From Lentzea aerocolonigenes (GTDB lineage: Bacteria > Actinomycetota > Actinomycetes > Mycobacteriales > Pseudonocardiaceae), in NCBI RefSeq assembly GCF_000974445.1, contig NZ_BBOJ01000002.1, positions 186,001-250,000 on the forward strand: a stretch of DNA of 64,000 nt, written 5' to 3'. Positions within the stretch are counted from its first letter, which is position 1. Each line of letters begins with the position of its first letter. Position numbers and translations under genes: made by a program. Shown piece by piece: positions 1 through 64,000 of this stretch. The notes under the pieces are model-generated. The model made no database searches. It was not told where the DNA came from and saw only the letters and a program-made list of their open reading frames with translations.

Positions 1-1073
1 CCATCGTCCAGATCGCGGAGAAGGCCGAGGAGGTCGGGCTCGACGTGTTCGCGATCGGCGAGCACCACAACCCGCCGTTCTTCTCGTCCGCGCCCACCAC
101 GCTGCTCGCCCACATCGCGGCGAAGACGAAGAAGCTGATCGTCAGCACCGCGACGACGCTGATCACCACCAACGACCCGGTGCGCATCGCGGAGGAGTAC
201 GCGATGCTGCAGCACCTGGCCAAGGGCCGCATGGACCTGATGCTGGGCCGCGGCAACACCGCGCCGGTCTACCCGTGGTTCGGTCAGGACATCCGGCAGA
301 GCCTGCCGCTGGCGCTGGAGAACTACAACCTCCTGCACCGGTTGTGGCGCGAGGACGTCGTGGACTGGGAAGGGAAGTTCCGCACGCCGTTGCAGGGCTT
401 CACCTCCACGCCACGGCCGTTGGACGACGTGCCGCCGTTCGTGTGGCACGGCTCGATCCGCACGCCGGAGATCGCGGAGCAGGCCGCCTACTACGGCGAC
501 GGCTTCTTCGCGAACAACATCTTCTGGCCGAAAGAGCACTACATGCGCCTGATCAAGTTCTACCGCCAGCGGTACGCGCACTACGGCCACGGCACGGAGA
601 AGCAGGCCGTCGTCGGCCTGGGTGGTCAGGCGTACATCGCCAAGCGGTCGCAGGACGCGATCAAGGAGTTCCGCCCGTACTTCAACGAGGCCCCGGTCTA
701 CGGGCACGGCCCGAAGATGGAGGACTTCATGGAGATGACGCCTCTGTCGGTCGGCAGCCCGCAGGAGGTCATCGACAAGACGCTGACCTTCCGCGAGCAC
801 TTCGGCGACTACCAGCGCCAGATGTTCCTGATGGACCACGCGGGACTTCCGTTGAAAACCGTGCTGAACCAGCTCGACCTGCTGGGCGAGGAGGTGGTTC
901 CGGTGCTGCGCAAGGAGATCGAGTCGCGCCAGGACCCGGAGACCGCCAAGCCGCCGACGCACGCCCTGCGCGTCAAGGAGAAGTACGGCGACAAGCCCGC
1001 GCGTCAGCCCAGGCCCAACGCCAACCGCGGCGACAACGTCACGGGCGGCTCGCCCTACCAGGACGCCGAGTAA
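1..1073 (+). CDS. Luciferase-like FMN-dependent monooxygenase (CE1758-type), 5' truncated
   Basis: The gene enters from the left edge with codons starting at base 3, so the N-terminus is missing; about 356 residues are visible. The sequence shows a bacterial-luciferase (LLM) TIM-barrel oxidoreductase: GEHHNPPFF near the start, strand-helix pattern LIVSTATTLI, then EEYAMLQHLAKGRMDLMLGRG. These enzymes use reduced FMN supplied by a partner reductase to oxygenate a substrate. The reductase partner lies two genes downstream (1500-2168), with a MarR regulator between, matching the two-component CE1758/CE1759 arrangement. Substrate unknown. The tail after about residue 300 is Pro/Lys-rich and probably disordered. 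Confidence 0.85.
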   Translation, partial: IVQIAEKAEEVGLDVFAIGEHHNPPFFSSAPTTLLAHIAAKTKKLIVSTATTLITTNDPVRIAEEYAMLQHLAKGRMDLMLGRGNTAPVYPWFGQDIRQSLPLALENYNLLHRLWREDVVDWEGKFRTPLQGFTSTPRPLDDVPPFVWHGSIRTPEIAEQAAYYGDGFFANNIFWPKEHYMRLIKFYRQRYAHYGHGTEKQAVVGLGGQAYIAKRSQDAIKEFRPYFNEAPVYGHGPKMEDFMEMTPLSVGSPQEVIDKTLTFREHFGDYQRQMFLMDHAGLPLKTVLNQLDLLGEEVVPVLRKEIESRQDPETAKPPTHALRVKEKYGDKPARQPRPNANRGDNVTGGSPYQDAE

Positions 1074-1077
1074 GACC

Positions 1078-1503
1078 ATGACCCGCGCGAACGAGGCGTG
1101 GGAGTCGCTCATGAAGGCCTACGCCGTGTTGATGAAGCAGTTCAACGCGGAGGACGTCTGGGGCGAGCTCACCATGCGGGAGTACGACGTGCTGTACCAG
1201 CTGTCCAAGTGCGACAGTCCGCTCAGGCTGAGCGAACTGAACCGCCACGTGCTGCTGAGCCAGCCCGCTCTGTCCCGCATGGTCGACCGCCTGGTCGAAC
1301 GCGGCCTGGTCGAACGGTGCCCGGATCAGGGCGACCGCCGGGGTGTGCGCCTGTCGCTCACCCCGGCGGGCCGCGAGACCCAGCGAGCCATCGGCCGCCC
1401 GCACGCCCGCAGCGTCACGCGCGCCCTGAGCGTGCTGACGCCAGAGGAAATCGCACAGCTAGCCGTGATCACCGGCAAACTGGCCGGAAACGAGGAGAAA
1501 TGA
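1078..1503 (+). CDS. MarR family transcriptional regulator
   Basis: 141 residues, the usual MarR length. A winged helix is clear at about residues 35-105 (MREYDVLYQLSKC, then LSELNRHVLLSQPALSRMVDRLVERGLVER, wing DQGDRRGVRLSLTPAGRE). MarR proteins bind palindromes as dimers and normally repress neighbouring genes until a small ligand binds. It starts 4 bp after the monooxygenase stop and its stop overlaps the reductase start (ATGA at 1500-1503), so the three genes are one operon and it probably regulates the flavin monooxygenase system. The operon promoter lies outside the window. Confidence 0.88.
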   Translation: MTRANEAWESLMKAYAVLMKQFNAEDVWGELTMREYDVLYQLSKCDSPLRLSELNRHVLLSQPALSRMVDRLVERGLVERCPDQGDRRGVRLSLTPAGRETQRAIGRPHARSVTRALSVLTPEEIAQLAVITGKLAGNEEK

Positions 1504-2168
1504 CCACACAGTTCCAGCTCGTGGTGGTGTCGGCCGGCACGAGCGACCCGTCGTCCACGCGCCTGCTCGCCGACCGCGTCGCCCAGCGCGTCGCCACGCT
1601 CGGCACCCAGAAGAAGCTCACCGTCGACGTCCAGACGATCGAGCTGCGCGAACTGGCTGGCGAGATCGCGAACGCCCTGGTGTCCAACCACATCGGCGCC
1701 CGTCTGCAGAAGGCGATCACCGCCCTGCAGCACGCCGACGGCATCGTCGCGAGCACGCCGGTCTACAAGGCGGGCGCGAGCGGACTGTTCACGTCGTTCT
1801 TCCAGATCCTCGACAACGACCTCCTGATCGCGAAGCCGGTCGTGCTGGCCGCCACCGCCGGAACCGCACGGCACGCGCTCGTGGTCGACGACCAGATGCG
1901 CGGCCTGTTCGCCTACCTGCGCACCGTCGTGGTGCCGACGTCACTGTTCGCGGCGACCGAGGACTGGACGGACACGGGGCTGAACAAGCGCATCGACCGC
2001 GCGGCCCTCGAACTCGTGGCGCTCATGGCCGCAGGGTTCGAGAAGACGGTGCGCGACGAGTCGTGGGGGCGCTACCAGCACGAGTTCGGCAGCGCGGGCG
2101 GGACCGAGCTGTCGATCGACCTCGACTCCGACCTGATGCGGCTCGCCGCGGGCGGGGCGGCCAACTAA
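1500..2168 (+). CDS. FMN reductase (CE1759-type flavodoxin-like)
   Basis: 222 residues starting at the ATG that overlaps the MarR stop; a longer upstream open frame is only read-through of the MarR region. The fold is NADPH-dependent FMN reductase-like: N-terminal VVVSAGTSDPSSTRLLADRV supplies the phosphate-binding loop, and ADGIVASTPVYKAGASG is the second flavin-contact segment. It should reduce FMN with NAD(P)H for the luciferase-like enzyme two genes upstream. Last gene of the operon; a hairpin follows 24 bp after the stop. The assignment to the CE1759 group rests on the gene order as much as on sequence. Confidence 0.82.
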   Translation: MTTQFQLVVVSAGTSDPSSTRLLADRVAQRVATLGTQKKLTVDVQTIELRELAGEIANALVSNHIGARLQKAITALQHADGIVASTPVYKAGASGLFTSFFQILDNDLLIAKPVVLAATAGTARHALVVDDQMRGLFAYLRTVVVPTSLFAATEDWTDTGLNKRIDRAALELVALMAAGFEKTVRDESWGRYQHEFGSAGGTELSIDLDSDLMRLAAGGAAN

Positions 2169-2191
2169 CGCCTGTCCTGCAAGTCAACGGA

Positions 2192-2226
2192 GCCCGCCGT
2201 GTGAGCCTCTTGTCCACGCGGCGGGC
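2192..2226 (+). terminator. Putative hairpin terminator after the monooxygenase operon
   Basis: GCCCGCCG and its complement CGGCGGGC are separated by 19 nt, 24 bp beyond the FMN reductase stop. There is no U-tract, as is common in actinobacteria. It overlaps the edge of the decayed transposase, so it could also be a chance GC palindrome. Confidence 0.4.
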
Positions 2227-2400
2227 GATCCTGGCATCACGCTCAGGTTTGACACGATGCGGCGGGCCTGTGGCGCCTCGCGGGTCGACGGATGCGGGTA
2301 GGGCTTGTCCGCGACCACTACATCCGGGTCGGGGGCGAAGCCTGCGCGGCGGTGAGCAGCTCCCGCTCCCGCAGGCCACAGTTGTCTACCGCTCGGTGGG
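2195..2400 (-). mobile_element. Decayed IS5-type transposase fragment
   Basis: On the minus strand one frame reads DPDVVVADKPYPHPSTRE (about 2345-2285) and, after a frame change, HRVKPERDARIARR (about 2265-2225). This follows the order of the conserved catalytic-core segment of IS5-family transposases (ADKAYS..STR, then RRI.HTIPER.DQ.A.R). No start, no full domain and no terminal inverted repeats were seen, so it is a short, frameshifted relic. It lies beside tandem repeats and an HNH gene. Family assignment is from memory of the motif. Confidence 0.42.
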
Positions 2401-2630
2401 CCTTCAGCGGTTCGCAGCTTCCGCAGACGTCGCGTTGATCACCTGCTTGTCATTGCGCCGCCTGCAGCCGCGCACGCTCGATCCGTCAGCTCGACCCGAC
2501 TTGCACCTGATCAACGAATTGCAGGACCAGGCTCTCGTCGGGGTGACGGCACGGCTTCGCCGACCCGGCACATGCCCTCCTTCGTCGGGCGTGTGCCGGA
2601 CCGAATTTCTGTGGTCGCCCTGCGGGGGTG
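2401..2630. other. Intergenic stretch, nothing recognised
   Basis: Between the transposase relic and the tandem repeats no frame shows recognisable protein and no RNA-like structure was evident. It may be more of the decayed element. Confidence 0.5.
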
Positions 2631-2886
2631 GTTGCGGGGCGTGGTCCAGTGCCGTGTGGTGGCCGCCGGTTGCGGTGGTGGTCCTTGGGCGCGGGTTGCG
2701 GGGCCTGGTCGAGTGCCCCGCGGTGACCTCCGGTTGCGTGGTGGTTCTTAGGCGCGAGTTGCGGAGCCTGGTCCAGTGCCGTGCGATGGCTGCCGGTTGC
2801 GTGGTGGTTCTTAGGCGCGAGTTGCGGGGCGTGGTCCAGTGCCCCGCGGTGGCCGCCGGTTCGTGGTGGTTCTTAGGTGCGGGTTG
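2631..2886. repeat. Four imperfect ~63-bp tandem repeats
   Basis: Copies begin at 2631, 2695, 2758 and 2821, with a fifth partial start at 2883, giving periods of 64, 63, 63 and 62. Each begins GTTGCGG..C.TGGTC.AGTGCC and ends near GTGGTGGTTCTTAGGCGCG. The array stops about 8 bp before the end of the HNH gene. A period divisible by three suggests it may descend from repeated codons of a former C-terminal tail, read on the minus strand. Confidence 0.85.
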
Positions 2887-2893
2887 TGAATTT

Positions 2894-4024
2894 CTAGAAT
2901 GGTGGTGGGTCGCCCAGTACTGGTTCGGGGTGGCGTTCGTAGGCTTTTCCTGCCGGGCTGCGGAAACAGAACCTGCCCGGTTTCGGTTGGCTCACCTGCC
3001 AGGCCGTGCGGTGTTTCACGCGGTGGTGTCTGCGGCAGAACGCCCCCAGGTTGGCTGAGGAGGTCGTGCCGCGTGGGAACGGGACCGTGTGATCCAGATC
3101 CGACTCGTGTGACGGGCGCATGCAACCGGGGAAGCGGCAGGTCCGGTCCCGCGTCCACACGAAGCGGCGCAACGCTGCGGGCGGGCGGTAGGTGCTGGTG
3201 CCGAACTCCAGGGCCTCACCGGTGACCGGGTCGGTCAGCAGCCGTCGCCACGTCGCGTCCCCGGCCAGGTCGCGGGCCAGCTCGGCGGTGATCGGGCCGT
3301 AGCCGGCCAACTCGCCCGGCTGCGACGAGAGGCCCAGCAGGGTCGCGGCTGAGATGGTCACGTACAGCTCGACCTTGACCGCGCTGGTCTTGTCGGGAGT
3401 GGCGAGCAGCAGATCGGCGAACACGTCCGCGCGGACCTGGTCCAGCGTGCGCGGATCGGACGGCGTGTGGGCCTGACGCGCGATCGCGTCGACCCGCGCC
3501 GAGCACGCCGCCGCCAGATGTGCGGGCAGGAACGCCCAGATCCGCGCCATGTCGTCCTCGACCGAGTCCAGACCGGTGCAGCGCTGCTTGCGGCGCTCCC
3601 GCGCCCGTTCCTCATGCCCCGCGGGGTCGACCTTCATCACCACGCGACGGGTCAGCTGCCGCATCTGGGCGCCGGTCTGGCCCGCGGCCTTGGCCAGCAG
3701 GCGGGCCTCCACCTCGGCGGCCAGGTCGGCCGACAGCGGCATGGTCTGGTCGTGCAGCACGCGGGCCTTGTAGAGGTCGATCTCCCCCTTCTCCAGGGCA
3801 TCGAGCGTCAGCGGCAGCCTGGACGCCAGGTCCAGCGCCAGCGCGATCTGGTCGGTGGTCCAGCGCGACGTCCACCGCATCGCCGCCGCGATCTCGGCGT
3901 CGAAGAACTCCTCGCCCTCACAGGCGATCGCGTACTCCGCGAGCACACGCAACGACTGCGCCTGGTGATAGGCGATCTGTTTGTGGTGATAATCGAGAGC
4001 ATCGAGGACCTCGACCGCTTCCAT
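2894..4024 (-). CDS. DUF222 / HNH endonuclease domain protein
   Basis: About 376 residues. An N-terminal DUF222-like helical region (EVLDALDYHHKQIAYHQAQSL, later MRWTSRWTTDQIALAL) is followed by a C-terminal HNH motif: CRFPGCMRPSHESDLDHTV, then NLGAFCRRHHRVKH, with the Cys and His residues needed for metal binding and catalysis present. This family is multicopy in actinobacteria and related to the mycobacterial 13E12 repeats; a mobile or DNA-maintenance role is usually suspected but unproven. No Shine-Dalgarno is visible. ATG at 4024 sits 7 nt after a TAAAAT -10-like box, so a leaderless start is favoured; a TTG at 4057 is in frame. Tandem repeats and an IS relic lie just downstream. Confidence 0.85.
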   Translation of the reverse strand: MEAVEVLDALDYHHKQIAYHQAQSLRVLAEYAIACEGEEFFDAEIAAAMRWTSRWTTDQIALALDLASRLPLTLDALEKGEIDLYKARVLHDQTMPLSADLAAEVEARLLAKAAGQTGAQMRQLTRRVVMKVDPAGHEERARERRKQRCTGLDSVEDDMARIWAFLPAHLAAACSARVDAIARQAHTPSDPRTLDQVRADVFADLLLATPDKTSAVKVELYVTISAATLLGLSSQPGELAGYGPITAELARDLAGDATWRRLLTDPVTGEALEFGTSTYRPPAALRRFVWTRDRTCRFPGCMRPSHESDLDHTVPFPRGTTSSANLGAFCRRHHRVKHRTAWQVSQPKPGRFCFRSPAGKAYERHPEPVLGDPPPF

Positions 4025-4105
4025 GCCCACAATTTTATTCGTGATCAAAAACCGCAAAGGGGGCTCAGAGCCTCACGATCGAGTGAAAACGCGGCGTTGA
4101 TCCGT

Positions 4106-4855
4106 CTAGAAGTCGCGGTGCTCCTCGGCCCACGGCAACAACTTCCGTTCAGCGAACGTCAAGCCGTAGAAGAGCGCGACGCTGATGATCGCGAGCAAAG
4201 CCATTGCCGCGAACGCCAGTGAGGTGTCCGCGCTGGCCCCGGACGTGGAGATCACGTACCCGAGGCCCGCGCGGGCACCGACGAACTCACCGATCACCGC
4301 ACCGATGACCGCGAGCGTGACCGCCAACTTGAGCCCGACGAAGATCTGCGGCAGCGCGTGCCACAGTCGCAGCTTGAAGAACTCGTGCGTGCGCGAGGCG
4401 TCCAGCGAGCGGAACAGCTCGACGAGGTCCCGGGGCGTCGACTTCATGCCCGACGCGGTGGAGACGACGATCGGGAAGATGCACACCAGCACCACCATGA
4501 GCACCTTCGAAGAGATGCCGAACCCGAACCACACCACCACGATCGGTGCGATGGCGACCTTCGGCACGGCGTTCAGTGCCACCAGCAACGGGTAGAACAT
4601 CCGCTCCAGCACCTGAGACCCGACGATCAGCAACGCCAGCGGCACCCCGATCGCGACGGACAGGCCGAAGCCCGACACGGCCTCCCACAACGTGATCAGC
4701 GTCTGTTCGAGCAGATATCCGGGCAGCTCCAGGAACGACGCGACGACGTCGGCCGGTGACGGCACCAGGAACGGCTCGATCCCGAACACGATCGTCGCGA
4801 GCCACCACAGACCGACGATCACCAGCATTCCCAGCACCGGCAACGCGATCCTCAC
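4106..4855 (-). CDS. ABC transporter permease (SsuC/TauC type)
   Basis: 249 residues with about six membrane helices, beginning IALPVLGMLVIVGLWWLATIVFG. The cytoplasmic EAA-type loop is at the segment ELFRSLDASRTHEFFKLRLWHALP, and the conserved GEFVGARAGLGYVIS follows. This is the membrane channel of a SsuABC/TauABC/NitT-like importer for sulfonates, nitrate-like anions or small organics. GTG at 4855 overlaps the ATPase stop by 4 nt (GTGA), so translation is coupled. It is the last gene of the three-gene operon read right to left. The substrate cannot be told from sequence. Confidence 0.9.
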   Translation of the reverse strand: MRIALPVLGMLVIVGLWWLATIVFGIEPFLVPSPADVVASFLELPGYLLEQTLITLWEAVSGFGLSVAIGVPLALLIVGSQVLERMFYPLLVALNAVPKVAIAPIVVVWFGFGISSKVLMVVLVCIFPIVVSTASGMKSTPRDLVELFRSLDASRTHEFFKLRLWHALPQIFVGLKLAVTLAVIGAVIGEFVGARAGLGYVISTSGASADTSLAFAAMALLAIISVALFYGLTFAERKLLPWAEEHRDF

Positions 4856-5580
4856 GCCGTCACCTCGCCCAGCAAGCCGCGCAACGACCGGCTCACCTCG
4901 TCCAGCTCCACCTGCCCGAGCGCACGCGGCCGCGGCAGGGTGACGTCGACGATCTCGTGGATCCGGCCGGGGCGCGGGCTGAGCACGACGATCCGGTCGG
5001 CGAGCAGCACGGCCTCGTCGATGGAGTGCGTCACGAACACGACCGCGCGCGGGTGCTCCAGCTGAATCCGTTGCAGTTCCTCGGAAAGCTCCGTGCGGGT
5101 GATCGCGTCCAGGGCGGAGAACGGCTCGTCCATCAGCATCACGCGCGGGCTCTGGATCAGCGACCGGCACAGCGACACCCGTTGCTGCATGCCGCCGGAC
5201 AGCTCGTGCGGCAACCGTTTCTCGAACCCGGCGAGTCCGACGAGGTCCAGCAGCTCGTGCGCCCTCACCCGGTGATCACCCAGGCCCAGGACCTCGGCCG
5301 GCAGCAGGACGTTGGCAAGCACCGACCGCCACGGCAGCAACGCCGGGCGCTGGAACATGAGCGAGACGTCACGGCGCGGCCTCGTGACCTCCTGCCCCGC
5401 CACGAGAATCCGCCCGGAGGTGGGTGCGAGCAGCCCTGCGATCAGCCGCAGCAACGTCGACTTGCCGCAGCCGGACCGGCCGATCACCGCGACGAACTCG
5501 TGCTCACCCACCTCCAGGTCGATCCCGGCCAGCGCGTGCACCGGCCCGAAGGTCCGCGCGACCCGCTGGAGCGAGATCAC
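4852..5580 (-). CDS. ABC transporter ATP-binding protein (SsuB/TauB type)
   Basis: 242 residues. Walker A is GRSGCGKST, the Q-loop lies in LMFQRPALLPW, the signature is LSGGMQQR, Walker B is VMLMDEPFSALD and the switch His is in VFVTHSIDEA. It drives import through the neighbouring permease. GTG at 5580 overlaps the stop of the binding-protein gene (GTGA), which sets the start; the frame stays open upstream but that part is antisense-like Arg-rich sequence. ATPases of this group act as homodimers on the cytoplasmic face. Confidence 0.92.
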   Translation of the reverse strand: MISLQRVARTFGPVHALAGIDLEVGEHEFVAVIGRSGCGKSTLLRLIAGLLAPTSGRILVAGQEVTRPRRDVSLMFQRPALLPWRSVLANVLLPAEVLGLGDHRVRAHELLDLVGLAGFEKRLPHELSGGMQQRVSLCRSLIQSPRVMLMDEPFSALDAITRTELSEELQRIQLEHPRAVVFVTHSIDEAVLLADRIVVLSPRPGRIHEIVDVTLPRPRALGQVELDEVSRSLRGLLGEVTA

Positions 5581-6569
5581 TTCGGCGCCAGGTCGAAGGA
5601 GGCGACGTCGCCGGGACGCACCGACCCGTCCGGGATCGCACCGGCCCCGACGAGCGTGCGGAGGACCGTCTCGACCCGCGGCTCGGTCAGCTCGCCGACA
5701 GGGCCCCGGAAACCGACCGGCTTGACGTACCACTTCATCAGGTCCAGCTCGGCGCGCGCGACGGCGGCATCTTGGGTCGGCTGGTACTTCTTGAGGATCT
5801 GACCGGTCTCCTCCGGGTGCTCGACCGCGTAGTCGAGGGCGCGCAGCAGCACGGCCGTGAACCGCTGCACCAGACCGGGATCGTTCTGCGCCATCTGCTT
5901 CGACGTCACCAGCACGTTGCCGTACAGGTCGGGAACCAGATCGCCGTACGGCAGGACCACCGCCTTCCGCCCCTTGGCCGCGGCCTCGATCAACGGTGTG
6001 CCGACGACGAACTGCCCGATCCCGTCCACCTGCCCGGCCGCGAGCAGCTGCGGGAGCGACGGCGGAGGTGACGGCACGAACTGGACCTGCGCCGGGTCGA
6101 TGCCGGCGGCCTTGGCGTAGACCGGGAACATCACCTGGTTCGTGGAACCGGGCTGGTCACCGATCTTCTTGCCCACCAGGTCGGCAGGCTTGGAGATCCC
6201 GTTGCCCTCCAGGGAGACGATCGCGGCGAGCGACCGCTGGTGGATCGCCGCGACGGCGGTGACCGGCAGCTTCTCCTTGGCGACGGTGATCGCGGTGGCG
6301 GTGAAGTCGGCGATGCCGAAGTCGGCGCGGTTGCCCGCGACCAGCTTGAGCACGTCGACGCTGCCGGTGCCCGGCGTGATCGTGACCTCGATGGCCTCGG
6401 CGTCGAAGAAGCCCTTCTCCAACGCGATGTACACGTACGCGTCGCGGCCGAAGGTGCTGAACGACGTGAGATAGTTGATCTTGCTGAAGCCCGTGTTGTC
6501 CCGCGGTGGCGGTGTGCCGCAGGCGGCGACGGCGAGCACGACCAGGACAGCTGCGACGACTTTCCGCAT
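5577..6569 (-). CDS. Solute-binding lipoprotein (SsuA/NMT1-THI5-like)
   Basis: 330 residues. A lipoprotein signal with lipobox LAVAAC leads into a two-lobe periplasmic-binding fold of the NMT1/SsuA type: YVYIALEKGFFDAEAIEVTI, the GSVDVLKLVAGNRADFGIADF lobe, and DLVGKKIGDQPGSTNQV. It captures ligand outside the membrane and delivers it to the permease encoded at 4106-4855. A strong Shine-Dalgarno (GGGGAGGGGAAC) precedes the ATG. First gene of the operon. The family includes binders of sulfonates, taurine, nitrate and pyrimidine precursors, so the substrate is open; the nearby FMN monooxygenase system makes organosulfur plausible but this is inference. Confidence 0.88.
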   Translation of the reverse strand: MRKVVAAVLVVLAVAACGTPPPRDNTGFSKINYLTSFSTFGRDAYVYIALEKGFFDAEAIEVTITPGTGSVDVLKLVAGNRADFGIADFTATAITVAKEKLPVTAVAAIHQRSLAAIVSLEGNGISKPADLVGKKIGDQPGSTNQVMFPVYAKAAGIDPAQVQFVPSPPPSLPQLLAAGQVDGIGQFVVGTPLIEAAAKGRKAVVLPYGDLVPDLYGNVLVTSKQMAQNDPGLVQRFTAVLLRALDYAVEHPEETGQILKKYQPTQDAAVARAELDLMKWYVKPVGFRGPVGELTEPRVETVLRTLVGAGAIPDGSVRPGDVASFDLAPK

Positions 6570-6625
6570 TGTTCCCCTCCCCCGGAAACGTCCTTCTGGA
6601 CGAACATAGAGGCTGGGGAGGACGA

Positions 6626-6796
6626 ATGAACACGACCAATCCGCCCGTGGCCGTCAACGGCACGGGCCGATCGGAGTGTCCAGAACCGCTACCTGCGGGA
6701 GGTGCGCCTTGCGGGGTGACCTCGTGCTCTCACCGTCCGGCGAGAAGATCGTCTCACCGACGTCGGCAGTCGTCCACCGGCCCGTGCACAGGCTGA
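6626..6796 (+). CDS. Possible small Cys-containing protein (56 aa)
   Basis: An ATG at 6626 has a near-ideal Shine-Dalgarno (GGGGAGGA). It opens a 56-residue frame, MNTTNPPVAVNGTG then a Cys-, Pro- and Ser-rich stretch ending at a stop inside the following spacer. GC-rich third positions are strong for only the first 16 codons, after which another frame looks more coding-like, so this could be a frameshifted remnant. No homologue is recognised. It is divergent from the binding-protein gene. Confidence 0.22.
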   Translation: MNTTNPPVAVNGTGRSECPEPLPAGGAPCGVTSCSHRPARRSSHRRRQSSTGPCTG

Positions 6797-6800
6797 CGAA

Positions 6801-6840
6801 CACCGTGCACGACCCTGGACCTGGAGGGTTGTGCACGGTG
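6801..6840 (-). terminator. Strong hairpin terminator
   Basis: CACCGTGCACGACCCT pairs with AGGGTTGTGCACGGTG (16 bp with one G-T pair) around an 8-nt loop. It begins 15 bp past the YCII gene stop, so it should end that minus-strand transcript. No U-tract. Confidence 0.75.
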
Positions 6841-6854
6841 GACGGCGAACTGAG

Positions 6855-7229
6855 TTACTTGTTCAGGTAGGGCTCCAGGTCCTCGAACTCCGCGACCTTG
6901 CGGACCTCGACCGACATCTCCTCGACGCCGGCGAAGCAGGTGATGTACTCCTGCGCGACGGCCGTGGCCTCGGCCAGGTCCTTCGCGTTGATCAGCAGGA
7001 ACCCGCCGACGACCTCCTTGGCCTCGGCGAACGGTCCGTCGATCGCACTGATCGCCGCACCACGCCTGCGCACCACGGCGCCGGCCTTCTGCACGCCCTC
7101 GGCGCCGAGCATGACGCCGTCCGCGGTCAGCTTCTCGACGAACGCGTTCATCCGGTCGATGAGCTCGGCGTTCGGCTCCCACGAGGCCGGGTCGTCTTCG
7201 GGGACCCGGTGCATGAGCATGAACCGCAT
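6855..7229 (-). CDS. YCII-related (DGPF) domain protein
   Basis: 124 residues, a single YCII-like ferredoxin-fold domain: MRFMLMHRVPEDD at the N-terminus and the hallmark AISAIDGPFAEAKEVVGGF in the centre. The family is often encoded beside ECF sigma factors or oxidoreductases and its biochemical role is poorly defined; some members are small dehydrochlorinases or binding proteins. No sigma factor lies next to it here. A strong hairpin follows the stop. It is probably monocistronic, separated by 60 bp from the GMC oxidoreductase upstream. Confidence 0.85.
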   Translation of the reverse strand: MRFMLMHRVPEDDPASWEPNAELIDRMNAFVEKLTADGVMLGAEGVQKAGAVVRRRGAAISAIDGPFAEAKEVVGGFLLINAKDLAEATAVAQEYITCFAGVEEMSVEVRKVAEFEDLEPYLNK

Positions 7230-7289
7230 GTTCTCTCCTCGGTGTCGACTGGCAGCGTCGAACAGCTGCCACCCCTGCGTCGAACGACG

Positions 7290-8969
7290 TCACGGAGCTT
7301 TCGACATTGTGCAGACAACTTCTTCCGGACGGCGCGACACGAGGTGGCCGGCCGTCCGCAGGGCGAGCGCCGCCATCGTCAGCGACGGGTTCGACGTGCC
7401 GAGCGACGGCATGCTCCCGCAGCCCACCGCGTACAGGTTGGGGTGGTCCCAGCACCGCTGCCACCTGTCCACCACCGAGTCGCGTGGCGAGTCCCCCATC
7501 ACGTGCGTGCCACCGCCGTGGCCCGCGCCCCAGTACCGGAGCGGCTCGCCGTCGTGCTCGAAGTACCGTTCGTCGTCCGGCTTGTACGACGTGTGGTCCT
7601 CGGCGCCGAGCAGCTCGAAGATGCGGTCCGACGCCCGTTTCGCGGCCAGCAGACCGTCCTTCACGTAGTCCGACAGTCCGTAGTGGACGCTCGGCCGCGG
7701 GTTGCCCAGGGCGTCGAGGTCCGTGCCGAGCGTGACCCGGTTCGCCGGATCGGCCTCCTGCTCGATCTCGAACTGCAGCGCGAACTGCCGGCCGACCCGG
7801 TCCGCGACGGCCTGCCGCAGCGCCTTGCCGCGCAGGCCCGCCGCGACGAACTCGGCCGTGTCCGAGCCGGGACTGCCCGCCGACCAGCCCCAGCCCCAGT
7901 TGCCGATCTCGATCCGGAACGGCGCCCGCGTGCAGCGCTGCGGACCGGAGCGGAACACCTCGATGCCCGTCGTCGAGCCGGGGCCGCGGAACGGGCCGAT
8001 CTGCTGCGGCATCAACGCCCACGTCAGCAGCGCCGGGTGGTCCATCAGGTTGCGGCCCACCTGGTCGCTGCTGTTCGCGAGCCCGGACATCAGCAGCAGT
8101 TTGGCGTTCTCGATGGCGTGCGCGGCGAGGACGACGAGGTCCGCCTCTTCCTCGTGCCGCGTGTGCCTGCCGCTCGTGTCGTCCTCGTAGCGCTGGTAGG
8201 TCACTTTGGTGATGCGCCCGAACTCGTCGGCGTGCACCCGGTTCACGACGCAGCGGGTGCGCAGCTCGACGGCGGCGGACCACTGCTTCTGCGTGCGGTG
8301 CGGCGTGTACTTGGCGTTCTCCGGGCAGATCGGCACGCAGCTCGCGTAGCCCGCGCACAGCTGCCCGTGCGGCCGGTAGCCGTTCACCGGAATCCCGTTG
8401 CGCGCCTGAGGAGTTCCGACGACGAGAAGCTCGTTCCCGTCGATGCTCTGACCGTCCACGACGGACGCGATCGCCTCGTCGAGGTACGTGCGGGGCAGGG
8501 CGTGCATGGGATAGCGGTAGCCGTCCGCCACGGGAAGGTGCTGGCGCTGCTCGTCGGCGTCGGCCGCGACGCCGATCTCCCACTCCGCGGCGCGGTAGTA
8601 GGGCTCCAGCTCGTCGTAGGAGAGCGGCCAGTTGCGGCCGCGCCCGAGGTCGGCGGTGCGGAAGTCCTCGGGATGCATGCGCGGTGTGATGCCGGTCCAC
8701 GCGGTGCCGGTGCCACCGTTCATCCGCAGGTAGGGGCTGCTGTAGTCGAACGGCCCGGTGTTGATCAGGTAGTCGCTCGACGGCGCCGCGGCGGTCGTCC
8801 GGTACGGCGCGAGCGGTGTCTTGACGAGCGCGGTCCGGAACCTGCGCACCGCCTCGTCGTGGTCGTTGTGCGCTCCCGCCTCCAGCACGAGCACGCGAAA
8901 CCCGTTGTCCCCCAGCACCTTGGCGATCAGCGAGCCGGCGAACCCCGCGCCGACGACCACGGCCCTCAC
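7290..8969 (-). CDS. GMC-family FAD oxidoreductase
   Basis: 559 residues. The N-terminal Rossmann FAD motif is VVVGAGFAGSLIAKVLG. The C-terminal GMC-type signature runs GGTHVMGDSPRDSVVD, then NLYAVGCGSMPSLGTSNPSLTM, with the expected His and Asn in the active-site half. GMC enzymes oxidise alcohols or sugars; a middle Cys pair (CAGYASCVPICPENAK) resembles the Cys cluster of membrane sugar/gluconate dehydrogenase large subunits. GTG at 8969 overlaps the stop of the small gene upstream (GTGA), matching a two-subunit dehydrogenase. No cytochrome c subunit is encoded nearby, so the electron acceptor is unknown. Confidence 0.87.
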   Translation of the reverse strand: MRAVVVGAGFAGSLIAKVLGDNGFRVLVLEAGAHNDHDEAVRRFRTALVKTPLAPYRTTAAAPSSDYLINTGPFDYSSPYLRMNGGTGTAWTGITPRMHPEDFRTADLGRGRNWPLSYDELEPYYRAAEWEIGVAADADEQRQHLPVADGYRYPMHALPRTYLDEAIASVVDGQSIDGNELLVVGTPQARNGIPVNGYRPHGQLCAGYASCVPICPENAKYTPHRTQKQWSAAVELRTRCVVNRVHADEFGRITKVTYQRYEDDTSGRHTRHEEEADLVVLAAHAIENAKLLLMSGLANSSDQVGRNLMDHPALLTWALMPQQIGPFRGPGSTTGIEVFRSGPQRCTRAPFRIEIGNWGWGWSAGSPGSDTAEFVAAGLRGKALRQAVADRVGRQFALQFEIEQEADPANRVTLGTDLDALGNPRPSVHYGLSDYVKDGLLAAKRASDRIFELLGAEDHTSYKPDDERYFEHDGEPLRYWGAGHGGGTHVMGDSPRDSVVDRWQRCWDHPNLYAVGCGSMPSLGTSNPSLTMAALALRTAGHLVSRRPEEVVCTMSKAP

Positions 8970-9244
8970 GAGGTGCTTCTTCTGGGTCTGCGCTCCCAGC
9001 TGCCGAAACCGGGCGCGCGGGTGCCAGGCGCGGCCACCCCGACGGCCTTCCACGCCAGCCCTTCGGCGTAGGCGCGGGCACTCGGCACGACCCCGTGCCA
9101 CACCCCGGTGTACCAGAGCTCGATGATGTCGGCTTCCGGCGCGCCCTGCGCCAGCGCGCGGTACTGCTCGACCAGTCCGGTCGACCTCAGCTCCTCCGCC
9201 GAGAACCCGGTCAGCTCGGCGGACAACTCCACGAACGCGTCCAT
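8966..9244 (-). CDS. FAD-SLDH-like small subunit of the GMC dehydrogenase
   Basis: 92 residues starting at ATG 9244. The end of the protein, IIELWYTGVWHGVV followed by ARAYAEGLAWKAVG, matches the pattern of the small subunit of membrane sorbitol/fructose-type dehydrogenases (aWYlGvv...Y..alm). Those subunits help export or stabilise the flavin subunit, but here no Tat or Sec signal is present. Its stop overlaps the start of the GMC gene, so the two are made together. The family call rests on a short motif plus the gene order. Confidence 0.6.
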   Translation of the reverse strand: MDAFVELSAELTGFSAEELRSTGLVEQYRALAQGAPEADIIELWYTGVWHGVVPSARAYAEGLAWKAVGVAAPGTRAPGFGSWERRPRRSTS

Positions 9245-9295
9245 CGCGCCATCCTCACGGAGGCCCTGTCCTGCGCCAAACGATCTGACCAAGGC

Positions 9296-9628
9296 TCACC
9301 CGCGTGGCCCAACCGCCATTTCGCCCAGCAACGACCAGTCGTCCTGCTCCAGCACGGCGTTGACGATCCGCGGCGTCTCCTGCAGGTACGGCGGCAGCTC
9401 GGCCTGCGCGACCTTGAAGTGCGCGGACTGCACGTGCGCGGCCCCGGCGTCCCCGTCCCGGAACGCCTCGACGAGCACGTACTCGGTCTCGTCGTCGAGG
9501 CTGCGCGACCAGTCGAACCACAGGCAGCCGGGCTCGCCGCGGGTGGCCTCGGTGAAGGCGCGGGAGAGCTCGGGCCAGGTGTCGGCGTACTCGGGCAGGA
9601 CGCGGAACTTCGCGGTGATGAAGATCAA
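9296..9628 (-). CDS. Antibiotic biosynthesis monooxygenase (ABM) domain protein
   Basis: 110 residues, one ABM-type dimeric alpha/beta-barrel: LIFITAKFRVLPEYADTW, FTEATRGEPGCLWFDWSRS, VLVEAFRDGDAGAAHVQSAHF. Such proteins act as cofactor-free monooxygenases or quinol-related enzymes. The start is a TTG at 9628 because GGAGG lies 5 nt upstream; an earlier in-frame start would have no such site. It lies 51 bp upstream of the FAD-SLDH-like gene in the same direction and may share its transcript. Substrate unknown. Confidence 0.83.
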   Translation of the reverse strand: MIFITAKFRVLPEYADTWPELSRAFTEATRGEPGCLWFDWSRSLDDETEYVLVEAFRDGDAGAAHVQSAHFKVAQAELPPYLQETPRIVNAVLEQDDWSLLGEMAVGPRG

Positions 9629-9722
9629 GACGGCCTCCTTCGCGTGATCACGCCCCGAGCCTATGGGGTGAGGCGGGGTTGCGCGCCCTGCGAGGTCGCA
9701 CAACCTGCGCGATCATCCCCGA

Positions 9723-11687
9723 GTGCCCGAGATGATCGACACCCGCCGGCGCAACCTCGTCGTCGCGGCCGTCCTGCTGGCCATGCTCCTGGCCGCCCTC
9801 GACCAGACCATCGTGTCCACCGCTCTGCCGACGATGGTCGCCGACCTCGGCGGCGGCGCGCACCTGTCGTGGGTCGTCACGTCCTACCTGCTCGCCGAGA
9901 CCGTCATGACGGTCCTGATCGGCAAGTTCGGTGACCTCTACGGGCGCAAGAAGACGTTCGTGGTCAGCGTCGTCCTGTTCCTGGCCGGCTCGTTCTTCGC
10001 GGGCTGGTCGGAGTCGATGGGCACGCTCATCGCGTTCCGCGCTGTGCAGGGGCTCGGCGCGGGTGGGCTCATGGTCACCTCGACGGCGATCATCGCGGAC
10101 GTCGTGCCGCTGCGGGAACGCGGCAAGTTCCAGGGGTTCGCGGGTGCGGTGTTCGGCATCGCCACGGTGGCCGGGCCGTTGCTCGGCGGACTGTTCGTGG
10201 ACCACCTGAGCTGGCGGTGGGCGTTCTACGTGAACATCCCGCTCGGCGTCGCCGTGATCGCAGTGGCGCTGGCGGCCCTGCCCACGATCAGGACCGACGC
10301 CCACCCGAAGATCGACTACGCCGGCATCGCGCTCATCGCGCTCGCGGCCACCGGGCTGACGCTGGTCACGAGCTGGGGCGGCACCGAGTACCCGTGGACG
10401 TCGCCGACGATCCTGGGCATGGCCGCCGGGTCGGTCGTGCTGCTCGTCGCGTTCGTGTTCGTCGAGCAGCGCGCGGCCGAGCCGATGCTGCCGATGCGGT
10501 TGTTCTCGAGCCGGGTCTTCACGGTGTCGGGTGTGCTGAGCTTCGTCGTCGGGTTCGCGATGCTCGGCGGCATCACCTACCTGCCGATCTACCTCCAGTA
10601 CGTGCGCGGCGAGTCGGCGACGGCCTCCGGGCTGTGGATGCTGCCGCTGATCGCCGGACTCATGACCACGGCATTGCTCACCGGCAACGTGATCAGCCGC
10701 ACCGGCAGGTACCGGATCTTCCCGCTGGCCGGGTCCGCGGGGCTCGCACTCGGCCTCCTGCTGCTGTCCTTTTTGGACGCGACCACGAGCTACTGGGTCG
10801 TGGGCACGTTCATGGTCGTGCTGGGCGCGGGCATCGGCCTGGTCATGCAGGTGCCGGTGATCGTCGTGCAGAGCACCACGAACTACACCGACCTCGGCGT
10901 CGCCACGTCCGGCATCAGCTTCCTGCGCACCATGGGCAGCTCGTTCGGCGTCGCGCTGTTCGGCACGATCTACGCGAACCAGCTGCCGAAACACCTCCAG
11001 GGGATCGACCCGCGCGCCACCGCCAGTCCCGCCGCCGTCCACGCGCTGCCCGAGGCCGTCAAAGCGCCGATCGTGAACGGGTACGCGGAAACCGTGCAGA
11101 CGATGTTCCTCATCGCCGCCCCGATCGGCCTGGTGGCGCTGGCCGTCGCGTTCTTCCTGCCGCAGGTGCGGTTGCGCGACACGTCACGCGCCGCCGCCAC
11201 CGGCAACAGCGGTGTGGGCGAGAGCTTCGCCGCGCCGCCGTCCAGCTCCTACGACGAACTGCGCAAGCTGGTGTCCACGGTCGTCGCGAAGTCCGGCGAG
11301 GACCCGCACCTCGCCGTGCTCCGGCGGTCCGGCGTCGCGCTGCCGCTGGAACAGGCGTGGCTGCTCGGGCGGGTGTACCGGGCGTCGACGGACGACGGGG
11401 TCGCCACGCTCGACGAGATCGCCGAGATGACGGAGGTGCCCGGCGGCATCTTCGAACCGACGGCGCAGGCGCTCGTGCGGTCGGGGCACCTGACGTTCAG
11501 CGGCGACGGCTACCGGTTCACCGACGAGGGCGCGGACGTGTTCGCCCAGCTCGTCAGGGCGTGGCGGCGGTGGCTGCTCGACCAGCTCGACGACTGGCAC
11601 GAGCCGGACCAGCGCGACTTCGCGCAGGCGCTCGACTCGTTCACCGACGAGCTGATCGAGAGCGGCCGTCAGATGAGCAGGGTCTAG
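9723..11687 (+). CDS. DHA2-family MFS drug exporter with C-terminal winged-helix domain
   Basis: 654 residues. Residues 1 to about 500 are an EmrB/QacA-like 14-helix transporter: LAALDQTIVSTALPTMVADLGG (motif D1), GKFGDLYGRKKTF (motif A) and RAVQGLGAGGLMVTSTAII (helix 4, motif B-like). It should export drugs or metabolites with proton antiport. After the last helix a linker (residues about 495-515) leads to a ~140-residue soluble part with a MarR-like winged helix: TLDEIAEMTEVPGGIFEPTAQALVRSGHLT and YRFTDEGADVF. The stop overlaps the stop of the convergent AfsR-like gene by 4 bp (CTAG). Confidence 0.88.
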   Translation: MPEMIDTRRRNLVVAAVLLAMLLAALDQTIVSTALPTMVADLGGGAHLSWVVTSYLLAETVMTVLIGKFGDLYGRKKTFVVSVVLFLAGSFFAGWSESMGTLIAFRAVQGLGAGGLMVTSTAIIADVVPLRERGKFQGFAGAVFGIATVAGPLLGGLFVDHLSWRWAFYVNIPLGVAVIAVALAALPTIRTDAHPKIDYAGIALIALAATGLTLVTSWGGTEYPWTSPTILGMAAGSVVLLVAFVFVEQRAAEPMLPMRLFSSRVFTVSGVLSFVVGFAMLGGITYLPIYLQYVRGESATASGLWMLPLIAGLMTTALLTGNVISRTGRYRIFPLAGSAGLALGLLLLSFLDATTSYWVVGTFMVVLGAGIGLVMQVPVIVVQSTTNYTDLGVATSGISFLRTMGSSFGVALFGTIYANQLPKHLQGIDPRATASPAAVHALPEAVKAPIVNGYAETVQTMFLIAAPIGLVALAVAFFLPQVRLRDTSRAAATGNSGVGESFAAPPSSSYDELRKLVSTVVAKSGEDPHLAVLRRSGVALPLEQAWLLGRVYRASTDDGVATLDEIAEMTEVPGGIFEPTAQALVRSGHLTFSGDGYRFTDEGADVFAQLVRAWRRWLLDQLDDWHEPDQRDFAQALDSFTDELIESGRQMSRV

Positions 11688-14302
11688 ATCCTGGCCTCCA
11701 GGGCCGCCGCCTCCGACACACGCCCCTGCACCCGGTACAGCTCCAGAGCCCGCCCCCACTGCTCGCGCGCCAGGTCGTCCTCCCCGGCCGCCGCGTGCAC
11801 GTCGCCGAGGTGCTCCAGCACCGTGGCCTGCTCCGCCGAGTTGTCCAGCTCCCGGTAAAGCGCCAGCGCCTCGCGGTAGTGCGCGACGGCGTCAGCGTGC
11901 CGGCCGTCGTGGTGGGCGATGTGCGCGAGACTGTCCAAAGTGGCCGCCGAGCCCTCGGTGTGGCCGAGTTTGTCGTTGAGCAGCACGGCGTCCTCGCAGT
12001 ACGTCCTGGCTTCGGCGTAGCGGTTCAGGCACGCGTACCGCCAGCCCACCTCGTTCAGCGACTCGGCCTCCCGGATCTGGGCACCGGCCGCGCGGAACTT
12101 CTCCAGGCCCAGCAGCGAGTGCTCCAGCGCCTTCTCCAGATCGCCCTCGAACTCCGCGGCCCACGCGATCGCCCGGTGCGCCGCGCCGTGCGCCGCGTTG
12201 TCGCCGGTCCGCGCGAACAGCTCCAGGCTGCGGTCGAAGTGCCTGTGCCCCAACGAGGACTGGCCCAGCTCCACGTAGTCGGCGCCGAGGCACATGTGCG
12301 CGGTCGCCTGCCTGGTCTCGTCTCCCAGGGCTTCTGCCGCGCGCAACGCCATCAGCCACGCATCCACGTCGTCGGAGGTGCGCCCCCGGCGGAGGTGGTA
12401 GCTGTTCATCGTGCGGCCGAGCATCGACACGACCTCGAAGTCACCTCGCTCCAGCGCAAGCCGCTGCTCGGTCATCAGACACGCGTGCTCGGCGTCGAAC
12501 CACGCCATCACCGCAGCCCGGTCCGCGAACGACAGGACGTGGCCGCTTTCGTGCTCCGGCAGGGCTTTGTGCGGCTCCAGCGCGAGCGCCGCGGCCCGCG
12601 CGGTCGCCGCGTAGAAGTCCGCCAGCCGGGAGCCGGGGGAAGCCGGGAGGTCCGCCGCGTACAACCCGACCAGGTCGTGCATCCGGTACCGGCCGGGCAC
12701 GTGCTGCTGCACCAGGTGCGCGTTCTCCAGCTCCCGCAACACCATCCGCGTCCGCGTCACGGACCTGTCCAGCAGCGCCGCGACCGCCGCGAGCGACACG
12801 TCCGCCGTGCCGACGGTCCCGAGCAGCCCGAACGCGCGCGCCGCCTCGTCCGACAGCGCCGCGACGGACCACGAGAACACCGCGCGCAGGTTCGTGCCGA
12901 TCTCTCCCGCGTCCAGCGCGTCGAGCGGCTGTTCCCGCAGCTCCTCCGCGAACACCGCCAGCGGGAAGTCCGGTTCCATCGCGGCCCGCGCGGCGACGAT
13001 CGACAACGCCAGCGGCAGCCCACCGCACCAGCTCACCAGGTCGGCGACCACGCCGGGCTCGGCCGCCACCCGCTCCACGCCGAGCCGCGCGGCCAGGAAC
13101 TCGTGGGCATCGACAGGCAGCAGCACGTCGAGCGACACCGACCTGGCGCCGTGCGCGGCCACCAGTCCCGCCAGCTTGAGCCTGCTCGTGACGAGCACCG
13201 TCGCGGTCGGGCCCGGCAGCAGCGGCACGACCTGCTCGGTGGACCGCGCGTTGTCGAGCAGCACCAGCATCCGCTTGCCCGCGACCACGCTCCGGTACCG
13301 CGCGGCCAGCGCGTCCAGCCCGGCGGGGATCGTCCTCTCCCCCAACGCCTCCAGGAACTCCCGCAGCACGGTCTCCGGCGGCGTCGGCTCAGCCGACGGG
13401 TCGAACCCGCGCAGGTTCACGTACAGCTGACCGTCCGGGAACTCCTCGACGTGCCGGTGCGCCCAGTGCAACGCGAGAGCGGTCTTGCCGATGCCGCCCG
13501 TGCCGCCGATCGCGGTGATCACGACGGTGCCCGACGACCCCAGTGCGGCCAGTTCGTCCGAACGGCCGGTGAACCACGGGTGCGGCGCCGGCAGCTGCCG
13601 TGGCCCGCTCGGGCGCGGTTCCGCGTCTCCGGCGAGGACCCGCTGGTGGACCTCCTGCAACGGCTTGCTCGGATCCACGCCGAGCTCGTCGGCGAGCCGG
13701 CGACGCACGGAGTCGTAGTGCCGCAACGCCTCCGCGTCGTTGCCGGACAGGTGCAGCGCCAGCACCAGTTGCGCGGCAAGGCGTTCGTCGTGCGGTCGTT
13801 CGTCGGCCGCCCGCCGCAACGCGGGCAGCACCGCGGCGTGCCTGCCGTCCGCGAGCGCCACGTCGTTGCGGTCCAACTCGGCGGCCTCGCGTTCGGCGTG
13901 CAGGCTCTCCCGCAGCGCGTCGAACCACGGCGACTCGAGCCCGTCCAGCGCCTGCCCGCGCCACAACGCGAGTGCCGCGTCGAAATCGCCTTCCCGCACC
14001 AATGCCCGGAATCGGAACAAGTCGACCCGAGACGACTCCACGGTCAGCCGATAACCGGCGGGAGAACGTTCGATGTCCACCCCGAGAACCTTGCGAAGCT
14101 TCGACACGTATCCGTACAGCGTCTCGCGCGCTCTCAGCGGCGCCCGGTCGCCCCACACGCGGTCGAGCAGCCGGTCGACCGGTACCGGCCTCCCCTCCTC
14201 CACCAGCAGTGCGACCAGCACGGACCGTTGCCGGACGTGGCCGATCTCGACCACCTCACCCCGGTCTCGCACCTCGACGGCACCGAGCAGCCCGAACTCC
14301 AC
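11684..14302 (-). CDS. AfsR/SARP-type transcriptional regulator with NB-ARC and TPR domains
   Basis: 872 residues. An OmpR-like winged helix (about 1-90, EFGLLGAVEVRDRG, then YGYVSKLRKVLG) is followed by a BTAD activation domain (about 95-240), an NB-ARC STAND ATPase with P-loop GGTGGIGKTAL and Walker B MLVLLDN, and C-terminal TPR-like repeats (GQSSLGHRHFDRSLELF, ADAVAHYREALALYREL). AfsR-like proteins switch on secondary metabolism or development. GTG at 14302 is chosen because GAGGGG lies 6 nt upstream; an ATG at 14335 is also in frame. It faces a small secreted protein gene 128 bp away, a likely target. Confidence 0.9.
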   Translation of the reverse strand: MEFGLLGAVEVRDRGEVVEIGHVRQRSVLVALLVEEGRPVPVDRLLDRVWGDRAPLRARETLYGYVSKLRKVLGVDIERSPAGYRLTVESSRVDLFRFRALVREGDFDAALALWRGQALDGLESPWFDALRESLHAEREAAELDRNDVALADGRHAAVLPALRRAADERPHDERLAAQLVLALHLSGNDAEALRHYDSVRRRLADELGVDPSKPLQEVHQRVLAGDAEPRPSGPRQLPAPHPWFTGRSDELAALGSSGTVVITAIGGTGGIGKTALALHWAHRHVEEFPDGQLYVNLRGFDPSAEPTPPETVLREFLEALGERTIPAGLDALAARYRSVVAGKRMLVLLDNARSTEQVVPLLPGPTATVLVTSRLKLAGLVAAHGARSVSLDVLLPVDAHEFLAARLGVERVAAEPGVVADLVSWCGGLPLALSIVAARAAMEPDFPLAVFAEELREQPLDALDAGEIGTNLRAVFSWSVAALSDEAARAFGLLGTVGTADVSLAAVAALLDRSVTRTRMVLRELENAHLVQQHVPGRYRMHDLVGLYAADLPASPGSRLADFYAATARAAALALEPHKALPEHESGHVLSFADRAAVMAWFDAEHACLMTEQRLALERGDFEVVSMLGRTMNSYHLRRGRTSDDVDAWLMALRAAEALGDETRQATAHMCLGADYVELGQSSLGHRHFDRSLELFARTGDNAAHGAAHRAIAWAAEFEGDLEKALEHSLLGLEKFRAAGAQIREAESLNEVGWRYACLNRYAEARTYCEDAVLLNDKLGHTEGSAATLDSLAHIAHHDGRHADAVAHYREALALYRELDNSAEQATVLEHLGDVHAAAGEDDLAREQWGRALELYRVQGRVSEAAALEARI

Positions 14303-14429
14303 TTCCCACCCCTCAGCTGCGGATTCAAGGTTCATCCTAGGTTCGCACCCGACCGAAGGAGCAACGTCGTGGTCACGGGCCGAACGGCTCGTGGGAGATC
14401 TCCCGGATTTCAGATGTCAAGGGGTATTC

Positions 14430-14798
14430 GTGAAGTCTCGTAATTTCGTCCTGGCAGTCGCGGGTCTGGGGCTCGCACTCGGCGGGCTCGTTCCCGCTGT
14501 CGCCAGCGCGGAGACCTCCGGCGACGTGTCCGTCCAGGAAGTGCACCGCAAGTCGGCGAAGTGCCGCACGCCGGAAGGCCAGAAGATCAACATCTCCTGG
14601 GGCGACGGCAACGTCAGCACGACGGTCTACTACAACAACCACTGCAACCAGGCTCGGGCGATCGAGCTGGAGTTCGTGAAGGAGAGCGGCGAGCGCTTCA
14701 ACAAGTGCTTCGTCGCACCGGCGCGGACGCAGGGCCACAAGAAGATCGATTACGGCATGCCGAACAAGGTGTCGATCCTCGACGGCGGCCGCTGCTGA
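14430..14798 (+). CDS. Small secreted Cys-containing protein
   Basis: 122 residues starting at GTG 14430 behind AAGGGG. A Sec signal peptide (KSRNFVLAVAGLGLALGG...VASA) is followed by a basic mature domain of about 93 residues containing four Cys (CRTPEGQK, NNHCNQ, NKCFVAP, GGRC), which could form two disulfides. No family is recognised; the pattern resembles small beta-rich extracellular proteins of streptomycetes. It is divergent from the AfsR-like gene and followed by a strong terminator, so it forms its own transcript. Confidence 0.72.
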   Translation: MKSRNFVLAVAGLGLALGGLVPAVASAETSGDVSVQEVHRKSAKCRTPEGQKINISWGDGNVSTTVYYNNHCNQARAIELEFVKESGERFNKCFVAPARTQGHKKIDYGMPNKVSILDGGRC

Positions 14799-14814
14799 TC
14801 GGGTCCTGATGCCT

Positions 14815-14859
14815 GGAGGGCCCCGGACACCAACCGGCAGCCCGGCCGCGGGGCCCTCC
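14815..14859 (+). terminator. Hairpin terminator after the secreted protein gene
   Basis: GGAGGGCCCCG and its exact complement CGGGGCCCTCC enclose a 23-nt loop, 16 bp past the stop. An 11-bp GC-only stem without U-tract. Confidence 0.72.
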
Positions 14860-14932
14860 ACCATCAGCCCAGCGAAAGATCACCCGACCAGACCAGGGCG
14901 GAGTCGTTCCTCCACATGCGACCCTGGAACCG

Positions 14933-16066
14933 ATGAGCACCACGCGAATCGGGTCGTTCAACGTGGAGAACATGTTCGAGCGCCCCAAGGTGATGGCCAG
15001 GGGCGCGACGAAGCACGCGGCCCCGGTTCTGGCCGCCCACGCGCGTTTCAACGAGCTCATCGCCTCGGACGACTACTCACCCGAGGTCAAGGAAGAACTG
15101 CTCGAACACCTGGCAACGCTCGAGTTGCTGCGCAGCGACCGCAGCAGGTACGCGATCCTGCGCCGCATCCGCGGCAGGTTCCTCGCGCGGCACCGCACCG
15201 GCGAAACCTCAGTCGTGGCAAGCGGTCGCGAGTCCTGGGTCGGCTGGGTGGAGCTCACCACCGAACCCATCAGCGAGCTCGCCACGCGGCACACCGCCCA
15301 GGTGATGCGCGACGTCGGCGCCCACGTCCTCGGCGTGGTCGAGGCCGAGTCCCGCGAGCTGCTGCACATGTTCTCCGCCAGCATGCTCAAGAACGTCGGC
15401 TGGACCCCGTACGAGGAGGTCCACCTCATCGACGGCAACGACGAACGCGGCATCAACGTCGGCCTGCTGACCCGCGACGCGCACGAGGTCATCACCATCC
15501 GGACCCACGTGTACGCCAAGGACAGCTCCGGCGTGATCTTCTCCAGGGACTGCGCCGAGTACCACGTGCGCACGCCCGCCGGTCCCGAGCTGGTCGTGCT
15601 CGTGAACCACCTGAAGTCCAAGGGTTACGGTGCTCCCGGCGACCCGATCGGCGCCCGCCGCCGGTTCCGCCAGGCGGTCCGCATCGCCCGCATCGTGAAC
15701 CGGTTGCGCGACGAGGGCCACGAGCACATCGCCGTCGTCGGCGACCTCAACGACACCGCCGACAGCGAGGCGCTGCGTCCGCTCTTCCAGCGCACCGGCC
15801 TGCGCGACATCAGCGAGCACGAGAACTTCGACTGGGACCACCGCCTCGGCACGTACCGCGGCGTGAACGAGAAGGGCAAGATCGACTACGTCCTGCTCAC
15901 CCCGGACCTGTTCGCGAAGGCCACCGGTGGCGGTGTGTTCCGCAGGGGCGTGTGGCGTGGGCCGCGGACGAAGAACCGTTGGGACGTCTACGAAACCCTG
16001 ACCAGCGAGGTGCACGCGGCCAGCGACCACGCGGCGATCTACGCCGACATCGACTGGAGCGCCTAG
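14933..16066 (+). CDS. Endonuclease/exonuclease/phosphatase family protein
   Basis: 377 residues. The EEP fold is shown by RIGSFNVENMF at the N-terminus, LGVVEAES (metal-binding Glu), LVNHLKSK, HIAVVGDLNDTADSEAL (catalytic Asp-x-Asn), KIDYVLLTP and the terminal ASDHAAIYADI with the catalytic Asp-His pair. All catalytic motifs are present, so it is probably an active metal-dependent nuclease or phosphodiesterase. No signal peptide, so it is cytoplasmic. Substrate (DNA, lipid or nucleotide) cannot be told. Monocistronic. Confidence 0.88.
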   Translation: MSTTRIGSFNVENMFERPKVMARGATKHAAPVLAAHARFNELIASDDYSPEVKEELLEHLATLELLRSDRSRYAILRRIRGRFLARHRTGETSVVASGRESWVGWVELTTEPISELATRHTAQVMRDVGAHVLGVVEAESRELLHMFSASMLKNVGWTPYEEVHLIDGNDERGINVGLLTRDAHEVITIRTHVYAKDSSGVIFSRDCAEYHVRTPAGPELVVLVNHLKSKGYGAPGDPIGARRRFRQAVRIARIVNRLRDEGHEHIAVVGDLNDTADSEALRPLFQRTGLRDISEHENFDWDHRLGTYRGVNEKGKIDYVLLTPDLFAKATGGGVFRRGVWRGPRTKNRWDVYETLTSEVHAASDHAAIYADIDWSA

Positions 16067-16076
16067 ACAACTGTGC

Positions 16077-16367
16077 TCAGACCACGTCGACGGTCACCTC
16101 GACGACGTCTCCCGGCCCCACGTCGTTCTTCTTGCGCACAGCGGCCTTGATCGGCAGCACGTAGCAGCCGGACTGCTTGTCCGGAAACACCGACGTCGAC
16201 CACGACGAGGCGCCGAGCCCTGCGCGGACCTTCACGGAACCGAAGCCGGCGCCGGGCGTGGCGAGTTCCCTGATCTGTTCGGAAACGTCCTCCGGCAGCG
16301 TCACGAAAGTCCACGTGTCCATGCGCCGGGCGTCCCAGAGCCACAATTCCGCGTCGAAGACGAACAT
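16077..16367 (-). CDS. DUF1905 domain protein
   Basis: 96 residues from ATG 16367. The single domain matches DUF1905: FDAELWLWDARRMDTWTFVTLP, then FGSVKVRAGLGASSWSTSVFP, GCYVLPIKAAVRKKN and GDVVEVTVDV. These are small beta-barrel proteins of unknown function, often fused to YdeI-like domains. Its promoter faces the iron-transport operon; a CATAAT -10-like box lies a few bases ahead of the start, so the message may be leaderless. The stop is 11 bp from the EEP gene stop, convergent. Confidence 0.82.
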   Translation of the reverse strand: MFVFDAELWLWDARRMDTWTFVTLPEDVSEQIRELATPGAGFGSVKVRAGLGASSWSTSVFPDKQSGCYVLPIKAAVRKKNDVGPGDVVEVTVDVV

Positions 16368-16443
16368 GCTCACATTATGGGGCCAAACAGGTGATGTGTC
16401 CGTCGTCGCATCACGTAATGGCATCCACGTCTTGAATGCGACC

Positions 16444-16462
16444 TTAGGTTAGCTTTACCTTG
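16444..16462 (+). promoter_or_regulatory. DtxR/IdeR-type iron box
   Basis: TTAGGTTAGCTTTACCTTG matches the actinobacterial iron box TTAGGTTAGSCTAACCTAA at about 15 of 19 positions, with a perfect left half. It lies 45 bp upstream of the binding-protein start, where Fe2+-loaded IdeR/DmdR would block transcription when iron is plentiful. The consensus is established knowledge; binding here is inference. Confidence 0.8.
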
Positions 16463-16506
16463 TCGACGCCCGTTCTGACCTGGGGGTGAGTCGAGGAGGA
16501 CCGCTG

Positions 16507-17517
16507 GTGAGGCGTCGTGCACGCACCGTGATGGTGGTGGCCGCGCTGTTGGCGTCGACGTTGTCGGCCTGCAGTTCCGCGAACGACCTGGTCATTTATT
16601 CGGGCCGCAACGAACAATTGGTCGGCGCCCTCCTCGACCAGCTGGAAGCCGCCGTCGGAATCGACGTCCAGGTGCGGTACGGCGGCAGCGGTGAAATGGC
16701 CGCGCAGCTGCTGGAAGAAGGCCAGGGAACCGAGGCCGACCTGTTCTTCTCGCAGGACGCCGGTGCGCTCGGCGCCGTCGGCGCGCAGGGCAGGCTGGCG
16801 GAGCTGCCCGCGGACGTGCTCGGCATGGTGCCGGAGAACTACCGGGCGCGCGACAAGCGGTGGGTGGCCACGAGCGCACGTGCTCGCGTCATCGCCTACG
16901 ACCCCCGCGTGCTGCAGGAGACCGAGCTGCCCCAGACGGTCGACGAGGTCGTCGACCCGAAGTGGAAGGGCAAGATCGGGTACGCGCCGACCAACGGGTC
17001 GTGGCAGGCGTTCGTGACGTCGGTCCGGGTGCTCAAGGGCGAGGAGTTCGCCAAGGACTGGCTGAAGAAGTTCGCCGCCAACGAGCCCAAGCGGTTCGAC
17101 AACAACAACAGCATCCTCAAGGCCGTCGACGACGGTCAGCTCCCCTTTGGACTGATCAACCACTACTACTGGTACGCCATGGTCGCGGAGAAGGGCGGCG
17201 AGGCGAACGTCAAGGCCAGGCTGCACCGCGTCGGCAACGGTGACCCGCTCGCGCTGGTCAACGTGGCGGGCGTCGGGATCGTCCAGGGCAGCAACCAGAG
17301 CGAGGCCGCGCAGAAGGCCGTCCGGTTCCTGCTGTCCGAGCAGGCGCAACGGCACTTCGCCGACGTGACCGCCGAGTACCCGGCCAACCCCGGGGTGAAG
17401 CCCGGCAAGCACCAGCTGCCGCCGATCACGGACCTGCACGCCCCCGACATCGACCTCTCCAAGCTCTCGTCCCTGCAGGAGACGGTGAAGCTGTTGCAGG
17501 AAGCGGGGTTGTCCTGA
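16507..17517 (+). CDS. Fe(III) ABC transporter substrate-binding lipoprotein (FbpA/FutA-like)
   Basis: 336 residues. The lipobox LSAC follows a short membrane segment. The mature protein begins DLVIYSGRNEQLVGALLDQ, the standard opening of class I ferric-ion binding proteins, and has SQDAGALGAVGAQGRL, WVATSARARVIAYDP and GLINHYYWYAM (a Tyr cluster of the kind that binds ferric iron). GTG 16507 is chosen for the GAGGAGGA 6 nt upstream. It captures Fe3+ outside the membrane. First gene of a four-gene coupled operon behind an iron box. Confidence 0.92.
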   Translation: MRRRARTVMVVAALLASTLSACSSANDLVIYSGRNEQLVGALLDQLEAAVGIDVQVRYGGSGEMAAQLLEEGQGTEADLFFSQDAGALGAVGAQGRLAELPADVLGMVPENYRARDKRWVATSARARVIAYDPRVLQETELPQTVDEVVDPKWKGKIGYAPTNGSWQAFVTSVRVLKGEEFAKDWLKKFAANEPKRFDNNNSILKAVDDGQLPFGLINHYYWYAMVAEKGGEANVKARLHRVGNGDPLALVNVAGVGIVQGSNQSEAAQKAVRFLLSEQAQRHFADVTAEYPANPGVKPGKHQLPPITDLHAPDIDLSKLSSLQETVKLLQEAGLS

Positions 17518-19034
17518 GGCCCGCCCACCGGGCCGCCCCTGCACTCACCACGCTCTCCCTCCTCGTCGCCGCGGCGGCCGTGCTGCCGCTGGCGTACCTG
17601 GCCGTGCGCTCGTTCGAACGCGGCGGAGGGGTCGTGTGGGACGTGCTCGCGCGGACCCGGACCGCGGAACTGGCGCTGCGGAGCCTGTCGCTCGCGGTGG
17701 CGGTGACGGCCTCGTGCCTCGTCCTCGGCGTGCTCGGCGCGTGGCTCGTCGTGCGTTCGGATCTGATGGGGCGCAGGGCTTTCGGCGTGCTGCTGGTGCT
17801 GCCGCTCGCGGTGCCGTCGTACGTCGCCGGGTTCACCTGGATCTCCGTGGTGCCGGACCTCACCGGGTTCGCGGGCGCGTTCGTGGTGCTGACGCTGGTG
17901 TCGTACCCGTACGTGCTGCTGCCGGTGGCGGCCGCGTTGCGCACGGCCGACCCGGCGGTGGAGGAGGTCGCGCGGTCACTCGGGCGGACCAGCCGTCAGG
18001 TGTTCTTCTCCTTGACGCTGCGGCAGATCCGCCCCGCGGCGCTCGCGGGCGGGCTGCTGGTGGCGCTGTACGTGCTGAGCGACTTCGGCGCGGTGTCGCT
18101 CATGCGGTACGAGGCGTTCACGCTCGGCATCTACACGAGCTACCGGGCGTCGTTCGACCGCACCCCGGCGGCGGTTCTCGGACTGGTGCTGGTGGTGCTG
18201 GCGATCGCGTTGACCGTCGGTGAACGCAAGGCACGCGGTGTGGTGGCGCACCGCGGCCGACGGCAGCCGTCGACCGTGCCGCTCGGACGGGCGCGAGTAC
18301 CGGCGTTGGCGGGAACGGTCGTGCTGGTCCTGCTGACGCTCGGCGTGCCGGTGGTCAGTCTCGTGTGGTGGCTGGTCGCGGGCACTTCGACGTTCTCCGT
18401 CGCGGACCTCCTCGCCACCACCGGGAACACGGTCGCGGTGTCGGCGTTCGGCGCGCTGCTGACACTCGTTCTGGCGTTGCCCGTGGGAATCCTGGCCGCG
18501 CGGCACCAGGGCCGGCTCGTACGAGGGGTCGAGCTGGCCGGGTTCGCGGGGCACGCGCTGCCGGGCATCACCGTCGGACTCGCGCTGGTGTTCTTCGGCA
18601 TCCGGTTCGCCCCGCCGCTGTACCAGACGACACCGATGCTGGCGTTCGCGTACGCGGTGCTGTTCCTGCCGCTGGCCATCGGGGCGGTGCGCACAGGTGT
18701 GGCGCACGCGCCGCCCGTGCTGGAGGACGTCTCCCGGTCGCTCGGCGTCGGGCGCTGGGAGACGGGCCGGCGGGTGACGGTGCCGCTGGCCGCGCCGGGG
18801 ATCCTGGCCGGGACCGCGCTCGTGTTCCTGACCTGTGCCAAGGAGTTGCCGGCGACGTTGCTGCTGCGACCGACCGGGATGGACACCCTGGCGACCGAGC
18901 TGTGGACGCGCACGGAGATCGGCGCCTATGCCGCGGCGGCGCCGTATGCGGCGGTTCTGCTTGTGGTGGCAGCGATTCCGGCGGTGGTGCTGGACCGGTT
19001 CCTGCGCCGAACAATTCAGGGAGGTGAGCGGTGA
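17514..19034 (+). CDS. Fe(III) ABC transporter permease (FbpB-like, two-domain)
   Basis: About 506 residues with two copies of the binding-protein-dependent permease domain. EAA-type loops are seen at VEEVARSLGRTSRQVFFSL and LEDVSRSLGVGRWETGRRV. The first ATG/GTG/TTG start in frame is GTG 17580, but that removes the first half of membrane helix 1 (PALTTLSLLVAAAAVLPLA). A CTG at 17514 overlaps the binding-protein stop (CTGA) and restores the helix, so a rare CTG start with coupling is favoured; 17580 is the conservative choice. It forms the membrane channel for ferric iron. Confidence 0.88.
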   Translation: MRPAHRAAPALTTLSLLVAAAAVLPLAYLAVRSFERGGGVVWDVLARTRTAELALRSLSLAVAVTASCLVLGVLGAWLVVRSDLMGRRAFGVLLVLPLAVPSYVAGFTWISVVPDLTGFAGAFVVLTLVSYPYVLLPVAAALRTADPAVEEVARSLGRTSRQVFFSLTLRQIRPAALAGGLLVALYVLSDFGAVSLMRYEAFTLGIYTSYRASFDRTPAAVLGLVLVVLAIALTVGERKARGVVAHRGRRQPSTVPLGRARVPALAGTVVLVLLTLGVPVVSLVWWLVAGTSTFSVADLLATTGNTVAVSAFGALLTLVLALPVGILAARHQGRLVRGVELAGFAGHALPGITVGLALVFFGIRFAPPLYQTTPMLAFAYAVLFLPLAIGAVRTGVAHAPPVLEDVSRSLGVGRWETGRRVTVPLAAPGILAGTALVFLTCAKELPATLLLRPTGMDTLATELWTRTEIGAYAAAAPYAAVLLVVAAIPAVVLDRFLRRTIQGGER

Positions 19035-20032
19035 GCGGCTTGACCGTGAAGCGACTGGTCGCGGGCTACGGCGGGGATCCCGTGCTGCGCGAGGTCGATT
19101 TCGAGGTGCCGGAAGGCGGTCTGCTCGCCGTGCTCGGGCCCTCCGGGTGCGGCAAGACGACGTTGCTGCGCGTCCTGGCGGGCTTTCACCCCGTGTCGTC
19201 GGGCGAGGTGTGGCTGGGTGGGAGGCAGCTGACGTCCGCCGTGCCGCCCGAGCAGCGCGGGATCGGGATCGTGCCGCAGGAAGGCGCGTTGTTCCCGCAC
19301 CTGACCGTGGCGGGCAACGTCGGGTTCGGACTCCGGCGAGGTGACCGCGGCGCACGGGTCGAGGAACTGCTCGACCTGGTCGGACTCGCGGGCTTCGGTG
19401 CGCGCATGCCCGCCGAGCTGTCCGGCGGCCAGGCACAACGGGTCGCGCTGGCACGCGCGTTGGCACCACGACCGGGAGTCGTGCTGCTCGACGAACCGTT
19501 CTCCGCGCTGGACGCCGGACTGCGCGAGGAGCTCCGGGCCGACGTGCGCGCGACGCTGAAGGCGGCCGGCGCGACGGCGTTGCTCGTGACGCACGACCAG
19601 GAAGAAGCGCTGGGGATCGCCGACCACGTGGTGGTGCTGCGCGACGGTGCCGTGGCGCAGTTCGCGAGGCCGCAGACCATCTACACCTCCCCCGCAGACC
19701 TCGGCGTGGCGCTGTTCGTGGGCGAAGCGGTGACGTTCCAGGGCGTCGCCCGCTCCGGCCTGGTCGCCACACCGCTCGGCGAGCTGCGGACGTCCGGCGA
19801 CGGACCCGGAACCGTGCTGGTGCGCCCGGAACAGCTGATCCTCGGCACCGGCGGAGTCATGTCCACTGTGGACGACGTGCGGTTCCACGGCCACGACGCG
19901 ACGGTACTGCTGCGCCTCGCCGACGGCACGCGGGTCCGGTCCCGCGTCCAGGGACGGGTTCCGGTGCGCGCAGGGGACTCGGTCGCGGTGTCGGTCGACG
20001 GTCCGGCGTTGTTCTTCGGAGACACACCGTGA
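19031..20032 (+). CDS. Fe(III) ABC transporter ATP-binding protein (FbpC-like)
   Basis: 333 residues. Walker A GPSGCGKTT, Q-loop VPQEGALFP, signature LSGGQAQR, Walker B VVLLDEPFSALD and switch LLVTHDQEEAL are intact. The C-terminal ~110 residues form a TOBE-like beta domain, usual for ferric-type ATPases. GTG 19031 overlaps the permease stop and its own stop overlaps the next start (GTGA at 20029-20032), so it is translationally coupled on both sides. It energises iron import. Confidence 0.92.
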   Translation: MSGLTVKRLVAGYGGDPVLREVDFEVPEGGLLAVLGPSGCGKTTLLRVLAGFHPVSSGEVWLGGRQLTSAVPPEQRGIGIVPQEGALFPHLTVAGNVGFGLRRGDRGARVEELLDLVGLAGFGARMPAELSGGQAQRVALARALAPRPGVVLLDEPFSALDAGLREELRADVRATLKAAGATALLVTHDQEEALGIADHVVVLRDGAVAQFARPQTIYTSPADLGVALFVGEAVTFQGVARSGLVATPLGELRTSGDGPGTVLVRPEQLILGTGGVMSTVDDVRFHGHDATVLLRLADGTRVRSRVQGRVPVRAGDSVAVSVDGPALFFGDTP

Positions 20033-22518
20033 CGGCGACCGCGGACCTCGGGTTCGCCGACGACCTCGCCGTGCACGGAAACCGGCTCGCCCTCGTGACC
20101 GAAGACGGCTCCCTCACCTACGAGGAACTGGACCAGCGCGTGGCGGCGGCGTGCGAACGGCTCGGCACGACGCGCCGGCTCGTGCTGCTCGCCGCGGAGA
20201 ACGACGTCGACTCGATCGTGGCGTACCTGGCGGCGTTGCGCGGCCGGCACCCGGTGGTGCTCGCGGCGGCGGGGCAGGTTCCGGCGCTCGTGTCGGCGTA
20301 CGACCCGGATGTGGTGGTCTCGGGCTCGTGGGAGGACCGGCGCCGCGGCACGGCGTACGACTCGGACGCGAGGGCCACCGGCACCTGGACCGAGCAGCAC
20401 CACGGCACCGTCCACGACTCCCACGCGAGAACCACCGGCACCTGGACCGAACGACACCACGGCACCGTTCACGACCTGCACCCCGAACTCGCCCTTCTGC
20501 TCTCGACCTCCGGCACCACCGGATCACCCAAGCTCGTCCGGCTCAGCCTCGACAGCCTCACCGCGAACGCCGCCGCGATCGCCACCTACCTGGACATCCG
20601 GCCGTCCGACCGCGCCATCACCTCGTTGCCGCTGCACTACTGCTACGGCCTGTCCGTCGTGAACAGCAACCTCGCGCGTGGAGCCGGCCTGGTGCTGACC
20701 GGCCGTTCGGTGATCGAGCCGGAGTTCTGGGACCTCGTGCGTTCCCACGGCGTGACGAGCCTGCACGGCGTGCCGCACACGTTCGGGCTCCTCGACGGCA
20801 TCGGGTTCGCCGGCATGGACGTGCCGTCGCTGCGGTACGTGACGCAAGCCGGTGGGCGGCTGGCCCCTGCGGACGTCGCGCGGTACGCGGCACTGGGCGA
20901 AGAACGCGGCTGGCAGTTCTTCGTCATGTACGGCCAAACCGAGGCCACCGCACGCATGGCCTACCTGCCGCCGCAACTCGCAGCGACCCACCCGTCCGCG
21001 ATCGGGGTCGCGATCCCCGGCGGCGAGCTGCTGCTGGACGACGGTGAGCTGGTCTTCCGCGGCCCCAACGTCATGCTCGGCTACGCGCACTCCCCCGCGG
21101 ACCTGGCGCTCGGCCGCACGACGTTCGAGCTGCGGACCGGAGACCTCGGCTCGGTCGACGGCGGCGTGTACTCGGTGACCGGCCGCAAGAACCGGTTCGT
21201 GAAGCCGTTCGGGCTGCGCGTCGACCTCGACCAGATCGAACGATCACTGCTGGCGGACGGCCTCCGCATGGCCTGCACGGGCGACGACGACGGCCTGGTC
21301 GTCGCGGTGCTCGGCCCGGCCGACCGCGCGGTGCGGCTGATCCGCGCCCTCACCGATCTTCCCGCGTCCGCCGTCCGCGCCTACTCGGTGACGTCGATTC
21401 CGTTGCTGTCCAACGGGAAAATCGACTACAAGGCCGTCGCCGCGCCTCAGGATCCCGAGTCGGCGTCGGTGCGCGAGGTGTTCGCGACGGTGCTCGGTGT
21501 GCGGTCGGTGCCGTCCGACGCGACGTTCAACTCGCTGGGCGGCGACTCCCTGCGCTACGTGCAGATGACCGTGCGACTGCAACGGTTGCTGGGCGACCTG
21601 CCCCGCGACTGGCCGACGACGCCGGTGTCGTCGCTGGAAGAGCTCCGCGGCAGGCGCGGCCGGTTGCCGATGATCGACACCACGATCGTGCTGCGGGCGT
21701 TGTCGATCCTGCTGATCGTCGGCTCACACGTCGGGTTCTTCAAGCTGCTCGGCGGCGCGCACCTGCTGCTCGTGGTGGCGGGCTGGAACTTCGCCCGCTT
21801 CCTGCTGCCCGCCGACCCGCTGCGGATCCTGCGTGCCACGGCCTTCATCGCCGTGCCGACGTCGCTCTGGCTCGTCTACCGGGCCGCGGTCACCGACGAC
21901 GTCACGCTCGACAACGTGTTGCTGGTCAACAACTTCACGAGGGTCGGCGCCGCCGGCTACTGGTTCGCCGAGGTGCTCGTCCACTTCCTCCTGTTGTGCG
22001 CCCTGATCTTCGTGATCCCGGCGTTCCGGCGCTGGGAACAACGGCACGGCTACGCGTTCGCACTGGCGTTGCTCGGCGTGACGCTGGCACTGAGGTTCAC
22101 CGTCGAAGGCGACTTCTTCGTGCGCAACATGACCACGCTCGGCGCGGCGTGGTTCATCGCGCTGGGCTGGCTCGCCCAGCGCAGTGCCGTGAGCCACGCC
22201 GCGCTGTGGCAGAAGTGCCTCGTCGTGGTGGTCGTGGTCGCGATGGTCCCCGGCCGCATGGAGGACCTCTCCCGCGAGATCGTCGTGATAACGGGCCTGA
22301 TCCTGCTGCTGTCGCTGTCCCGCCTGCCGGTGCCGCGCGCCCTGCTCACCCCGCTCAGCCTGCTCGCCAGCGCCTCACTCGCCATCTACCTGACGCACTA
22401 CGCCGTCTTCCCGCACCTCCAACCGGAAGTGCCGGCGGCGATCGTCTGGGTGGTGTGCATCGCGGTGGGCTGTGCGGTGTGGAGCGGGATCACCAGGGTG
22501 GTCAGAGCGGCGCGCTGA
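20029..22518 (+). CDS. Adenylation-carrier-acyltransferase-3 fusion protein, iron-operon encoded
   Basis: 829 residues. Residues 1 to about 475 are an ANL adenylation domain: LLSTSGTTGSPKLVRL (A3), VMYGQTEATARM (A5), ELRTGDLG (A7), GRKNRFVKPFGLRVDLDQIE (A8), LSNGKIDYKAV with the A10 Lys. Residues about 480-540 are a carrier domain with the phosphopantetheine Ser in FNSLGGDSLRYVQ. From about 548 the protein is membrane-embedded and begins VLRALSILLIVGSHVGFF, the opening of acyltransferase-3 proteins with the key His. It should activate an acid, load it on its own carrier and pass it through a membrane acyltransferase. No condensation or thioesterase domain. Substrate unknown. Its GTG overlaps the iron ATPase stop. 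The C-terminus overlaps a convergent gene by 17 bp. Confidence 0.85.
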   Translation: MTATADLGFADDLAVHGNRLALVTEDGSLTYEELDQRVAAACERLGTTRRLVLLAAENDVDSIVAYLAALRGRHPVVLAAAGQVPALVSAYDPDVVVSGSWEDRRRGTAYDSDARATGTWTEQHHGTVHDSHARTTGTWTERHHGTVHDLHPELALLLSTSGTTGSPKLVRLSLDSLTANAAAIATYLDIRPSDRAITSLPLHYCYGLSVVNSNLARGAGLVLTGRSVIEPEFWDLVRSHGVTSLHGVPHTFGLLDGIGFAGMDVPSLRYVTQAGGRLAPADVARYAALGEERGWQFFVMYGQTEATARMAYLPPQLAATHPSAIGVAIPGGELLLDDGELVFRGPNVMLGYAHSPADLALGRTTFELRTGDLGSVDGGVYSVTGRKNRFVKPFGLRVDLDQIERSLLADGLRMACTGDDDGLVVAVLGPADRAVRLIRALTDLPASAVRAYSVTSIPLLSNGKIDYKAVAAPQDPESASVREVFATVLGVRSVPSDATFNSLGGDSLRYVQMTVRLQRLLGDLPRDWPTTPVSSLEELRGRRGRLPMIDTTIVLRALSILLIVGSHVGFFKLLGGAHLLLVVAGWNFARFLLPADPLRILRATAFIAVPTSLWLVYRAAVTDDVTLDNVLLVNNFTRVGAAGYWFAEVLVHFLLLCALIFVIPAFRRWEQRHGYAFALALLGVTLALRFTVEGDFFVRNMTTLGAAWFIALGWLAQRSAVSHAALWQKCLVVVVVVAMVPGRMEDLSREIVVITGLILLLSLSRLPVPRALLTPLSLLASASLAIYLTHYAVFPHLQPEVPAAIVWVVCIAVGCAVWSGITRVVRAAR
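20341..20484 (+). repeat. In-frame 57-bp tandem repeat inside the adenylation domain
   Basis: Copies begin at 20341, 20398 and 20455 (last one partial), 57 bp = 19 codons each. They encode HHGTVHDSHARTTGTWTER and close variants. The block lies between the N-terminal subdomain and the A3 phosphate loop, where ordinary adenylation domains have only a short link. Confidence 0.88.
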
Positions 22519-23089
22519 TCCGGAAGTGCTCGTCTAACCGTTCGGCGAGCTCCTCCCCCATCCCGTAGGGCGCCTGCCCCCGCACCAGGTCGAGGAACCC
22601 GAGCAGGTCCTGCCGCACCACCGCGAGGTGCACGGGCAGCTCGGCCAGCGGAACCTCGCAGGCCGGTCCGTCGGTCTTGCCGTCGTCCGGCCACACCCGG
22701 ACGACACCGTCCCCGAACTCGATCTTCGGATCCGGTGAGTGCCCGAGCCACGGGTGCACGCCGTCGAGCACGCCGCACCAGTCCCGCCAGTCCTCGATCC
22801 CCTGGCAGCACCCCGGCTCGATCACCACGCCGGTGCGCGTGTCCCGGACCAGCAGGCCGCCGGACATGATGATCTTCTCCGCCTCCAGCAGCACCCGGAG
22901 CATCGACGGCCCGTCCTGCTCGACCTGCTGGTGGTTGTTGTACTGCGCGATCGAGGCCAGGGCGGTGCCGACGTCCTCGCGCGACATCCGCCCGGACAGC
23001 ACGACGTCACCGTCCGAGTACGGCCCGGTGGGCCAGTCGGGGAAGTTGACCAGGTGGTGCGCGGCCACCACAGCGGACATCTCGATCAC
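22502..23089 (-). CDS. Hypothetical cytoplasmic protein (195 aa)
   Basis: 195 residues, acidic, no signal or membrane helix. Visible features are AAHHLVNFPDWPTGPY near the N-terminus, a central GCCQGIEDWRDWCGVLDG with three Cys, and a Trp-rich segment. I do not recognise a family; similar-looking proteins of about this length occur as hypotheticals in streptomycetes. GTG 23089 or ATG 23080 could be the start; both lie behind GGGTGA. It is convergent with the fusion gene (17-bp overlap) and divergent from the TetR gene. Confidence 0.65.
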   Translation of the reverse strand: MIEMSAVVAAHHLVNFPDWPTGPYSDGDVVLSGRMSREDVGTALASIAQYNNHQQVEQDGPSMLRVLLEAEKIIMSGGLLVRDTRTGVVIEPGCCQGIEDWRDWCGVLDGVHPWLGHSPDPKIEFGDGVVRVWPDDGKTDGPACEVPLAELPVHLAVVRQDLLGFLDLVRGQAPYGMGEELAERLDEHFRISAPL

Positions 23090-23131
23090 TCACCCATTAT
23101 GGTGACGAACACCACCGACCACTTCGGTCGG

Positions 23132-23156
23132 TTTACCTACCGAACCGGTCGGTAAA
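23132..23156. promoter_or_regulatory. TetR operator palindrome
   Basis: A 25-bp dyad with arms TTTACCTACCG and CGGTCGGTAAA (one mismatched pair), lying 19 bp before the TetR start. It is the natural autoregulatory site for the TetR-MMPL operon. A further half-site CGGTCGGTTTA abuts on the left. Confidence 0.78.
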
Positions 23157-23174
23157 CGTCGTAAAGTCGTCGGC

Positions 23175-23726
23175 ATGCCACGACAGCCCAGGACCGGGGT
23201 CGACGAGAAGCTCCTCGACGCCGCCGCCGCGCTCTTCGCCCGGCACGGCTTCGAGCAGACCTCGTTGAAGTCGCTCGCGGACGCCGTCGGCCTGTCCAAG
23301 GCGGGCCTGCTGCACCACTTCCCGAGCAAGGACGCCCTCTTCGAAGCGGCATGGGCGCAGAGCCGCGTGCTGAGCAAGCAGGTGGCCGACCTCGTCGCCC
23401 CCCTGCCTGCCGGGCCCGCGCGGGAACGCCGGGCGCTGGAGCTGCTCACCGACGTCGCGCTCGACCGTCCAGGGCTCGTCGCACTGCTGTTCCGGTCGTT
23501 GACGGCACCGCGTGAGGACCCGCAGCAGGCGCAGGACGAACTGCTGATCAACGAGATGTTCGTCGTCGACCCCGAGAAAGAGCTCGCGCGCGCGATCCGG
23601 ATCGTCGGCGCGCTCAGCGCCATGGCCGTACTGACCCTCATGGCCAACCAGGAGGGCGACAAGACGACGTGGCGCCCCTTGATCCTCGCTACCTGTTACG
23701 ACGCACTCGGCCACCAGGAGGCCTGA
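23175..23726 (+). CDS. TetR family regulator of the MMPL exporter
   Basis: 183 residues. The N-terminal HTH is typical: KLLDAAAALFARHGFEQTSLKSLADAVGLSKAGLLHHFPSKDALFEAAW. The C-terminal ligand domain is diverged, as usual. It lies directly behind a 25-bp palindrome and 5 bp ahead of the MMPL transporter gene, so it most likely represses both until a transported compound or toxic lipid/drug binds. ATG 23175 begins shortly after the operator. Confidence 0.9.
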   Translation: MPRQPRTGVDEKLLDAAAALFARHGFEQTSLKSLADAVGLSKAGLLHHFPSKDALFEAAWAQSRVLSKQVADLVAPLPAGPARERRALELLTDVALDRPGLVALLFRSLTAPREDPQQAQDELLINEMFVVDPEKELARAIRIVGALSAMAVLTLMANQEGDKTTWRPLILATCYDALGHQEA

Positions 23727-23731
23727 CCACC

Positions 23732-25897
23732 ATGGCGAAACTGCTCTACAGACTGGGACTGGGTGCGCACAAGCACCGGCTCTCCGTCGTCCTGATCTGG
23801 CTGCTGGTGCTGGTCGGTTCCGGTGTCGGCGCCTTCACGCTCGGCGGTGAGACGTCCCAGTCGATGTCGATCCCCGGCCAGGAGTCCACGACCGCGCTGG
23901 AGCGCATCCAGCAGAAGTTCGGCTCCGGCGAGACCGCGACGGCCCGTGTCGTCGTCAAGGCGCCAGAAGGCCAGAAGCTGCCTCAGCACGTCAAGGCGAT
24001 CACCGAGCTGGTGGCCGACGAGTCCGCGCTGAAGGGCGTGCGGTCGGCGACCAACCCGCTCGACCCCGCCGCGCCCAGCGTCAACCGCGACGTCAACGTC
24101 GGCTACAGCACCGTCACCTACGACGTGAAACCGGGCGAGGTCACCGCCGACCAGCGGGCCGAGCTCACCAAGGCCGTCGACAAGGCGCGGGCGAGCGGGC
24201 TGACCGTCGAGGTCACCGGCACCGCGATGCAGGAGACGCCGCACGTCGGCGGGCCCAGCGAGGTCCTCGGTGTCGTGCTGGCGCTCGTCATCCTCGCGCT
24301 GACCTACGGCTCGCTGGTGACCGCCGGCATGAACCTGCTGTCCGCCGGCATCGGGGTCGGCATCGGCACGCTCGGCATCACGATCGTGTCCGGGTTCATG
24401 GACCTGCAGTCGACCACGCCGATCCTCGCCTCGATGCTCGGCCTCGCGGTCGGCATCGACTACGCGTTGTTCATCATCAACCGCTACCGCCAGGAACTGC
24501 GCCGCGGCTCCGACGTCGGTCACGCGGTCGCCACCGCGGTCGGCACGGCCGGTTCCGCCGTCGTCACCGCCGGTCTCACCGTGGTCATCGCGCTGGTCGG
24601 CCTCGCGATCGCCGGCATCCCGTTCCTGACGCAGATGGGCGTCTCGGCCGCCGCCACGATCATCGTCGCGGTGCTGATCGCCATCACGCTGGTGCCCGCG
24701 GTGCTGGGCATGCTCGGCCGCCGCGTGCTGACCCGCAAGGAGCGCTCGCAGCCCGACGCCGAACCGAAGGACCGCGGTGTCATCCGCGGCTGGGCGGGCG
24801 CCGTCACCCGCAACCGCGTCGTCGCGCTGCTGCTCTCGGTCGTGGCGCTGGGCATCGTCGCGATCCCGGTCGCGTCCATGGACACCACGCTGATCCAGAA
24901 GCCGCCCGCCGGCTCCACCCAGGAACGCGCCGACCAGATCCTCGCGCAGGGCTTCGGCGAGGGCTTCAACGGTCCGATCATCGTCCTCGTCGAGGGCAAC
25001 GGCGCCGCCGCCACGGCCACCAAGGCCGCGGAGCCCATCGCGAAGATGGCGGACGTGGCTCTCGTGACGCCCGCCCAGCCGAGCCCGGACGGCAGCGCCG
25101 CGATGGTCACCGTCATCCCGAAGTCGGGCCCCGACAGCGCCGCGACCGAACAGCTCGTCGCCGACCTGCGCACCGAACTGTCCGGTGTGGAGGGTGGCAA
25201 GGCCTACGTCACCGGCGCCACCGCGGTGAGCGTGGACGTGGCCACCTCCCTGGACCGCGCGCTGCCGATCTACCTCGCGGTCGTCGTCGGCCTGGCACTC
25301 GTGCTGCTGGTCCTGGTGTTCCGCTCACTGCTGGTGCCGCTGGTCGGTGTCCTCGGCTTCCTGCTGACCATCGGCGCGTCACTCGGCGCCACGGTGGCGG
25401 TGTTCCAGTGGGGCTGGCTCTCCAGCGCGGTCAACCTCGACGCCACCGGCCCGCTGATCAGCCTCACGCCGATCCTGGTGATCGGCATCCTGTTCGGCCT
25501 CGCCATGGACTACCAGATCTTCCTGGTGTCCCGCATGCACGAGGCGCACCACCGCGGCGCCAAGCCGATCGAGGCCATCACCACGGGCTTCCGCCAGGCG
25601 GCCCCGGTCGTCATGGCCGCGGCACTGATCATGTTCTCGGTGTTCGCCGGCTTCGTCCCCGCGGGCGAGGCGACCGTGAAGTCGATCGCCTTCGCCCTGG
25701 CCGTGGGCATCTTCGTGGACGCGTTCGTGGTCCGCATGGTGCTCGTGCCGGCCGCGCTGGCCCTGATCGGTGAGCGCGCCTGGTGGCTGCCGAAGTGGCT
25801 GCGCTGGCTGCCGGAGCTCGACGTCGAGGGCACTGCGCTCGACGAGCTGTCCAAGACGGACGAGCCGGAGCCGGTCGGCGCGGTTAGCCGCGGTTAG
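23732..25897 (+). CDS. MMPL/RND family membrane transporter
   Basis: 721 residues. The MMPL layout is clear: helix 1 (RLSVVLIWLLVLVGSGVGAF), an extracellular porter loop, five helices with the GLAVGIDYALFIINRYRQEL motif carrying the proton-relay Asp, and a second copy with GLAMDYQIFLVSRMHEAHHRG. It exports lipids, siderophores or drugs with proton antiport. ATG 23732 is preceded by GGAGG, 9 nt upstream; the longer frame starting at 23669 lies inside the TetR gene. A strong terminator follows the stop. Confidence 0.92.
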   Translation: MAKLLYRLGLGAHKHRLSVVLIWLLVLVGSGVGAFTLGGETSQSMSIPGQESTTALERIQQKFGSGETATARVVVKAPEGQKLPQHVKAITELVADESALKGVRSATNPLDPAAPSVNRDVNVGYSTVTYDVKPGEVTADQRAELTKAVDKARASGLTVEVTGTAMQETPHVGGPSEVLGVVLALVILALTYGSLVTAGMNLLSAGIGVGIGTLGITIVSGFMDLQSTTPILASMLGLAVGIDYALFIINRYRQELRRGSDVGHAVATAVGTAGSAVVTAGLTVVIALVGLAIAGIPFLTQMGVSAAATIIVAVLIAITLVPAVLGMLGRRVLTRKERSQPDAEPKDRGVIRGWAGAVTRNRVVALLLSVVALGIVAIPVASMDTTLIQKPPAGSTQERADQILAQGFGEGFNGPIIVLVEGNGAAATATKAAEPIAKMADVALVTPAQPSPDGSAAMVTVIPKSGPDSAATEQLVADLRTELSGVEGGKAYVTGATAVSVDVATSLDRALPIYLAVVVGLALVLLVLVFRSLLVPLVGVLGFLLTIGASLGATVAVFQWGWLSSAVNLDATGPLISLTPILVIGILFGLAMDYQIFLVSRMHEAHHRGAKPIEAITTGFRQAAPVVMAAALIMFSVFAGFVPAGEATVKSIAFALAVGIFVDAFVVRMVLVPAALALIGERAWWLPKWLRWLPELDVEGTALDELSKTDEPEPVGAVSRG

Positions 25898-25922
25898 CGG
25901 GCACATAGCGGCATTCCCCAGT

Positions 25923-25957
25923 CTTCTCGGTGAGGCGAACCCCGCCTCACCGAGAAG
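25923..25957 (+). terminator. Perfect 15-bp hairpin between MMPL and the I36 gene
   Basis: CTTCTCGGTGAGGCG and its exact complement enclose a 5-nt loop. It lies 25 bp after the MMPL stop and ends right at the Shine-Dalgarno of the next gene (AAGGGGGAAC), so it is either the terminator of the exporter operon or a structured leader of the secreted inhibitor, or both. Confidence 0.78.
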
Positions 25958-25968
25958 GGGGAACTCTC

Positions 25969-26379
25969 TTGATTCGCAAGACGATGACGGTCCTGGCCGG
26001 CGCCGCGTTCGCGGCCGCGCTGGTGTCGATGCCCGCGAGCGCGTCCGCTCCCAGCCGGGGAATCCTCGAGCCCACCGGCGACGTGTCGATCACCGCCTAC
26101 AGCGACTGCCCCGCCGCCCGGATGTGCATCTGGAACAACCTCAACGGTGGCCGCCCGTGGGGCTACTTCGCCGTCGGTGACGCCAACCTGGGTGCCGCTC
26201 CCGGCCCCAGCGGGCTCAACAACAACACCGAGAGCGCGTGGAACCGCACCAGCCAGAACTGGTGCTTCTACGACGGCGCCAACTACACGTCGCTGCTCGG
26301 CTACATCCCGCCCGGCGGCCAGGGCAACCTCGACGCCCAGTACCGCAACAGGATCACCTCGCTGCGGGTCTGTCCCTGA
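25969..26379 (+). CDS. Secreted peptidase-inhibitor family I36-like protein
   Basis: 136 residues. TTG 25969 follows a strong ribosome site. A Sec signal peptide (IRKTMTVLAGAAFAAALV..ASA) is followed by a domain with CPAARMCIWNNLNGGRPW and a closing C near the end. This matches the beta/gamma-crystallin-like I36 inhibitor pattern (C.a..fClY.n.nf.G) of Streptomyces SMI-type metalloprotease inhibitors. It is probably extracellular and blocks a protease, though many I36 members have no tested function. Confidence 0.82.
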   Translation: MIRKTMTVLAGAAFAAALVSMPASASAPSRGILEPTGDVSITAYSDCPAARMCIWNNLNGGRPWGYFAVGDANLGAAPGPSGLNNNTESAWNRTSQNWCFYDGANYTSLLGYIPPGGQGNLDAQYRNRITSLRVCP

Positions 26380-26380
26380 C

Positions 26381-26602
26381 GTGACACGCACGACATCGGC
26401 GCTGGTCGCCGGTGTGGTGATGGCGGGGTCGCTGCTCGCAGCGGCCCCGGCCGTCGCTTCCCCGGTCTCCACCGCCTCCTACCACCAGTGCGCTCTCAAC
26501 CGGTTCGTCAGACGACCGCGTGCCGGTCGGGTTCGGCCTGTTCGGCGGCGAAGCAGCGCAACAGGTCGTGCATTCCGTAGCAGGTGGTGCCGCCACGCCT
26601 GA
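26381..26602 (+). pseudogene. Truncated secreted-protein gene (signal peptide plus stub)
   Basis: A GTG one base after the I36 stop opens a frame with a convincing signal peptide, TRTTSALVAGVVMAGSLLAA then APAVAS, and a short mature start (SYHQCALNRFV). From about 26508 the frame runs antisense through the convergent AfsR-like gene and becomes Arg-rich, with no domain. It looks like the 5' end of a second small secreted protein gene whose body was lost at the junction with the regulator gene; a genuine 73-residue product is the alternative. Confidence 0.5.
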
Positions 26603-28232
26603 CCACGGTCACCAGGTGCCAGCTCACGAGGTCCTCCAGCACCCGTTCCGCGTGGTCGCGTCCGCTGTCGAGCAGTGCCGCCGCGACCCGCGCGGGCACC
26701 GGCGCCGCGGGCAGCAGACCCATGCGGCGGAACAACGTCTGGTGCTCCGCGGGCAACCGGCGGTAGCACGCGGTGAAGCACGCCCGCACGTCCAGGTCGC
26801 CCGCTTCGAGCCAGTCGAGCCGGGTGCGGTGATCGGCCAGCCGCCCGGCCAGGTCGTCACAGGTCCAATGCGGACGACTGACGAGCAGCGCGCCCGCGAT
26901 CCGCAACGCCAGCGGCAGACCACCGCAGCACGCGACCAGCGCGTCACCGGGCGGCGCACCGGCGATCCTCGTGATCAGCTCGACCGAGTCGCCCGCGGTG
27001 AGCAGCCCGAGCCGGACCAGCCGCGCGCCTTCGAGCTCACCGAGCGCGCGCCTGCTCGTCACCAGCACCGCGCAACCGGGTTCGGCGGGCACGAACGGGC
27101 ACACCTGGCTCGCGTCGGCCGCGTTGTCGACGACCAGCAGCACCCTGCGGCCCGTCAGCAGGTCGCGCAACAGCGCCGAGCACTCCTGCCCGCCGTCCGG
27201 CACGAGGTCGGCGGGCACCCCGAGCGCGCGCAGGAACTGGTGCAGCACAGACGTTGTGTCGTCACCGTGCACCGTCGCGAAGAGCCGGCCGTCCGGGAAC
27301 CGCTCGCGCACGCGGTGAGCGAGCTGCACCGCGAACGACGTCTTGCCCACGCCCGGCGTGCCGGAGATGACCACGAGCGGCGGCCGGGCGCGCTCGGGCA
27401 ACGTGAGGGCGGTGGCCAGTTCCGCGAGCAGGCCTGCCCTGCCCACGAAGTCGGGCAGCGCCGGGGGCAGCTGGTTCGGCCGGTGTTCCTTGCGCCGCAA
27501 CGGAAATGTCGGCCGTTCCTCGCCACTCAGGATCCTGGCGTGCAGCGCGGTCAGCCGCGCGGACGGCTCAACACCCAGTTCCTCGATCATCGTGCGCCGG
27601 AACGCGCGGAACACCTCCAGCGCCTCGGGCACGCGGCCGCGCTGGGCCAGAGCGGTCATCAGCTGGGCGCGCAACCGTTCCCGCAACGGGTGTTCGGCCA
27701 CCACCGCCGTCAGCTCGCCGATCAGGTCCGCGCTGCCGCCGAGCAGGAGATCGGCGTCGACGCGTTCCTCCAGCACGGTCATCCGCAGCTCCGCGAGCTG
27801 ACCGGCCACCGGCTCGGCCAGCTCCGGGTTCACGGGTCCGTGCCAGCGGCCGAGCGCCTCCCGCAGCCGGGTCGCGCCGAGCGCCACGTCACCGTTCGCG
27901 ACGAGCTCCCGCGCCCTGGCCAGGTCCTCGCGCACGAGCTCGACGTCGAGCTCCTCCGCATCGGCGCGCAGGACGTACCCCGTGGCCGTGGTCCGGATCC
28001 GCTCCTTGCCGAGCAGACGTCTCAGTCGCGAGATGATGCCCTGCACCTGGACCTTCGCCGACGACGGCGGCGCGTCACCCCACAGCTCGTCGAACACCCG
28101 CCCGAGCGGCACGACGTCGTTCGCGTGCCACACCAGCAGCGCCAGCACCGTGCGCGTCTGCGGGGTGCCGACCGCGATCTCCTGACCCTCTCGTTCAACG
28201 CGCAACGAACCCAGCATTTTGAAGTACACCAT
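26508..28232 (-). CDS. SARP regulator with NB-ARC ATPase (no TPR region)
   Basis: 574 residues. A winged helix (MLGSLRVEREGQEIAVG, then KVQVQGIISRLRRLLG) is followed by a BTAD domain (about 95-245) and an NB-ARC module with P-loop GTPGVGKTSFAVQ, VLLVVDN and CCGGLPLALRI. The protein stops soon after the MHDLL winged-helix segment, so the usual C-terminal TPR repeats of AfsR are absent. Likely an activator of a nearby secreted or metabolite gene. ATG 28232 has GGGGAGG 12 nt upstream and a closer GGGGGAG. Its 3' end borders a truncated secreted-protein gene, hinting at a rearrangement there. Confidence 0.88.
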   Translation of the reverse strand: MVYFKMLGSLRVEREGQEIAVGTPQTRTVLALLVWHANDVVPLGRVFDELWGDAPPSSAKVQVQGIISRLRRLLGKERIRTTATGYVLRADAEELDVELVREDLARARELVANGDVALGATRLREALGRWHGPVNPELAEPVAGQLAELRMTVLEERVDADLLLGGSADLIGELTAVVAEHPLRERLRAQLMTALAQRGRVPEALEVFRAFRRTMIEELGVEPSARLTALHARILSGEERPTFPLRRKEHRPNQLPPALPDFVGRAGLLAELATALTLPERARPPLVVISGTPGVGKTSFAVQLAHRVRERFPDGRLFATVHGDDTTSVLHQFLRALGVPADLVPDGGQECSALLRDLLTGRRVLLVVDNAADASQVCPFVPAEPGCAVLVTSRRALGELEGARLVRLGLLTAGDSVELITRIAGAPPGDALVACCGGLPLALRIAGALLVSRPHWTCDDLAGRLADHRTRLDWLEAGDLDVRACFTACYRRLPAEHQTLFRRMGLLPAAPVPARVAAALLDSGRDHAERVLEDLVSWHLVTVVRRGGTTCYGMHDLLRCFAAEQAEPDRHAVV

Positions 28233-28422
28233 GCTCCCCCAGTACCTCCCCTTTGTTCAGGGTGGCACAGCGGGTGAACTCGTCGCATGCACTTCGGCGC
28301 AATCCAAAACGTCGCGCGCGTGGATCACTCGCATGGAATCGCACTGCGGTTCTGAATCACTTTTCCAAGCCGTCGCAATTCCGGCAGGAATTACCGGAAA
28401 GCATTTGTGAACCGATTTCCGG

Positions 28423-28776
28423 TCAGGCGACGTGTCCACTGTGCACGGCCGTGCTGACCGTCGCCGGACGGGACGGCCGAGCGAACACGCGGCGCACCCA
28501 CCGCGCCACCGTGCGCGGCGGCGGCTCCACGGCGCCACCCAGGTGAGCCACCACGGTCAACTCGGAGCCGCCGGGCTCCTCGACCGCGATCGCCCACCCG
28601 TGACACTCCGACCACAGCAGCGCGACGTCGCAGTCCGGGTGGTCCGGCAGCCTGCCGTCGACCGCGATGTACACCCGCAACGGCCTGTCCCTGTCCACAC
28701 ACGACGACTCGCCGCTCAGACCCAGTTCCCGCGTCACTCGCAGCGCGTAGTCGAGCACCTGCGCCAGCGCCACCAC
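28423..28776 (-). CDS. DUF6292-like protein
   Basis: 117 residues. The core VYIAVDGRLPDHPDCDVALLWSECHGWAIAVE resembles the DUF6292 family, small proteins common in Pseudonocardiales and often close to regulators. The C-terminal 35 residues are Arg-rich. Function unknown. GTG 28776 is the most upstream start without a stop; a GTG one codon later is possible. It lies 190 bp upstream of the SARP gene in the same direction. Confidence 0.62.
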   Translation of the reverse strand: MVALAQVLDYALRVTRELGLSGESSCVDRDRPLRVYIAVDGRLPDHPDCDVALLWSECHGWAIAVEEPGGSELTVVAHLGGAVEPPPRTVARWVRRVFARPSRPATVSTAVHSGHVA

Positions 28777-28891
28777 GTCGTCACCGCCTTCCGTCCGAAC
28801 GGGGCAACAGCGCCGACTGCTTGACGCAGGGGCCGAATACCCCGTTCTGCCGACCGGAAACCGCGCTGGGCCGTCTGTCCGCGCTGGGCCG

Positions 28892-29842
28892 TTACTCGCC
28901 GCCGAAGTCGCCGAAGTCCTCGAACGCGTCGTCGAGCATCTCGCCCATCACCATGCCGCCCACGACACCCGCGGCGCCGGCCGCGACGACCGTGCCCATG
29001 CCGGGACCGCGACCGTGGTGACCGCCGTGGTGACCGTGGTGTCCGTGCTGGTCGTAGCCGTGCATCGCGGCGCCGCGCTCGGCGATCTGCGAGAGCCAGC
29101 CGTTGATGGACGACGCCCAGTCGGCGACCTGGGCCTCCTGGTGCGACAGCCGGAAGTGGCCGAACGCGTCACCGCCGGAGGAGAACATCCCGCCGCGCTT
29201 GTCGGCCTCGAGGACCACGTAGAGCTCGTGCGGGTTCGCCACGAACGTCAGCTCGACCTGCTGGATCCGGCCCGCGAAGTGGGCCGGCGGGAAGAACTCG
29301 ATCTCCTGGTAGAAGCCGAGCTCCTGCGGGACGCCGTGCAGGCGCCCGGCCTCGACGTCGGCACTGCGGAACGTGAAGCCGAGCTGCCCGAACGCGTTCA
29401 GCACCGCGTCCTGCGAGGGCAGCGGGTGGACCAGCACCGGGTCGAGGTCGCCCTTGTCGGGCGCGCCCGCGATCACGAGCTCGGTCCGCACGCCCACGGT
29501 CATGCCCGGCAGCGGCGCGCCGCCGACCGCGGTGATCGGGGTCTCCCACGGGATCGGCAGCTGGAACGGGATCGCCAGCAGCTGACCCGCGGCGACCCGC
29601 ACGCCCTGCTGCACGACGACCCTCATGAACTCGGACACGCCGCCGTACTCGTGGTCGCCGTGCTCGACCTCGACGCGGGTGACTAGCGACAGCACGACCT
29701 GGCCGATCTCGGCGTCCGCGCTGCCACCCTGGATGCGCACCTGCCCGGTGACGACCTGGCCGGGCGCGGCGTGCGGCGAGTCCAGCACGGTGTCGACCGA
29801 CGGGCCGCCAACGCCGAAAGCGCTGAGCATCCGTTTGAACAT
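28892..29842 (-). CDS. Spo0M/arrestin-like protein with His-rich tail
   Basis: 316 residues. The first ~250 residues match Spo0M sporulation-control proteins, with two arrestin-like beta domains: FKRMLSAFGVGGPSVDTVL, GQVVTGQVRIQGG, LPIPWETPIT, TFVANPHELYVVLEADKRGG. The tail holds a run of His and Gly (DQHGHHGHHGGHHGRG) and then a Gly/Met hydrophobic stretch and an acidic end (DDAFEDFGDFGGE). ATG 29842 has GAGAGGAA 9 nt upstream; an ATG at 29908 is in frame but lies inside the preceding gene. It is the last gene of an operon with two CNNM/CBS membrane proteins. Confidence 0.85.
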   Translation of the reverse strand: MFKRMLSAFGVGGPSVDTVLDSPHAAPGQVVTGQVRIQGGSADAEIGQVVLSLVTRVEVEHGDHEYGGVSEFMRVVVQQGVRVAAGQLLAIPFQLPIPWETPITAVGGAPLPGMTVGVRTELVIAGAPDKGDLDPVLVHPLPSQDAVLNAFGQLGFTFRSADVEAGRLHGVPQELGFYQEIEFFPPAHFAGRIQQVELTFVANPHELYVVLEADKRGGMFSSGGDAFGHFRLSHQEAQVADWASSINGWLSQIAERGAAMHGYDQHGHHGHHGGHHGRGPGMGTVVAAGAAGVVGGMVMGEMLDDAFEDFGDFGGE

Positions 29843-29873
29843 TTTCGCGTTTCCTCTCGGAGGGAAACTCCGG

Positions 29874-30905
29874 TCAGCGGGCGCCGACCGGACGGGTGTC
29901 GGTTTCATCCTCGAAGTCGCCGATCAGCTCTTCGAGGAGGTCTTCCAATGCGGCGATGCCACGAATTCCGCCGTCTTCGACGAGCGCGAGCTGCGCGCGT
30001 GCGTTCCGCATCTCGGTCACGGCCTGCGCCACCGGCATCGACGCGGGCAACGTCAGCACCGGCCCCATCAGCTCCTGCGCCGCCGGGTCCTCACCGCGCG
30101 CCGTGGCCCGCATGGCCTCGCGGATGTGCACCAGGCCGACGTACCGGCCCCGCAGGTCGACCACCGGGAAACGCGACCGTCCACACTGGAGGCTGCGCCG
30201 CTCGATCGCCCTCGCGGTGGTGTGCGGGGACACCGTCGACGTCTGCGCGATCGGCACCATGACCTCGCGCACGGTCGTGCGCTGGACCTGGAGCATCCGG
30301 GTCAGCAACCGTTGCTGGGCCTCGGGAATCAGGCCGTGCTCGGCGGACTGCCGCAGCAGCATCCGCAGGTCGTCCGGCCGGTGCGCCTGTGCCAGCTCGT
30401 CCTGCGGCTCGACCTTCATCAGGCGCAGCAGGCGGTTCGTCGTCGAGTTCAGTCCACTGAGGACCCAACGGACCGAGCGGGCGAACGCGCGGAACGGCAG
30501 CGCGAGGATCAACGCGGACCGTTCGGGGTGCGCGATGGCCCACGACTTCGGCGCCATCTCGCCGACGACCATGTGCAGGAACACCACCAGCACCAGGCTG
30601 ATCGCGAACGCGACACCGTAGGCGAACGCGTCCGGCAAGCCGGTCAGCTTCAGCGCGGGCTCCAGCAGGTCCGCGACGGCAGGCTTGGCCAGCGCGCCCA
30701 GACCCAGCGTGCACAGCGTGATGCCGAGCTGGGCACCCGCGAGCATCAGCGACAGCTCGCGGACACCGGCCACGGCGGCGCGCGCCGCCCGGGACGTCTC
30801 GGCCGCCTGCTCCAGGCGGTGCCGCTTCGCCGCGATCAGCGCGAACTCGGCGGCGACGAAGAACCCGTTGAGCGCCAGCAGGACCACGGAGAGGACGATG
30901 CTCAT
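29874..30905 (-). CDS. CNNM/CorC-type CBS-pair membrane protein (short form)
   Basis: 343 residues. An N-terminal DUF21 membrane domain (VVLLALNGFFVAAEFALIAAKRHRL, then LHMVVGEMAPKSWAIAHPER) is followed by a CBS pair (about 200-325). The C-terminal CorC/HlyC transporter-associated domain of its upstream neighbour is absent. Family members take part in Mg2+/Co2+ efflux or regulation. ATG at 30905 overlaps the previous stop (ATGA), so the two paralogues are coupled, as in other actinobacteria where they may form heterodimers. Confidence 0.9.
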   Translation of the reverse strand: MSIVLSVVLLALNGFFVAAEFALIAAKRHRLEQAAETSRAARAAVAGVRELSLMLAGAQLGITLCTLGLGALAKPAVADLLEPALKLTGLPDAFAYGVAFAISLVLVVFLHMVVGEMAPKSWAIAHPERSALILALPFRAFARSVRWVLSGLNSTTNRLLRLMKVEPQDELAQAHRPDDLRMLLRQSAEHGLIPEAQQRLLTRMLQVQRTTVREVMVPIAQTSTVSPHTTARAIERRSLQCGRSRFPVVDLRGRYVGLVHIREAMRATARGEDPAAQELMGPVLTLPASMPVAQAVTEMRNARAQLALVEDGGIRGIAALEDLLEELIGDFEDETDTRPVGAR

Positions 30906-32179
30906 CGGGCCACCTCCAGCACGTTGATCTCCACCGAGTCCGGCACGTTGCGCGCCACCGCCGTCACCAGCAGCGTCACGCCGTCCAGCACGACCTCGTC
31001 ACCGGGCTGCGCCACGCGGCCGAGCCGGTGCAGCACGAGACCCGACACCGTGTCGTAGGCGTCGTCCTCCGGCAGCGCCACACCGGTGGCGTCCTCGACC
31101 TCGTCGAGCCGCAGCCGTGCTGGCACCTGCCAGCGGTGCTCGCCCAGGGCCGCGATCGTGTCCGCGACCAGGTCGTCCTCGTCGTGGATCTCGCCGACCA
31201 GCTCCTCCGCCAGGTCCTCCAGCGAGACCACGCCGGCGAACCCGCCGAACTCGTCGACCACGCAGGCGAGCTGACGGCGTTCGGTGCGCAGCCGTTCCAG
31301 CACCGCGGGCAACGGCAGCGTCGCCGGAACCACCAGGGCGGGCGAGGCGATCTTCTCGATCGCCACCGAGGAACGTTCCTCGGGCGTCAGGGTCAGCACC
31401 TCGGCCAGGCCGACGACACCACGCAGGTCGTCGAGGTCGTCGCCGACGACGGGAAAACGCGAGTTCCCGTTGTCCAGCAACGAGACGACGCGAGCGGCGG
31501 GCTCGTCGAACCGCACCGTGTGGACGTTCACGCGCGGGGTCATCGCCTGCTCCGCGACCAGGTCGCGGAACCCGATCCCGTGCTCCAGCAGCCGGGTCAG
31601 CTCGGGATCCAGGTGCCCCTGCTCCCCCGCGTCCTCGACGATCTGCTTGAGGTCGTCCGGCGTCGCACCCTGCGGCAGCTCCTCGACCGGCTCGATGCCG
31701 ATCGCGCGCAGCAGGCGGTTCGCGGCCGCGTCGAACAGCCGGATCACCGGCCCCGCGACCTTCAGGTACGCGAGCGTTGACGCGCTCAACGCCAGCGCCA
31801 GCCGTTCGGGCCGGGCGATCGCGAGGTTCTTCGGCAGCAGCTCACCGAGCACCATCTGCACGAAGGTCGCGAACACCAGCGCGATCACCATCGAGCCCGG
31901 CACGCCGAGGCCGGTGCCGAGCAACGGCTCGGCCACGTACCCCACGAGCAGCGCCGTCACCGTGATGCCGAACTGGGCACCGGACAGCATGAAGGAAAGC
32001 TTCGAAGTCACGCGCAGCGCACGCTCGGCGGGCCTGGAACCGGCCTCCGCCAGCTGCTGCAGACGGCCGCGATCGACCGCCATGTACGCGAACTCCTGAG
32101 CAACGAAATAGCCCGTGGCCACAGTCAGGACCACGATGGCGAGCAAGCCGGACGCGATCAACAAGTCGCACCCGGCCAC
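30902..32179 (-). CDS. CNNM/CorC-type CBS-pair membrane protein (full length)
   Basis: 425 residues. A DUF21 membrane domain (IVVLTVATGYFVAQEFAYMAVD, MVLGELLPKNLAIARPERL) is followed by two CBS motifs (NSRFPVVGDDLDDLRGVVGL, ACVVDEFGGFAGVVSLEDL) and a C-terminal transporter-associated domain (WQVPARLRLDEVEDATGVALP). This is the complete CNNM/CorC layout, implying divalent-cation export linked to nucleotide sensing. GTG 32179 is used as start; a TTG a few codons later would also fit. It is divergent from a MerR gene across a 112-bp gap. Confidence 0.9.
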   Translation of the reverse strand: MAGCDLLIASGLLAIVVLTVATGYFVAQEFAYMAVDRGRLQQLAEAGSRPAERALRVTSKLSFMLSGAQFGITVTALLVGYVAEPLLGTGLGVPGSMVIALVFATFVQMVLGELLPKNLAIARPERLALALSASTLAYLKVAGPVIRLFDAAANRLLRAIGIEPVEELPQGATPDDLKQIVEDAGEQGHLDPELTRLLEHGIGFRDLVAEQAMTPRVNVHTVRFDEPAARVVSLLDNGNSRFPVVGDDLDDLRGVVGLAEVLTLTPEERSSVAIEKIASPALVVPATLPLPAVLERLRTERRQLACVVDEFGGFAGVVSLEDLAEELVGEIHDEDDLVADTIAALGEHRWQVPARLRLDEVEDATGVALPEDDAYDTVSGLVLHRLGRVAQPGDEVVLDGVTLLVTAVARNVPDSVEINVLEVAR

Positions 32180-32212
32180 GTACTACAGCCGTCTACGTCG
32201 GCATCATCAGGC

Positions 32213-32243
32213 ATACTCCAACAGTAGCACGTAGCACTGTATG
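32213..32243. promoter_or_regulatory. Candidate operator between CNNM and MerR genes
   Basis: Arms ACAGT/ACTGT (32221-32240) enclose a direct repeat GTAGCAC-GTAGCAC, and outer arms CATAC/GTATG extend to 32213-32243. It sits in the only spacer between the divergent genes, where a MerR dimer would be expected to bind. No ideal -35/-10 pair was identified. Confidence 0.38.
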
Positions 32244-32291
32244 GTTTTGGGCGATGGTTTCGGTCGACGGTTCGGGACGGAGGTGGTCGAA

Positions 32292-32687
32292 TTGTCCGAA
32301 TCACTGCTCAAGATCGGCGAACTGGCCGCCCGCGCCGGCGTCAGCATCCGCACCGTCGACTACTACACGACCCTGGGCCTGATCAGCCCCGCCCAGCGCA
32401 CGGCGAGCAACTACCGCCTCTACCGCGCGGACGACGTGGACCGCATCCACCTCGTGCAACGCCTGGAGGTCCACGGCCTGCCGCTGGAGGACATCGCCCG
32501 CGCGTTCACGGCGCGACCGGCCGACACGGCGGCGGTGCTCGGCCAGATCGACACGGACCTGCGCACGCTCCAGGAGGCCTGCGACGCCGCGACGCCGGAG
32601 ATGCACGGGCTGCTGACGGTGATCGCGAACCGGGTCCACTCGCTGATCACCATCGCGCTGCAGCTCCCGCCCGACCTGTCGCTGTAG
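32292..32687 (+). CDS. MerR family regulator
   Basis: 131 residues. The MerR HTH is clear: KIGELAARAGVSIRTVDYYTTLGLISPAQRTASNYRLY, followed by DDVDRIHLVQRLEVHGLPLEDI and a short coiled helix. No Cys metal-binding pair in the C-terminal region, so it is probably not a soft-metal sensor. TTG 32292 is preferred because GGAGGTGG lies 5 nt upstream; an ATG at 32241 is in frame but has no ribosome site. It faces the CNNM/Spo0M operon and may regulate it. Confidence 0.85.
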   Translation: MSESLLKIGELAARAGVSIRTVDYYTTLGLISPAQRTASNYRLYRADDVDRIHLVQRLEVHGLPLEDIARAFTARPADTAAVLGQIDTDLRTLQEACDAATPEMHGLLTVIANRVHSLITIALQLPPDLSL

Positions 32688-32746
32688 CCGGGACGGGCTG
32701 GCGGCGTCATGCTCTGCGGATCCGCCACCCGCAAGGAGCGTTCGCG

Positions 32747-33166
32747 ATGAGCTTCCAGGACGAAGTGCTGCCGCTGCTCGAACAGGACATCCGCACCATG
32801 CACGACGGCGACTCCGGACCGCGCAAGGAGATGTGGTCCCGCACCGAACCGCTCACCCTGTTCGGCGCGATCTACACGACCACCGGCAGAACCGAGCTGG
32901 AACGGACCTTCGACCTGCTGGCCGGCTCGTGGCGCGGCAGCAGGGCGGGCGAGGTCGAGATCGTGGCCGCGGAGGCGACCGGCGACCTCGGCTACACCTG
33001 CGCGATCGAACGGTCCTCGGTGGTCCAGGCCGACGGCAGCGTCGCCACCTACGCGCTGCGCGTCACGACGGTCTTCCGCCGCGAGAACGACGCCTGGAAG
33101 ATCGTCCACCGCCACGGCAGCCCCCTGGACGACCGCGCGACGGACGCCTCGAAGAGCCTCCGGTAG
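32747..33166 (+). CDS. NTF2-like (SnoaL/DUF4440-type) protein
   Basis: 139 residues. Helix 1 (FQDEVLPLLEQDIRTMHDG) and the beta-sheet end (YALRVTTVFRRENDAWKIVHRHGSP) are the usual pattern of DUF4440/SnoaL-like cone-shaped folds, which serve as enzymes, ligand carriers or immunity proteins. ATG 32747 follows AAGGAG. Alone between MerR and dehydratase genes. Function cannot be specified. Confidence 0.83.
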   Translation: MSFQDEVLPLLEQDIRTMHDGDSGPRKEMWSRTEPLTLFGAIYTTTGRTELERTFDLLAGSWRGSRAGEVEIVAAEATGDLGYTCAIERSSVVQADGSVATYALRVTTVFRRENDAWKIVHRHGSPLDDRATDASKSLR

Positions 33167-33224
33167 CCGCACCGGGCCCACTGAAAAGGTTGCGCATTCG
33201 CACGCCGACCCGTACGACGGGAGC

Positions 33225-34928
33225 GTGACCCTCCGCAGCGCGCACTGGTACGCAGGTCAGGACCGCAACGCCTACATCCACCGCGCCTGGATGCGCCGCG
33301 GCGCACCGGACGACGCCTTCGCCCGACCCCAGATCGCCATCGCCAACACCGCCTCCGACCTCACCCCGTGCAACGCCCACCTCGACGAGGTCGCGAAGTC
33401 GGTGTCGAACGGCGTGCACGAGGCCGGCGGCATCCCGCTCAACCTCCCCGTGGTGTCGCTGGGCGAGACCAACGTCCGCCCGACCGCCATGCTGTGGCGC
33501 AACATGGCCGCGATGGCCGCCGAGGAGATGCTGCGCGCCAACCCCGTGGACGGCGTGGTGCTGCTCGGCGGGTGCGACAAGACGATCCCCGCGCTGCTGA
33601 TGGCCGCCGCGTCCGTGGACATCCCGGCGATCGTGGTGCCCGGCGGCCCGATGCTGACCGGCACGTTCCGCGGCATCCCCCTCGGCTGCGGCACCGACGT
33701 CTGGCGACTGTCCGAAGAGGTCAGGGCCGGCACGCTGTCCCAGGAGGCGTTCACCCGCTCGGAATCCGCGATGATCCGCAGCCGCGGCCACTGCAACACG
33801 ATGGGCACCGCGTCCACGATGGCACTGGTCGCGGAGGCGCTCGGCACCGTCGTCCCCGGCGTGGCGGGCACTCCCGCGCCCGACAGCAGGCTGCTCGAAG
33901 CCTCCCACGGCACGGGCCGCCTGATCGTCGAGCTGATCGAGAAAGACCGGCGCCCCAGCACGTTCCTGACCAAGGCCGGCTTCCACAACGCCATCGTCGC
34001 CCTGGCCGCGATCGGTGGCTCCACCAACGCCGTCGTGCACCTGCTGGCCATCGCCGGACGCCTCGGCGTCGACCTCACCCTGGACGACTTCGACCGCATC
34101 GGCTCCGGCGTGCCGCTGCTCGTGGACCTCCAGCCCGCCGGCCGGTTCCTGATGGAGGACTTCCACCGCGCGGGCGGGCTCCTGGCCGTGCTGCGCGAGG
34201 TCCGCGACCTGCTCGACCCCACCGCGTTGACCGTCACCGGCCTGCCGCTGGTCGACTACCTCGACGACGCCCCGATCTGGGACCCGGAGGTGATCCGCAG
34301 CCGTGCCGAACCGATCATCGCCGAGGGCGGGATCGCGGTGCTGCGCGGCAACCTGGCACCGTCCGGCGCGTTGATCAAACCAGCGGCCGCGTCGGCACAC
34401 CTGTTGCAGCACAGGGGAAAAGCCGTGGTGTTCGACAGCATCGAGGACTTCCACGCCCGCGTCGACGACCCGGACCTCGACGTCGACGCCGACTCGGTGC
34501 TGGTGCTGCGCGGCTGCGGCCCGCGCGGCTATCCGGGCATGCCGGAGGTGTCGAACATGCCGTTGCCCAAGAAGCTGCTGGAGCAGGGCGTGCGGGACAT
34601 GGTCAGGATCTGCGACGGACGCATGAGCGGCACCGCGTACGGCACGGTCGTGCTGCACGTGGCACCGGAGGCGGCCGCGGGCGGACCGCTCGGCCTGGTC
34701 CGCACCGGCGACGTCATCGTGCTCGACGTGGAGAACCGGCGGATCGACGTGGAAGCACCCGACTTCGCCGACCGGGCGCCCAGCGCTGAGATGACCGCGG
34801 CGTTCGCGTCACCGAAACGGGGCTGGGAACGGCTCTACGTCGACCACGTGCAGGGCGCCGACACCGGCGCCGACCTGGACTTCCTGGTCGGGTCCAGCGG
34901 CAGCGAGGTCGCCCGCGAGTCGCACTGA
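33225..34928 (+). CDS. IlvD/Edd family dehydratase (sugar-acid dehydratase-like)
   Basis: 567 residues. The three [2Fe-2S]-ligand Cys of the IlvD/Edd family are present: C49 in DLTPCNAH, C117 in GGCDKT and C190 in GHCNTMG, plus the C-terminal GRMSGTAYGTVVLH. IlvD/Edd enzymes dehydrate dihydroxy acids or sugar acids to 2-keto acids. The opening (HRAWMRRGAPDDAFARPQI and VSLGETNVRPTAML) fits L-arabonate/pentonate dehydratases better than branched-chain IlvD, and no ilv genes are nearby. GTG 33225 is the start; no strong ribosome site was seen. Substrate uncertain. Confidence 0.83.
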   Translation: MTLRSAHWYAGQDRNAYIHRAWMRRGAPDDAFARPQIAIANTASDLTPCNAHLDEVAKSVSNGVHEAGGIPLNLPVVSLGETNVRPTAMLWRNMAAMAAEEMLRANPVDGVVLLGGCDKTIPALLMAAASVDIPAIVVPGGPMLTGTFRGIPLGCGTDVWRLSEEVRAGTLSQEAFTRSESAMIRSRGHCNTMGTASTMALVAEALGTVVPGVAGTPAPDSRLLEASHGTGRLIVELIEKDRRPSTFLTKAGFHNAIVALAAIGGSTNAVVHLLAIAGRLGVDLTLDDFDRIGSGVPLLVDLQPAGRFLMEDFHRAGGLLAVLREVRDLLDPTALTVTGLPLVDYLDDAPIWDPEVIRSRAEPIIAEGGIAVLRGNLAPSGALIKPAAASAHLLQHRGKAVVFDSIEDFHARVDDPDLDVDADSVLVLRGCGPRGYPGMPEVSNMPLPKKLLEQGVRDMVRICDGRMSGTAYGTVVLHVAPEAAAGGPLGLVRTGDVIVLDVENRRIDVEAPDFADRAPSAEMTAAFASPKRGWERLYVDHVQGADTGADLDFLVGSSGSEVARESH

Positions 34929-34940
34929 GCCGATGGCAGA

Positions 34941-35465
34941 TCAGACCTTCAGCACCGCTTCGACGACGACGTTGTTCCGGTAGCTGCCCGCGACCCGGTC
35001 GAACTCGCCGCCGCACGTCACCAGCCGCAGCTCGGACAACGGCGTCGGCGCGTAGACCTCGGCCGTCGGGAACGCCGTCTTCTCCGTGGAGAACGTGTGG
35101 TTGACGACGAACGTGAGTTTGCTGCCGTCCTTGCGCTCCACCAGCACCTCGGCACCGGGTTTGAGTTCCGGCAGCCGGAAGAACACCCCAGGCCCGGTCT
35201 TCGAGTCGACGTGTCCCGCGATCACCGCGGGACCGGCGTCACCCGGCGCGACCCCCTTCGCGTACCACCCGGCCTTGTCAGCACGCGTCGGCGGCTCCAG
35301 CACCCCGGCCGAGTCGACCTTCAGGGCTTCGAGCGTGGTCTCCACGCCGATCGACGGGATCCGCACGGTCACCGGCTCCGGCACCTCGTCGGCGCCGGGG
35401 CCCTTGACGATGTAGATCAACGTGACCAGTACCGCCGCGCCCATCACGAGCTTGCCCTTGCTCAT
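34941..35465 (-). CDS. Class F sortase
   Basis: 174 residues. A single N-terminal membrane anchor (LVMGAAVLVTLIYIV) is followed by a sortase beta-barrel with catalytic His85 in VIAGHVDS, Cys151 in LRLVTCGGEFD and Arg163 in SYRNNVVV. Class F sortases are found in actinobacteria and attach surface proteins or act as housekeeping enzymes. ATG 35465 shares one base with the preceding stop (TGATG), so it is coupled to the DUF4397 gene, a likely partner or substrate-neighbour. Confidence 0.92.
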   Translation of the reverse strand: MSKGKLVMGAAVLVTLIYIVKGPGADEVPEPVTVRIPSIGVETTLEALKVDSAGVLEPPTRADKAGWYAKGVAPGDAGPAVIAGHVDSKTGPGVFFRLPELKPGAEVLVERKDGSKLTFVVNHTFSTEKTAFPTAEVYAPTPLSELRLVTCGGEFDRVAGSYRNNVVVEAVLKV

Positions 35466-36208
35466 CAGCCGAACCGGAACAGCCTGCCGCGCACCGAGAA
35501 CATGGCGATGCCCACGATGAGCGCGATCACCAGCGCGGTGAACCAGTCCCATCCGCCCGCCATGCCGCCGAACCCGGTCTCCGTCCCGCCGCCGGGCACG
35601 ACCTCGGCCGCCTTGGCGTCGGTCCGCAGCTCGATCCGCCGGGCGTTCACCAGCAGCGAGTACACGGCGCCCGCCTCGATGGGCGCCTCCAGCCTCGTCG
35701 AGTCCTTGCCGCGCTGCAGCACCTGCAGCTCGCCAGAGCCCGGCTGCACCAGGACGTACCCGGTCGTCGAGTTCGCCTGCACGTTGCGGTGCACGGAGGT
35801 GCCACCGCGCACGAGGTCCATCTCGGCGTCGCCCGCGTTGATCACCCGCAGCCGCGCCTGCCCGTTCGGCGGCAGGCTGACGTCGTCCTCCAGCACCTTC
35901 ATCGACGACGCGATGTCGATGACGGTGTACGCCGCGCCCGCACCCGCCTTGACCAGCACGGACCGCAGCACCGGGCTGCCTGAGTCCGCGCCGCCCGTGC
36001 GGAACTCGACGACGTGCTCCCCCGGCTCGACCCGCCGGTACTCGTAGAGCTGCGCGTAGTCGAGCGTGCCGAGCTTCACCCCGTCGAGAGTGGCGTCGAC
36101 GCGCGCCTGGTCCATCGAGAAGTGCCCGATGCGCACGTACGTGCCGGTCGCGGCCTGCGCCGGGGCAGCGCAGAGCAGCAGCAACAGCACGACTGCGAGC
36201 ACTCGCAC
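35465..36208 (-). CDS. DUF4397 surface protein with signal peptide and C-terminal membrane anchor
   Basis: 247 residues. A signal peptide (RVLAVVLLLLLCAAPAQA), a DUF4397 double beta domain (YVRIGHFSMDQARVDATLDG, YAQLYEYRRVEPGEHVVEFR) and a C-terminal helix (WFTALVIALIVGIAMF) ending in Arg-rich residues. No clear LPXTG-like motif, so it is probably membrane-anchored rather than a sortase substrate. Commonly paired with class F sortases. GTG 36208 has GGAGG 5 nt upstream. First gene of the pair. Confidence 0.88.
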   Translation of the reverse strand: MRVLAVVLLLLLCAAPAQAATGTYVRIGHFSMDQARVDATLDGVKLGTLDYAQLYEYRRVEPGEHVVEFRTGGADSGSPVLRSVLVKAGAGAAYTVIDIASSMKVLEDDVSLPPNGQARLRVINAGDAEMDLVRGGTSVHRNVQANSTTGYVLVQPGSGELQVLQRGKDSTRLEAPIEAGAVYSLLVNARRIELRTDAKAAEVVPGGGTETGFGGMAGGWDWFTALVIALIVGIAMFSVRGRLFRFG

Positions 36209-36252
36209 GCGGACCTCCCCTCACCGGACCTCACCAACGATAACGCGGCTGA

Positions 36253-37116
36253 TCAGCATCCGGTGAGGTCAGGACGCCCACCTGGACGCGTCACGGTGGC
36301 TCCGGCCGCCTCGACCGCCCGGCGCGCCGCGTCCTCGGGGCCGTCTCCGCGCGTGAGACCGAACGTCAACGCCGCCACAAACGCATCACCACCACCAGTC
36401 GTGTCCACGACCTCGACGTCCCCCAACGGCACGACGAGCTCTCCCCCGTCCCACGCGAACACGTTGCCGACGTCGTCCACGGCGAACGCCACGAACCTCG
36501 GCCCCCGCTCACGCACCTGGTGCGCCGCCCGCAGCGCGTCGTCCGCACCGGTGAGCTTCCGGCCGACCAGCAGCTCGGCCTCCTGGTGATCGGCGCGCAC
36601 GACGTCCGCGCACGCCAGCAGCTCGTCGCCGAGACGTTCCGGCGCGCCGTCGAGCACGACACACCCCGTCGCCGCGCGTGCTGCCTTGAGCGCCACCTCA
36701 GGCGGTTGCTGCAGCTGCACCACCACAGCCGCCGCACGCGCGATGAGGTCTATCGGCAGGTCGTCCTCACGCAGCAGCACACCGTCGGGCAGGTCCTCGA
36801 GGTAGCGCCACCCGTCGGCCACGACGTTCACGATCAACCCGGTCTCGCAGCCCTTCCTCGACACCACGGCTCCGGTCCCGATCCCGTCCGCGGCGGCACG
36901 GGCGATCAGCCGTTCGCCGGTGTCGTCGTCGCCGACCACGCCCACGAGCTCGACCGCCGCGCCCAGCTGGGCCAGGCCGACCGCGATGTTCGCGCCCTTG
37001 CCGCCCAGCACCTCGCGGCGTTCGCGCACCGGCGCCGTGCCGCCCGGACCCGGCACCTCGTCGACGACGAGGACCAGGTCCCGTGCCATCTGTCCCACCA
37101 CGACGATCTCGTCCAC
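36253..37116 (-). CDS. PfkB family carbohydrate kinase (ribokinase-like)
   Basis: 287 residues. N-terminal EVLGGKGANIAVGLAQLG and C-terminal VVDTTGGGDAFVAALTFGL are the two PfkB signatures; the catalytic Asp lies in the latter, where the usual GAGD appears as GGGD. It should phosphorylate a sugar or nucleoside with ATP. Start GTG 37116. It stands alone, 44 bp upstream of the DUF4397 gene in the same direction but with its own stop; no sugar transporter is nearby. Confidence 0.88.
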   Translation of the reverse strand: MDEIVVVGQMARDLVLVVDEVPGPGGTAPVRERREVLGGKGANIAVGLAQLGAAVELVGVVGDDDTGERLIARAAADGIGTGAVVSRKGCETGLIVNVVADGWRYLEDLPDGVLLREDDLPIDLIARAAAVVVQLQQPPEVALKAARAATGCVVLDGAPERLGDELLACADVVRADHQEAELLVGRKLTGADDALRAAHQVRERGPRFVAFAVDDVGNVFAWDGGELVVPLGDVEVVDTTGGGDAFVAALTFGLTRGDGPEDAARRAVEAAGATVTRPGGRPDLTGC

Positions 37117-37144
37117 GGTGGTGGACTACCCGGTGGAGGTCCGA

Positions 37145-37894
37145 TCAACTCCGCGAGTACTCGTCGGTGACGTCGAGGCCGTCCGGCAGCACCGCGAAGA
37201 GGTCCACCGGAGTCCGCTGCGACACCATTTCCGTGCGGTGCAAGCGTTTCAGCCGGTCCCGCGCGACCGTGACGTCCTGCCTGGCCGCCGACAGCACCAG
37301 AACGGGAACAGCACCCTGCGCCACGTGCCCGCCCACGCGTTCGGTGTTCCCGCGCCCGAACTTCAGCACTTTCCCGTACCGCACCAGGTAAAGCAGGTTC
37401 TCCTCGCCGCGTGAGTGCTTGAGCTGCTGCACCTCACCCGTCTCGTCGTTGCGCCCCCACGTGCCGTGCGACTTCGTCAGCCAACGGAAACCCGTCCACG
37501 GCAAGCCGTGCACGTCCGTCGCGAGCACGGTCCAGCCCGGCTGGAAGTACTTGGCGAGGCGGATCTTCACGGTCGTCGCGGCGATGAGCTCCGAGTTCTC
37601 CCGCCAGGTGCCGTCGAGCTCGAGCCGGCCCGCGATCTTCTGCACCGCCGGATCCGGCACCGACCTGTCGTCGAGGCACACCAGGCACCGCGTGCGCGAG
37701 CCGACACCGCACGACCGCGTGACACCGCACCAGCCGCACTGCAGGATCTGCACGGCAGCGCCACCGGGCCTGTCGTGCAGCACCTTCATCTGGTCCGACA
37801 CCGCACTCAGGCACGGCGCGCACAAGGCACACCAAGCGACCTCGGTGACCTCTCTGCGCGGCAACCGAGTCATGCAGTTGATGCACTGCTTCAC
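37145..37894 (-). CDS. Zinc-ribbon protein with GIY-YIG/MUG113-like C-terminal domain
   Basis: 249 residues. The N-terminal third carries Cys clusters CINCMTR, CALCAPC, CGWCGVTRSCGVGSRTRCLVC, enough for two zinc ribbons. The C-terminal part has YLVRYGKVLKFGRGNTERVG then GHVAQGAVPVLVLSAARQDV, the strand-turn-helix order of GIY-YIG/T5orf172-MUG113 nucleases (Y.v..g..K.G.t....R...H). A catalytic Glu after that is uncertain. Not a known named family. GTG 37894 lies behind GGGGGAGGG, 23 bp after the GAF regulator gene, so probably one transcript. Confidence 0.65.
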   Translation of the reverse strand: MKQCINCMTRLPRREVTEVAWCALCAPCLSAVSDQMKVLHDRPGGAAVQILQCGWCGVTRSCGVGSRTRCLVCLDDRSVPDPAVQKIAGRLELDGTWRENSELIAATTVKIRLAKYFQPGWTVLATDVHGLPWTGFRWLTKSHGTWGRNDETGEVQQLKHSRGEENLLYLVRYGKVLKFGRGNTERVGGHVAQGAVPVLVLSAARQDVTVARDRLKRLHRTEMVSQRTPVDLFAVLPDGLDVTDEYSRS

Positions 37895-37917
37895 TTTGCC
37901 CTCCCCCGCGGGAAAGC

Positions 37918-39042
37918 CTATTCCAACGCCCTTCGCAGGCGCGAGGAGACGAGTGCGTGACGAGGATCCGCGGCCGGGAGCAGCAGACGCAGGCGTTCGA
38001 GCACCTCCGCGTCCTCACCGCTGTCCGCGAACGACAGCAGCGCGTCGAGATCTCCCCGCTCCAGCACGCCCTTGCGCACCGCGGCGGCGAGGTCCACGCG
38101 TTCCTCGCGGATCACCGGCGCGTCCGAACGGGGCAGCAGCTCGCCGCTGTAGTGCCGGGTGGCCTTCCCCGCGTCACCCGATCTCAGCGCCGTGCGCACG
38201 TCCAGGAAATCGCCGCGAACCACGGCGTCCAGCCGATACGGCCTCGTCAACAGGACACCACCGAGCTGCGCGCGCAGCCGATGCAGCTCCGCGCGGACCG
38301 TGGTCGGGTTCCCACGTTCACCATAGAGCAACAACGCGAGTTGTTCCGCCGTGAGGCCTTTCGGGTGCAACGCGAGCGCGGTCAGCACCTCGGCGTTGCG
38401 CAACGTCAGCACCAGCGGCCTGCCGTCGATTTCCGCGTGCAGGCCGCCGAGGAAGTTCAGCGTCAGCACGTGGTGGCGGGGCGCGACCTGGAGCAGCTGG
38501 TGCTCGGCCAGCCGGGCGGCGGCCGACACGAGCTGCGCGACGGCCGGGTGCATGGTGCGCAGCGGCCCGCTGACGTCGACGACACCCAGCAGCAGCCCGG
38601 TGTGCGGGTCGTGGATCGGGCTCGCCGCGCACGTCCAGCCGTGGTAGGTGCGCACGAGGTGTTCGCGGGAGTGCACGGTGACGGGCCTGCCGGTCGCGAG
38701 CGCGGTGCCCATGGCGTTCGTGCCGATGACGTCCTCGCTCCAGCGCGACCCCTCGGTGAGGTGGACGCGTTCGGCCTTGTGCCGCACCTGGTTGTCGCCC
38801 GTGCACCAGAGGATGTGGCCGCCCGCGTCGGTGACGATCATGATCGTCTCGTCCATCGACAGCGTGTGCTCGAGCAGCGGCACGGCCGTCGAGAGCGGGT
38901 GCGTGCCCCGCAGGTCCTCGATCTCGTCCGGCGCGTAGACGACCGGGGCCTCGTGCCGGTCCGGGTCCACGCGCGCCGCGAGGGACCGCCGCCACGACTC
39001 GGCGATCACCGGCCGCGCTGCTTCGCCGAGGTCCGTCACCAC
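37918..39042 (-). CDS. GAF-domain regulator with SARP-like winged helix
   Basis: About 374 residues. The N-terminal half is AcoR-like: ARPVIAESWRRSLAARVDPD, a GAF domain (HILWCTGDNQ, GTALATGRPVTVHSREHLV). It has no sigma54 AAA domain; instead the second half has a winged helix (RPLVLTLRNAEVLTALALHP, then VRAELHRLRAQLGG) and a BTAD-like tail. Such regulators control alcohol/aldehyde genes in actinobacteria. GTG 39042 is taken as start because a TTG at 39111 would place the intergenic palindrome inside the coding region. It faces the aldehyde dehydrogenase operon. Confidence 0.82.
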   Translation of the reverse strand: MVTDLGEAARPVIAESWRRSLAARVDPDRHEAPVVYAPDEIEDLRGTHPLSTAVPLLEHTLSMDETIMIVTDAGGHILWCTGDNQVRHKAERVHLTEGSRWSEDVIGTNAMGTALATGRPVTVHSREHLVRTYHGWTCAASPIHDPHTGLLLGVVDVSGPLRTMHPAVAQLVSAAARLAEHQLLQVAPRHHVLTLNFLGGLHAEIDGRPLVLTLRNAEVLTALALHPKGLTAEQLALLLYGERGNPTTVRAELHRLRAQLGGVLLTRPYRLDAVVRGDFLDVRTALRSGDAGKATRHYSGELLPRSDAPVIREERVDLAAAVRKGVLERGDLDALLSFADSGEDAEVLERLRLLLPAADPRHALVSSRLRRALE

Positions 39043-39087
39043 CTCAGGATGACGGGCCTTCTGGCGCCTCGCGTTACTCCTTTCGGA

Positions 39088-39110
39088 TGCAACGTGCGTG
39101 AAACGTTGCA
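39088..39110. promoter_or_regulatory. Perfect operator palindrome TGCAACGT-N7-ACGTTGCA
   Basis: Exact 8-bp arms with a 7-nt spacer lie between the divergent GAF regulator and aldehyde dehydrogenase genes, 45 bp from the dehydrogenase start. Likely the activator binding site for this gene pair. Confidence 0.72.
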
Positions 39111-39154
39111 CTACCTACCGTCGTCACCCAGTGCGCAACGATGCGGGAGGCGAA

Positions 39155-40677
<1,523 letters not shown>

Positions 40678-40678
<1 letters not shown>

Positions 40679-41028
40679 TGGCGCGTGTGGCACTGACGCG
40701 AGAGGCGGCGGAGGTTCTCCGCCGCCTCCGGGCTTCACACGGCGACCTGATGTTCCACCAGTCCGGCGGCTGCTGCGACGGCTCGGCCCCCATGTGCTAC
40801 CCCGCCGGCGAGTTCCGGACGGGCTCGTCGGACGTGCACCTGGGCGACCTCTCGGTGGACGAGTTCGCGGTGCCGGTGTGGATGTCCGCGGCGCAGTTCG
40901 AGTACTGGAGCCACACGCACCTGACGATCGACGTGGTGCCGGGACGTGGAAGCGGCTTCTCGCTGGAAGCACCACTGGGAGTGCGTTTTCTGGTGCGTTC
41001 CCGTCTGCTCAAAGACGAGGAGCTCTAG
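40678..41028 (+). CDS. DUF779 protein
   Basis: 116 residues, a single DUF779 domain: TREAAEVLRRLRASHGDLMFHQSGGCCDGSAPMCY then LGDLSVDEFAVPVWMSAAQFEYWSHTHLTIDVV. Adjacent Cys residues (SGGCCDGS, PMCY) suggest metal or redox function. The family nearly always sits behind ExaC-type aldehyde dehydrogenases. ATG 40678 shares the base A with the dehydrogenase stop. Its function is unknown but it probably supports aldehyde oxidation. Confidence 0.92.
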
Positions 41029-41037
41029 CATGCCCGC

Positions 41038-41892
41038 ATGACCGTCCAATGCGGATGCTGCGGAGCCGACATCACGTCTACGGACCGCATCGACTACCGG
41101 TTGAACCGTCCGGAGCAACTGATCGGCGTGCCCGCTGAGCAGCTCGGCGCCCCGACAGGCGGACTGCTCGTCGGACCGGACGGCGACTCCTACCTCCGAT
41201 GCCTGCTGCCCGTTCGGCTGACCGGCGGAGTCGAGCTCGTGTTCGGCGCGTGGATGCAGATCAGCAAGGTCGACGCGATGTACGCCCACGCCGTGTGGGA
41301 CAACGACGCCGAGTACGCGAACCTGCACGTCTCGGGCAAGTTCGCGAACATCATCCAGCCGTGGGACCTGCTCGGCGTCCCGGTCGAGGCGGCGGTGCTC
41401 AACACCGACGAGCTGCCCTACTTCACCTCGCACCCCGCGCTGGAGCAGGAGTGGGACCGCGACGAGGTGCTGTGCCGCATCCGGCAGCCGTTGCCGATCC
41501 CCGTCCGCGAGACCCTGGGCGAGGTCTGGACCATCGAACGGTCCGCGGGCATGCGCTGCGTGGTCGAGGACCACACCGTCTGGTTCTCGAGCCCCGACCG
41601 CTGGGTGGGTCTCGACGTCTACGCCGACCGCACGGGTGGCAGCCCGAGCGACTTCCTGGGCGCGGTCCTCGACGGCTACCCCGCGAGCGCCGAGCACTCC
41701 GTCGAACACAACGGCGACGAGCTGCGCCACGCGTTCTGGCTGAGCGAGGTCATCGACGGCCAGGAGGAGCAGGTGTTCCACGGCCACGTCGTCCGGCGCG
41801 GCGTGATGCTCTCGGTGCGCTGCGTGCACCGCTACCCGGCGGACCGGGTGTGGGCGCAGCACGTGCTCAACAGCGTCCGGTACATCGGATGA
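41038..41892 (+). CDS. DUF2199 protein, first of tandem pair
   Basis: 284 residues. A CxCC zinc-knuckle-like start (CGCCGAD) is followed by DUF2199 (YLRCLLPVRLTGGVELVFGAWMQIS, FANIIQPWDLLGV, QEWDRDEVLCRI) and a further C-terminal domain (ELRHAFWLSEV, VWAQHVLNSVRY) shared with the next gene. It has no signal peptide. No known function. It is 10 bp downstream of the DUF779 gene, so it may share its transcript. Confidence 0.85.
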   Translation: MTVQCGCCGADITSTDRIDYRLNRPEQLIGVPAEQLGAPTGGLLVGPDGDSYLRCLLPVRLTGGVELVFGAWMQISKVDAMYAHAVWDNDAEYANLHVSGKFANIIQPWDLLGVPVEAAVLNTDELPYFTSHPALEQEWDRDEVLCRIRQPLPIPVRETLGEVWTIERSAGMRCVVEDHTVWFSSPDRWVGLDVYADRTGGSPSDFLGAVLDGYPASAEHSVEHNGDELRHAFWLSEVIDGQEEQVFHGHVVRRGVMLSVRCVHRYPADRVWAQHVLNSVRYIG

Positions 41893-42710
41893 CGGCCTGC
41901 CACTGCTGCGGCGCGGAGGTCGACGAGTCCGGCGCGCTCGACCTCGACCTCGGCCTGCCGCCCGGCACCAGGGACGCGGAGCGCCGGGCGGGCGGCAACG
42001 TCCTGCTGGCGGGCGACGCGGCGTACGTCCGTTGTGTGCTGCCCGTGGAGCTGACCGGCGACCTGGAGCTGTGGTTCAGCGCCTGGATGCGCGTCACCGC
42101 CGCGGCCGCCCGCCGCGCGGAGACCGCGTGGGGCAGCCCTTCACTGCGCCTGACCGGCACGTTCGCCCACGACATCAAGCCGTGGGACGACCTGCACGGC
42201 GCCGAGGTCGCCGCCGAGGTCCGCGAACCGGACGACCTGCCAGAGCTCGTCCGGCACCCGCTGCTCGACCAGACGTGGGACCGCGACCGCGTGCTGAGCG
42301 CGTTCCTCGTGGAGCTGTCGGTCTCGGTCCAGCAGCGGCTGCGCGGCCCGTGGAGCGTTGAACGCACCGCCGGCCTCACCCCGCACCTGCTCGACGACGG
42401 CCTGCGGTTCGCCGGTCCGGGACGCACCGTGTTCGTCGACACCCGCAAGGCACAGGGCACACCGGCCGAGCGGTTCCTCGAGATGGCCCTGAGCGGCGCC
42501 CCGGACGTACCCGAGGACCAGCAGTTCCTGGTCAGGGACGGCGTCGAGCTGCGGCACGCCCTGTGGCTCACCACCAAGACCGGCGGGCACGAGTTCTACG
42601 GCCACGTGGCACGGTTCGGCGAACTGCTGCTCGTGACGTGCCTCTACGACGACCCCGCGGACCACGCGTGGGCGCGGCACGTGCTGAACAGCGTCCGCTA
42701 CGGCGCCTGA
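41889..42710 (+). CDS. DUF2199 protein, second of tandem pair
   Basis: 273 residues, a paralogue of the previous gene with the same order of motifs: CHCCGAEVD, YVRCVLPVELTGDLELWFSAWMRV, FAHDIKPWDDLHG, ELRHALWLTT and WARHVLNSVRY. ATG 41889 overlaps the upstream stop (ATGA), so the pair is translationally coupled and arose by duplication. The last 13 bp overlap the convergent ADC-like gene. Confidence 0.85.
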   Translation: MTACHCCGAEVDESGALDLDLGLPPGTRDAERRAGGNVLLAGDAAYVRCVLPVELTGDLELWFSAWMRVTAAAARRAETAWGSPSLRLTGTFAHDIKPWDDLHGAEVAAEVREPDDLPELVRHPLLDQTWDRDRVLSAFLVELSVSVQQRLRGPWSVERTAGLTPHLLDDGLRFAGPGRTVFVDTRKAQGTPAERFLEMALSGAPDVPEDQQFLVRDGVELRHALWLTTKTGGHEFYGHVARFGELLLVTCLYDDPADHAWARHVLNSVRYGA

Positions 42711-43318
42711 GGGTCCTGGCCGAACGTCAGCCGCATGTCGTCCATCGCGACGCTCACGAGCGGCGTCCGCCCGGTCAGGTAGCCCAGCGGCCCGCCGGTG
42801 GGGAACATCCACCCCGCCCGCACCAGCCTGGCCCGGCCCGACATGGCCGCGTGCGCACGCACCTCACGGCCGTCGAGGCGTTGCGCGGTCGGCCCCGCGA
42901 ACCGCCACCGCCCCGGCAACGACACGCCACCGGTCACCGCGACCCCCGCGATCGACGAGCCCTCGCCGAACCGCGCGAGCAGCTTCGGAATCGCCCACAG
43001 CTCGCGCCCGCCCAACCGTGAGGCCTCGCTGTCGACCCAGATCTGCGGCACCGACACGGCCACCGCACCCCGGTCCCACACCGGGACCGCTACGAGCAGC
43101 TCTTCGTAGGTGAGCACGCTGCCCGGTTCGTACGAAACGAACGCCACAGCCACGAAAGCGTTGCCCGCCAAAGTGATCACCCGCGCACCGACCGGCAGGT
43201 GGTCGTCCGGCACCAGTCTTCGCGGCACTCGGAACACCGAGAGCACGACGGTCCCCTGCATGTGCCACGGTTCCGGTGGATAGCGCACGATCACGACCGT
43301 ACCGCTGCCACCTGCCAT
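42698..43318 (-). CDS. Acetoacetate decarboxylase-like protein
   Basis: 206 residues. Beta-cone elements of the ADC family are seen: GTVVLSVFRVPRRLVPDD, ARVITLAGNAFVAVAFVSYEPGSVLTYEELLVAVPV, and GRELWAIPKLLARF (the family's G.E.wG.PK-like motif with Lys after Pro). It may be a decarboxylase or a related aldolase-type enzyme; many members act on tetronic or acyl substrates. ATG 43318 is chosen, as upstream residues lack homology; a GTG inside the next few codons is possible. Confidence 0.75.
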   Translation of the reverse strand: MAGGSGTVVIVRYPPEPWHMQGTVVLSVFRVPRRLVPDDHLPVGARVITLAGNAFVAVAFVSYEPGSVLTYEELLVAVPVWDRGAVAVSVPQIWVDSEASRLGGRELWAIPKLLARFGEGSSIAGVAVTGGVSLPGRWRFAGPTAQRLDGREVRAHAAMSGRARLVRAGWMFPTGGPLGYLTGRTPLVSVAMDDMRLTFGQDPQAP

Positions 43319-43408
43319 TTCCCGGTACCAGGACCGCAACGTCAGGAAAGTCCCAAGTTTGTGCGAGTGAACTGGACCACATGCCGGGCCGGACCCACGA
43401 TTCCCGCC

Positions 43409-44681
43409 ATGAACGTCCTGCTGGCATTCGCACTCACCGCGAGTCTCACGTCGCCGGTGCACCTGCCCCCCGGCCGCGCCGTGCCCGGAGAACGTCCCCA
43501 GCGGCACCACCTGCTACGAAGGCCGGGACGCCAACGGCGCGTACTACACGATCGCCGTGCCGAAGAAGTGGAACAAGACGCTCGTCGTGCACTCGCACGG
43601 CGGACCCGACCTCGGCGACCCCACCCCCGACCGCACGCGGGACGACCTGAACCGCTGGGCCGTCATGGTGAAGGAGGGCTACGCCTGGGCGGGCACCTCG
43701 TACCGGCGTGGCGGCTACGGCACGCGAATGGCCGCGGAGGACACCGACAACCTGCGCAGGACGGTCAGCGCGATGCTCAAGCCGCACAAGGTGTACCTCC
43801 ACGGGCAGTCGTGGGGCGGCAACGTCGCGGCGAAGACCATCGAGCTGTACCAGGGCTACGACGCGGCCCTGCTCACCAGCGGCGTCATGGCGGGCGGCTC
43901 ACGCGGCTACGACTACCGCGTGGACCTGCGCGTGGTCTACCAGTACTACTGCGGCAACCACCCGCGGCCGTCCGAGGTGCAGTACCCGCTGTGGCAGGGA
44001 CTTCGCGCCGGCTCCACGATGACCACCGCGGGCCTGCGCGCCCGCATCGAGGAATGCCTCGGCACCGCGGGCAACCGCACCCCCGAACAGCAGCAGAAGC
44101 TCACCGACATCCTCACCGTCACGAAGATCCCCGAGGAGACGCTGAACTCGCACCTGAACTTCGCGACGTTCACGTTCCGCGACATCGTCCACAACCGCCT
44201 CGGCGACAAGAACCCGTGGAGCAACGCGGGCGTCGTCTACAAGGGCTCGCACGACGACGCGGCCCTGAACGCGGGCGTCGAACGCTTCTCCGCCGACCCC
44301 GAGGCACGCGCCGCCCTGGCCTACGACAGCGATCTCACCGGCAAGATCGACATCCCGGTGCTCTCGGTGCACGCCATCGGCGACCCGACCGCGTTCGTCG
44401 AACACGAGTCCGCCTACCGCGACACGGTGCGGAAAGCCGGCCGCTGGTGGAACCTCGTGCAGACGTTCACGAACGAGGCCACGCACAGCGCGTTCAGCGA
44501 CTCCGAGTACGCCGCGGCCATGCAGGCGTTGCAGGCGTGGGAGAAGTGGGGCGTGCGCGCCAACCCGTACCTGGTCGCGGCGAGCTGCCCCGGCCACGAC
44601 ACCAGGTACGGCACGGGCTGCTACTTCAACCCGGGCTACCGGCCGAACTCCTACGAGTCCCGGGTCGCACCCCGCACGTGA
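43409..44681 (+). CDS. Secreted alpha/beta hydrolase, frameshifted near the signal peptide
   Basis: ATG 43409 begins a Sec signal peptide (NVLLAFALTASLTSPVHLPP) in one frame, but the body (CPENVPSGTTCYEGRD, then AVPKKWNKTLVVHSHGG) is in the next. A run of six C at 43465-43470 lies at the switch; with five C the two parts join as ..VHLPPAAPCPENVPSG.. without interruption. The body has the nucleophile Ser in VYLHGQSWGGNVA, a likely acid in VHAIGDPTAF, a probable His in NEATHSAF and two terminal Cys. Either a real +1 mutation, an assembly error, or a phase-variable tract. A GTG at 43557 could start a signal-less form of 374 residues. Ends overlapping the next gene by 31 bp. Confidence 0.75.
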
Positions 44682-45505
44682 CCCGCGTGCCGGGACAGGA
44701 ACCGGCGCACGAGATCGAGCACCGGACCGGGCGCGTCGAGCTGCACGAGGTGCCCGGCCCGCGGCACCAGGTGCAGCTCCGACCGCGGCACGGCAGCGGC
44801 CAGCTGCTCGCCCTTGGCCGGCGGGATCCACTCGTCGTCCTCGCCCCAGCACACGGTGACAGGGATCGAAATGTCCCCGTACCGCTGCTCGATCTCGTCG
44901 GTGTAGCGCTGGTCGGCCTGAGCGATCTGGCGGTAGAACGCCGGTTGCCCCGCCTCACCGGTCCAGGGCGACACCAGCTCGTCGAGCACCTCCGGAGCCA
45001 GTCCAGGGCTGCTGGCCGAGCGCACGTACTCGCGCACCAACGCCTCGTGCAGGTTGCCCGGCAACCGTTCGAAGACGGCGGAGTGCTCCTGCACCAGCCG
45101 GAAGAACGGCGATCCCCAGGGCGCCAGGGCAACCGGGTCGAACAACGCCAGCGCGGCGTATTCGGCACCGTGCAACAAGTGCGCGCGCAGGGAGACAGCA
45201 CCACCGAAGTCGTGGGCGATCACCACCGGCCTGTCGAGCCCCCACTCGGCCAGCAGATCGGCGAAGATCCGCCCCTGAGCCCGCAACGAGACGTCCTGCC
45301 CGGACCGCATCTCGGATTGCCCGTACCCCAGCATGTCCCACACGAACACCTCGTGGTCGGTGGCCAGGTCCGCGGCGATCGCCCGCCACACAACCGAACT
45401 GAACGGCGTGCCGTGCAGGAGAACCACCGGCTCTCCCGCACCGCGACGGTCCCAGCGCACGACGCCGTCCGCGGTGACGAACTCCTCGGAAAGTTTCCAG
45501 TCCAT
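44651..45505 (-). CDS. Alpha/beta hydrolase with Asp nucleophile (epoxide hydrolase/dehalogenase-like)
   Basis: About 284 residues. The oxyanion start PVVLLHGTPFSS, nucleophile elbow VVIAHDFGGAVSLR with Asp in place of Ser, acid near WGEDDEWIP and His in PRAGHLVQLDAP are all visible. Asp nucleophiles mark haloalkane dehalogenases and epoxide hydrolases. ATG 45505 has GGGGAC upstream; a GTG at 45523 adds six residues. Substrate unknown. Divergent from a SnoaL-like gene across a near-perfect palindrome. Confidence 0.83.
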   Translation of the reverse strand: MDWKLSEEFVTADGVVRWDRRGAGEPVVLLHGTPFSSVVWRAIAADLATDHEVFVWDMLGYGQSEMRSGQDVSLRAQGRIFADLLAEWGLDRPVVIAHDFGGAVSLRAHLLHGAEYAALALFDPVALAPWGSPFFRLVQEHSAVFERLPGNLHEALVREYVRSASSPGLAPEVLDELVSPWTGEAGQPAFYRQIAQADQRYTDEIEQRYGDISIPVTVCWGEDDEWIPPAKGEQLAAAVPRSELHLVPRAGHLVQLDAPGPVLDLVRRFLSRHAGHVRGATRDS

Positions 45506-45538
45506 CGTCCCCACGTTACCCACGTCACTCCGAGCTTG

Positions 45539-45558
45539 ACCTCCACCATGGTCGAGGT
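45539..45558. promoter_or_regulatory. Near-perfect 20-bp palindrome
   Basis: The site has 9 of 10 complementary pairs: left arm ACCTCCACCA, right arm TGGTCGAGGT. It lies between the divergent hydrolase and SnoaL-like genes, 10 bp from the latter's start. No dedicated regulator is adjacent. Confidence 0.42.
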
Positions 45559-45567
45559 ACCAAGATC

Positions 45568-45960
45568 ATGACCATGAACGACATCGCAGAGATCGAGAAG
45601 CTCGTCGCCACCGTCCAGCACGCCCAGCAGAACGAACTCACCGAGGAGTTCATCGACCAGTTCCGCGAGGACGCGATCTGGACGACCGCACACGGCAAAC
45701 GCCTCACGGGCCGCGACGAGATCGCCACCTTCACCCGCCAGGTCCTCCCCGGCGCCACGAAGCTGGGCACCGCCACGTACGAGGTGGTGCACGTCGTGTT
45801 CATCAGACCGGACGTGGCGGCCGTCAAGATCCGCCAGCGTCCGTTCAAGCCCGACGGCACTCCCGCGACCGACGAGAACGAGGGATCACCGCTCTACGTC
45901 CTGTCCAAAGAGGACGGCCAGTGGAAGATCGCCGCCGGGCAGAACACGAAGGTGCTCTAG
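45568..45960 (+). CDS. SnoaL-like (SgcJ/EcaC-type) NTF2-fold protein
   Basis: 130 residues. NTF2-like pattern: IAEIEKLVATVQHAQQNELTEEFIDQFREDAIWTTAHGKRLTGRDEIATF, then YEVVHVVFIRPDVAAVKIRQRP and a terminal DGQWKIAAGQNTKV. The ...W.....G..l.Gr..I motif is the hallmark of SgcJ/EcaC-type members. Function not known; some are accessory to antibiotic enzymes. ATG 45568; palindrome just upstream. The stop is 10 bp from the convergent chitinase gene. Confidence 0.85.
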   Translation: MTMNDIAEIEKLVATVQHAQQNELTEEFIDQFREDAIWTTAHGKRLTGRDEIATFTRQVLPGATKLGTATYEVVHVVFIRPDVAAVKIRQRPFKPDGTPATDENEGSPLYVLSKEDGQWKIAAGQNTKVL

Positions 45961-45970
45961 CAGCGACACA

Positions 45971-47014
45971 CTACTGGCGGCCCTGCAGCGACTTCACCTT
46001 GTCGCCGAAGGTCCAGTTCTTCGAGCCGTCCCAGTTGATCGACCAGGTCATCAGCCCCTTGAGCTGACCGCCGAAGCTGCCCCACGCCTGCCCGACGAGC
46101 GACGGACTCAGGTAACCCCCGCCCGCGCCCGGCTGGGCAGGCAGGCCCGGCACCTGCTTGTCGTAGGGCACCTTGATCGTGGTGCCCTGCACCACCAGTC
46201 CCTTGTTGAGGCACTGGGTCTGCGCCACGAAGCCCTGCACGGTGCCGGCCTGGTAGCTGTCGCCGGAGCAGCCGTACATGGAACCATTGTAGTACTGCAT
46301 GTTCAGCCACCACAGGCGCCCGTTGTCCGCGTACTTCTTGATGATCGGCAGGTACGCGCCCCAGATCGAGCCGTAGACGACACTGCCACCCGTCACGTAC
46401 GCGGTCTCGGGCGCCATGGTGAGCCCGAAGCCCGACGGCATCGCCGCCAGCACACCGTCGATGATGCGAATGAGGTTGGCCTGCGACGGCGACAGCTGGT
46501 TGATGTTGCCGCTGCCGACCAGCCCGGTCTCGATGTCGATGTCGATGCCGTCGAAGTTGTACTTCTTCAGAATCGGCACGACGGTGGCGACGAACCGGTT
46601 GGCCACGGTGGCGGAGCTCAGGTCGATCCCCGCCGCCGCACCCCCGATCGACAACAGGATCGTGGCGCCGGCCGCCTTCGCCGCACACATCTCCGCGGGC
46701 GTGGCGACCTTGACGCCGGCGTCCATGCCGTCCTCCCACAGCACGGTGCCGTCGGAGCGGATCACGGGAAACGCCGCGTTGATGACGTTGTAGCCGTGCT
46801 GCTTGATGCGGCTGTCGGTGATGGGAGTCCAGCCGAACGGCGGGTGCACCCCGTTCGACGCGCCGTCCCAGTTCTCCCAGTAGCCGTGCAGGACCTTGCC
46901 CGCGGGCCGGGATTTGAGCGCACAGGTGTCGGCCGCTTGGGCGGTGGTGGGGAGAACGGTGGTCATGAGCAGAAGCAGGGCTGTCAGTGCCCTCAGCAAC
47001 AAGCGGGCAGACAT
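45971..47014 (-). CDS. Secreted GH18 chitinase
   Basis: 347 residues. A signal peptide (SARLLLRALTALLLLMTTVLP..AQA) is followed by a GH18 TIM barrel: LHGYWENWDG, ILLSIGGAAAG, the catalytic DxxDxDxE in YNFDGIDIDIETG, MAPETAYV, MQYYNGS and GLMTWSINWD. All catalytic acids are present. It hydrolyses chitin outside the cell. No carbohydrate-binding module is attached, so it is a single-domain enzyme. ATG 47014 has AAGGTGAG just upstream. Confidence 0.93.
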   Translation of the reverse strand: MSARLLLRALTALLLLMTTVLPTTAQAADTCALKSRPAGKVLHGYWENWDGASNGVHPPFGWTPITDSRIKQHGYNVINAAFPVIRSDGTVLWEDGMDAGVKVATPAEMCAAKAAGATILLSIGGAAAGIDLSSATVANRFVATVVPILKKYNFDGIDIDIETGLVGSGNINQLSPSQANLIRIIDGVLAAMPSGFGLTMAPETAYVTGGSVVYGSIWGAYLPIIKKYADNGRLWWLNMQYYNGSMYGCSGDSYQAGTVQGFVAQTQCLNKGLVVQGTTIKVPYDKQVPGLPAQPGAGGGYLSPSLVGQAWGSFGGQLKGLMTWSINWDGSKNWTFGDKVKSLQGRQ

Positions 47015-47077
47015 TCGCTCACCTTTCGCGTTCAGGCGGCGACCCGTTGTCATTGAAGCACGAAATGGTCCAGACCT

Positions 47078-47590
47078 CTACTGGCGGCGCTGGCCCGAGG
47101 CGGAAACGGGAAGCGGCCGCCGCGGCACCGGCTCGGACACGACGATGGAGGTGGTCGTCTGCCCGAACACGAGGAACCGGTCGAGCACCTCCTCGAGCTG
47201 ACCGATGGACGGCCCGTGCACCTTGAGCAGGAAGCAGTCCTCGCCCGTGATCCGGAAGCACTCGACCACCTGCGGCGTGTCCCGTGCCGCCGCCACGATC
47301 TTGGGGAGCTGGCCGGGACCGGGCCGGATGCGGACGAGCGCGGTGACCGGCATGCCGAGGGCCGCCGGGTCGACCTCCATCCGGAAGCCGGTGATCACGC
47401 CGGCGCGCTCCAGTCGCTGCACCCGCTCGGTGACGGCCGGCGCCGACATGCCGACCCGGCGGGCGAGTTCGGACATCGACAGCCGCGGATCGCTGTGCAG
47501 CTCGTTGAGCAGCCGCACGTTCACCTCGTCCAGCAGCGGCGAACGTCCGGTGAAGGAATTTTGGCCGTTTGAGCTTGATTCTCCAGGCAA
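47078..47590 (-). CDS. Lrp/AsnC family regulator
   Basis: About 170 residues. The HTH is LLDEVNVRLLNELHSDPRLSMSELARRVGMSAPAVTERVQRLERAGVI, followed by the RAM ligand domain (VRIRPGPGQLPKIVAAARDTPQVVECFRITGEDCFLLKVH). The reading frame is open to an ATG at 47656 that overlaps the divergent EamA start, but a TTG at 47590 keeps a 64-bp promoter gap and a normal N-terminal length; the start is uncertain. It probably regulates the EamA exporter facing it in response to an amino acid. Confidence 0.8.
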   Translation of the reverse strand: MPGESSSNGQNSFTGRSPLLDEVNVRLLNELHSDPRLSMSELARRVGMSAPAVTERVQRLERAGVITGFRMEVDPAALGMPVTALVRIRPGPGQLPKIVAAARDTPQVVECFRITGEDCFLLKVHGPSIGQLEEVLDRFLVFGQTTTSIVVSEPVPRRPLPVSASGQRRQ

Positions 47591-47654
47591 CTCGCGCCGT
47601 CTTCCTGGATAGTGCCATTCCGGCAGTGGATGTTGCTTTTGGAAGATACTCCGC

Positions 47655-48545
47655 ATGACAACACCGCCCGGGAGCGCAGCGCGGCTCACGGCGCCGTGGC
47701 TGCCGGCACCGGCGTACTTCGCCGTCAGCGCCGTCTTCCACTACCTCGGACCGGCTTTCGCCGTGGTGCTCTTCGCCCGTGTGGACGTGCTCGGCGTGGT
47801 CTGGCTGCGAATCGCGGCCGCCGCGGTGGTGTTCGCACTGTGGCGCAGACCGTGGCGGGCGATCCGGCACCTCGGCGCGGAGCAACGACGAACGCTGCTC
47901 TTGCTGGGCGTGGTGCTCGCGGCCATGAACACGACGTTCTACCTCGCCATCGCCCGGCTGCCCCTGGCAACGGTCGGCGCGATCGAGTTCCTCGGCACGA
48001 TCGTGCTCGCCGCGATCGGTTTGCGCAGCCGCCGCAACGTGATCGCCCTCGTGCTCGCCGTGGGCGGGGTGGTCGCGCTGACCGACCTCCAGCTCACCGG
48101 TGCGCCCCTGGGGCTCCTCTTCGCCTTCGTCAACTGCGCGCTGTTCATGCTCTACGTGGTGCTCGGCCACCGGATCGCCAACACCGGCACGGGATTCTCC
48201 GGAATCGACCAGCTCGGCGCCGCCATGCTCATCGCCGCGGTGATCGCGGCACCGTTCTGCGCCGCCGCCGCAGCCCCTGCCTTCACCAGCCCGGCAACGC
48301 TGCTGGCCGGGGCAGCCGTGGGCATCTGCTCGTCGGTCATCCCCTACGTGACCGACCAGCTCGCCATGGCCCGGTTACGCCGCAGCACCTTCGCGCTGAT
48401 GCTGAGCATCCTGCCCGCGGTCGCGACGGTGATCGGGATCGTGGTGCTCGCCCAGATCCCCACCGCCCAGGAGCTGGCCGGCGTCGCGTTGATCGCCGCG
48501 GGCGTCGCGGTGCACCAGGAACCACAGGAAGACAAGGAGAACTGA
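47655..48545 (+). CDS. EamA (RhtA-like) family exporter
   Basis: 296 residues with ten predicted helices in two EamA halves: YFAVSAVFHYLGPAFAVVLFARVDVLGVVWLRIA and, after the first half, IEFLGTIVLAAIGLRSRRNVIAL. This group exports amino acids or metabolites. It is divergent from an Lrp/AsnC gene, the classical arrangement for amino-acid exporters. The stop shares a base with the next ATG (TGATG). Confidence 0.87.
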   Translation: MTTPPGSAARLTAPWLPAPAYFAVSAVFHYLGPAFAVVLFARVDVLGVVWLRIAAAAVVFALWRRPWRAIRHLGAEQRRTLLLLGVVLAAMNTTFYLAIARLPLATVGAIEFLGTIVLAAIGLRSRRNVIALVLAVGGVVALTDLQLTGAPLGLLFAFVNCALFMLYVVLGHRIANTGTGFSGIDQLGAAMLIAAVIAAPFCAAAAAPAFTSPATLLAGAAVGICSSVIPYVTDQLAMARLRRSTFALMLSILPAVATVIGIVVLAQIPTAQELAGVALIAAGVAVHQEPQEDKEN

Positions 48546-49525
48546 TGGACCACGTCCGGTTGGGCACGTCGGGCCTCACCGTGTCCCGGATCTGCCTCGG
48601 CATGATGAGCTACGGCAGTCCCCACGCGCGGGACTGGGTCCTCGGCGAGGACGCCGCGGAGCCGATCGTCCGCCAGGCCGTCGAGTCGGGAGTGACGTTC
48701 TTCGACACCGCCGACATGTACTCCGACGGCGCCAGCGAGCTGATCACCGGCCGGTTGCTGGCCAAGCTGTTCCCCCGCCGCGACGACTACGTCCTGGCCA
48801 CCAAGGTCTACTTTCCGACGGGCCCCGGCCCGAACGACAAAGGCTTGTCCCGCAAGCACATCATGGCCGCCATCGACGCCTCGCTCGACCGGCTCGGCGT
48901 CGACCACGTCGACCTGTACCAGATCCACCGCTGGGACCACGAAACGCCGATCGAGGAAACCATGAACGCGCTCAACGACGTGGTCACCTCCGGAAAGGCC
49001 AGGTACATCGGGGCGTCGAGCATGTACGCCTGGCAGTTCGCCAAGGCGCAGCACGTCGCGGAGACGCACGGCTGGACGAAGTTCGTGTCGATGCAGAACC
49101 ACTACAACCTCGTCTACCGCGAGGAAGAACGGGAGATGATCCCGCTCTGCCTCGACCAGGGCGTCGGCATCATCCCGTGGAGCCCACTGGCACGCGGCCT
49201 GCTGACCGGCTCGCGCAACCGCGGCGGCCACCACACCACCACACGGTCAGGCTCCGACCCCATCGCCGACAGCATGTACACCGACGACGACTTCGACGTG
49301 GTGGACGCGGTGCGCACGATCGCCGCCGAACGCGACCTCCCTCCGGCGCAGATCGCGCTGGCCTGGCTGCTCGGCCGGCCCGGGGTGACCGCGCCGATCA
49401 TCGGAGCAACCAGGACCGAACACCTCGACGACGCGATCGCGGCGGTGCGGACACAGCTGAGCGAGGACGAGCTGGAGAGGCTGCACGCGCCGTACCGGCC
49501 GCATGTGGTGCTGGGCCACGGCTGA
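48545..49525 (+). CDS. Aldo/keto reductase
   Basis: 326 residues. Catalytic tetrad motifs: FFDTADMYS (Asp, Tyr), VLATKVYFP (Lys), DLYQIHRWD (His), plus SPLARGLLTG and a C-terminal IIGATRTEHLDDAI for NADPH binding. The YajO/Tas-like group reduces aldehydes or ketones. ATG 48545 is coupled to the EamA gene by TGATG, so both come from one message. Substrate unknown; a link to an exported carbonyl compound is inference. Confidence 0.88.
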   Translation: MDHVRLGTSGLTVSRICLGMMSYGSPHARDWVLGEDAAEPIVRQAVESGVTFFDTADMYSDGASELITGRLLAKLFPRRDDYVLATKVYFPTGPGPNDKGLSRKHIMAAIDASLDRLGVDHVDLYQIHRWDHETPIEETMNALNDVVTSGKARYIGASSMYAWQFAKAQHVAETHGWTKFVSMQNHYNLVYREEEREMIPLCLDQGVGIIPWSPLARGLLTGSRNRGGHHTTTRSGSDPIADSMYTDDDFDVVDAVRTIAAERDLPPAQIALAWLLGRPGVTAPIIGATRTEHLDDAIAAVRTQLSEDELERLHAPYRPHVVLGHG

Positions 49526-49691
49526 GAGGCCACCTCTGCCCGGATTGCTGTCGCGGGCCGGCTTTCCGCCGTGTGGTCGGACTCCTACACAAAACGGATC
49601 GCCGCCGCGGTGACGCTTCATGCCTTTGCCGCAGCGGGGGTTCGTCGCACGCTCGTTCCGTTCGTGCAGTGATGTGTGGTGGTTGGTGCGC

Positions 49692-50123
49692 TCAGCGCAG
49701 CGTTCGCTGGTAGAACACCGCGGAGTCCTCGTAGCCGAGAGCGAGGTAGAAGGCACCTGCTCGCTGGCTCGCGAGGGCGACGTAGGCGGCGTCGATGGAC
49801 CGCGCCCAGTCCGCGGCGTGGTCCATGAGTCGACGGCCAACGCCTGAGCGTCGGTGGCTGCGTTCGACCATCAGCTCCTCGACCCAGGCCACGGGGCCGT
49901 TCGCGAAGAACGTTCGATGGCTGTTGCCCAAGAGGTAGCCGATGATGCCGTCCGTCTCCGCGACGAGCACGAGTGTGCCGGCAGCGGCCACTGCCTCGTG
50001 CCACGTCATGTCGAACGCCGTGCGCTCGGGGGTGAACGACGTGGCGAAATCCTGGACGAGAGGCCAGACACCCTCGGCGTCCTCGGGCCGGGCGGGACGG
50101 ATCAGCTCGTGACGGTTGGACAT
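49692..50123 (-). CDS. GNAT family N-acetyltransferase
   Basis: 143 residues, one GNAT domain: IRPARPEDAEGVWPLVQDF, the acetyl-CoA binding VEELMVERSHRRSGVGRRLMDHAADWA, and AFYLALGYEDSAVFYQ at the end. The R/Q-x-x-G-x-G/A loop is RRSGVG. It acetylates an unknown amine. Separated by 18 bp from the SDR operon that precedes it in the same direction, so it may be its last gene. Confidence 0.88.
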   Translation of the reverse strand: MSNRHELIRPARPEDAEGVWPLVQDFATSFTPERTAFDMTWHEAVAAAGTLVLVAETDGIIGYLLGNSHRTFFANGPVAWVEELMVERSHRRSGVGRRLMDHAADWARSIDAAYVALASQRAGAFYLALGYEDSAVFYQRTLR

Positions 50124-50141
50124 ATGGTCGGCGCGGAATGG

Positions 50142-51071
50142 TTAGAGGGAAAGGGTTTCTGTTGAGACCTTCCAGAGTTGGGAGGCCGCTTCTGGGTCCT
50201 GGGCGTAGGGGGCCACGCCGGAGAGGACGCCACCGGTGTTCGGCTGGGCCTCGTTGCAGTCTTCGAAGTAGAGGCCGGAGCGGCCTTGGAGCAGCGGGGA
50301 GGTCGCTACCACCAGGGTGGTGGCGGCGCCTTGTTCTGGAGTCTTCACGCGGCGCTTGGTTGCGGCGCCGCTCTGCCTGATGCGCTCCTGCAGCTCCTCC
50401 TGGGTCAGGTGGCGCTGGAGGTTGGTCGCGATGCTGCCCGGCATCAGGGCGTTCATCGTGATGCCTTCGGAGGCCCAGCGCTTGCCCGCCTCCACGCCGA
50501 ACAGGATGTTCGCGGTCTTGGACTGGCCGTACGCCTGCCAGCGGTCGTACTCGCGGCGCTCGTAGTGGAGGTCGTCGAAGACGACCTCGCCCATCAGGTG
50601 GGCGGAAGAGCTCACGTTCACCACGCGGGCGCCTTCGGCTCGCAGCGAGTTGAAGAGGCCCAGGGTCAGGGTGAAGTGGCCGAAGTGGTTCGTGGCGAAC
50701 TGGAGTTCCCAGCCCTCCGGCGTGCGCGTCAGCGGGGTGGCCATGACGCCCGCGTTGTTGATCAGGAGGTGGAGAGGGCCGTCCCAGTTGCGCGCGAAGG
50801 CTTTCACGGAGGCCTGGGAGGACAGGTCCAGCTTCGCCACCGAGATGTACTTGTTGCCCGTCGCCTTGATCAGGGACGACGCCACGCGCTGGCCCGCGTC
50901 GACGTCGCGGGCGGCGATCGTGACCTCGGCGCCGGCCACGGCCAGGGCTCGCACGGTCTCGACGCCGATGCCCGACGCGCCGCCCGTTACGACGGCGCGG
51001 CGGCCCGCCAGGTCGGCCACCTGGGCGACTTCCAGGGCCGTCGTCTCGAATCCGAATCCAGTGGTGATCAT
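50142..51071 (-). CDS. Short-chain dehydrogenase/reductase, second of tandem pair
   Basis: 309 residues. TGGASGIG (cofactor loop), NNAGVMATP, VNVSSSAH (catalytic Ser) and YGQSKTANILFG (Tyr-x-x-x-Lys) are intact. It matches the upstream paralogue along its whole length and shares the motif ELQFATNHFGHFTLTLGL. ATG 51071 overlaps the upstream stop (ATGA). Substrate unknown; WW-domain-oxidoreductase-like group. Confidence 0.9.
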   Translation of the reverse strand: MITTGFGFETTALEVAQVADLAGRRAVVTGGASGIGVETVRALAVAGAEVTIAARDVDAGQRVASSLIKATGNKYISVAKLDLSSQASVKAFARNWDGPLHLLINNAGVMATPLTRTPEGWELQFATNHFGHFTLTLGLFNSLRAEGARVVNVSSSAHLMGEVVFDDLHYERREYDRWQAYGQSKTANILFGVEAGKRWASEGITMNALMPGSIATNLQRHLTQEELQERIRQSGAATKRRVKTPEQGAATTLVVATSPLLQGRSGLYFEDCNEAQPNTGGVLSGVAPYAQDPEAASQLWKVSTETLSL

Positions 51072-52012
51072 GCCTGCACCTTCAGCGTTTCCTCGGACAC
51101 CTTCCACAGCTGCGCCGCGGCCTCGGGGTCGGCCGCGTAGGCGGCGAGCCCGTTGGTCATGCCGGCGGTGTGCGGCAGTGCCTCGTTGCAGTCTTCGAAG
51201 TAGAGGCCGGAACGGCCTTCGACCAGTGGCGACACGGCGAGCACCAAGGTGGTGGCCGCGCCCTGCTCCTGCGTCTTGAGCTTCAGCGGCTCGTCGCCGC
51301 CGCGCAGCCGGATGCGCTCCTGCAGGTCCTCGGGTGTGATGTGCCGCGCCAACGCGGTCAGGATCACGCCCGGCATGAGCGCGTTCATCGTGATGCCCTC
51401 CGACGCCCAGCGCCTGCCCGCCTCGACACCGAACAGGACGTTCGCGGTCTTGGACTGGCCGTACGCCTGCCAGCGGTCGTACTCGCGGCGCTCGAAGTGG
51501 AGGTCGTCGAACACCACCGGGCTCGTCAGGTGACCGGCCGAGCTGACGTTCACGACGCGGGCGCCCTCGGCGCGCAACGCGTCGAACAGGCCCAGCGTCA
51601 GCGTGAAGTGCCCGAAGTGGTTCGTGGCGAACTGGAGCTCCCAGCCCTCCGGCGTGCGCGTCAGCGGGGTCGCCATCACGCCCGCGTTGTTGATCAGCAG
51701 GTGCAGCGGTCCGTCCCACGAGCGGGCGAACTGCTTCACCGAGTCCTGCGAGGTCAGCTCCAGCGGAGCCACGAAGATCGCCTTGTTGCCCGTCGCCTCG
51801 GCCAGCGTCGCGGCGACGCGCTCGCCCGCCTCCACGTCGCGAGCCGCGATGGTGACCTCGGCGCCAGCGGCGGCCAAGGCCCGCACGGTCTCGACGCCGA
51901 TGCCCGACGCCCCACCGGTGACCACGGCGCGACGGCCCGAGAGGTCGATGCCCTCGACCACCTCGAGAGCGGTGGTCTCGAAGCCGAACGGCGTGGTGAT
52001 GCGTTCACTCAT
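51068..52012 (-). CDS. Short-chain dehydrogenase/reductase, first of tandem pair
   Basis: 314 residues from ATG 52012; the earlier frame start at 52099 would put the operators inside the gene. TGGASGIGVETVRAL, NNAGVMATPLTRTPEGW, VNVSSAGH and YGQSKTANVLFG are complete. This gene and the next are close paralogues from tandem duplication. Two TetR-type palindromes lie just upstream, and the divergent TetR gene is the likely regulator. Probably an NADP-dependent alcohol or ketone enzyme. Confidence 0.9.
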   Translation of the reverse strand: MSERITTPFGFETTALEVVEGIDLSGRRAVVTGGASGIGVETVRALAAAGAEVTIAARDVEAGERVAATLAEATGNKAIFVAPLELTSQDSVKQFARSWDGPLHLLINNAGVMATPLTRTPEGWELQFATNHFGHFTLTLGLFDALRAEGARVVNVSSAGHLTSPVVFDDLHFERREYDRWQAYGQSKTANVLFGVEAGRRWASEGITMNALMPGVILTALARHITPEDLQERIRLRGGDEPLKLKTQEQGAATTLVLAVSPLVEGRSGLYFEDCNEALPHTAGMTNGLAAYAADPEAAAQLWKVSEETLKVQA

Positions 52013-52040
52013 CCGATTTCCCCAGCCTGTGTCGTACACT

Positions 52041-52062
52041 GAAACGGAGGTTCCTCCGGTTC
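52041..52062. promoter_or_regulatory. Second, imperfect TetR operator
   Basis: Half-sites AACGGAGG and CCTCCGGTT face each other over TT, an imperfect copy of the palindrome 12 bp to the right. Two sites suggest cooperative binding. Confidence 0.55.
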
Positions 52063-52073
52063 GGGTTCCACCG

Positions 52074-52095
52074 TAAACGGAGGGCCCTCCGTTTA
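52074..52095. promoter_or_regulatory. Perfect 22-bp TetR operator palindrome
   Basis: Left arm TAAACGGAGGG is followed at once by its exact complement, so all 11 pairs match. It lies between the divergent SDR and TetR genes, 31 bp before the TetR start, and is the presumed autoregulatory operator. Confidence 0.82.
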
Positions 52096-52125
52096 GCAAG
52101 TGACGTACCCCATAGGAGTGAAGAA

Positions 52126-52716
52126 GTGCGCGCTGACGCCGTCCGCAACCGAGGGTTGCTGATCGAGGTGGCGCTCGACGCGTTCACGCACCAGAAGGAC
52201 GTGACGCTCGGCGCCATCGCCAAGAAGGCGGGCGTCGGCATCGGCACGCTGTACCGGCACTTCCCGACGCGCGAGGCGTTGATCGAGGCCGTCTACCGCA
52301 CCGAGCTGGAGAAGCTCTGCGACGCGGCCCCCGAACTGCTCGAGACGCACGGGCCGGAAGCGGCGCTGCGAGAGTGGATGGATCGCTTCATCGCCTACGC
52401 GGCAACGAAACACGACCTCAAGGAAGCGCTCCAGGCGGTGATCGCGGCGGGCATGAACCCGTTCGAGCACAGCCGCGCGAAGATGACCGAGGCGGTGTCG
52501 GCCCTGCTGGCCCCGCTCGGCGCGCGCACGGAGCCGATGGACCTCCTGGCACTGCTCATCGGAGTCGCCCAGAACGGCGACCCGGATCAGGCCGAGCGGA
52601 TGCTCGACCTGATCATGGCCGGGGTCCTCCACGACGCCGAGACCCGGAACCCCGAGAACGCTGGGACCCAGCACGTTGCTGCTCGAACCGCTCCACCAGC
52701 GCGGGAACCTCGTTGA
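52126..52716 (+). CDS. TetR family regulator of the SDR pair
   Basis: 196 residues. HTH: LLIEVALDAFTHQKDVTLGAIAKKAGVGIGTLYRHFPTREALIEAVYR. GTG 52126 has AGGAG 8 nt upstream. Two palindromes lie between it and the SDR pair, so it probably represses both. The last ~34 codons overlap the convergent GbsR-like gene by 104 bp, and the C-terminal tail (NAGTQHVAARTAPPAREPR) looks like read-through rather than a conserved domain. Confidence 0.88.
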   Translation: MRADAVRNRGLLIEVALDAFTHQKDVTLGAIAKKAGVGIGTLYRHFPTREALIEAVYRTELEKLCDAAPELLETHGPEAALREWMDRFIAYAATKHDLKEALQAVIAAGMNPFEHSRAKMTEAVSALLAPLGARTEPMDLLALLIGVAQNGDPDQAERMLDLIMAGVLHDAETRNPENAGTQHVAARTAPPAREPR

Positions 52717-53128
52717 GCAGGAACGTGTAGAAGTCGCGCATGTAGAGGAGCCGGTCACGTGCCAGCCCCGGCCCGACCGCGTCGACCCCCTTCTCCGCGG
52801 CACTCAGCACGTCGTCGACCATCGAGTGCTGCCGCGAGTACACCGTCGTCCAGGCGTTCTCCCGCATCCGGAAGTGCTCGCGACGACTCCCCGCCACGAA
52901 GCTCCGCTCGATCAGCCCCAGCTGCGCGAGCGTCCTGATCGCGCCCGACACAGAGCCCGCGCTCACCTCCAGCTCGTCGGCGAGATCCCCCGCGGTCAGC
53001 GACTCCTCGTCGGAGAACAGGAACGCCGCCAGCGCCCGCGCCGCCATCCGCTGCATCCCGACGGCGACCAGCGCGAGCGCCAGGCGCTCGGCCGCTTCCC
53101 TGCGATCTGTCTCGCCCGTCACAGTCAC
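52613..53128 (-). CDS. GbsR/MarR-like winged-helix regulator
   Basis: About 171 residues. The winged helix is AARALAAFLFSDEESLTAGDLADELEVSAGSVSGAIRTLAQLGLIER, followed by a C-terminal helix (YMRDFYTFLLNEVPALVERF). The layout is that of GbsR/PadR-like proteins. GTG 53128 is 7 bp after a perfect 16-bp palindrome, probably its own operator. The last ~29 residues are Arg/Ser/Gly-rich, in the 104-bp overlap with the TetR gene, and look non-conserved. Confidence 0.8.
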   Translation of the reverse strand: MTVTGETDRREAAERLALALVAVGMQRMAARALAAFLFSDEESLTAGDLADELEVSAGSVSGAIRTLAQLGLIERSFVAGSRREHFRMRENAWTTVYSRQHSMVDDVLSAAEKGVDAVGPGLARDRLLYMRDFYTFLLNEVPALVERFEQQRAGSQRSRGSGSRRRGGPRP

Positions 53129-53134
53129 CCTGTC

Positions 53135-53150
53135 TTCAGAAATTTCTGAA
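53135..53150. promoter_or_regulatory. Perfect 16-bp palindrome TTCAGAAATTTCTGAA
   Basis: Sits in the spacer between the GbsR/MarR-like gene and the divergent FAD-enzyme stub, 7 bp from the regulator's start and 38 bp from the stub's ATG. Unusually AT-rich for this genome, typical of a MarR-class operator. Confidence 0.75.
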
Positions 53151-53188
53151 CGTTCGCTAGCCTCAATCCTAGGGGGAAGGGGCTGGTC

Positions 53189-53734
53189 ATGGCCACAGCG
53201 CACATCGGCACAGGGCACAGCTCAGCACTCGTGGTGGGTGCCACCATCTCAGGCCTCGCCACCGCGCTCCGGCTCGCTCGCAGCACGTGGAACGTGGTCG
53301 TGCTCGACCACGGCGTGCACCACGAACCGGTCACCATCACCGGCCCTGACCTGCGCGCCGCGAAACGGCTCGCCGCCCTCCCCCACCCGCTGCACTACGA
53401 GACCAGACGCAGCACCGTCACCGCGCTGCACCCGGACCGGTTCGGCGTCACGGTCGCGTTCAACGACCACGACGACGAGTGGTTCGACCTCGTCGTGTGC
53501 GCCCAGCCGTGCTGCGAGGCCGACCGATTACCCGGCCTGCGCCTCGAGTCCTGGTCCCGCGACCACGTGGCCCTGCTCCACCGCGCCGTCCGCGACACCG
53601 GCATGCCGCTCTGCGCGGCCGAGCTCCTCGCCGACGCGTTCGACATCCATCCCGACGACTACGCCGCTTTCGCCTGGCGGGAAACCACTCTGAAGCCGCA
53701 TGCAATTAGGCGGCCCTTTACCCGCGTCCGGTAA
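53189..53734 (+). CDS. Truncated FAD-dependent monooxygenase-like protein
   Basis: 181 residues. The start ALVVGATISGLATALRLA is a Rossmann-like FAD loop, VVVLDHG the second strand; AKRLAALPHPLHYETRRSTVTALH follows the flavoenzyme pattern. But the usual C-terminal GD motif and the other ~200 residues of these enzymes are missing. The first Gly of the GxGxxG loop is replaced (VGATISG). It is probably inactive or a small flavoprotein; the missing half is not downstream. ATG 53189 has a strong AGGGGGAAGGGG site. Divergent from its likely repressor. Confidence 0.6.
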   Translation: MATAHIGTGHSSALVVGATISGLATALRLARSTWNVVVLDHGVHHEPVTITGPDLRAAKRLAALPHPLHYETRRSTVTALHPDRFGVTVAFNDHDDEWFDLVVCAQPCCEADRLPGLRLESWSRDHVALLHRAVRDTGMPLCAAELLADAFDIHPDDYAAFAWRETTLKPHAIRRPFTRVR

Positions 53735-53745
53735 GCCTGCGGGTC

Positions 53746-55260
53746 ATGAGCACGTTACGGAGACGCACCTTCATCGTGGGTGGCCTCGCGGGAGCGGGCG
53801 CCGGAGTCCTCCTCCCCAAACTGGCCAACGCGATCGGCTACCCCTTCACCCTGGGTGTCGCGTCCGGCGAACCAGCGGCCGACGGCTTCGTCATCTGGAC
53901 CCGCCTGGCCCCCAGCCCCCTCAACGCCGACGGCCTCGGCGGCATGCCGAACACCAACACCGCCGTCGAGTGGCAGGTCGCCACCGACGAGCGCTTCACG
54001 AGCATCGCCCGCACCGGCACGTTCACCACGACCCAGGCGAGCGCGCACTCCGTGCACGTCACCCTCACCGGCCTCGAACCCGGTCGCGAGTACTGGTATC
54101 GCTTCCGCACCGGCGGCCACATCTCCCCAGTCGGCCGCACGCTTACCGCGCCGGCCGTCGGCACCTCCCCCGAGCTGACCATGCTGTTCGCGTCGTGCGC
54201 GCACTACGAGGAGGGCTACTTCACCGCCTACCGGCGCATGGCCCAGGAACACCCCGACCTGATCCTGCACCTCGGCGACTACATCTACGAGGGCGCGGCC
54301 ACCACCACGAAGGTCCGCGAGTTCGCACCCGACGCCGAGATCAGCACGATCGCCAACTACCGCGTCCGCCACGCCCAGTACAAGACCGACCCGGACCTGC
54401 AGGCCGCCCACGCCACCGCACCCTGGCTCGTCGTCTGGGACGACCACGAGGTCGAGAACAACTACGCGAACCTCGTCCGCAACGACACGAGCCCCGCCGG
54501 TGACTTCAAGGCCCGCCGCGCCGCCGCCTACAAGGCCTACTACGAGCACATGCCGCTCAGAAGCGCCCAGGCTCCCAGCGCGGAGAACATGCTGCTGCAC
54601 CGCAGGGTCCGCTGGGGCAGCCTCGCCACGTTCCACATGCTCGACACCCGCCAGTACCGCGACGACCAGGCCTGCGGCGACGGCACGAAGGTCTGCCCGG
54701 AAGCCGACGCCGCCACCCGCACGCTCACCGGCACGTCGCAGGAGACGTGGCTGATCGACGGACTGCGGCAGAAGCTCGGCACCTGGGACTTCCTGGGCCA
54801 GCAGGTGTTCTTCGCGCAACGGCTCGCGAACGCGGACGGCGCGAAGAGCATGGACGCCTGGGACGGCTACACCGCCAACCGCACCCGCATCCAGAACGCC
54901 TGGGACACCAACGGCAACAAGGGCACGGTCGTGCTGACCGGCGACGTGCACCGCAGCTGGGCCGCGAACCTCATGCAGAACTACGGGACGCAGAACCGCA
55001 TCATCGGCACCGAGCTCGTCACCACCTCGGTCACGTCCGGCGGCGACGGCAACGCGGCCGACAACAGCCTCAACCCGACGCTGAACCCGCACGTGAAGTA
55101 CTTCAAGAACCTGCGCGGCTTCGTGAAGACCCACACCACCCCCACCGAGATGCGGGTCGACTTCCGCGCCGTCGACAAGGTCACCGTGCGCGACTACCCG
55201 GTGAAGACCGTCGGCAGCTACGTCGTCGAGGCGAACAACCCCGGATTGCAGGCACCGTGA
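53746..55260 (+). CDS. PhoD-family alkaline phosphatase (Tat-exported)
   Basis: 504 residues. A Tat signal (LRRRTFIVGGLAGAGAG) is followed by the PhoD N-terminal domain (GVASGEPAADGFVIWTRLAP) and metallophosphatase motifs FASCAHYEEGYF, LILHLGDYIYEG, WDDHEVENNY and VVLTGDVHRSW. All metal ligands seem present. Secreted, it hydrolyses phosphoesters, probably under phosphate limitation in many relatives; no Pho box was identified here. It is 11 bp after the FAD stub and overlaps the next start (GTGA). Confidence 0.92.
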   Translation: MSTLRRRTFIVGGLAGAGAGVLLPKLANAIGYPFTLGVASGEPAADGFVIWTRLAPSPLNADGLGGMPNTNTAVEWQVATDERFTSIARTGTFTTTQASAHSVHVTLTGLEPGREYWYRFRTGGHISPVGRTLTAPAVGTSPELTMLFASCAHYEEGYFTAYRRMAQEHPDLILHLGDYIYEGAATTTKVREFAPDAEISTIANYRVRHAQYKTDPDLQAAHATAPWLVVWDDHEVENNYANLVRNDTSPAGDFKARRAAAYKAYYEHMPLRSAQAPSAENMLLHRRVRWGSLATFHMLDTRQYRDDQACGDGTKVCPEADAATRTLTGTSQETWLIDGLRQKLGTWDFLGQQVFFAQRLANADGAKSMDAWDGYTANRTRIQNAWDTNGNKGTVVLTGDVHRSWAANLMQNYGTQNRIIGTELVTTSVTSGGDGNAADNSLNPTLNPHVKYFKNLRGFVKTHTTPTEMRVDFRAVDKVTVRDYPVKTVGSYVVEANNPGLQAP

Positions 55261-56378
55261 AGACACTGCTGATCGCCAGCCTCCTGCTGGCCCCCGCCCC
55301 CATCACGTGGTCCACGGTCAACAGCGCCTCGACCGGCGACCAGGACAACGCGTCCGTCTCGGCCACCCGCAACGGCTACACGGCCGTCGTGTGGGAGGAC
55401 GACCGCGACACCACCGACCCCGCCGACCCGGTCCACTCCGACGTCTGGATCCGGCTCTACAAGGAGGGAACGTCGGTCTACGAGAAGAAGCTCAGCGACG
55501 GCGGCACCGGGAACTGGCGCCACTGGCAGCCCGACGTGGCGCTGCACGAGAACGGCAGCGCCGTCGTCGTCTGGTCGGAGGACCCGGACGGCAACGGCTA
55601 CTACAACATCGCGGTCCGCTCGGTCAGCGCGAGCGGCACCGTCTCCGGCTCCGGCACGGCCAACGCGAGCTCCGACGGCCAGCAGTACTTCCCCAGCGTC
55701 GCGGCGGATCCGGACACCGGCGCCTTCGCGGTGACGTGGGAGGACAAGCAGGGCACCAACGCGCCCACCGTGCGGGCCAGCGGCTTCGCGTCCATCTCGT
55801 CCAAGACCTACGAGGCCCAGGTCAACAACGCCGGCGGCACCCACGCCAAGCCACAGGTGGCGATGGGCGCGGCCGGCAACGCGATCGTGGTGTGGGAGGC
55901 GGACGCGAACATCGCCCGCAAGATCCTCACCCCGTCCGGTGGCGTGAAACAGGCGCAGACCACGACGGGGCAGGGGAAACGCCCCGACGTGGCGGCCAAC
56001 TTCAACGGCGACTTCGCGGTCGCCTGGGAACAGTCCGGGGTGCGCACGCAGTCCTTCACCGCGGCCGGAGCGCCACGAGGCGCCGCAGCCCAGACCACCG
56101 GCACCGATCCCCAGGTCGGCATCGACGACCAGCTCGGCGTCGCGGTGGTCACGGAGGAGGCCGACGACGTCTACACGCACGTCTACAACCCCGACGGCAC
56201 CACCACCGGCAGGCCGGCCCGCCGGCTCACGGTCTCGAACGCCACCGGCAGGCAGGACGAGCCCGCCGTGGGCGTCGACCCGTGGGGCCGCATCACCGTC
56301 GTCCACACCGACGACAACGACGGCAACGGCTACGACCAGGTCCACCTGGGCACCGGCCAGACCACCCAGGAGTGGTGA
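55257..56378 (+). CDS. Secreted beta-propeller-like repeat protein
   Basis: 373 residues. A short signal peptide (KTLLIASLLLAPAP) is followed by about six repeats with the pattern P.VA....G..VVVWEDD: NGYTAVVWEDDRD, NGSAVVVWSEDPDG, GAFAVTWEDKQG, NAIVVWEADAN, DFAVAWEQSG, RITVVHTDDND. Each ~50-residue unit looks like a propeller blade. No catalytic residues are obvious. Coupled to the phosphatase gene by GTGA, so it may bind the same substrate or surface. Confidence 0.72.
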   Translation: MKTLLIASLLLAPAPITWSTVNSASTGDQDNASVSATRNGYTAVVWEDDRDTTDPADPVHSDVWIRLYKEGTSVYEKKLSDGGTGNWRHWQPDVALHENGSAVVVWSEDPDGNGYYNIAVRSVSASGTVSGSGTANASSDGQQYFPSVAADPDTGAFAVTWEDKQGTNAPTVRASGFASISSKTYEAQVNNAGGTHAKPQVAMGAAGNAIVVWEADANIARKILTPSGGVKQAQTTTGQGKRPDVAANFNGDFAVAWEQSGVRTQSFTAAGAPRGAAAQTTGTDPQVGIDDQLGVAVVTEEADDVYTHVYNPDGTTTGRPARRLTVSNATGRQDEPAVGVDPWGRITVVHTDDNDGNGYDQVHLGTGQTTQEW

Positions 56379-56379
56379 G

Positions 56380-57420
56380 TCAGCGCTGATCGACGGGCCT
56401 GCGTCGCTGGTGGACGTCCAGCAGCGACGCGGGCTTCCAGAACCCGCTCACGTCGTAGGTGTCGGTGCCGGGCGGCACGATCTCGTCGATCCGGTCCAGC
56501 ACGTCGTCGGTCAGCACCAGCGAAGCGCCCTCCAGCAACGACTCCAGCTGCTCCATCGTGCGCGGCCCGGTGATCGCCGACGTCACCGCAGGATGCGTCG
56601 TCACGAACGCGATCGCCAGCGCGGGCAGCGACACCCCCATCTCGTCGGCCAGCTTCGCGAACTGCTCGACCGCCTCGAACTTCGCCGCGTTCGCCGGCAG
56701 CGACTCGTCGAACCGCTCCGGCGTGAGCGTCGCCCGGAACGCGTCGGCGTTCGCACCCCGCCGGTGCCTGCCCGAGAGGAACCCGCTCGCCAGCGGACTC
56801 CACACCAGCACACCCATCCCGAGCCGCTGACAGACCGGCAGCACCGACCGCTCGATCCCCCGCGCCAGCATCGAGTACGGCGGCTGCTCGGTCCGGAACC
56901 GCATCAGCCCGCGGTTCAGCGACACGTGGTGCGCCTCGACGATCTCCTCCGCCGGGAACGTCGAACACCCGAACGCCCGGATCTTCCCGTCCCGCACCAG
57001 GTCGGTCAGCACCGACAACGTCTCCTCGACGTCGGTCGCGTAGTCCGGCCGGTGCACCTGGTACAGGTCGATCCAGTCGGTGCCGAGACGCCGCAGGCTG
57101 TCCTCGACGGCGCGCACGACGTACCGGCGCGAGTTGCCGCTGCGGTTGCGGCCCTCACCCAGCGGGAAGTGCACCTTCGTGGCCAGCACGACGTCGTCGC
57201 GACGGTCCTTCAACGCCTTGCCGACGATCTCCTCGGACTCCCCCGCCGAGTACATGTCCGCCGTGTCGACGAAGTTGATGCCAGCGTCGAGGGCGCGGTG
57301 GATGATCCGCACGCCCTCGTCGTGGTCGTCGTTGGCGACGGAGCCGAACATCATGGCGCCGAGGCAGTGGTGACTGACCTCGATGCCGGTTCCCCCGAGT
57401 ACGCGATAACGCATGTTCAT
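56380..57420 (-). CDS. Aldo/keto reductase under MerR-type promoter
   Basis: 346 residues. Tetrad motifs: FVDTADMYS, VLATKVHFP, DLYQVHRPD, then SPLASGFLSG and a C-terminal VTSAITGPRTMEQLE. The ATG at 57420 (next ATG at 57414) has no ribosome site and begins 7 nt downstream of a -10 box, so the mRNA is probably leaderless. The promoter has the 19-bp spacer and central dyad characteristic of MerR activation; the MerR gene is 280 bp away. It reduces carbonyls with NADPH. Confidence 0.9.
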   Translation of the reverse strand: MNMRYRVLGGTGIEVSHHCLGAMMFGSVANDDHDEGVRIIHRALDAGINFVDTADMYSAGESEEIVGKALKDRRDDVVLATKVHFPLGEGRNRSGNSRRYVVRAVEDSLRRLGTDWIDLYQVHRPDYATDVEETLSVLTDLVRDGKIRAFGCSTFPAEEIVEAHHVSLNRGLMRFRTEQPPYSMLARGIERSVLPVCQRLGMGVLVWSPLASGFLSGRHRRGANADAFRATLTPERFDESLPANAAKFEAVEQFAKLADEMGVSLPALAIAFVTTHPAVTSAITGPRTMEQLESLLEGASLVLTDDVLDRIDEIVPPGTDTYDVSGFWKPASLLDVHQRRRPVDQR

Positions 57421-57426
57421 GAGCGA

Positions 57427-57457
57427 AACCTAGGAACTAGAGTCGTCTCTAGGTCAA
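57427..57457 (-). promoter_or_regulatory. MerR-type promoter with 19-bp spacer
   Basis: On the minus strand TTGACC (57457-57452) and TAGGTT (57432-57427) are 19 bp apart, with the dyad CTAGAG-N4-CTCTAG (57437-57452) between. Long 19-bp spacing with a central palindrome is the classical MerR-activated promoter layout; the start site falls at about the ATG of the aldo/keto reductase. Confidence 0.8.
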
Positions 57458-57701
57458 GAGCTTCTCGACGGCGGTGTCACTTCTCGGCGGCGGTGTCCGG
57501 GTCCAGTGGACGCGGCGGCTTCGGATGACAGGTGAGCGGTCCGTCTGGTGAACCGTTCTCGGTGGTCCGCCGGAGGGAAGGGCCGGGCTGCTGGTCGTGA
57601 GCGTTGTGCGGGACCACGCCGCGCTGGAACTGGCGGCCGGGCGGCACGGACCTGATCCAGAGCCAGGTCCGCGGCGTGGGCCGCCGCCTATGCTCGGGCT
57701 T

Positions 57702-58091
57702 ATGCAGTTGAGCATCGGACAGGTCGCCGAACGCACCGGGCTGAGCGTGCACGCCCTGCGCTTCTACGAGAAGGAAGGCATCCTCGCCCACCAGGTCCAC
57801 AGAGGACCGGGCGGCCGCCGGGTGTACACGCAGCAGGACGTCGACTGGCTGCGCATGTGCATCATGCTGCGCATGTCCGGGATGCCGGTGCCGGAGATCC
57901 GCCGCTACACCGAGCTCGTCCGCCAGGGCGACGGCAACGAGCTGCAGCGCCTCGACATCCTCAAGGAGCACCAGGAACGGGTCCGCCAGCAGATGGTCCA
58001 GCTCCAGGACTGCATGGACCTGATCACGCACAAGGTCGGCATCTACCAGGACTACGTCAATTCGATCGCCGCCAAGGCGATCGGGCAATAA
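57702..58091 (+). CDS. MerR family regulator of the aldo/keto reductase
   Basis: 129 residues. QLSIGQVAERTGLSVHALRFYEKEGILAHQVHRGPGGRRVYTQQDVDWLRMCIMLRMSGMPVPEI is a typical MerR HTH-plus-dimer helix. It belongs to the group that activates oxidoreductases in response to small molecules; no Cys-ligand loop. ATG 57702 is chosen (another ATG at 57690). It is divergent from the reductase, whose promoter carries the expected dyad. The 57458-57689 spacer shows only a short direct repeat (CTTCTCG.CGGCGGTGTC twice). Confidence 0.87.
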   Translation: MQLSIGQVAERTGLSVHALRFYEKEGILAHQVHRGPGGRRVYTQQDVDWLRMCIMLRMSGMPVPEIRRYTELVRQGDGNELQRLDILKEHQERVRQQMVQLQDCMDLITHKVGIYQDYVNSIAAKAIGQ

Positions 58092-58101
58092 CCTCGGGTC
58101 C

Positions 58102-58770
58102 ATGCCCGTCGTGCTCTCGCTGAACATCGCCCAGAAGACGATTCCGGTCGACTACGCCCAGAAGGGCGCCACCGGCATCGACAAGCGCCCGGTCGAGGGC
58201 CCGCTGCAGGTCAGCCCGCAAGGACCGAAGGGAACCGCGGGAAGCGGCGTCGCCGGCGACACGATCGCCGACCTCGACCACCACGGCGGCGAGCACCAGG
58301 CCGTGTACGGCTACGCCCGCGAGGACCTCGACTGGTGGCAGGCTGAGCTCGGCGTCGACCTGCACAACGGCCAGTTCGGCGAGAACCTCACCACGCAGGG
58401 CATCGACCAGACGCACGCCCTCATCGGCGAACGCTGGCGGGTCGGCACGGCGTTGCTGGAGGTCACCGCGCCGCGGGTGCCGTGCCGGACGTTCGCAGGC
58501 TTCCTCGGTCAACGCGGGTGGGTCAAGCGGTTCACTCAGGCAGGCAGGCCCGGTGCGTACTTCCGCGTGCTCGAGGCCGGACTCATCGCGCCCGGCGACG
58601 AGATCGCCGTCGTGCACAAGCCCGACCACGACGTCACGGTCGAGATGTTCCTCCGCGCCGTGCTCACCGAGGCCGAACTGCTGCCCCGGCTGCTGGAGGC
58701 AGGCGACGCGGTGCCACCGGGAGTGATCGCGCTGGTGCACAAGCGCACCACGATCGAACTCGACTCCTGA
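58102..58770 (+). CDS. MOSC domain protein (YiiM-like)
   Basis: 222 residues. MOSC core: GDTIADLDHHGGEHQAVYGYAREDLDWW, GQFGENLTTQGID, and the Cys-containing PRVPCRTFAGFLG. The Cys is the candidate molybdenum or sulfur ligand of the family. YiiM-type proteins detoxify N-hydroxylated compounds with an Fe-S/flavin partner. ATG 58102 lies 10 bp after the MerR stop, so it could be co-transcribed. Short tandem repeats follow its stop. Confidence 0.87.
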   Translation: MPVVLSLNIAQKTIPVDYAQKGATGIDKRPVEGPLQVSPQGPKGTAGSGVAGDTIADLDHHGGEHQAVYGYAREDLDWWQAELGVDLHNGQFGENLTTQGIDQTHALIGERWRVGTALLEVTAPRVPCRTFAGFLGQRGWVKRFTQAGRPGAYFRVLEAGLIAPGDEIAVVHKPDHDVTVEMFLRAVLTEAELLPRLLEAGDAVPPGVIALVHKRTTIELDS

Positions 58771-58774
58771 CTGG

Positions 58775-58838
58775 GCCTGCTTCTGCTCGGGCCTGCTTCT
58801 GACTGGGCCTGCTTCTGACTGCGCCTGCTTCTGACTGG
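58775..58838. repeat. Four 16-bp tandem repeats
   Basis: Exact 16-bp period, units GCCTGCTTCTGACTGG with copies starting at 58775, 58791, 58807 and 58823; two copies carry single or few changes. Non-coding, between the MOSC stop and the convergent DUF1304 stop. Not a CRISPR: no spacers. Confidence 0.85.
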
Positions 58839-58862
58839 GCCGGTCGCCACAGCGGCGTCCCT

Positions 58863-59252
58863 TCAGGCGAACAGCAGCACGACCAGCGGTGGCACGCCCT
58901 CCGCGGCCACGCCTCCCCACGCCTGGTTGCGCGGCCTGCTCATCGCGAGCTGGTCGGCCACGGCCAGCACGACGCTGCCCAGCACCATGAACCACGACAC
59001 GTAGAAGATCAGCGTGCGGCCGACCAGCTCCTGCCCCGAGTGCAGCGCGATCAGCCCCGCGATCAGGCCGCAGGCCAGGAACAGGTTGTAGAACCCCACG
59101 CCGAACGCCCACAGCCGGATCGCCGGCACGTCCGAGGCCGGCTGCCGGAACATCGAGTGGTGGACGCGGTGGATCAGAAACGCCTCGCACACCCACACGA
59201 CCAGGTGAATCAGGGCCGCGACCGCCGCGGCGACCTGAGCCACGACGCTCAC
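58863..59252 (-). CDS. DUF1304 membrane protein
   Basis: 129 residues with about four helices: VVAQVAAAVAALIHLVVWVCEAFLI, LWAFGVGFYNLFLACGLIAGLIAL and two more. This matches DUF1304, small membrane proteins of unknown role. GTG 59252 overlaps the cupin stop (GTGA), so both come from one message; an upstream open frame is only read-through of the cupin gene. Convergent with the MOSC gene across the 16-bp repeats. Confidence 0.85.
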   Translation of the reverse strand: MSVVAQVAAAVAALIHLVVWVCEAFLIHRVHHSMFRQPASDVPAIRLWAFGVGFYNLFLACGLIAGLIALHSGQELVGRTLIFYVSWFMVLGSVVLAVADQLAMSRPRNQAWGGVAAEGVPPLVVLLFA

Positions 59253-59650
59253 ATCGTCACCCCGTGCCGTTCCAGCGCCGAAAAGCCGTTCTCCGACAGG
59301 TCGCGGAAGAACGCACCCATCACGTCCCCCACGGCGAACGCCAGGAACTGCACCGACGGCGTGTGCACGGTGAACGTGTGCGGCGCGTCGGGCGGGATCG
59401 TGATCACGTCTCCCGGCGACAGGTCGTGCAGCTCGCCGTCGAGCAGCACGGCCATGCGTCCGTGCAGCACGTAGTAGACCTTCGGCCACGGCGTGCGGTG
59501 CGGCGGCGCGGCCTCCCCACGTGGCGCGTCCACCTCGAACAGCTCGTAGGCGCCACCGGTGTCCTTGCCCGAGATCCGGACGGTGATCTTCGCGTCGGGG
59601 ACGGTCAGCTCGTCACCATCGCCGACTGTGCTCATCATTCCAACGGTCAT
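59249..59650 (-). CDS. Cupin domain protein
   Basis: 133 residues. A single cupin barrel: HRTPWPKVYYVLHGRMAVLLDGELHDLSPGDVITIPPDAPHTFTVH, with His and Glu/other metal-site positions partly replaced (VYYVLHG instead of E..yvl.G), so metal binding is uncertain. May be a small isomerase or regulator. ATG 59650 is used; ATGs at 59638 and 59635 are alternatives. Divergent from the LuxR gene. Confidence 0.82.
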   Translation of the reverse strand: MTVGMMSTVGDGDELTVPDAKITVRISGKDTGGAYELFEVDAPRGEAAPPHRTPWPKVYYVLHGRMAVLLDGELHDLSPGDVITIPPDAPHTFTVHTPSVQFLAFAVGDVMGAFFRDLSENGFSALERHGVTM

Positions 59651-59739
59651 GCGAAGAAGCGTCCGCGTGCCGGACGGACGGCTGTATCCCGGAAAACTGG
59701 GATGCCCGAACCGCTCGAACCGCGCGCATACTGCCAACC

Positions 59740-60738
59740 ATGTGGGAGGGTCGGGCGCACGGCGTGCGACGCGACGTCACAGCGCTGGCCAGCGCGGGTC
59801 TCGACGTCGCGGAACTGCACGCGGCCGCCATCGCCCTGGTGGACCGCGTGGTCCCGTGCGAGCTCACCTGCTGGGCCTCGATGGACCCCGACTCGGGCGC
59901 GATCAGCTCGATGACCAGCGGCGTCAACCGCATCCCGGCGCAGTACGAACCGGTGCTCGCCAGCTGCGAGTACACGCCCGGCGAACCGCACACGTTCGCG
60001 GCACTGGCGCAGCGCGGTGACACCGTGGCCCGGCTGGAGGACAAGCGGTCCACACGTCTCAACGAGGTCTGGCGCCCGCTGGGACTCAGCCACGAGCTGC
60101 GGGTGCTGTTCCGCGCCGACCACACGTGCTGGGGCGCGGCGGGCGTGGTGCGCACGAGCGAGTTCAGCGAACGCGAGGTGGAGTTCCTGGCCTCGGTCGC
60201 ACCGGCGCTGGGCGCCGCCACCCGCCTCGCGGCCCGCACTGGGGCAAGGCGATCACACCCGCTCCACGACGCGCCCGCGATCATCGTGGTCGCCACCGAC
60301 GGCACGATCCGGGCATCGACGGCCTCCGCCACGCGGTGGCGAGACGAACTGGAAGAGGTCGCGCCCGGCCGGTTCGCGGTGATGCTGCGCGCCGCCGCGG
60401 CAGGAGCACGCACCGGCGCGTTCAAGGCGAGGGTCCGCGACGCGCACGGCGGATGGATCCTGCTGGAGGCGAGCGAGCTCCTCTCCGACGACAGCTCCGA
60501 GGCGGCCGTGACGATCAGCCGTGCATCCGGAGCCGAGCTGATGGGACTGCTGCTCAAGGCCCACGGCGTCACCGCCCGCGAACAGGACGTCTGCCACGAG
60601 GTCCTCGCCGGACAGCCGACTTCGGAGATCGCGGCGCGGCTCGACATCTCCCCCTACACCGTGCAGGACCACCTCAAGTCGCTGTTCGCGAAGTTCGGGG
60701 TGCGCAGCCGGGCCGAACTCGTCGCGAAGTTGAGCTAG
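59740..60738 (+). CDS. LuxR-family regulator with GAF-like N-terminus
   Basis: 332 residues. The C-terminal LuxR HTH is HGVTAREQDVCHEVLAGQPTSEIAARLDISPYTVQDHLKSLFAKFGVRSRAELVA. The first ~250 residues show a sensor-like region (ELTCWASMDPDSGAIS, then ATRLAARTGARR) without a recognisable phosphoacceptor. It lies 41 bp upstream of the FAD oxidoreductase in the same direction and is divergent from the cupin gene; it may regulate either. ATG 59740. Confidence 0.82.
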   Translation: MWEGRAHGVRRDVTALASAGLDVAELHAAAIALVDRVVPCELTCWASMDPDSGAISSMTSGVNRIPAQYEPVLASCEYTPGEPHTFAALAQRGDTVARLEDKRSTRLNEVWRPLGLSHELRVLFRADHTCWGAAGVVRTSEFSEREVEFLASVAPALGAATRLAARTGARRSHPLHDAPAIIVVATDGTIRASTASATRWRDELEEVAPGRFAVMLRAAAAGARTGAFKARVRDAHGGWILLEASELLSDDSSEAAVTISRASGAELMGLLLKAHGVTAREQDVCHEVLAGQPTSEIAARLDISPYTVQDHLKSLFAKFGVRSRAELVAKLS

Positions 60739-60779
60739 GAACTTTCGGAGGATCGTTCCGGAAGCCCGGCTCTGCCAGC

Positions 60780-62237
60780 ATGACCGCCATGTACTCCGAC
60801 CGCGCCCTCGTCATCGGCGCAGGCTTCGCGGGGCTGCTGGCGGCCAGGGTGCTGTCCGAGTCGTACGGCGACGTGGTCCTCGTGGAACGGGACCAGATCG
60901 CTCCGGACACCGAACACCGCGCCGGCACTCCCCTCTCGGGCAGCCAGGCCCACGACCCGCACACGCTGCTGGCCCGCGGCGCCGAGGTGCTGGACACCCT
61001 GTTCCCCCGTCTCGGCGCCGAGCTCGAGTACGCGGGCGCGGTCCGCGCCGACGTCGGCAGCGACTTCCTCATCCGGTCCGCGGCCGGATGGGCACCGCGC
61101 GACCACGTCGGCCTCAGCGTGCTCTCGACGTCGCGCGCGACGATCGAACGGATCATCCGCCGCCGCGTGCTGAAGCTGCCCAACGTGTCCCTTGTGGACG
61201 GTGTGACGATCGACGGCCTGCTGCACGACCGCGGCACCGTCACCGGGGTCCACGGCAGGCGCGAGGCTGTGTCTTCCAAAGACGCCGTGTCTTCCAGAGA
61301 CACAGTCAGAGGCATGGTCAGGGGCACCGTCAGAGACGAGGTTTCCGCGGACACGGCCTTCACCGACTACACGGCCTTCACCGACTACGCGGACCTCGTC
61401 GTCGACGCGTCCGGCCGCAACAGCAAGCTCGTGTCGTGGCTCGCGGAGCTCGGCGTGCACTGCCCGGCACCGATGATCGTCAACGGTCACCTCGCCTGCA
61501 GCTCACGCCTCTACCACGTGAACCCCGACCTGAAGCTCGACTGGAAGACCGCCCGCGAGTTCACCCACGCGCCCGCCACGAAACGCGGTGGCGCGGTCGC
61601 CTCCGTCGACGGCTCCCACTGGTTCGTGACGTTGTTCAGCGCCGGCGGCGAAGCGGCCCCGACGGACGAGGACGGCTTCCTCTCCCACGCCACCGCGCTC
61701 GAGTGCCAGGACATCGCGGAGATCATCAAGACGGCGACACCCGCCTCGCCGATCCACCACGCCGGCAACCTGCGCAGCCGCTGGAACCGCTTTCACAAGG
61801 TGCCGAACTGGCCCCGCGGCCTGCTCGCGCTCGGAGACTCGGTCGTCTCGCTCAACCCCGTCCACGGGCACGGCACTACCCTCGCCGCCCTGAACTGCGC
61901 GGACCTCCGAACCCTCCTCCACGACCACGACCTGGCCAAGGAACCCCAGCTGTTCCAGCGCGCGGTCGCGAAGGCGGCCTGGACCCCGTGGACGTCGGCG
62001 ACGACCCACGACCTGGGCTGGAGCACCAGGAGGCGGTCGCCGAGCGCCCGGTTCGCGCAGTGGTACGCGAGGCGTCTGGCCGACGTGATCCCCCACAGCA
62101 AGCAGGTCTACCGCGCGTGCGTCCGGGTCTCACAGATGGTCGACCACCCGACGGCGCTCCTCAGGCCGGCCATACTCAGCAGGGTGCTGGCAGGAAGGGT
62201 TCTCAGCGGATCGCGCCCTCAGGCCAGAGAACGGTGA
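60780..62237 (+). CDS. FAD-dependent oxidoreductase with in-frame repeats
   Basis: 485 residues. FAD loop ALVIGAGFAGLLAARVL, then an ER motif (LVERDQIAPDTEHRAG) and ADLVVDASGRNSKLVSWL near residue 205; the second GD motif is LLALGDSVVSLNPVHGHG. The family resembles FAD-dependent oxidoreductases/halogenase-like enzymes and lacks a C-terminal membrane segment. Between residues 163 and 203 lies a block of three short in-frame repeats. Start ATG 60780 (ATG 60789 also possible). The last 35 bp overlap the convergent SLOG gene. Confidence 0.85.
   Translation: MTAMYSDRALVIGAGFAGLLAARVLSESYGDVVLVERDQIAPDTEHRAGTPLSGSQAHDPHTLLARGAEVLDTLFPRLGAELEYAGAVRADVGSDFLIRSAAGWAPRDHVGLSVLSTSRATIERIIRRRVLKLPNVSLVDGVTIDGLLHDRGTVTGVHGRREAVSSKDAVSSRDTVRGMVRGTVRDEVSADTAFTDYTAFTDYADLVVDASGRNSKLVSWLAELGVHCPAPMIVNGHLACSSRLYHVNPDLKLDWKTAREFTHAPATKRGGAVASVDGSHWFVTLFSAGGEAAPTDEDGFLSHATALECQDIAEIIKTATPASPIHHAGNLRSRWNRFHKVPNWPRGLLALGDSVVSLNPVHGHGTTLAALNCADLRTLLHDHDLAKEPQLFQRAVAKAAWTPWTSATTHDLGWSTRRRSPSARFAQWYARRLADVIPHSKQVYRACVRVSQMVDHPTALLRPAILSRVLAGRVLSGSRPQARER
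61266..61388 (+). repeat. Three adjacent in-frame micro-repeat blocks
   Basis: 18 nt x2 (GC.GTGTCTTCC.A.GAC at 61266-61301), 12 nt x3 (GTCAG.G.. at 61305-61340) and 18 nt x2 exact (ACGGCCTTCACCGACTAC at 61353-61388). All keep frame, encoding VSSKDAVSSRD, VRGMVRGTVRDE and TAFTDYTAFTDY. They fall just before DLVVDASGRNS of the FAD enzyme, a surface loop in relatives. Confidence 0.82.
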
Positions 62238-62688
62238 CCGGCACACCCTGAGATCGCGCGTAGGCGACCACGTCGGCCGTTCCACCCGGACCGCGTCCCG
62301 GCTGCCCGTCCCACACGGCGAGCAGCGAGTCGGACTCGTCCACCATCCGCTTGCCCGCCTCCATGTAGGCGTGCGGATCGGGCGTCACGAACGGCAGCTG
62401 CACGACCTTGCCCGCACGGGCGAGCAAGCGGTCGTAGACCGGCTGGTACTCCTCGGGCAGCGTCTCGCGGTACCGGGAGGCCGGCAGCACCGCGACGAGC
62501 GACCCGCCCGCGTCGAGCACGGCCTGCGCGAACACCGCGTCCGCACCGTCCGCCAGACACGAAACACCCACGACAGCACCGGTTTCAGCATCCGTCCGAG
62601 CAACGGCGGCGCGGATCATGCGATCGACCTCCGCCTCCAGCTCCGCGGAGAGGCCCCGATGTCCGGTGATGGCGAGCTGCGTCGTCAT
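62203..62688 (-). CDS. SLOG-like (Rossmann) nucleotide-binding protein
   Basis: 161 residues. The pattern is that of SLOG/DprA-LOG domains: LAITGHRGLSAE at the N-terminus, VGVSCLADGADAVFAQAVLDAGGSLVAVLPA and the terminal GPGGTADVVAYARSQGVPVTVLWP. SLOG domains bind nucleotide-derived signals such as ADP-ribose or cytokinin-type molecules and occur in defense and signalling systems; here it is alone. ATG 62688. Overlaps the FAD gene end by 35 bp. Function is inference. Confidence 0.7.
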   Translation of the reverse strand: MTTQLAITGHRGLSAELEAEVDRMIRAAVARTDAETGAVVGVSCLADGADAVFAQAVLDAGGSLVAVLPASRYRETLPEEYQPVYDRLLARAGKVVQLPFVTPDPHAYMEAGKRMVDESDSLLAVWDGQPGRGPGGTADVVAYARSQGVPVTVLWPEGAIR

Positions 62689-62717
62689 CTGTGCAGGATA
62701 GGCGGCAAATGGGCTTC

Positions 62718-63128
62718 TCAGGAGGCCTGTTCCACCATCGACAGGTAGTGCGCGTTCGTCATGATCCCGAGAACGTTCCCGAACGGGTCGACGACCGACG
62801 CCGTCACGAACCCCTCCCCACGCGGGCGCGGTTCGTCGTGCACCTGCGCACCGAGCTCCTGCAACTTCGCGAAGGTGCCCTCCAGATCGTCCACGGCCCA
62901 GTACAGGACGGCCCCCGCCGGCCCCGCGAAAGGGCTCACCTCGAACTTGCGGTCCACGATGCCCAGCTCGGCCTGGTGGTCGCCGATCCGGAACTCGGCG
63001 TACCCCAGCGTCCCGTCGGGCATCTTCCGCTCGTAGTACGCGTCCACGCCGAGGAACGACGCGTACCACTCGCGTGCCTCCGCGACGTCGTCGGCGAAGT
63101 AGTTGACGGTCGACATGCCTCGCAACAC
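62718..63128 (-). CDS. VOC family (glyoxalase/bleomycin resistance-like) protein
   Basis: 136 residues. Two betaalphabetabetabeta units: VNYFADDVAEAREWYASFLGVDAYYER and VLYWAVDDLEGTFAKLQELGAQVHDEPRPRGEGFVTASVVDPFGNVLGIM. The family binds metals or small molecules, including antibiotics. GTG 63128 is the start because GGAGG lies 5 nt upstream; the ATG at 63116 would be 17 nt away. Divergent from the WYL regulator across a palindrome that begins 49 bp upstream. Confidence 0.9.
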   Translation of the reverse strand: MLRGMSTVNYFADDVAEAREWYASFLGVDAYYERKMPDGTLGYAEFRIGDHQAELGIVDRKFEVSPFAGPAGAVLYWAVDDLEGTFAKLQELGAQVHDEPRPRGEGFVTASVVDPFGNVLGIMTNAHYLSMVEQAS

Positions 63129-63176
63129 GAGATCCTCCAGAAGTTTTCGGGTCGGTCGGTTTTCAGCTTCGGCCGT

Positions 63177-63201
63177 AAAGTGCTCATCCAGTGAGCACTT
63201 T
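63177..63201. promoter_or_regulatory. Perfect 10-bp inverted repeat operator
   Basis: AAAGTGCTCA and TGAGCACTTT are separated by TCCAG, in the spacer between the VOC and WYL genes, 19 bp before the latter's ATG. A likely site for the WYL/DeoR-type regulator controlling both genes. Confidence 0.75.
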
Positions 63202-63219
63202 CACCGGAAACCTGGAGAC

Positions 63220-64000
63220 ATGCGCGCAGACCGTCTAGTCGCCACCCTCCTGCTGATGCAGGCCCGCGGTCAGGTCACCGCTGCTGACCTGGCCGAAGAG
63301 CTCGAAGTCTCGCGAGCCACGGCCCGCCGCGACCTGGAGGCGCTGTCCGCGGCGGGCGTTCCCGTCTACTCCCAGCCGGGCCGCGGCGGCGGCTGGTCGC
63401 TGATCGGCGGCGCCCGCACCGACCTCAGCGGGCTCACCTCGGCGGAGGCGCAGGCACTGTTCCTGATAGCCGGCCCCGCCGCCTCTGTCGCCCCGCAGAT
63501 CAAGTCGGCGCTGCGGAAACTCGTGCGCGCGCTGCCGCAGACGTTCCGCGCGGACGCCGAGGCCGCCGCCGAAGCGACGATCATCGACACCGCCGCCTGG
63601 GGCGAGGACACCAAGGACCGGCCGGGCCTCGTGGCGGTGCTGCAGGAGGCGGTGGTGCGGCAGATCCGGGTCCGGCTCACCTATCAGAAGCGCGGTGAAG
63701 CGCCGAAGGGGCGCGTGGTCGACCCGTGGGGACTCGTCGACAAGGACGGCACCTGGTACTTCATCGCCGGCACGAGTGACGGCCAGCGCACGTTCCGGCT
63801 GGACCGGATCCTCGGCGCCACGCTGACCGGCGCGAAGGCGTCGAGGCCCGCCGACTTCGAACTGGCGGGCACCTGGGACGAGATCGTCACGGCGATGGAG
63901 CAACGCCGCTCGGCGACGACCGCGACCGTCCTGGTGCCCACCCGGTTCCTCGACATCTTCCAACGACAGCACGGCCGCCACTGCACGGTCGTCGAGCACC
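63220..64000 (+). CDS. WYL-domain (YafY-type) transcriptional regulator, 3' truncated
   Basis: 260 codons are visible and the gene leaves the window. ATG 63220 follows TGGAG. The N-terminal HTH is RADRLVATLLLMQARGQVTA, AADLAEELEVSRATARRDLEAL, then VYSQPGRGGGWSLIGG; the WYL domain begins near VRLTYQKRGEA and continues with VVDPWGLVDKDGTWYFIAG. WYL regulators sense nucleic-acid or small-molecule ligands. Controls, by position, the divergent VOC gene. Confidence 0.88.
   Translation, partial: MRADRLVATLLLMQARGQVTAADLAEELEVSRATARRDLEALSAAGVPVYSQPGRGGGWSLIGGARTDLSGLTSAEAQALFLIAGPAASVAPQIKSALRKLVRALPQTFRADAEAAAEATIIDTAAWGEDTKDRPGLVAVLQEAVVRQIRVRLTYQKRGEAPKGRVVDPWGLVDKDGTWYFIAGTSDGQRTFRLDRILGATLTGAKASRPADFELAGTWDEIVTAMEQRRSATTATVLVPTRFLDIFQRQHGRHCTVVEH

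Follow-up and report, generated by a model that had tools for sequence, protein, structure and literature searches.

How Gram-positive bacteria equipped with an FbpABC importer capture poorly soluble Fe(III) is, to our knowledge, an open question, and it is raised anew by a gene cluster in a 64,000-nucleotide stretch of the Lentzea aerocolonigenes genome (hereafter the window), where a single protein with adenylation, carrier and acyltransferase-3 (AT3) membrane domains is encoded directly behind a putative ferric ABC transporter. What might such an enzyme contribute to iron uptake? A first-pass annotation had recognized a good iron box, genes for an Fe(III) importer and a fusion that is not an ordinary siderophore NRPS, and these assignments are all borne out by our comparisons (Table 1).

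Among PDB entries, the lipoprotein is closest to iron-utilization proteins and to HitA/FbpA (7w3w; E: 6e-70), while the permease and ATPase are identified by Pfam. The tandem tyrosines of its NHYYW motif, which we take to be the iron ligands of FbpA-type lipoproteins, are both retained in 51 of the 52 aligned relatives, the remaining row being gapped. The PDB matches and this 52-row alignment thus place an FbpA-type binding protein with tandem tyrosines in the importer. The lipoprotein ORF is listed from 16486, and an AGGAGG motif lies 7 bases ahead of 16507, which is probably the true start. The listed permease ORF begins at GTG 17580, the first ATG/GTG/TTG codon, inside the apparent first membrane helix, and we infer a CTG start which overlaps the upstream stop by 4 bases (CTGA, 17514-17517). 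Two of the 4-nt overlaps claimed between the genes are found as GTGA (19031 and 20029), while that of the permease holds only with the CTG start. No RNA element matched Rfam at gathering scores anywhere in the window.

Table 1. Features of the iron-box locus (positions in the window)
Feature	Position	Strand	Basis
Iron box (DtxR/IdeR/DmdR-type operator), 15/19 to consensus	16444..16462	.	consensus scoring
FbpA-type ferric-binding lipoprotein gene	16507..17517	+	ORF listing, Pfam, PDB relatives
Two-part permease gene	17514..19034	+	ORF listing, Pfam; CTG start inferred
ABC ATPase gene with TOBE_2 domain	19031..20032	+	ORF listing, Pfam
Adenylation-carrier-AT3 fusion gene, 829 residues	20029..22518	+	ORF listing, Pfam
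Adenylation domain, residues about 11-472; Arg309 codon 20953-20955, Cys205 codon 20641-20643	20059..21444	+	Pfam, alignment
57-bp tandem repeat, 2.3 copies, inside adenylation domain	20346..20475	+	alignments, model
Carrier domain; phosphopantetheine Ser507 codon 21547-21549	21469..21594	+	Pfam, alignment
AT3 membrane acyltransferase domain, ten long predicted helices; His567 codon 21727-21729	21679..22512	+	model, alignment

The box (TTAGGTTAGCTTTACCTTG) stands before all four genes and was scored against the 19-bp consensus TTAGGTTAG(G/C)CTAACCTAA, as given in the available text of PMC1382209. It is unique in the window, the runner-up site in the 64 kb scoring only 12, and the top scores in 20 first-order shuffles of the window are 12-13. 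Seven sites with three or fewer mismatches occur in the host genome, as against none for a reversed control pattern, and a DtxR-type repressor match (79.7 bits at C52:91561) is accompanied by weaker ones. The 19-bp DtxR/IdeR/DmdR operator is furthermore conserved at the promoter in relatives: the promoter of the fusion or of FbpA carries a box scoring at least 14/19 in 59 of 79 loci (from the top 80 among at least 569 matches), as against 1/1102 control promoters, a set which omits windows that share an intergenic region with scored promoters; with such neighbors included, 27/1030 controls score at least 13. A chance origin of the box is ruled out by the 64-kb scan, the shuffles and these control promoters. 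No box of at least 13 is found in 13 of the 79 loci (again from the top 80 among at least 569 matches), comprising all three of Nocardia, four Mycobacterium-type loci, Actinomycetospora and others, two of them (L126 and L146) cut by contig ends. Among 13 fresh loci from a draw across the phylum, a box of at least 14 precedes the fusion or its operon in eight of the twelve with an intact start. Judged across the phylum, control of the fusion and FbpABC by iron is strongly supported, and would take the form of repression by iron.

The first-pass annotation had expected the fusion to recur beside FbpABC genes in other actinobacteria rather than scattered without iron genes, and this expectation is largely upheld. 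An FbpA-like gene is present, in four arrangements, in 52 of 79 fusion loci (from the top 80 among at least 569 matches, a sample which therefore leans to close relatives), and in 51 of those 52 the fusion has an ABC gene as its immediate neighbor. Genes and starts in the relatives were called with a simple codon-score script; locus L140, whose fusion was not returned by the gene caller, was left out, and some of the loci L039-L094, which derive from the same genomes as counted ones, were not added to the 79. The arrangement and linkage labels require 21 changes on the fusion tree, fusion and FbpA identities are correlated across the 52 loci (Mantel r 0.63; 0/2000 permutations), and adjacency holds for FbpA proteins down to ~31% identity with that of locus L095. 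The 27 fusions with no FbpA in the locus (of the 79, from the top 80 among at least 569 matches) include 16 with a box of at least 14. An FbpA-like match is found elsewhere in 24/27 of their genomes (18/18 and 6/9), and a box of at least 14 at an FbpA-like gene in 21/27 (17/18 and 4/9), the latter scored on stretches of ~460-700 bases, the 1/1102 control rate being that of the promoter windows. No FbpA-like match was found in the three remaining genomes, those of L126 (whose contig breaks off within a neighboring ATPase gene), L165 and L171, and L115, L119, L126 and L146 are among the unlinked loci located on short contigs. In the phylum draw, 12/14 fusion genomes contain an FbpA-like match versus 112/382 others (Fisher p 3e-5), two having none at E ≤ 1e-30, and five of the 13 fresh loci are linked to FbpA. 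Besides the fusion and ABC-transporter clusters, no gene cluster is shared by more than 19 of the 136 loci compared. Accidental neighborhood within one genus is ruled out by the four arrangements together with the fresh loci. As such, a functional tie between the fusion and FbpABC is strongly supported, and the case for iron coupling of the fusion, made by comparison across the phylum, is strong. Its position beside a ferric importer or under the same iron switch points to an unexplored route of iron capture in soil actinomycetes.

All three domains named in the first reading of the 829-residue protein are matched by Pfam (PF00501: 129.8 bits; PF00550: 28.4; PF01757: 23.6), while no condensation, cyclization or thioesterase domain was found at E ≤ 0.001. 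The PF01757 match of the window copy scores 23.6-28.3 bits, so that this copy by itself falls below the Pfam cut-off of 31; at E ≤ 0.001 the family is matched in 24/24 full-length members and 37/40 C-terminal pieces. The modelled AT3 domain (pLDDT 93) forms ten long helices, and in a fold search with it no solved structure matched at E ≤ 0.001, but one viral model did match. Lys464, Ser507, Arg556, His567 and His790 are invariant in all 80 fusions (the top 80 among at least 569 matches), as are His578 and Arg590 of the AT3 domain in the fusion alignment. By this comparison the catalytic and carrier residues are intact and the domain order is conserved. Arg556 and His567 lie in the first AT3 helix and presumably correspond to the catalytic pair of OafA.

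When a 275-residue adenylation core is used as query, the nearest solved relatives are VinN (3wvn) and the oxalate-, feruloyl/fatty-acyl-, OSB- and malonyl-CoA ligases, with the feruloyl/fatty-acyl-CoA ligases scoring level with oxalate-CoA ligase; when a profile or the whole protein serves as query, amino-acid NRPS modules (LgrA) come first instead. Arg309 aligns with VinN R331, and Cys205 with the amino-binding D230, as these residues are described in the available portion of PMC11253843. The D230 position is occupied by Cys in 78 and Ser in two of the 80 fusions, while the LgrA alignment instead sets Gly207 at the Asp position, with Gly in 80/80 (in both cases the top 80 among at least 569 matches), so that the amino-binding Asp (GrsA 235) is lost under either alignment. 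The absence of this Asp and the invariant Arg suggest that the substrate is likely a non-amino dicarboxylic acid. The Arg is also present in an A-only paralogue beside LuxE/LuxC-like genes, and may therefore not fix the acid.

The likeness to the Dlt system (DltA, DltC, DltB, DltD) proposed earlier extends to the order of adenylation, carrier loading and membrane transfer, but not to the membrane part, where only PF01757 and no MBOAT (DltB type) domain was found, nor to the amino-binding Asp, and these two differences rule out Dlt membership. Unlike Dlt, the fusion is furthermore a single chain under predicted iron-box control, and no DltD-like gene was found among the flanking genes scanned. 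Epsilon-poly-lysine synthetase (Pls) likewise joins A-T domains to membrane helices in one chain, but has six helices, three soluble tandem domains and about 1300 residues, whereas the fusion has ~830 residues, an AT3-type membrane part of ten helices and no amino-acid Asp, and no Pls-type tandem domains were found in the Pfam scan. With NRPS and NIS siderophore synthetases it shares an A-T didomain resembling EntE-EntB (3rg2), iron-box control and an adjoining importer, but not the condensation, thioesterase or NIS domains, nor recurring companion biosynthetic genes (136 loci). VinN and the dicarboxylate-CoA ligases (oxalate, malonate, o-succinylbenzoate) are close in the adenylation core, where Arg309 stands at the position of VinN Arg331; VinN, unlike the fusion, keeps Asp230 (here Cys205), its loop is shorter by one residue, and we know of no VinN or dicarboxylate-CoA ligase fused to AT3. 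The ten predicted helices, first-helix Arg/His and PF01757 match ally the fusion with AT3 enzymes of the OafA, ExoH and OpgC type, although its donor would come from built-in adenylation and carrier domains. According to the available text of PMC9558356, AT3 enzymes characterized to date are considered to draw on acyl-CoA and not on ACP as donor, their commonest fusion partner is an SGNH domain, and some of them transfer succinyl groups.

On balance, we lean towards an iron-starvation system of Actinomycetota in which a self-loaded acid is passed by the AT3 domain to an envelope acceptor, yielding an iron-binding ester that feeds FbpABC. At low iron, a DtxR-family repressor would leave the box, allowing FbpABC and the fusion to be made. 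The adenylation domain would activate an acid of common metabolism, probably non-amino dicarboxylic or hydroxy-dicarboxylic, and attach it in thioester linkage to the phosphopantetheine that the fusion itself bears at Ser507. From there, rather than from acyl-CoA, the AT3 domain would draw the acyl group via Arg556/His567. A glycolipid, a polymer of the wall or an exported small molecule could act as acceptor, within the membrane or at its outer surface, with acylation of a surface acceptor appearing the best reading. The new carboxylate or hydroxy-carboxylate ester would bind Fe(III) close to the lipoprotein FbpA, which would give it over to the permease and ATPase. Only tentatively do we suggest the more specific form, in which an alpha-hydroxy-carboxylate (malyl- or citryl-like) ester on an envelope lipid or polymer serves as an immobilized weak ferric ligand that passes Fe(III) to FbpA, and the fusion is the first AT3 enzyme with its own carrier-bound donor. 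If correct, an AT3 domain fed by a fused carrier protein departs from the acyl-CoA model, as far as this is set out in the available text of PMC9558356, and the fusion provides a genome-mining marker for an iron system possibly overlooked by siderophore rules; an envelope ester would constitute a new mode of iron acquisition in actinobacteria. Among the papers listed from the open-access literature (CC0/CC BY/CC BY-SA), none describes the fusion, its regulation or its FbpABC link. Since a conserved enzyme shares its operator with the importer in many actinobacterial families and is a single protein to purify, the question is directly testable.

The AT3 domain might instead esterify a small hydroxylated metabolite, giving a diffusible ferrophore whose ferric complex is imported by FbpABC, which we regard as possible but doubtful. 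The known targets of AT3 enzymes include small products that are exported, macrolides among them (PMC9558356, available text). Importer co-regulation is typical of siderophore genes, and as no further cluster exceeds 19 of the 136 loci, no sugar or lipid pathway recurs either; by the same token, no dedicated exporter recurs near the fusion. The ferrophore is further disfavored in that FbpA relatives of known structure bind a bare ferric ion plus small anions. An iron-sparing or envelope-remodelling enzyme, with a product that does not bind iron and only shared regulation with FbpABC, is less probable still: it would accommodate the 27/79 unlinked loci, 16 of them still boxed (top 80 among at least 569 matches), but shared regulation is insufficient to favor one partner, and besides FbpABC, adjacent in four arrangements and with widely diverged FbpA proteins, no cluster exceeds 19 of the 136 loci. 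That the fusion finishes a chelator made elsewhere, the other half of the earlier proposal, we consider highly improbable. A NIS synthetase match is present in 12/32 fusion genomes, but absent in the other 20 and present in only 2/14 of the phylum draw in this NIS-only survey, and the neighborhoods hold no companion cluster of sufficient recurrence to lend the idea support.

Within the adenylation domain of the window copy, the 57-bp repeat enlarges a low-confidence loop; none of the 23 relatives in alignment A1 has it, while the nearest relatives, P0001 and P0002, carry one unit fewer.

Behind a DtxR/IdeR/DmdR-type iron box of 19 bp lie, in this order and all on the + strand, genes for an FbpA-type lipoprotein, a permease, an ATPase and the 829-residue fusion of adenylation, carrier and acyltransferase-3 (AT3) domains. 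The box ends 45 bases ahead of the likely lipoprotein start, and the runner-up site in the window matches at 12/19 positions, the level (12 or 13) at which 20 shuffles of the window peak. The Lentzea host genome has seven box sites with at most three mismatches, compared with none for the reversed pattern, and contains a DtxR-type repressor match (79.7 bits). On the far side of the box a DUF1905 gene reads away from the operon, which places the box upstream of this gene also; similarly, in Arthrobacter locus L105 a DUF1905-cluster protein is encoded divergently from the fusion, with a box in between.

Features of the iron-box operon and the fusion, with associated genes (window positions unless stated otherwise)
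Feature	Position	Remark
DUF1905 gene	16077-16424	divergent from the operon
Iron box	16444-16462	15/19 consensus matches
FbpA-type lipoprotein, likely start	16507	+ strand
Permease, apparent CTG start	17514-17517	overlaps upstream stop (CTGA)
Fusion gene	20029-22518	+ strand
57-bp tandem repeat	20346-20475	2.3 copies
Adenylation domain	residues 11-352	Pfam; C-terminal subdomain to about 472
Carrier domain	residues 481-522	Pfam
AT3 domain	residues 554-819	Pfam
A-only paralogue locus L009	6001-12866 of G000:C55:519000-538900	457 aa; 44% identical

Judged by family, the transporter is a predicted ferric importer. The top solved relatives of the binding lipoprotein are ferric-binding proteins (7w3w, E 6e-70; HitA; FbpA), the NCBIfam 2-aminoethylphosphonate models score far under their cut-offs against it, and the tandem Tyr of FbpA is kept in 51/52 linked relatives, the remaining row being gapped. 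The permease seems to start at a CTG, as the next usual start reads as within the first membrane helix. The CTGA is preceded by a GGAA stretch in 18/25 rows compared, all of Lentzea or Saccharothrix-like type (one genome counted twice). Since the CTG also forms part of the upstream gene's Ser and stop codons, coding constraint may account for part of the CTGA conservation.

The association was followed in 79 usable loci out of 80, these being the best 80 of at least 569 matches and hence biased to close relatives. An FbpA-like gene is present in 52/79 of these loci, and the direct neighbour of the fusion is an ABC gene in 51 of these 52, lying two genes off in the other. Upstream ABC genes share the strand of the fusion in 26 linked loci and lie opposite to it in 18; they are downstream in eight, four in each orientation. 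On the fusion tree (quick tree method) the five arrangement or linkage labels require 21 changes, indicating repeated rearrangement of the partners with retention of the pairing. Identity of the FbpA partners to the FbpA of L095, a Lentzea locus, spans 94% to 31%, and FbpA distances track fusion distances (Mantel r 0.63; 0/2000 permutations). Of the 27 genomes with an unlinked locus, 24 encode an FbpA-like protein (18/18 and 6/9); none was found for L126, L165 and L171, the first on a contig ending in an ATPase gene that adjoins the fusion.

Boxes were sought no more than 250 bases from the fusion, from the FbpA gene or from whichever gene opens their run. The top score is at least 14/19 in 59/79 loci of the sample drawn from the best 80 matches (43/52 linked, 16/27 unlinked), compared with 1/1102 control windows, taken upstream of further genes in these loci and sharing no base with those tested. 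Ten Arthrobacter-type loci that lack FbpABC in the locus itself (L105, L106, L107, L110, L112, L128, L147, L154, L160 and L173) have a box starting 28-33 bases ahead of the called fusion start, and genomes of unlinked loci show a box scoring 14 or more close to where an FbpA-like gene begins elsewhere in 17/18 and 4/9 cases. No box of at least 13 was found in 13/79 loci (L111, L115, L126, L131, L136, L142, L146, L158, L159, L168, L169, L171 and L174), among which L126 and L146 are truncated at contig ends. These 13 include all three Nocardia loci of the sample; in Nocardia a 14/19 box accompanies FbpA at another site of the genome.

An independent draw of 396 phylum genomes yielded 14 with the fusion, the window's genome included. 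Linkage to FbpABC holds for five of the 13 other fusion loci; where the start is intact, 8/12 loci score 14 or better for a box at the fusion or its operon. FbpA-like matches (E≤1e-30) occur in 12/14 fusion genomes versus 112/382 others (Fisher p 3e-5), both 396-genome draws in this comparison showing the same handles. The first-pass annotation, which had described an iron-controlled operon coupling an Fe(III) transporter to the fusion, was right and, if anything, understated its importance: judged from these genomes, the fusion is a widely spread but patchy, iron-box-associated putative enzyme paired with FbpABC. NIS synthetases are present in 12/32 fusion genomes, indicating that the fusion system exists with and without them.

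Comparison among relatives establishes the predicted operator, the FbpABC linkage and the apparently intact catalytic parts. Lys464, Ser507, Arg556, His567, His578, Arg590 and His790 are invariant in 80/80 aligned fusions. The fusion closest to that of the window is P0001 of Lentzea rhizosphaerae (94%). The AT3 match of the window copy is under the Pfam cut-off, and the domain is matched at E≤0.001 in 24/24 full-length members and 37/40 C-terminal pieces. The predicted model of the fusion (mean pLDDT 89) resembles LgrA and EntE-EntB in its A-T part; the AT3 part modelled alone (pLDDT 93) has ten long helices, with no counterpart found among solved structures and one match among viral models (E 3e-4). 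The tandem repeat enlarges an adenylation-domain loop, has one unit fewer in the nearest relatives P0001 and P0002, and is absent from the 23 relatives of alignment A1.

The nearest solved relatives of the adenylation core are VinN and the oxalate-CoA, feruloyl/fatty-acyl-CoA, OSB-CoA and malonyl-CoA ligases, while whole-protein or profile queries instead rank NRPS modules such as LgrA first. K330 and R331 of VinN are described as belonging to its β13-β14 loop and corresponding to GrsA 330/331, with D230 binding the amino group (PMC11253843). Aligned to VinN, the core places Arg309 (80/80 fusions) at R331 and Cys205 (Cys in 78, Ser in two) at D230; the LgrA alignment puts Gly207 there instead, so that the Asp is lost whichever alignment is used. 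Together with Arg309 this suggests that the acid bears a further anionic group and lacks an amino group at that place. From the iron context we would guess a hydroxy-dicarboxylate. An A-only paralogue shares the equivalent Arg, so that this residue may not determine the acid. With the fusion and ABC clusters set aside, every gene cluster is confined to at most 19/136 loci, and the acid and acceptor should therefore be common metabolites or envelope parts.

AT3 enzymes are described as transferring acyl groups, succinyl in several members, onto extracytoplasmic acceptors, with acyl-CoA rather than ACP held to be the donor (PMC9558356). In the fusion, a self-loading fused carrier would take the place of CoA as AT3 donor, and the acylated product, situated next to the membrane, would bind Fe(III) and make it available to the FbpA lipoprotein. 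We infer the iron response, the acyl transfer, its acceptor and iron binding by the product.

Other neighbours were also observed. In a Pseudonocardiaceae group (L081, L082, L083, L085 and L086) the fusion adjoins, instead of FbpABC, a conserved membrane protein (about 270-290 aa), whose gene it follows with overlap or close spacing, and the locus has its top box away from the fusion. In L085 an EfeU/FTR1-like permease gene, directly preceded by that top box (14), lies two genes from the fusion, and in L077 an NRAMP-like gene lies 60 bases from the fusion in divergent orientation, and a box scoring 14 marks the fusion start; both identifications are by eye, and these two loci thus have other metal transporter-like genes nearby and FbpA not in the locus. 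The A-only paralogue at L009, of a type frequent in the family search, lacks carrier and AT3 domains and neighbours LuxE-like, LuxC-like, LpxA-like, FabG-like and ceramidase-like genes, as named by eye.
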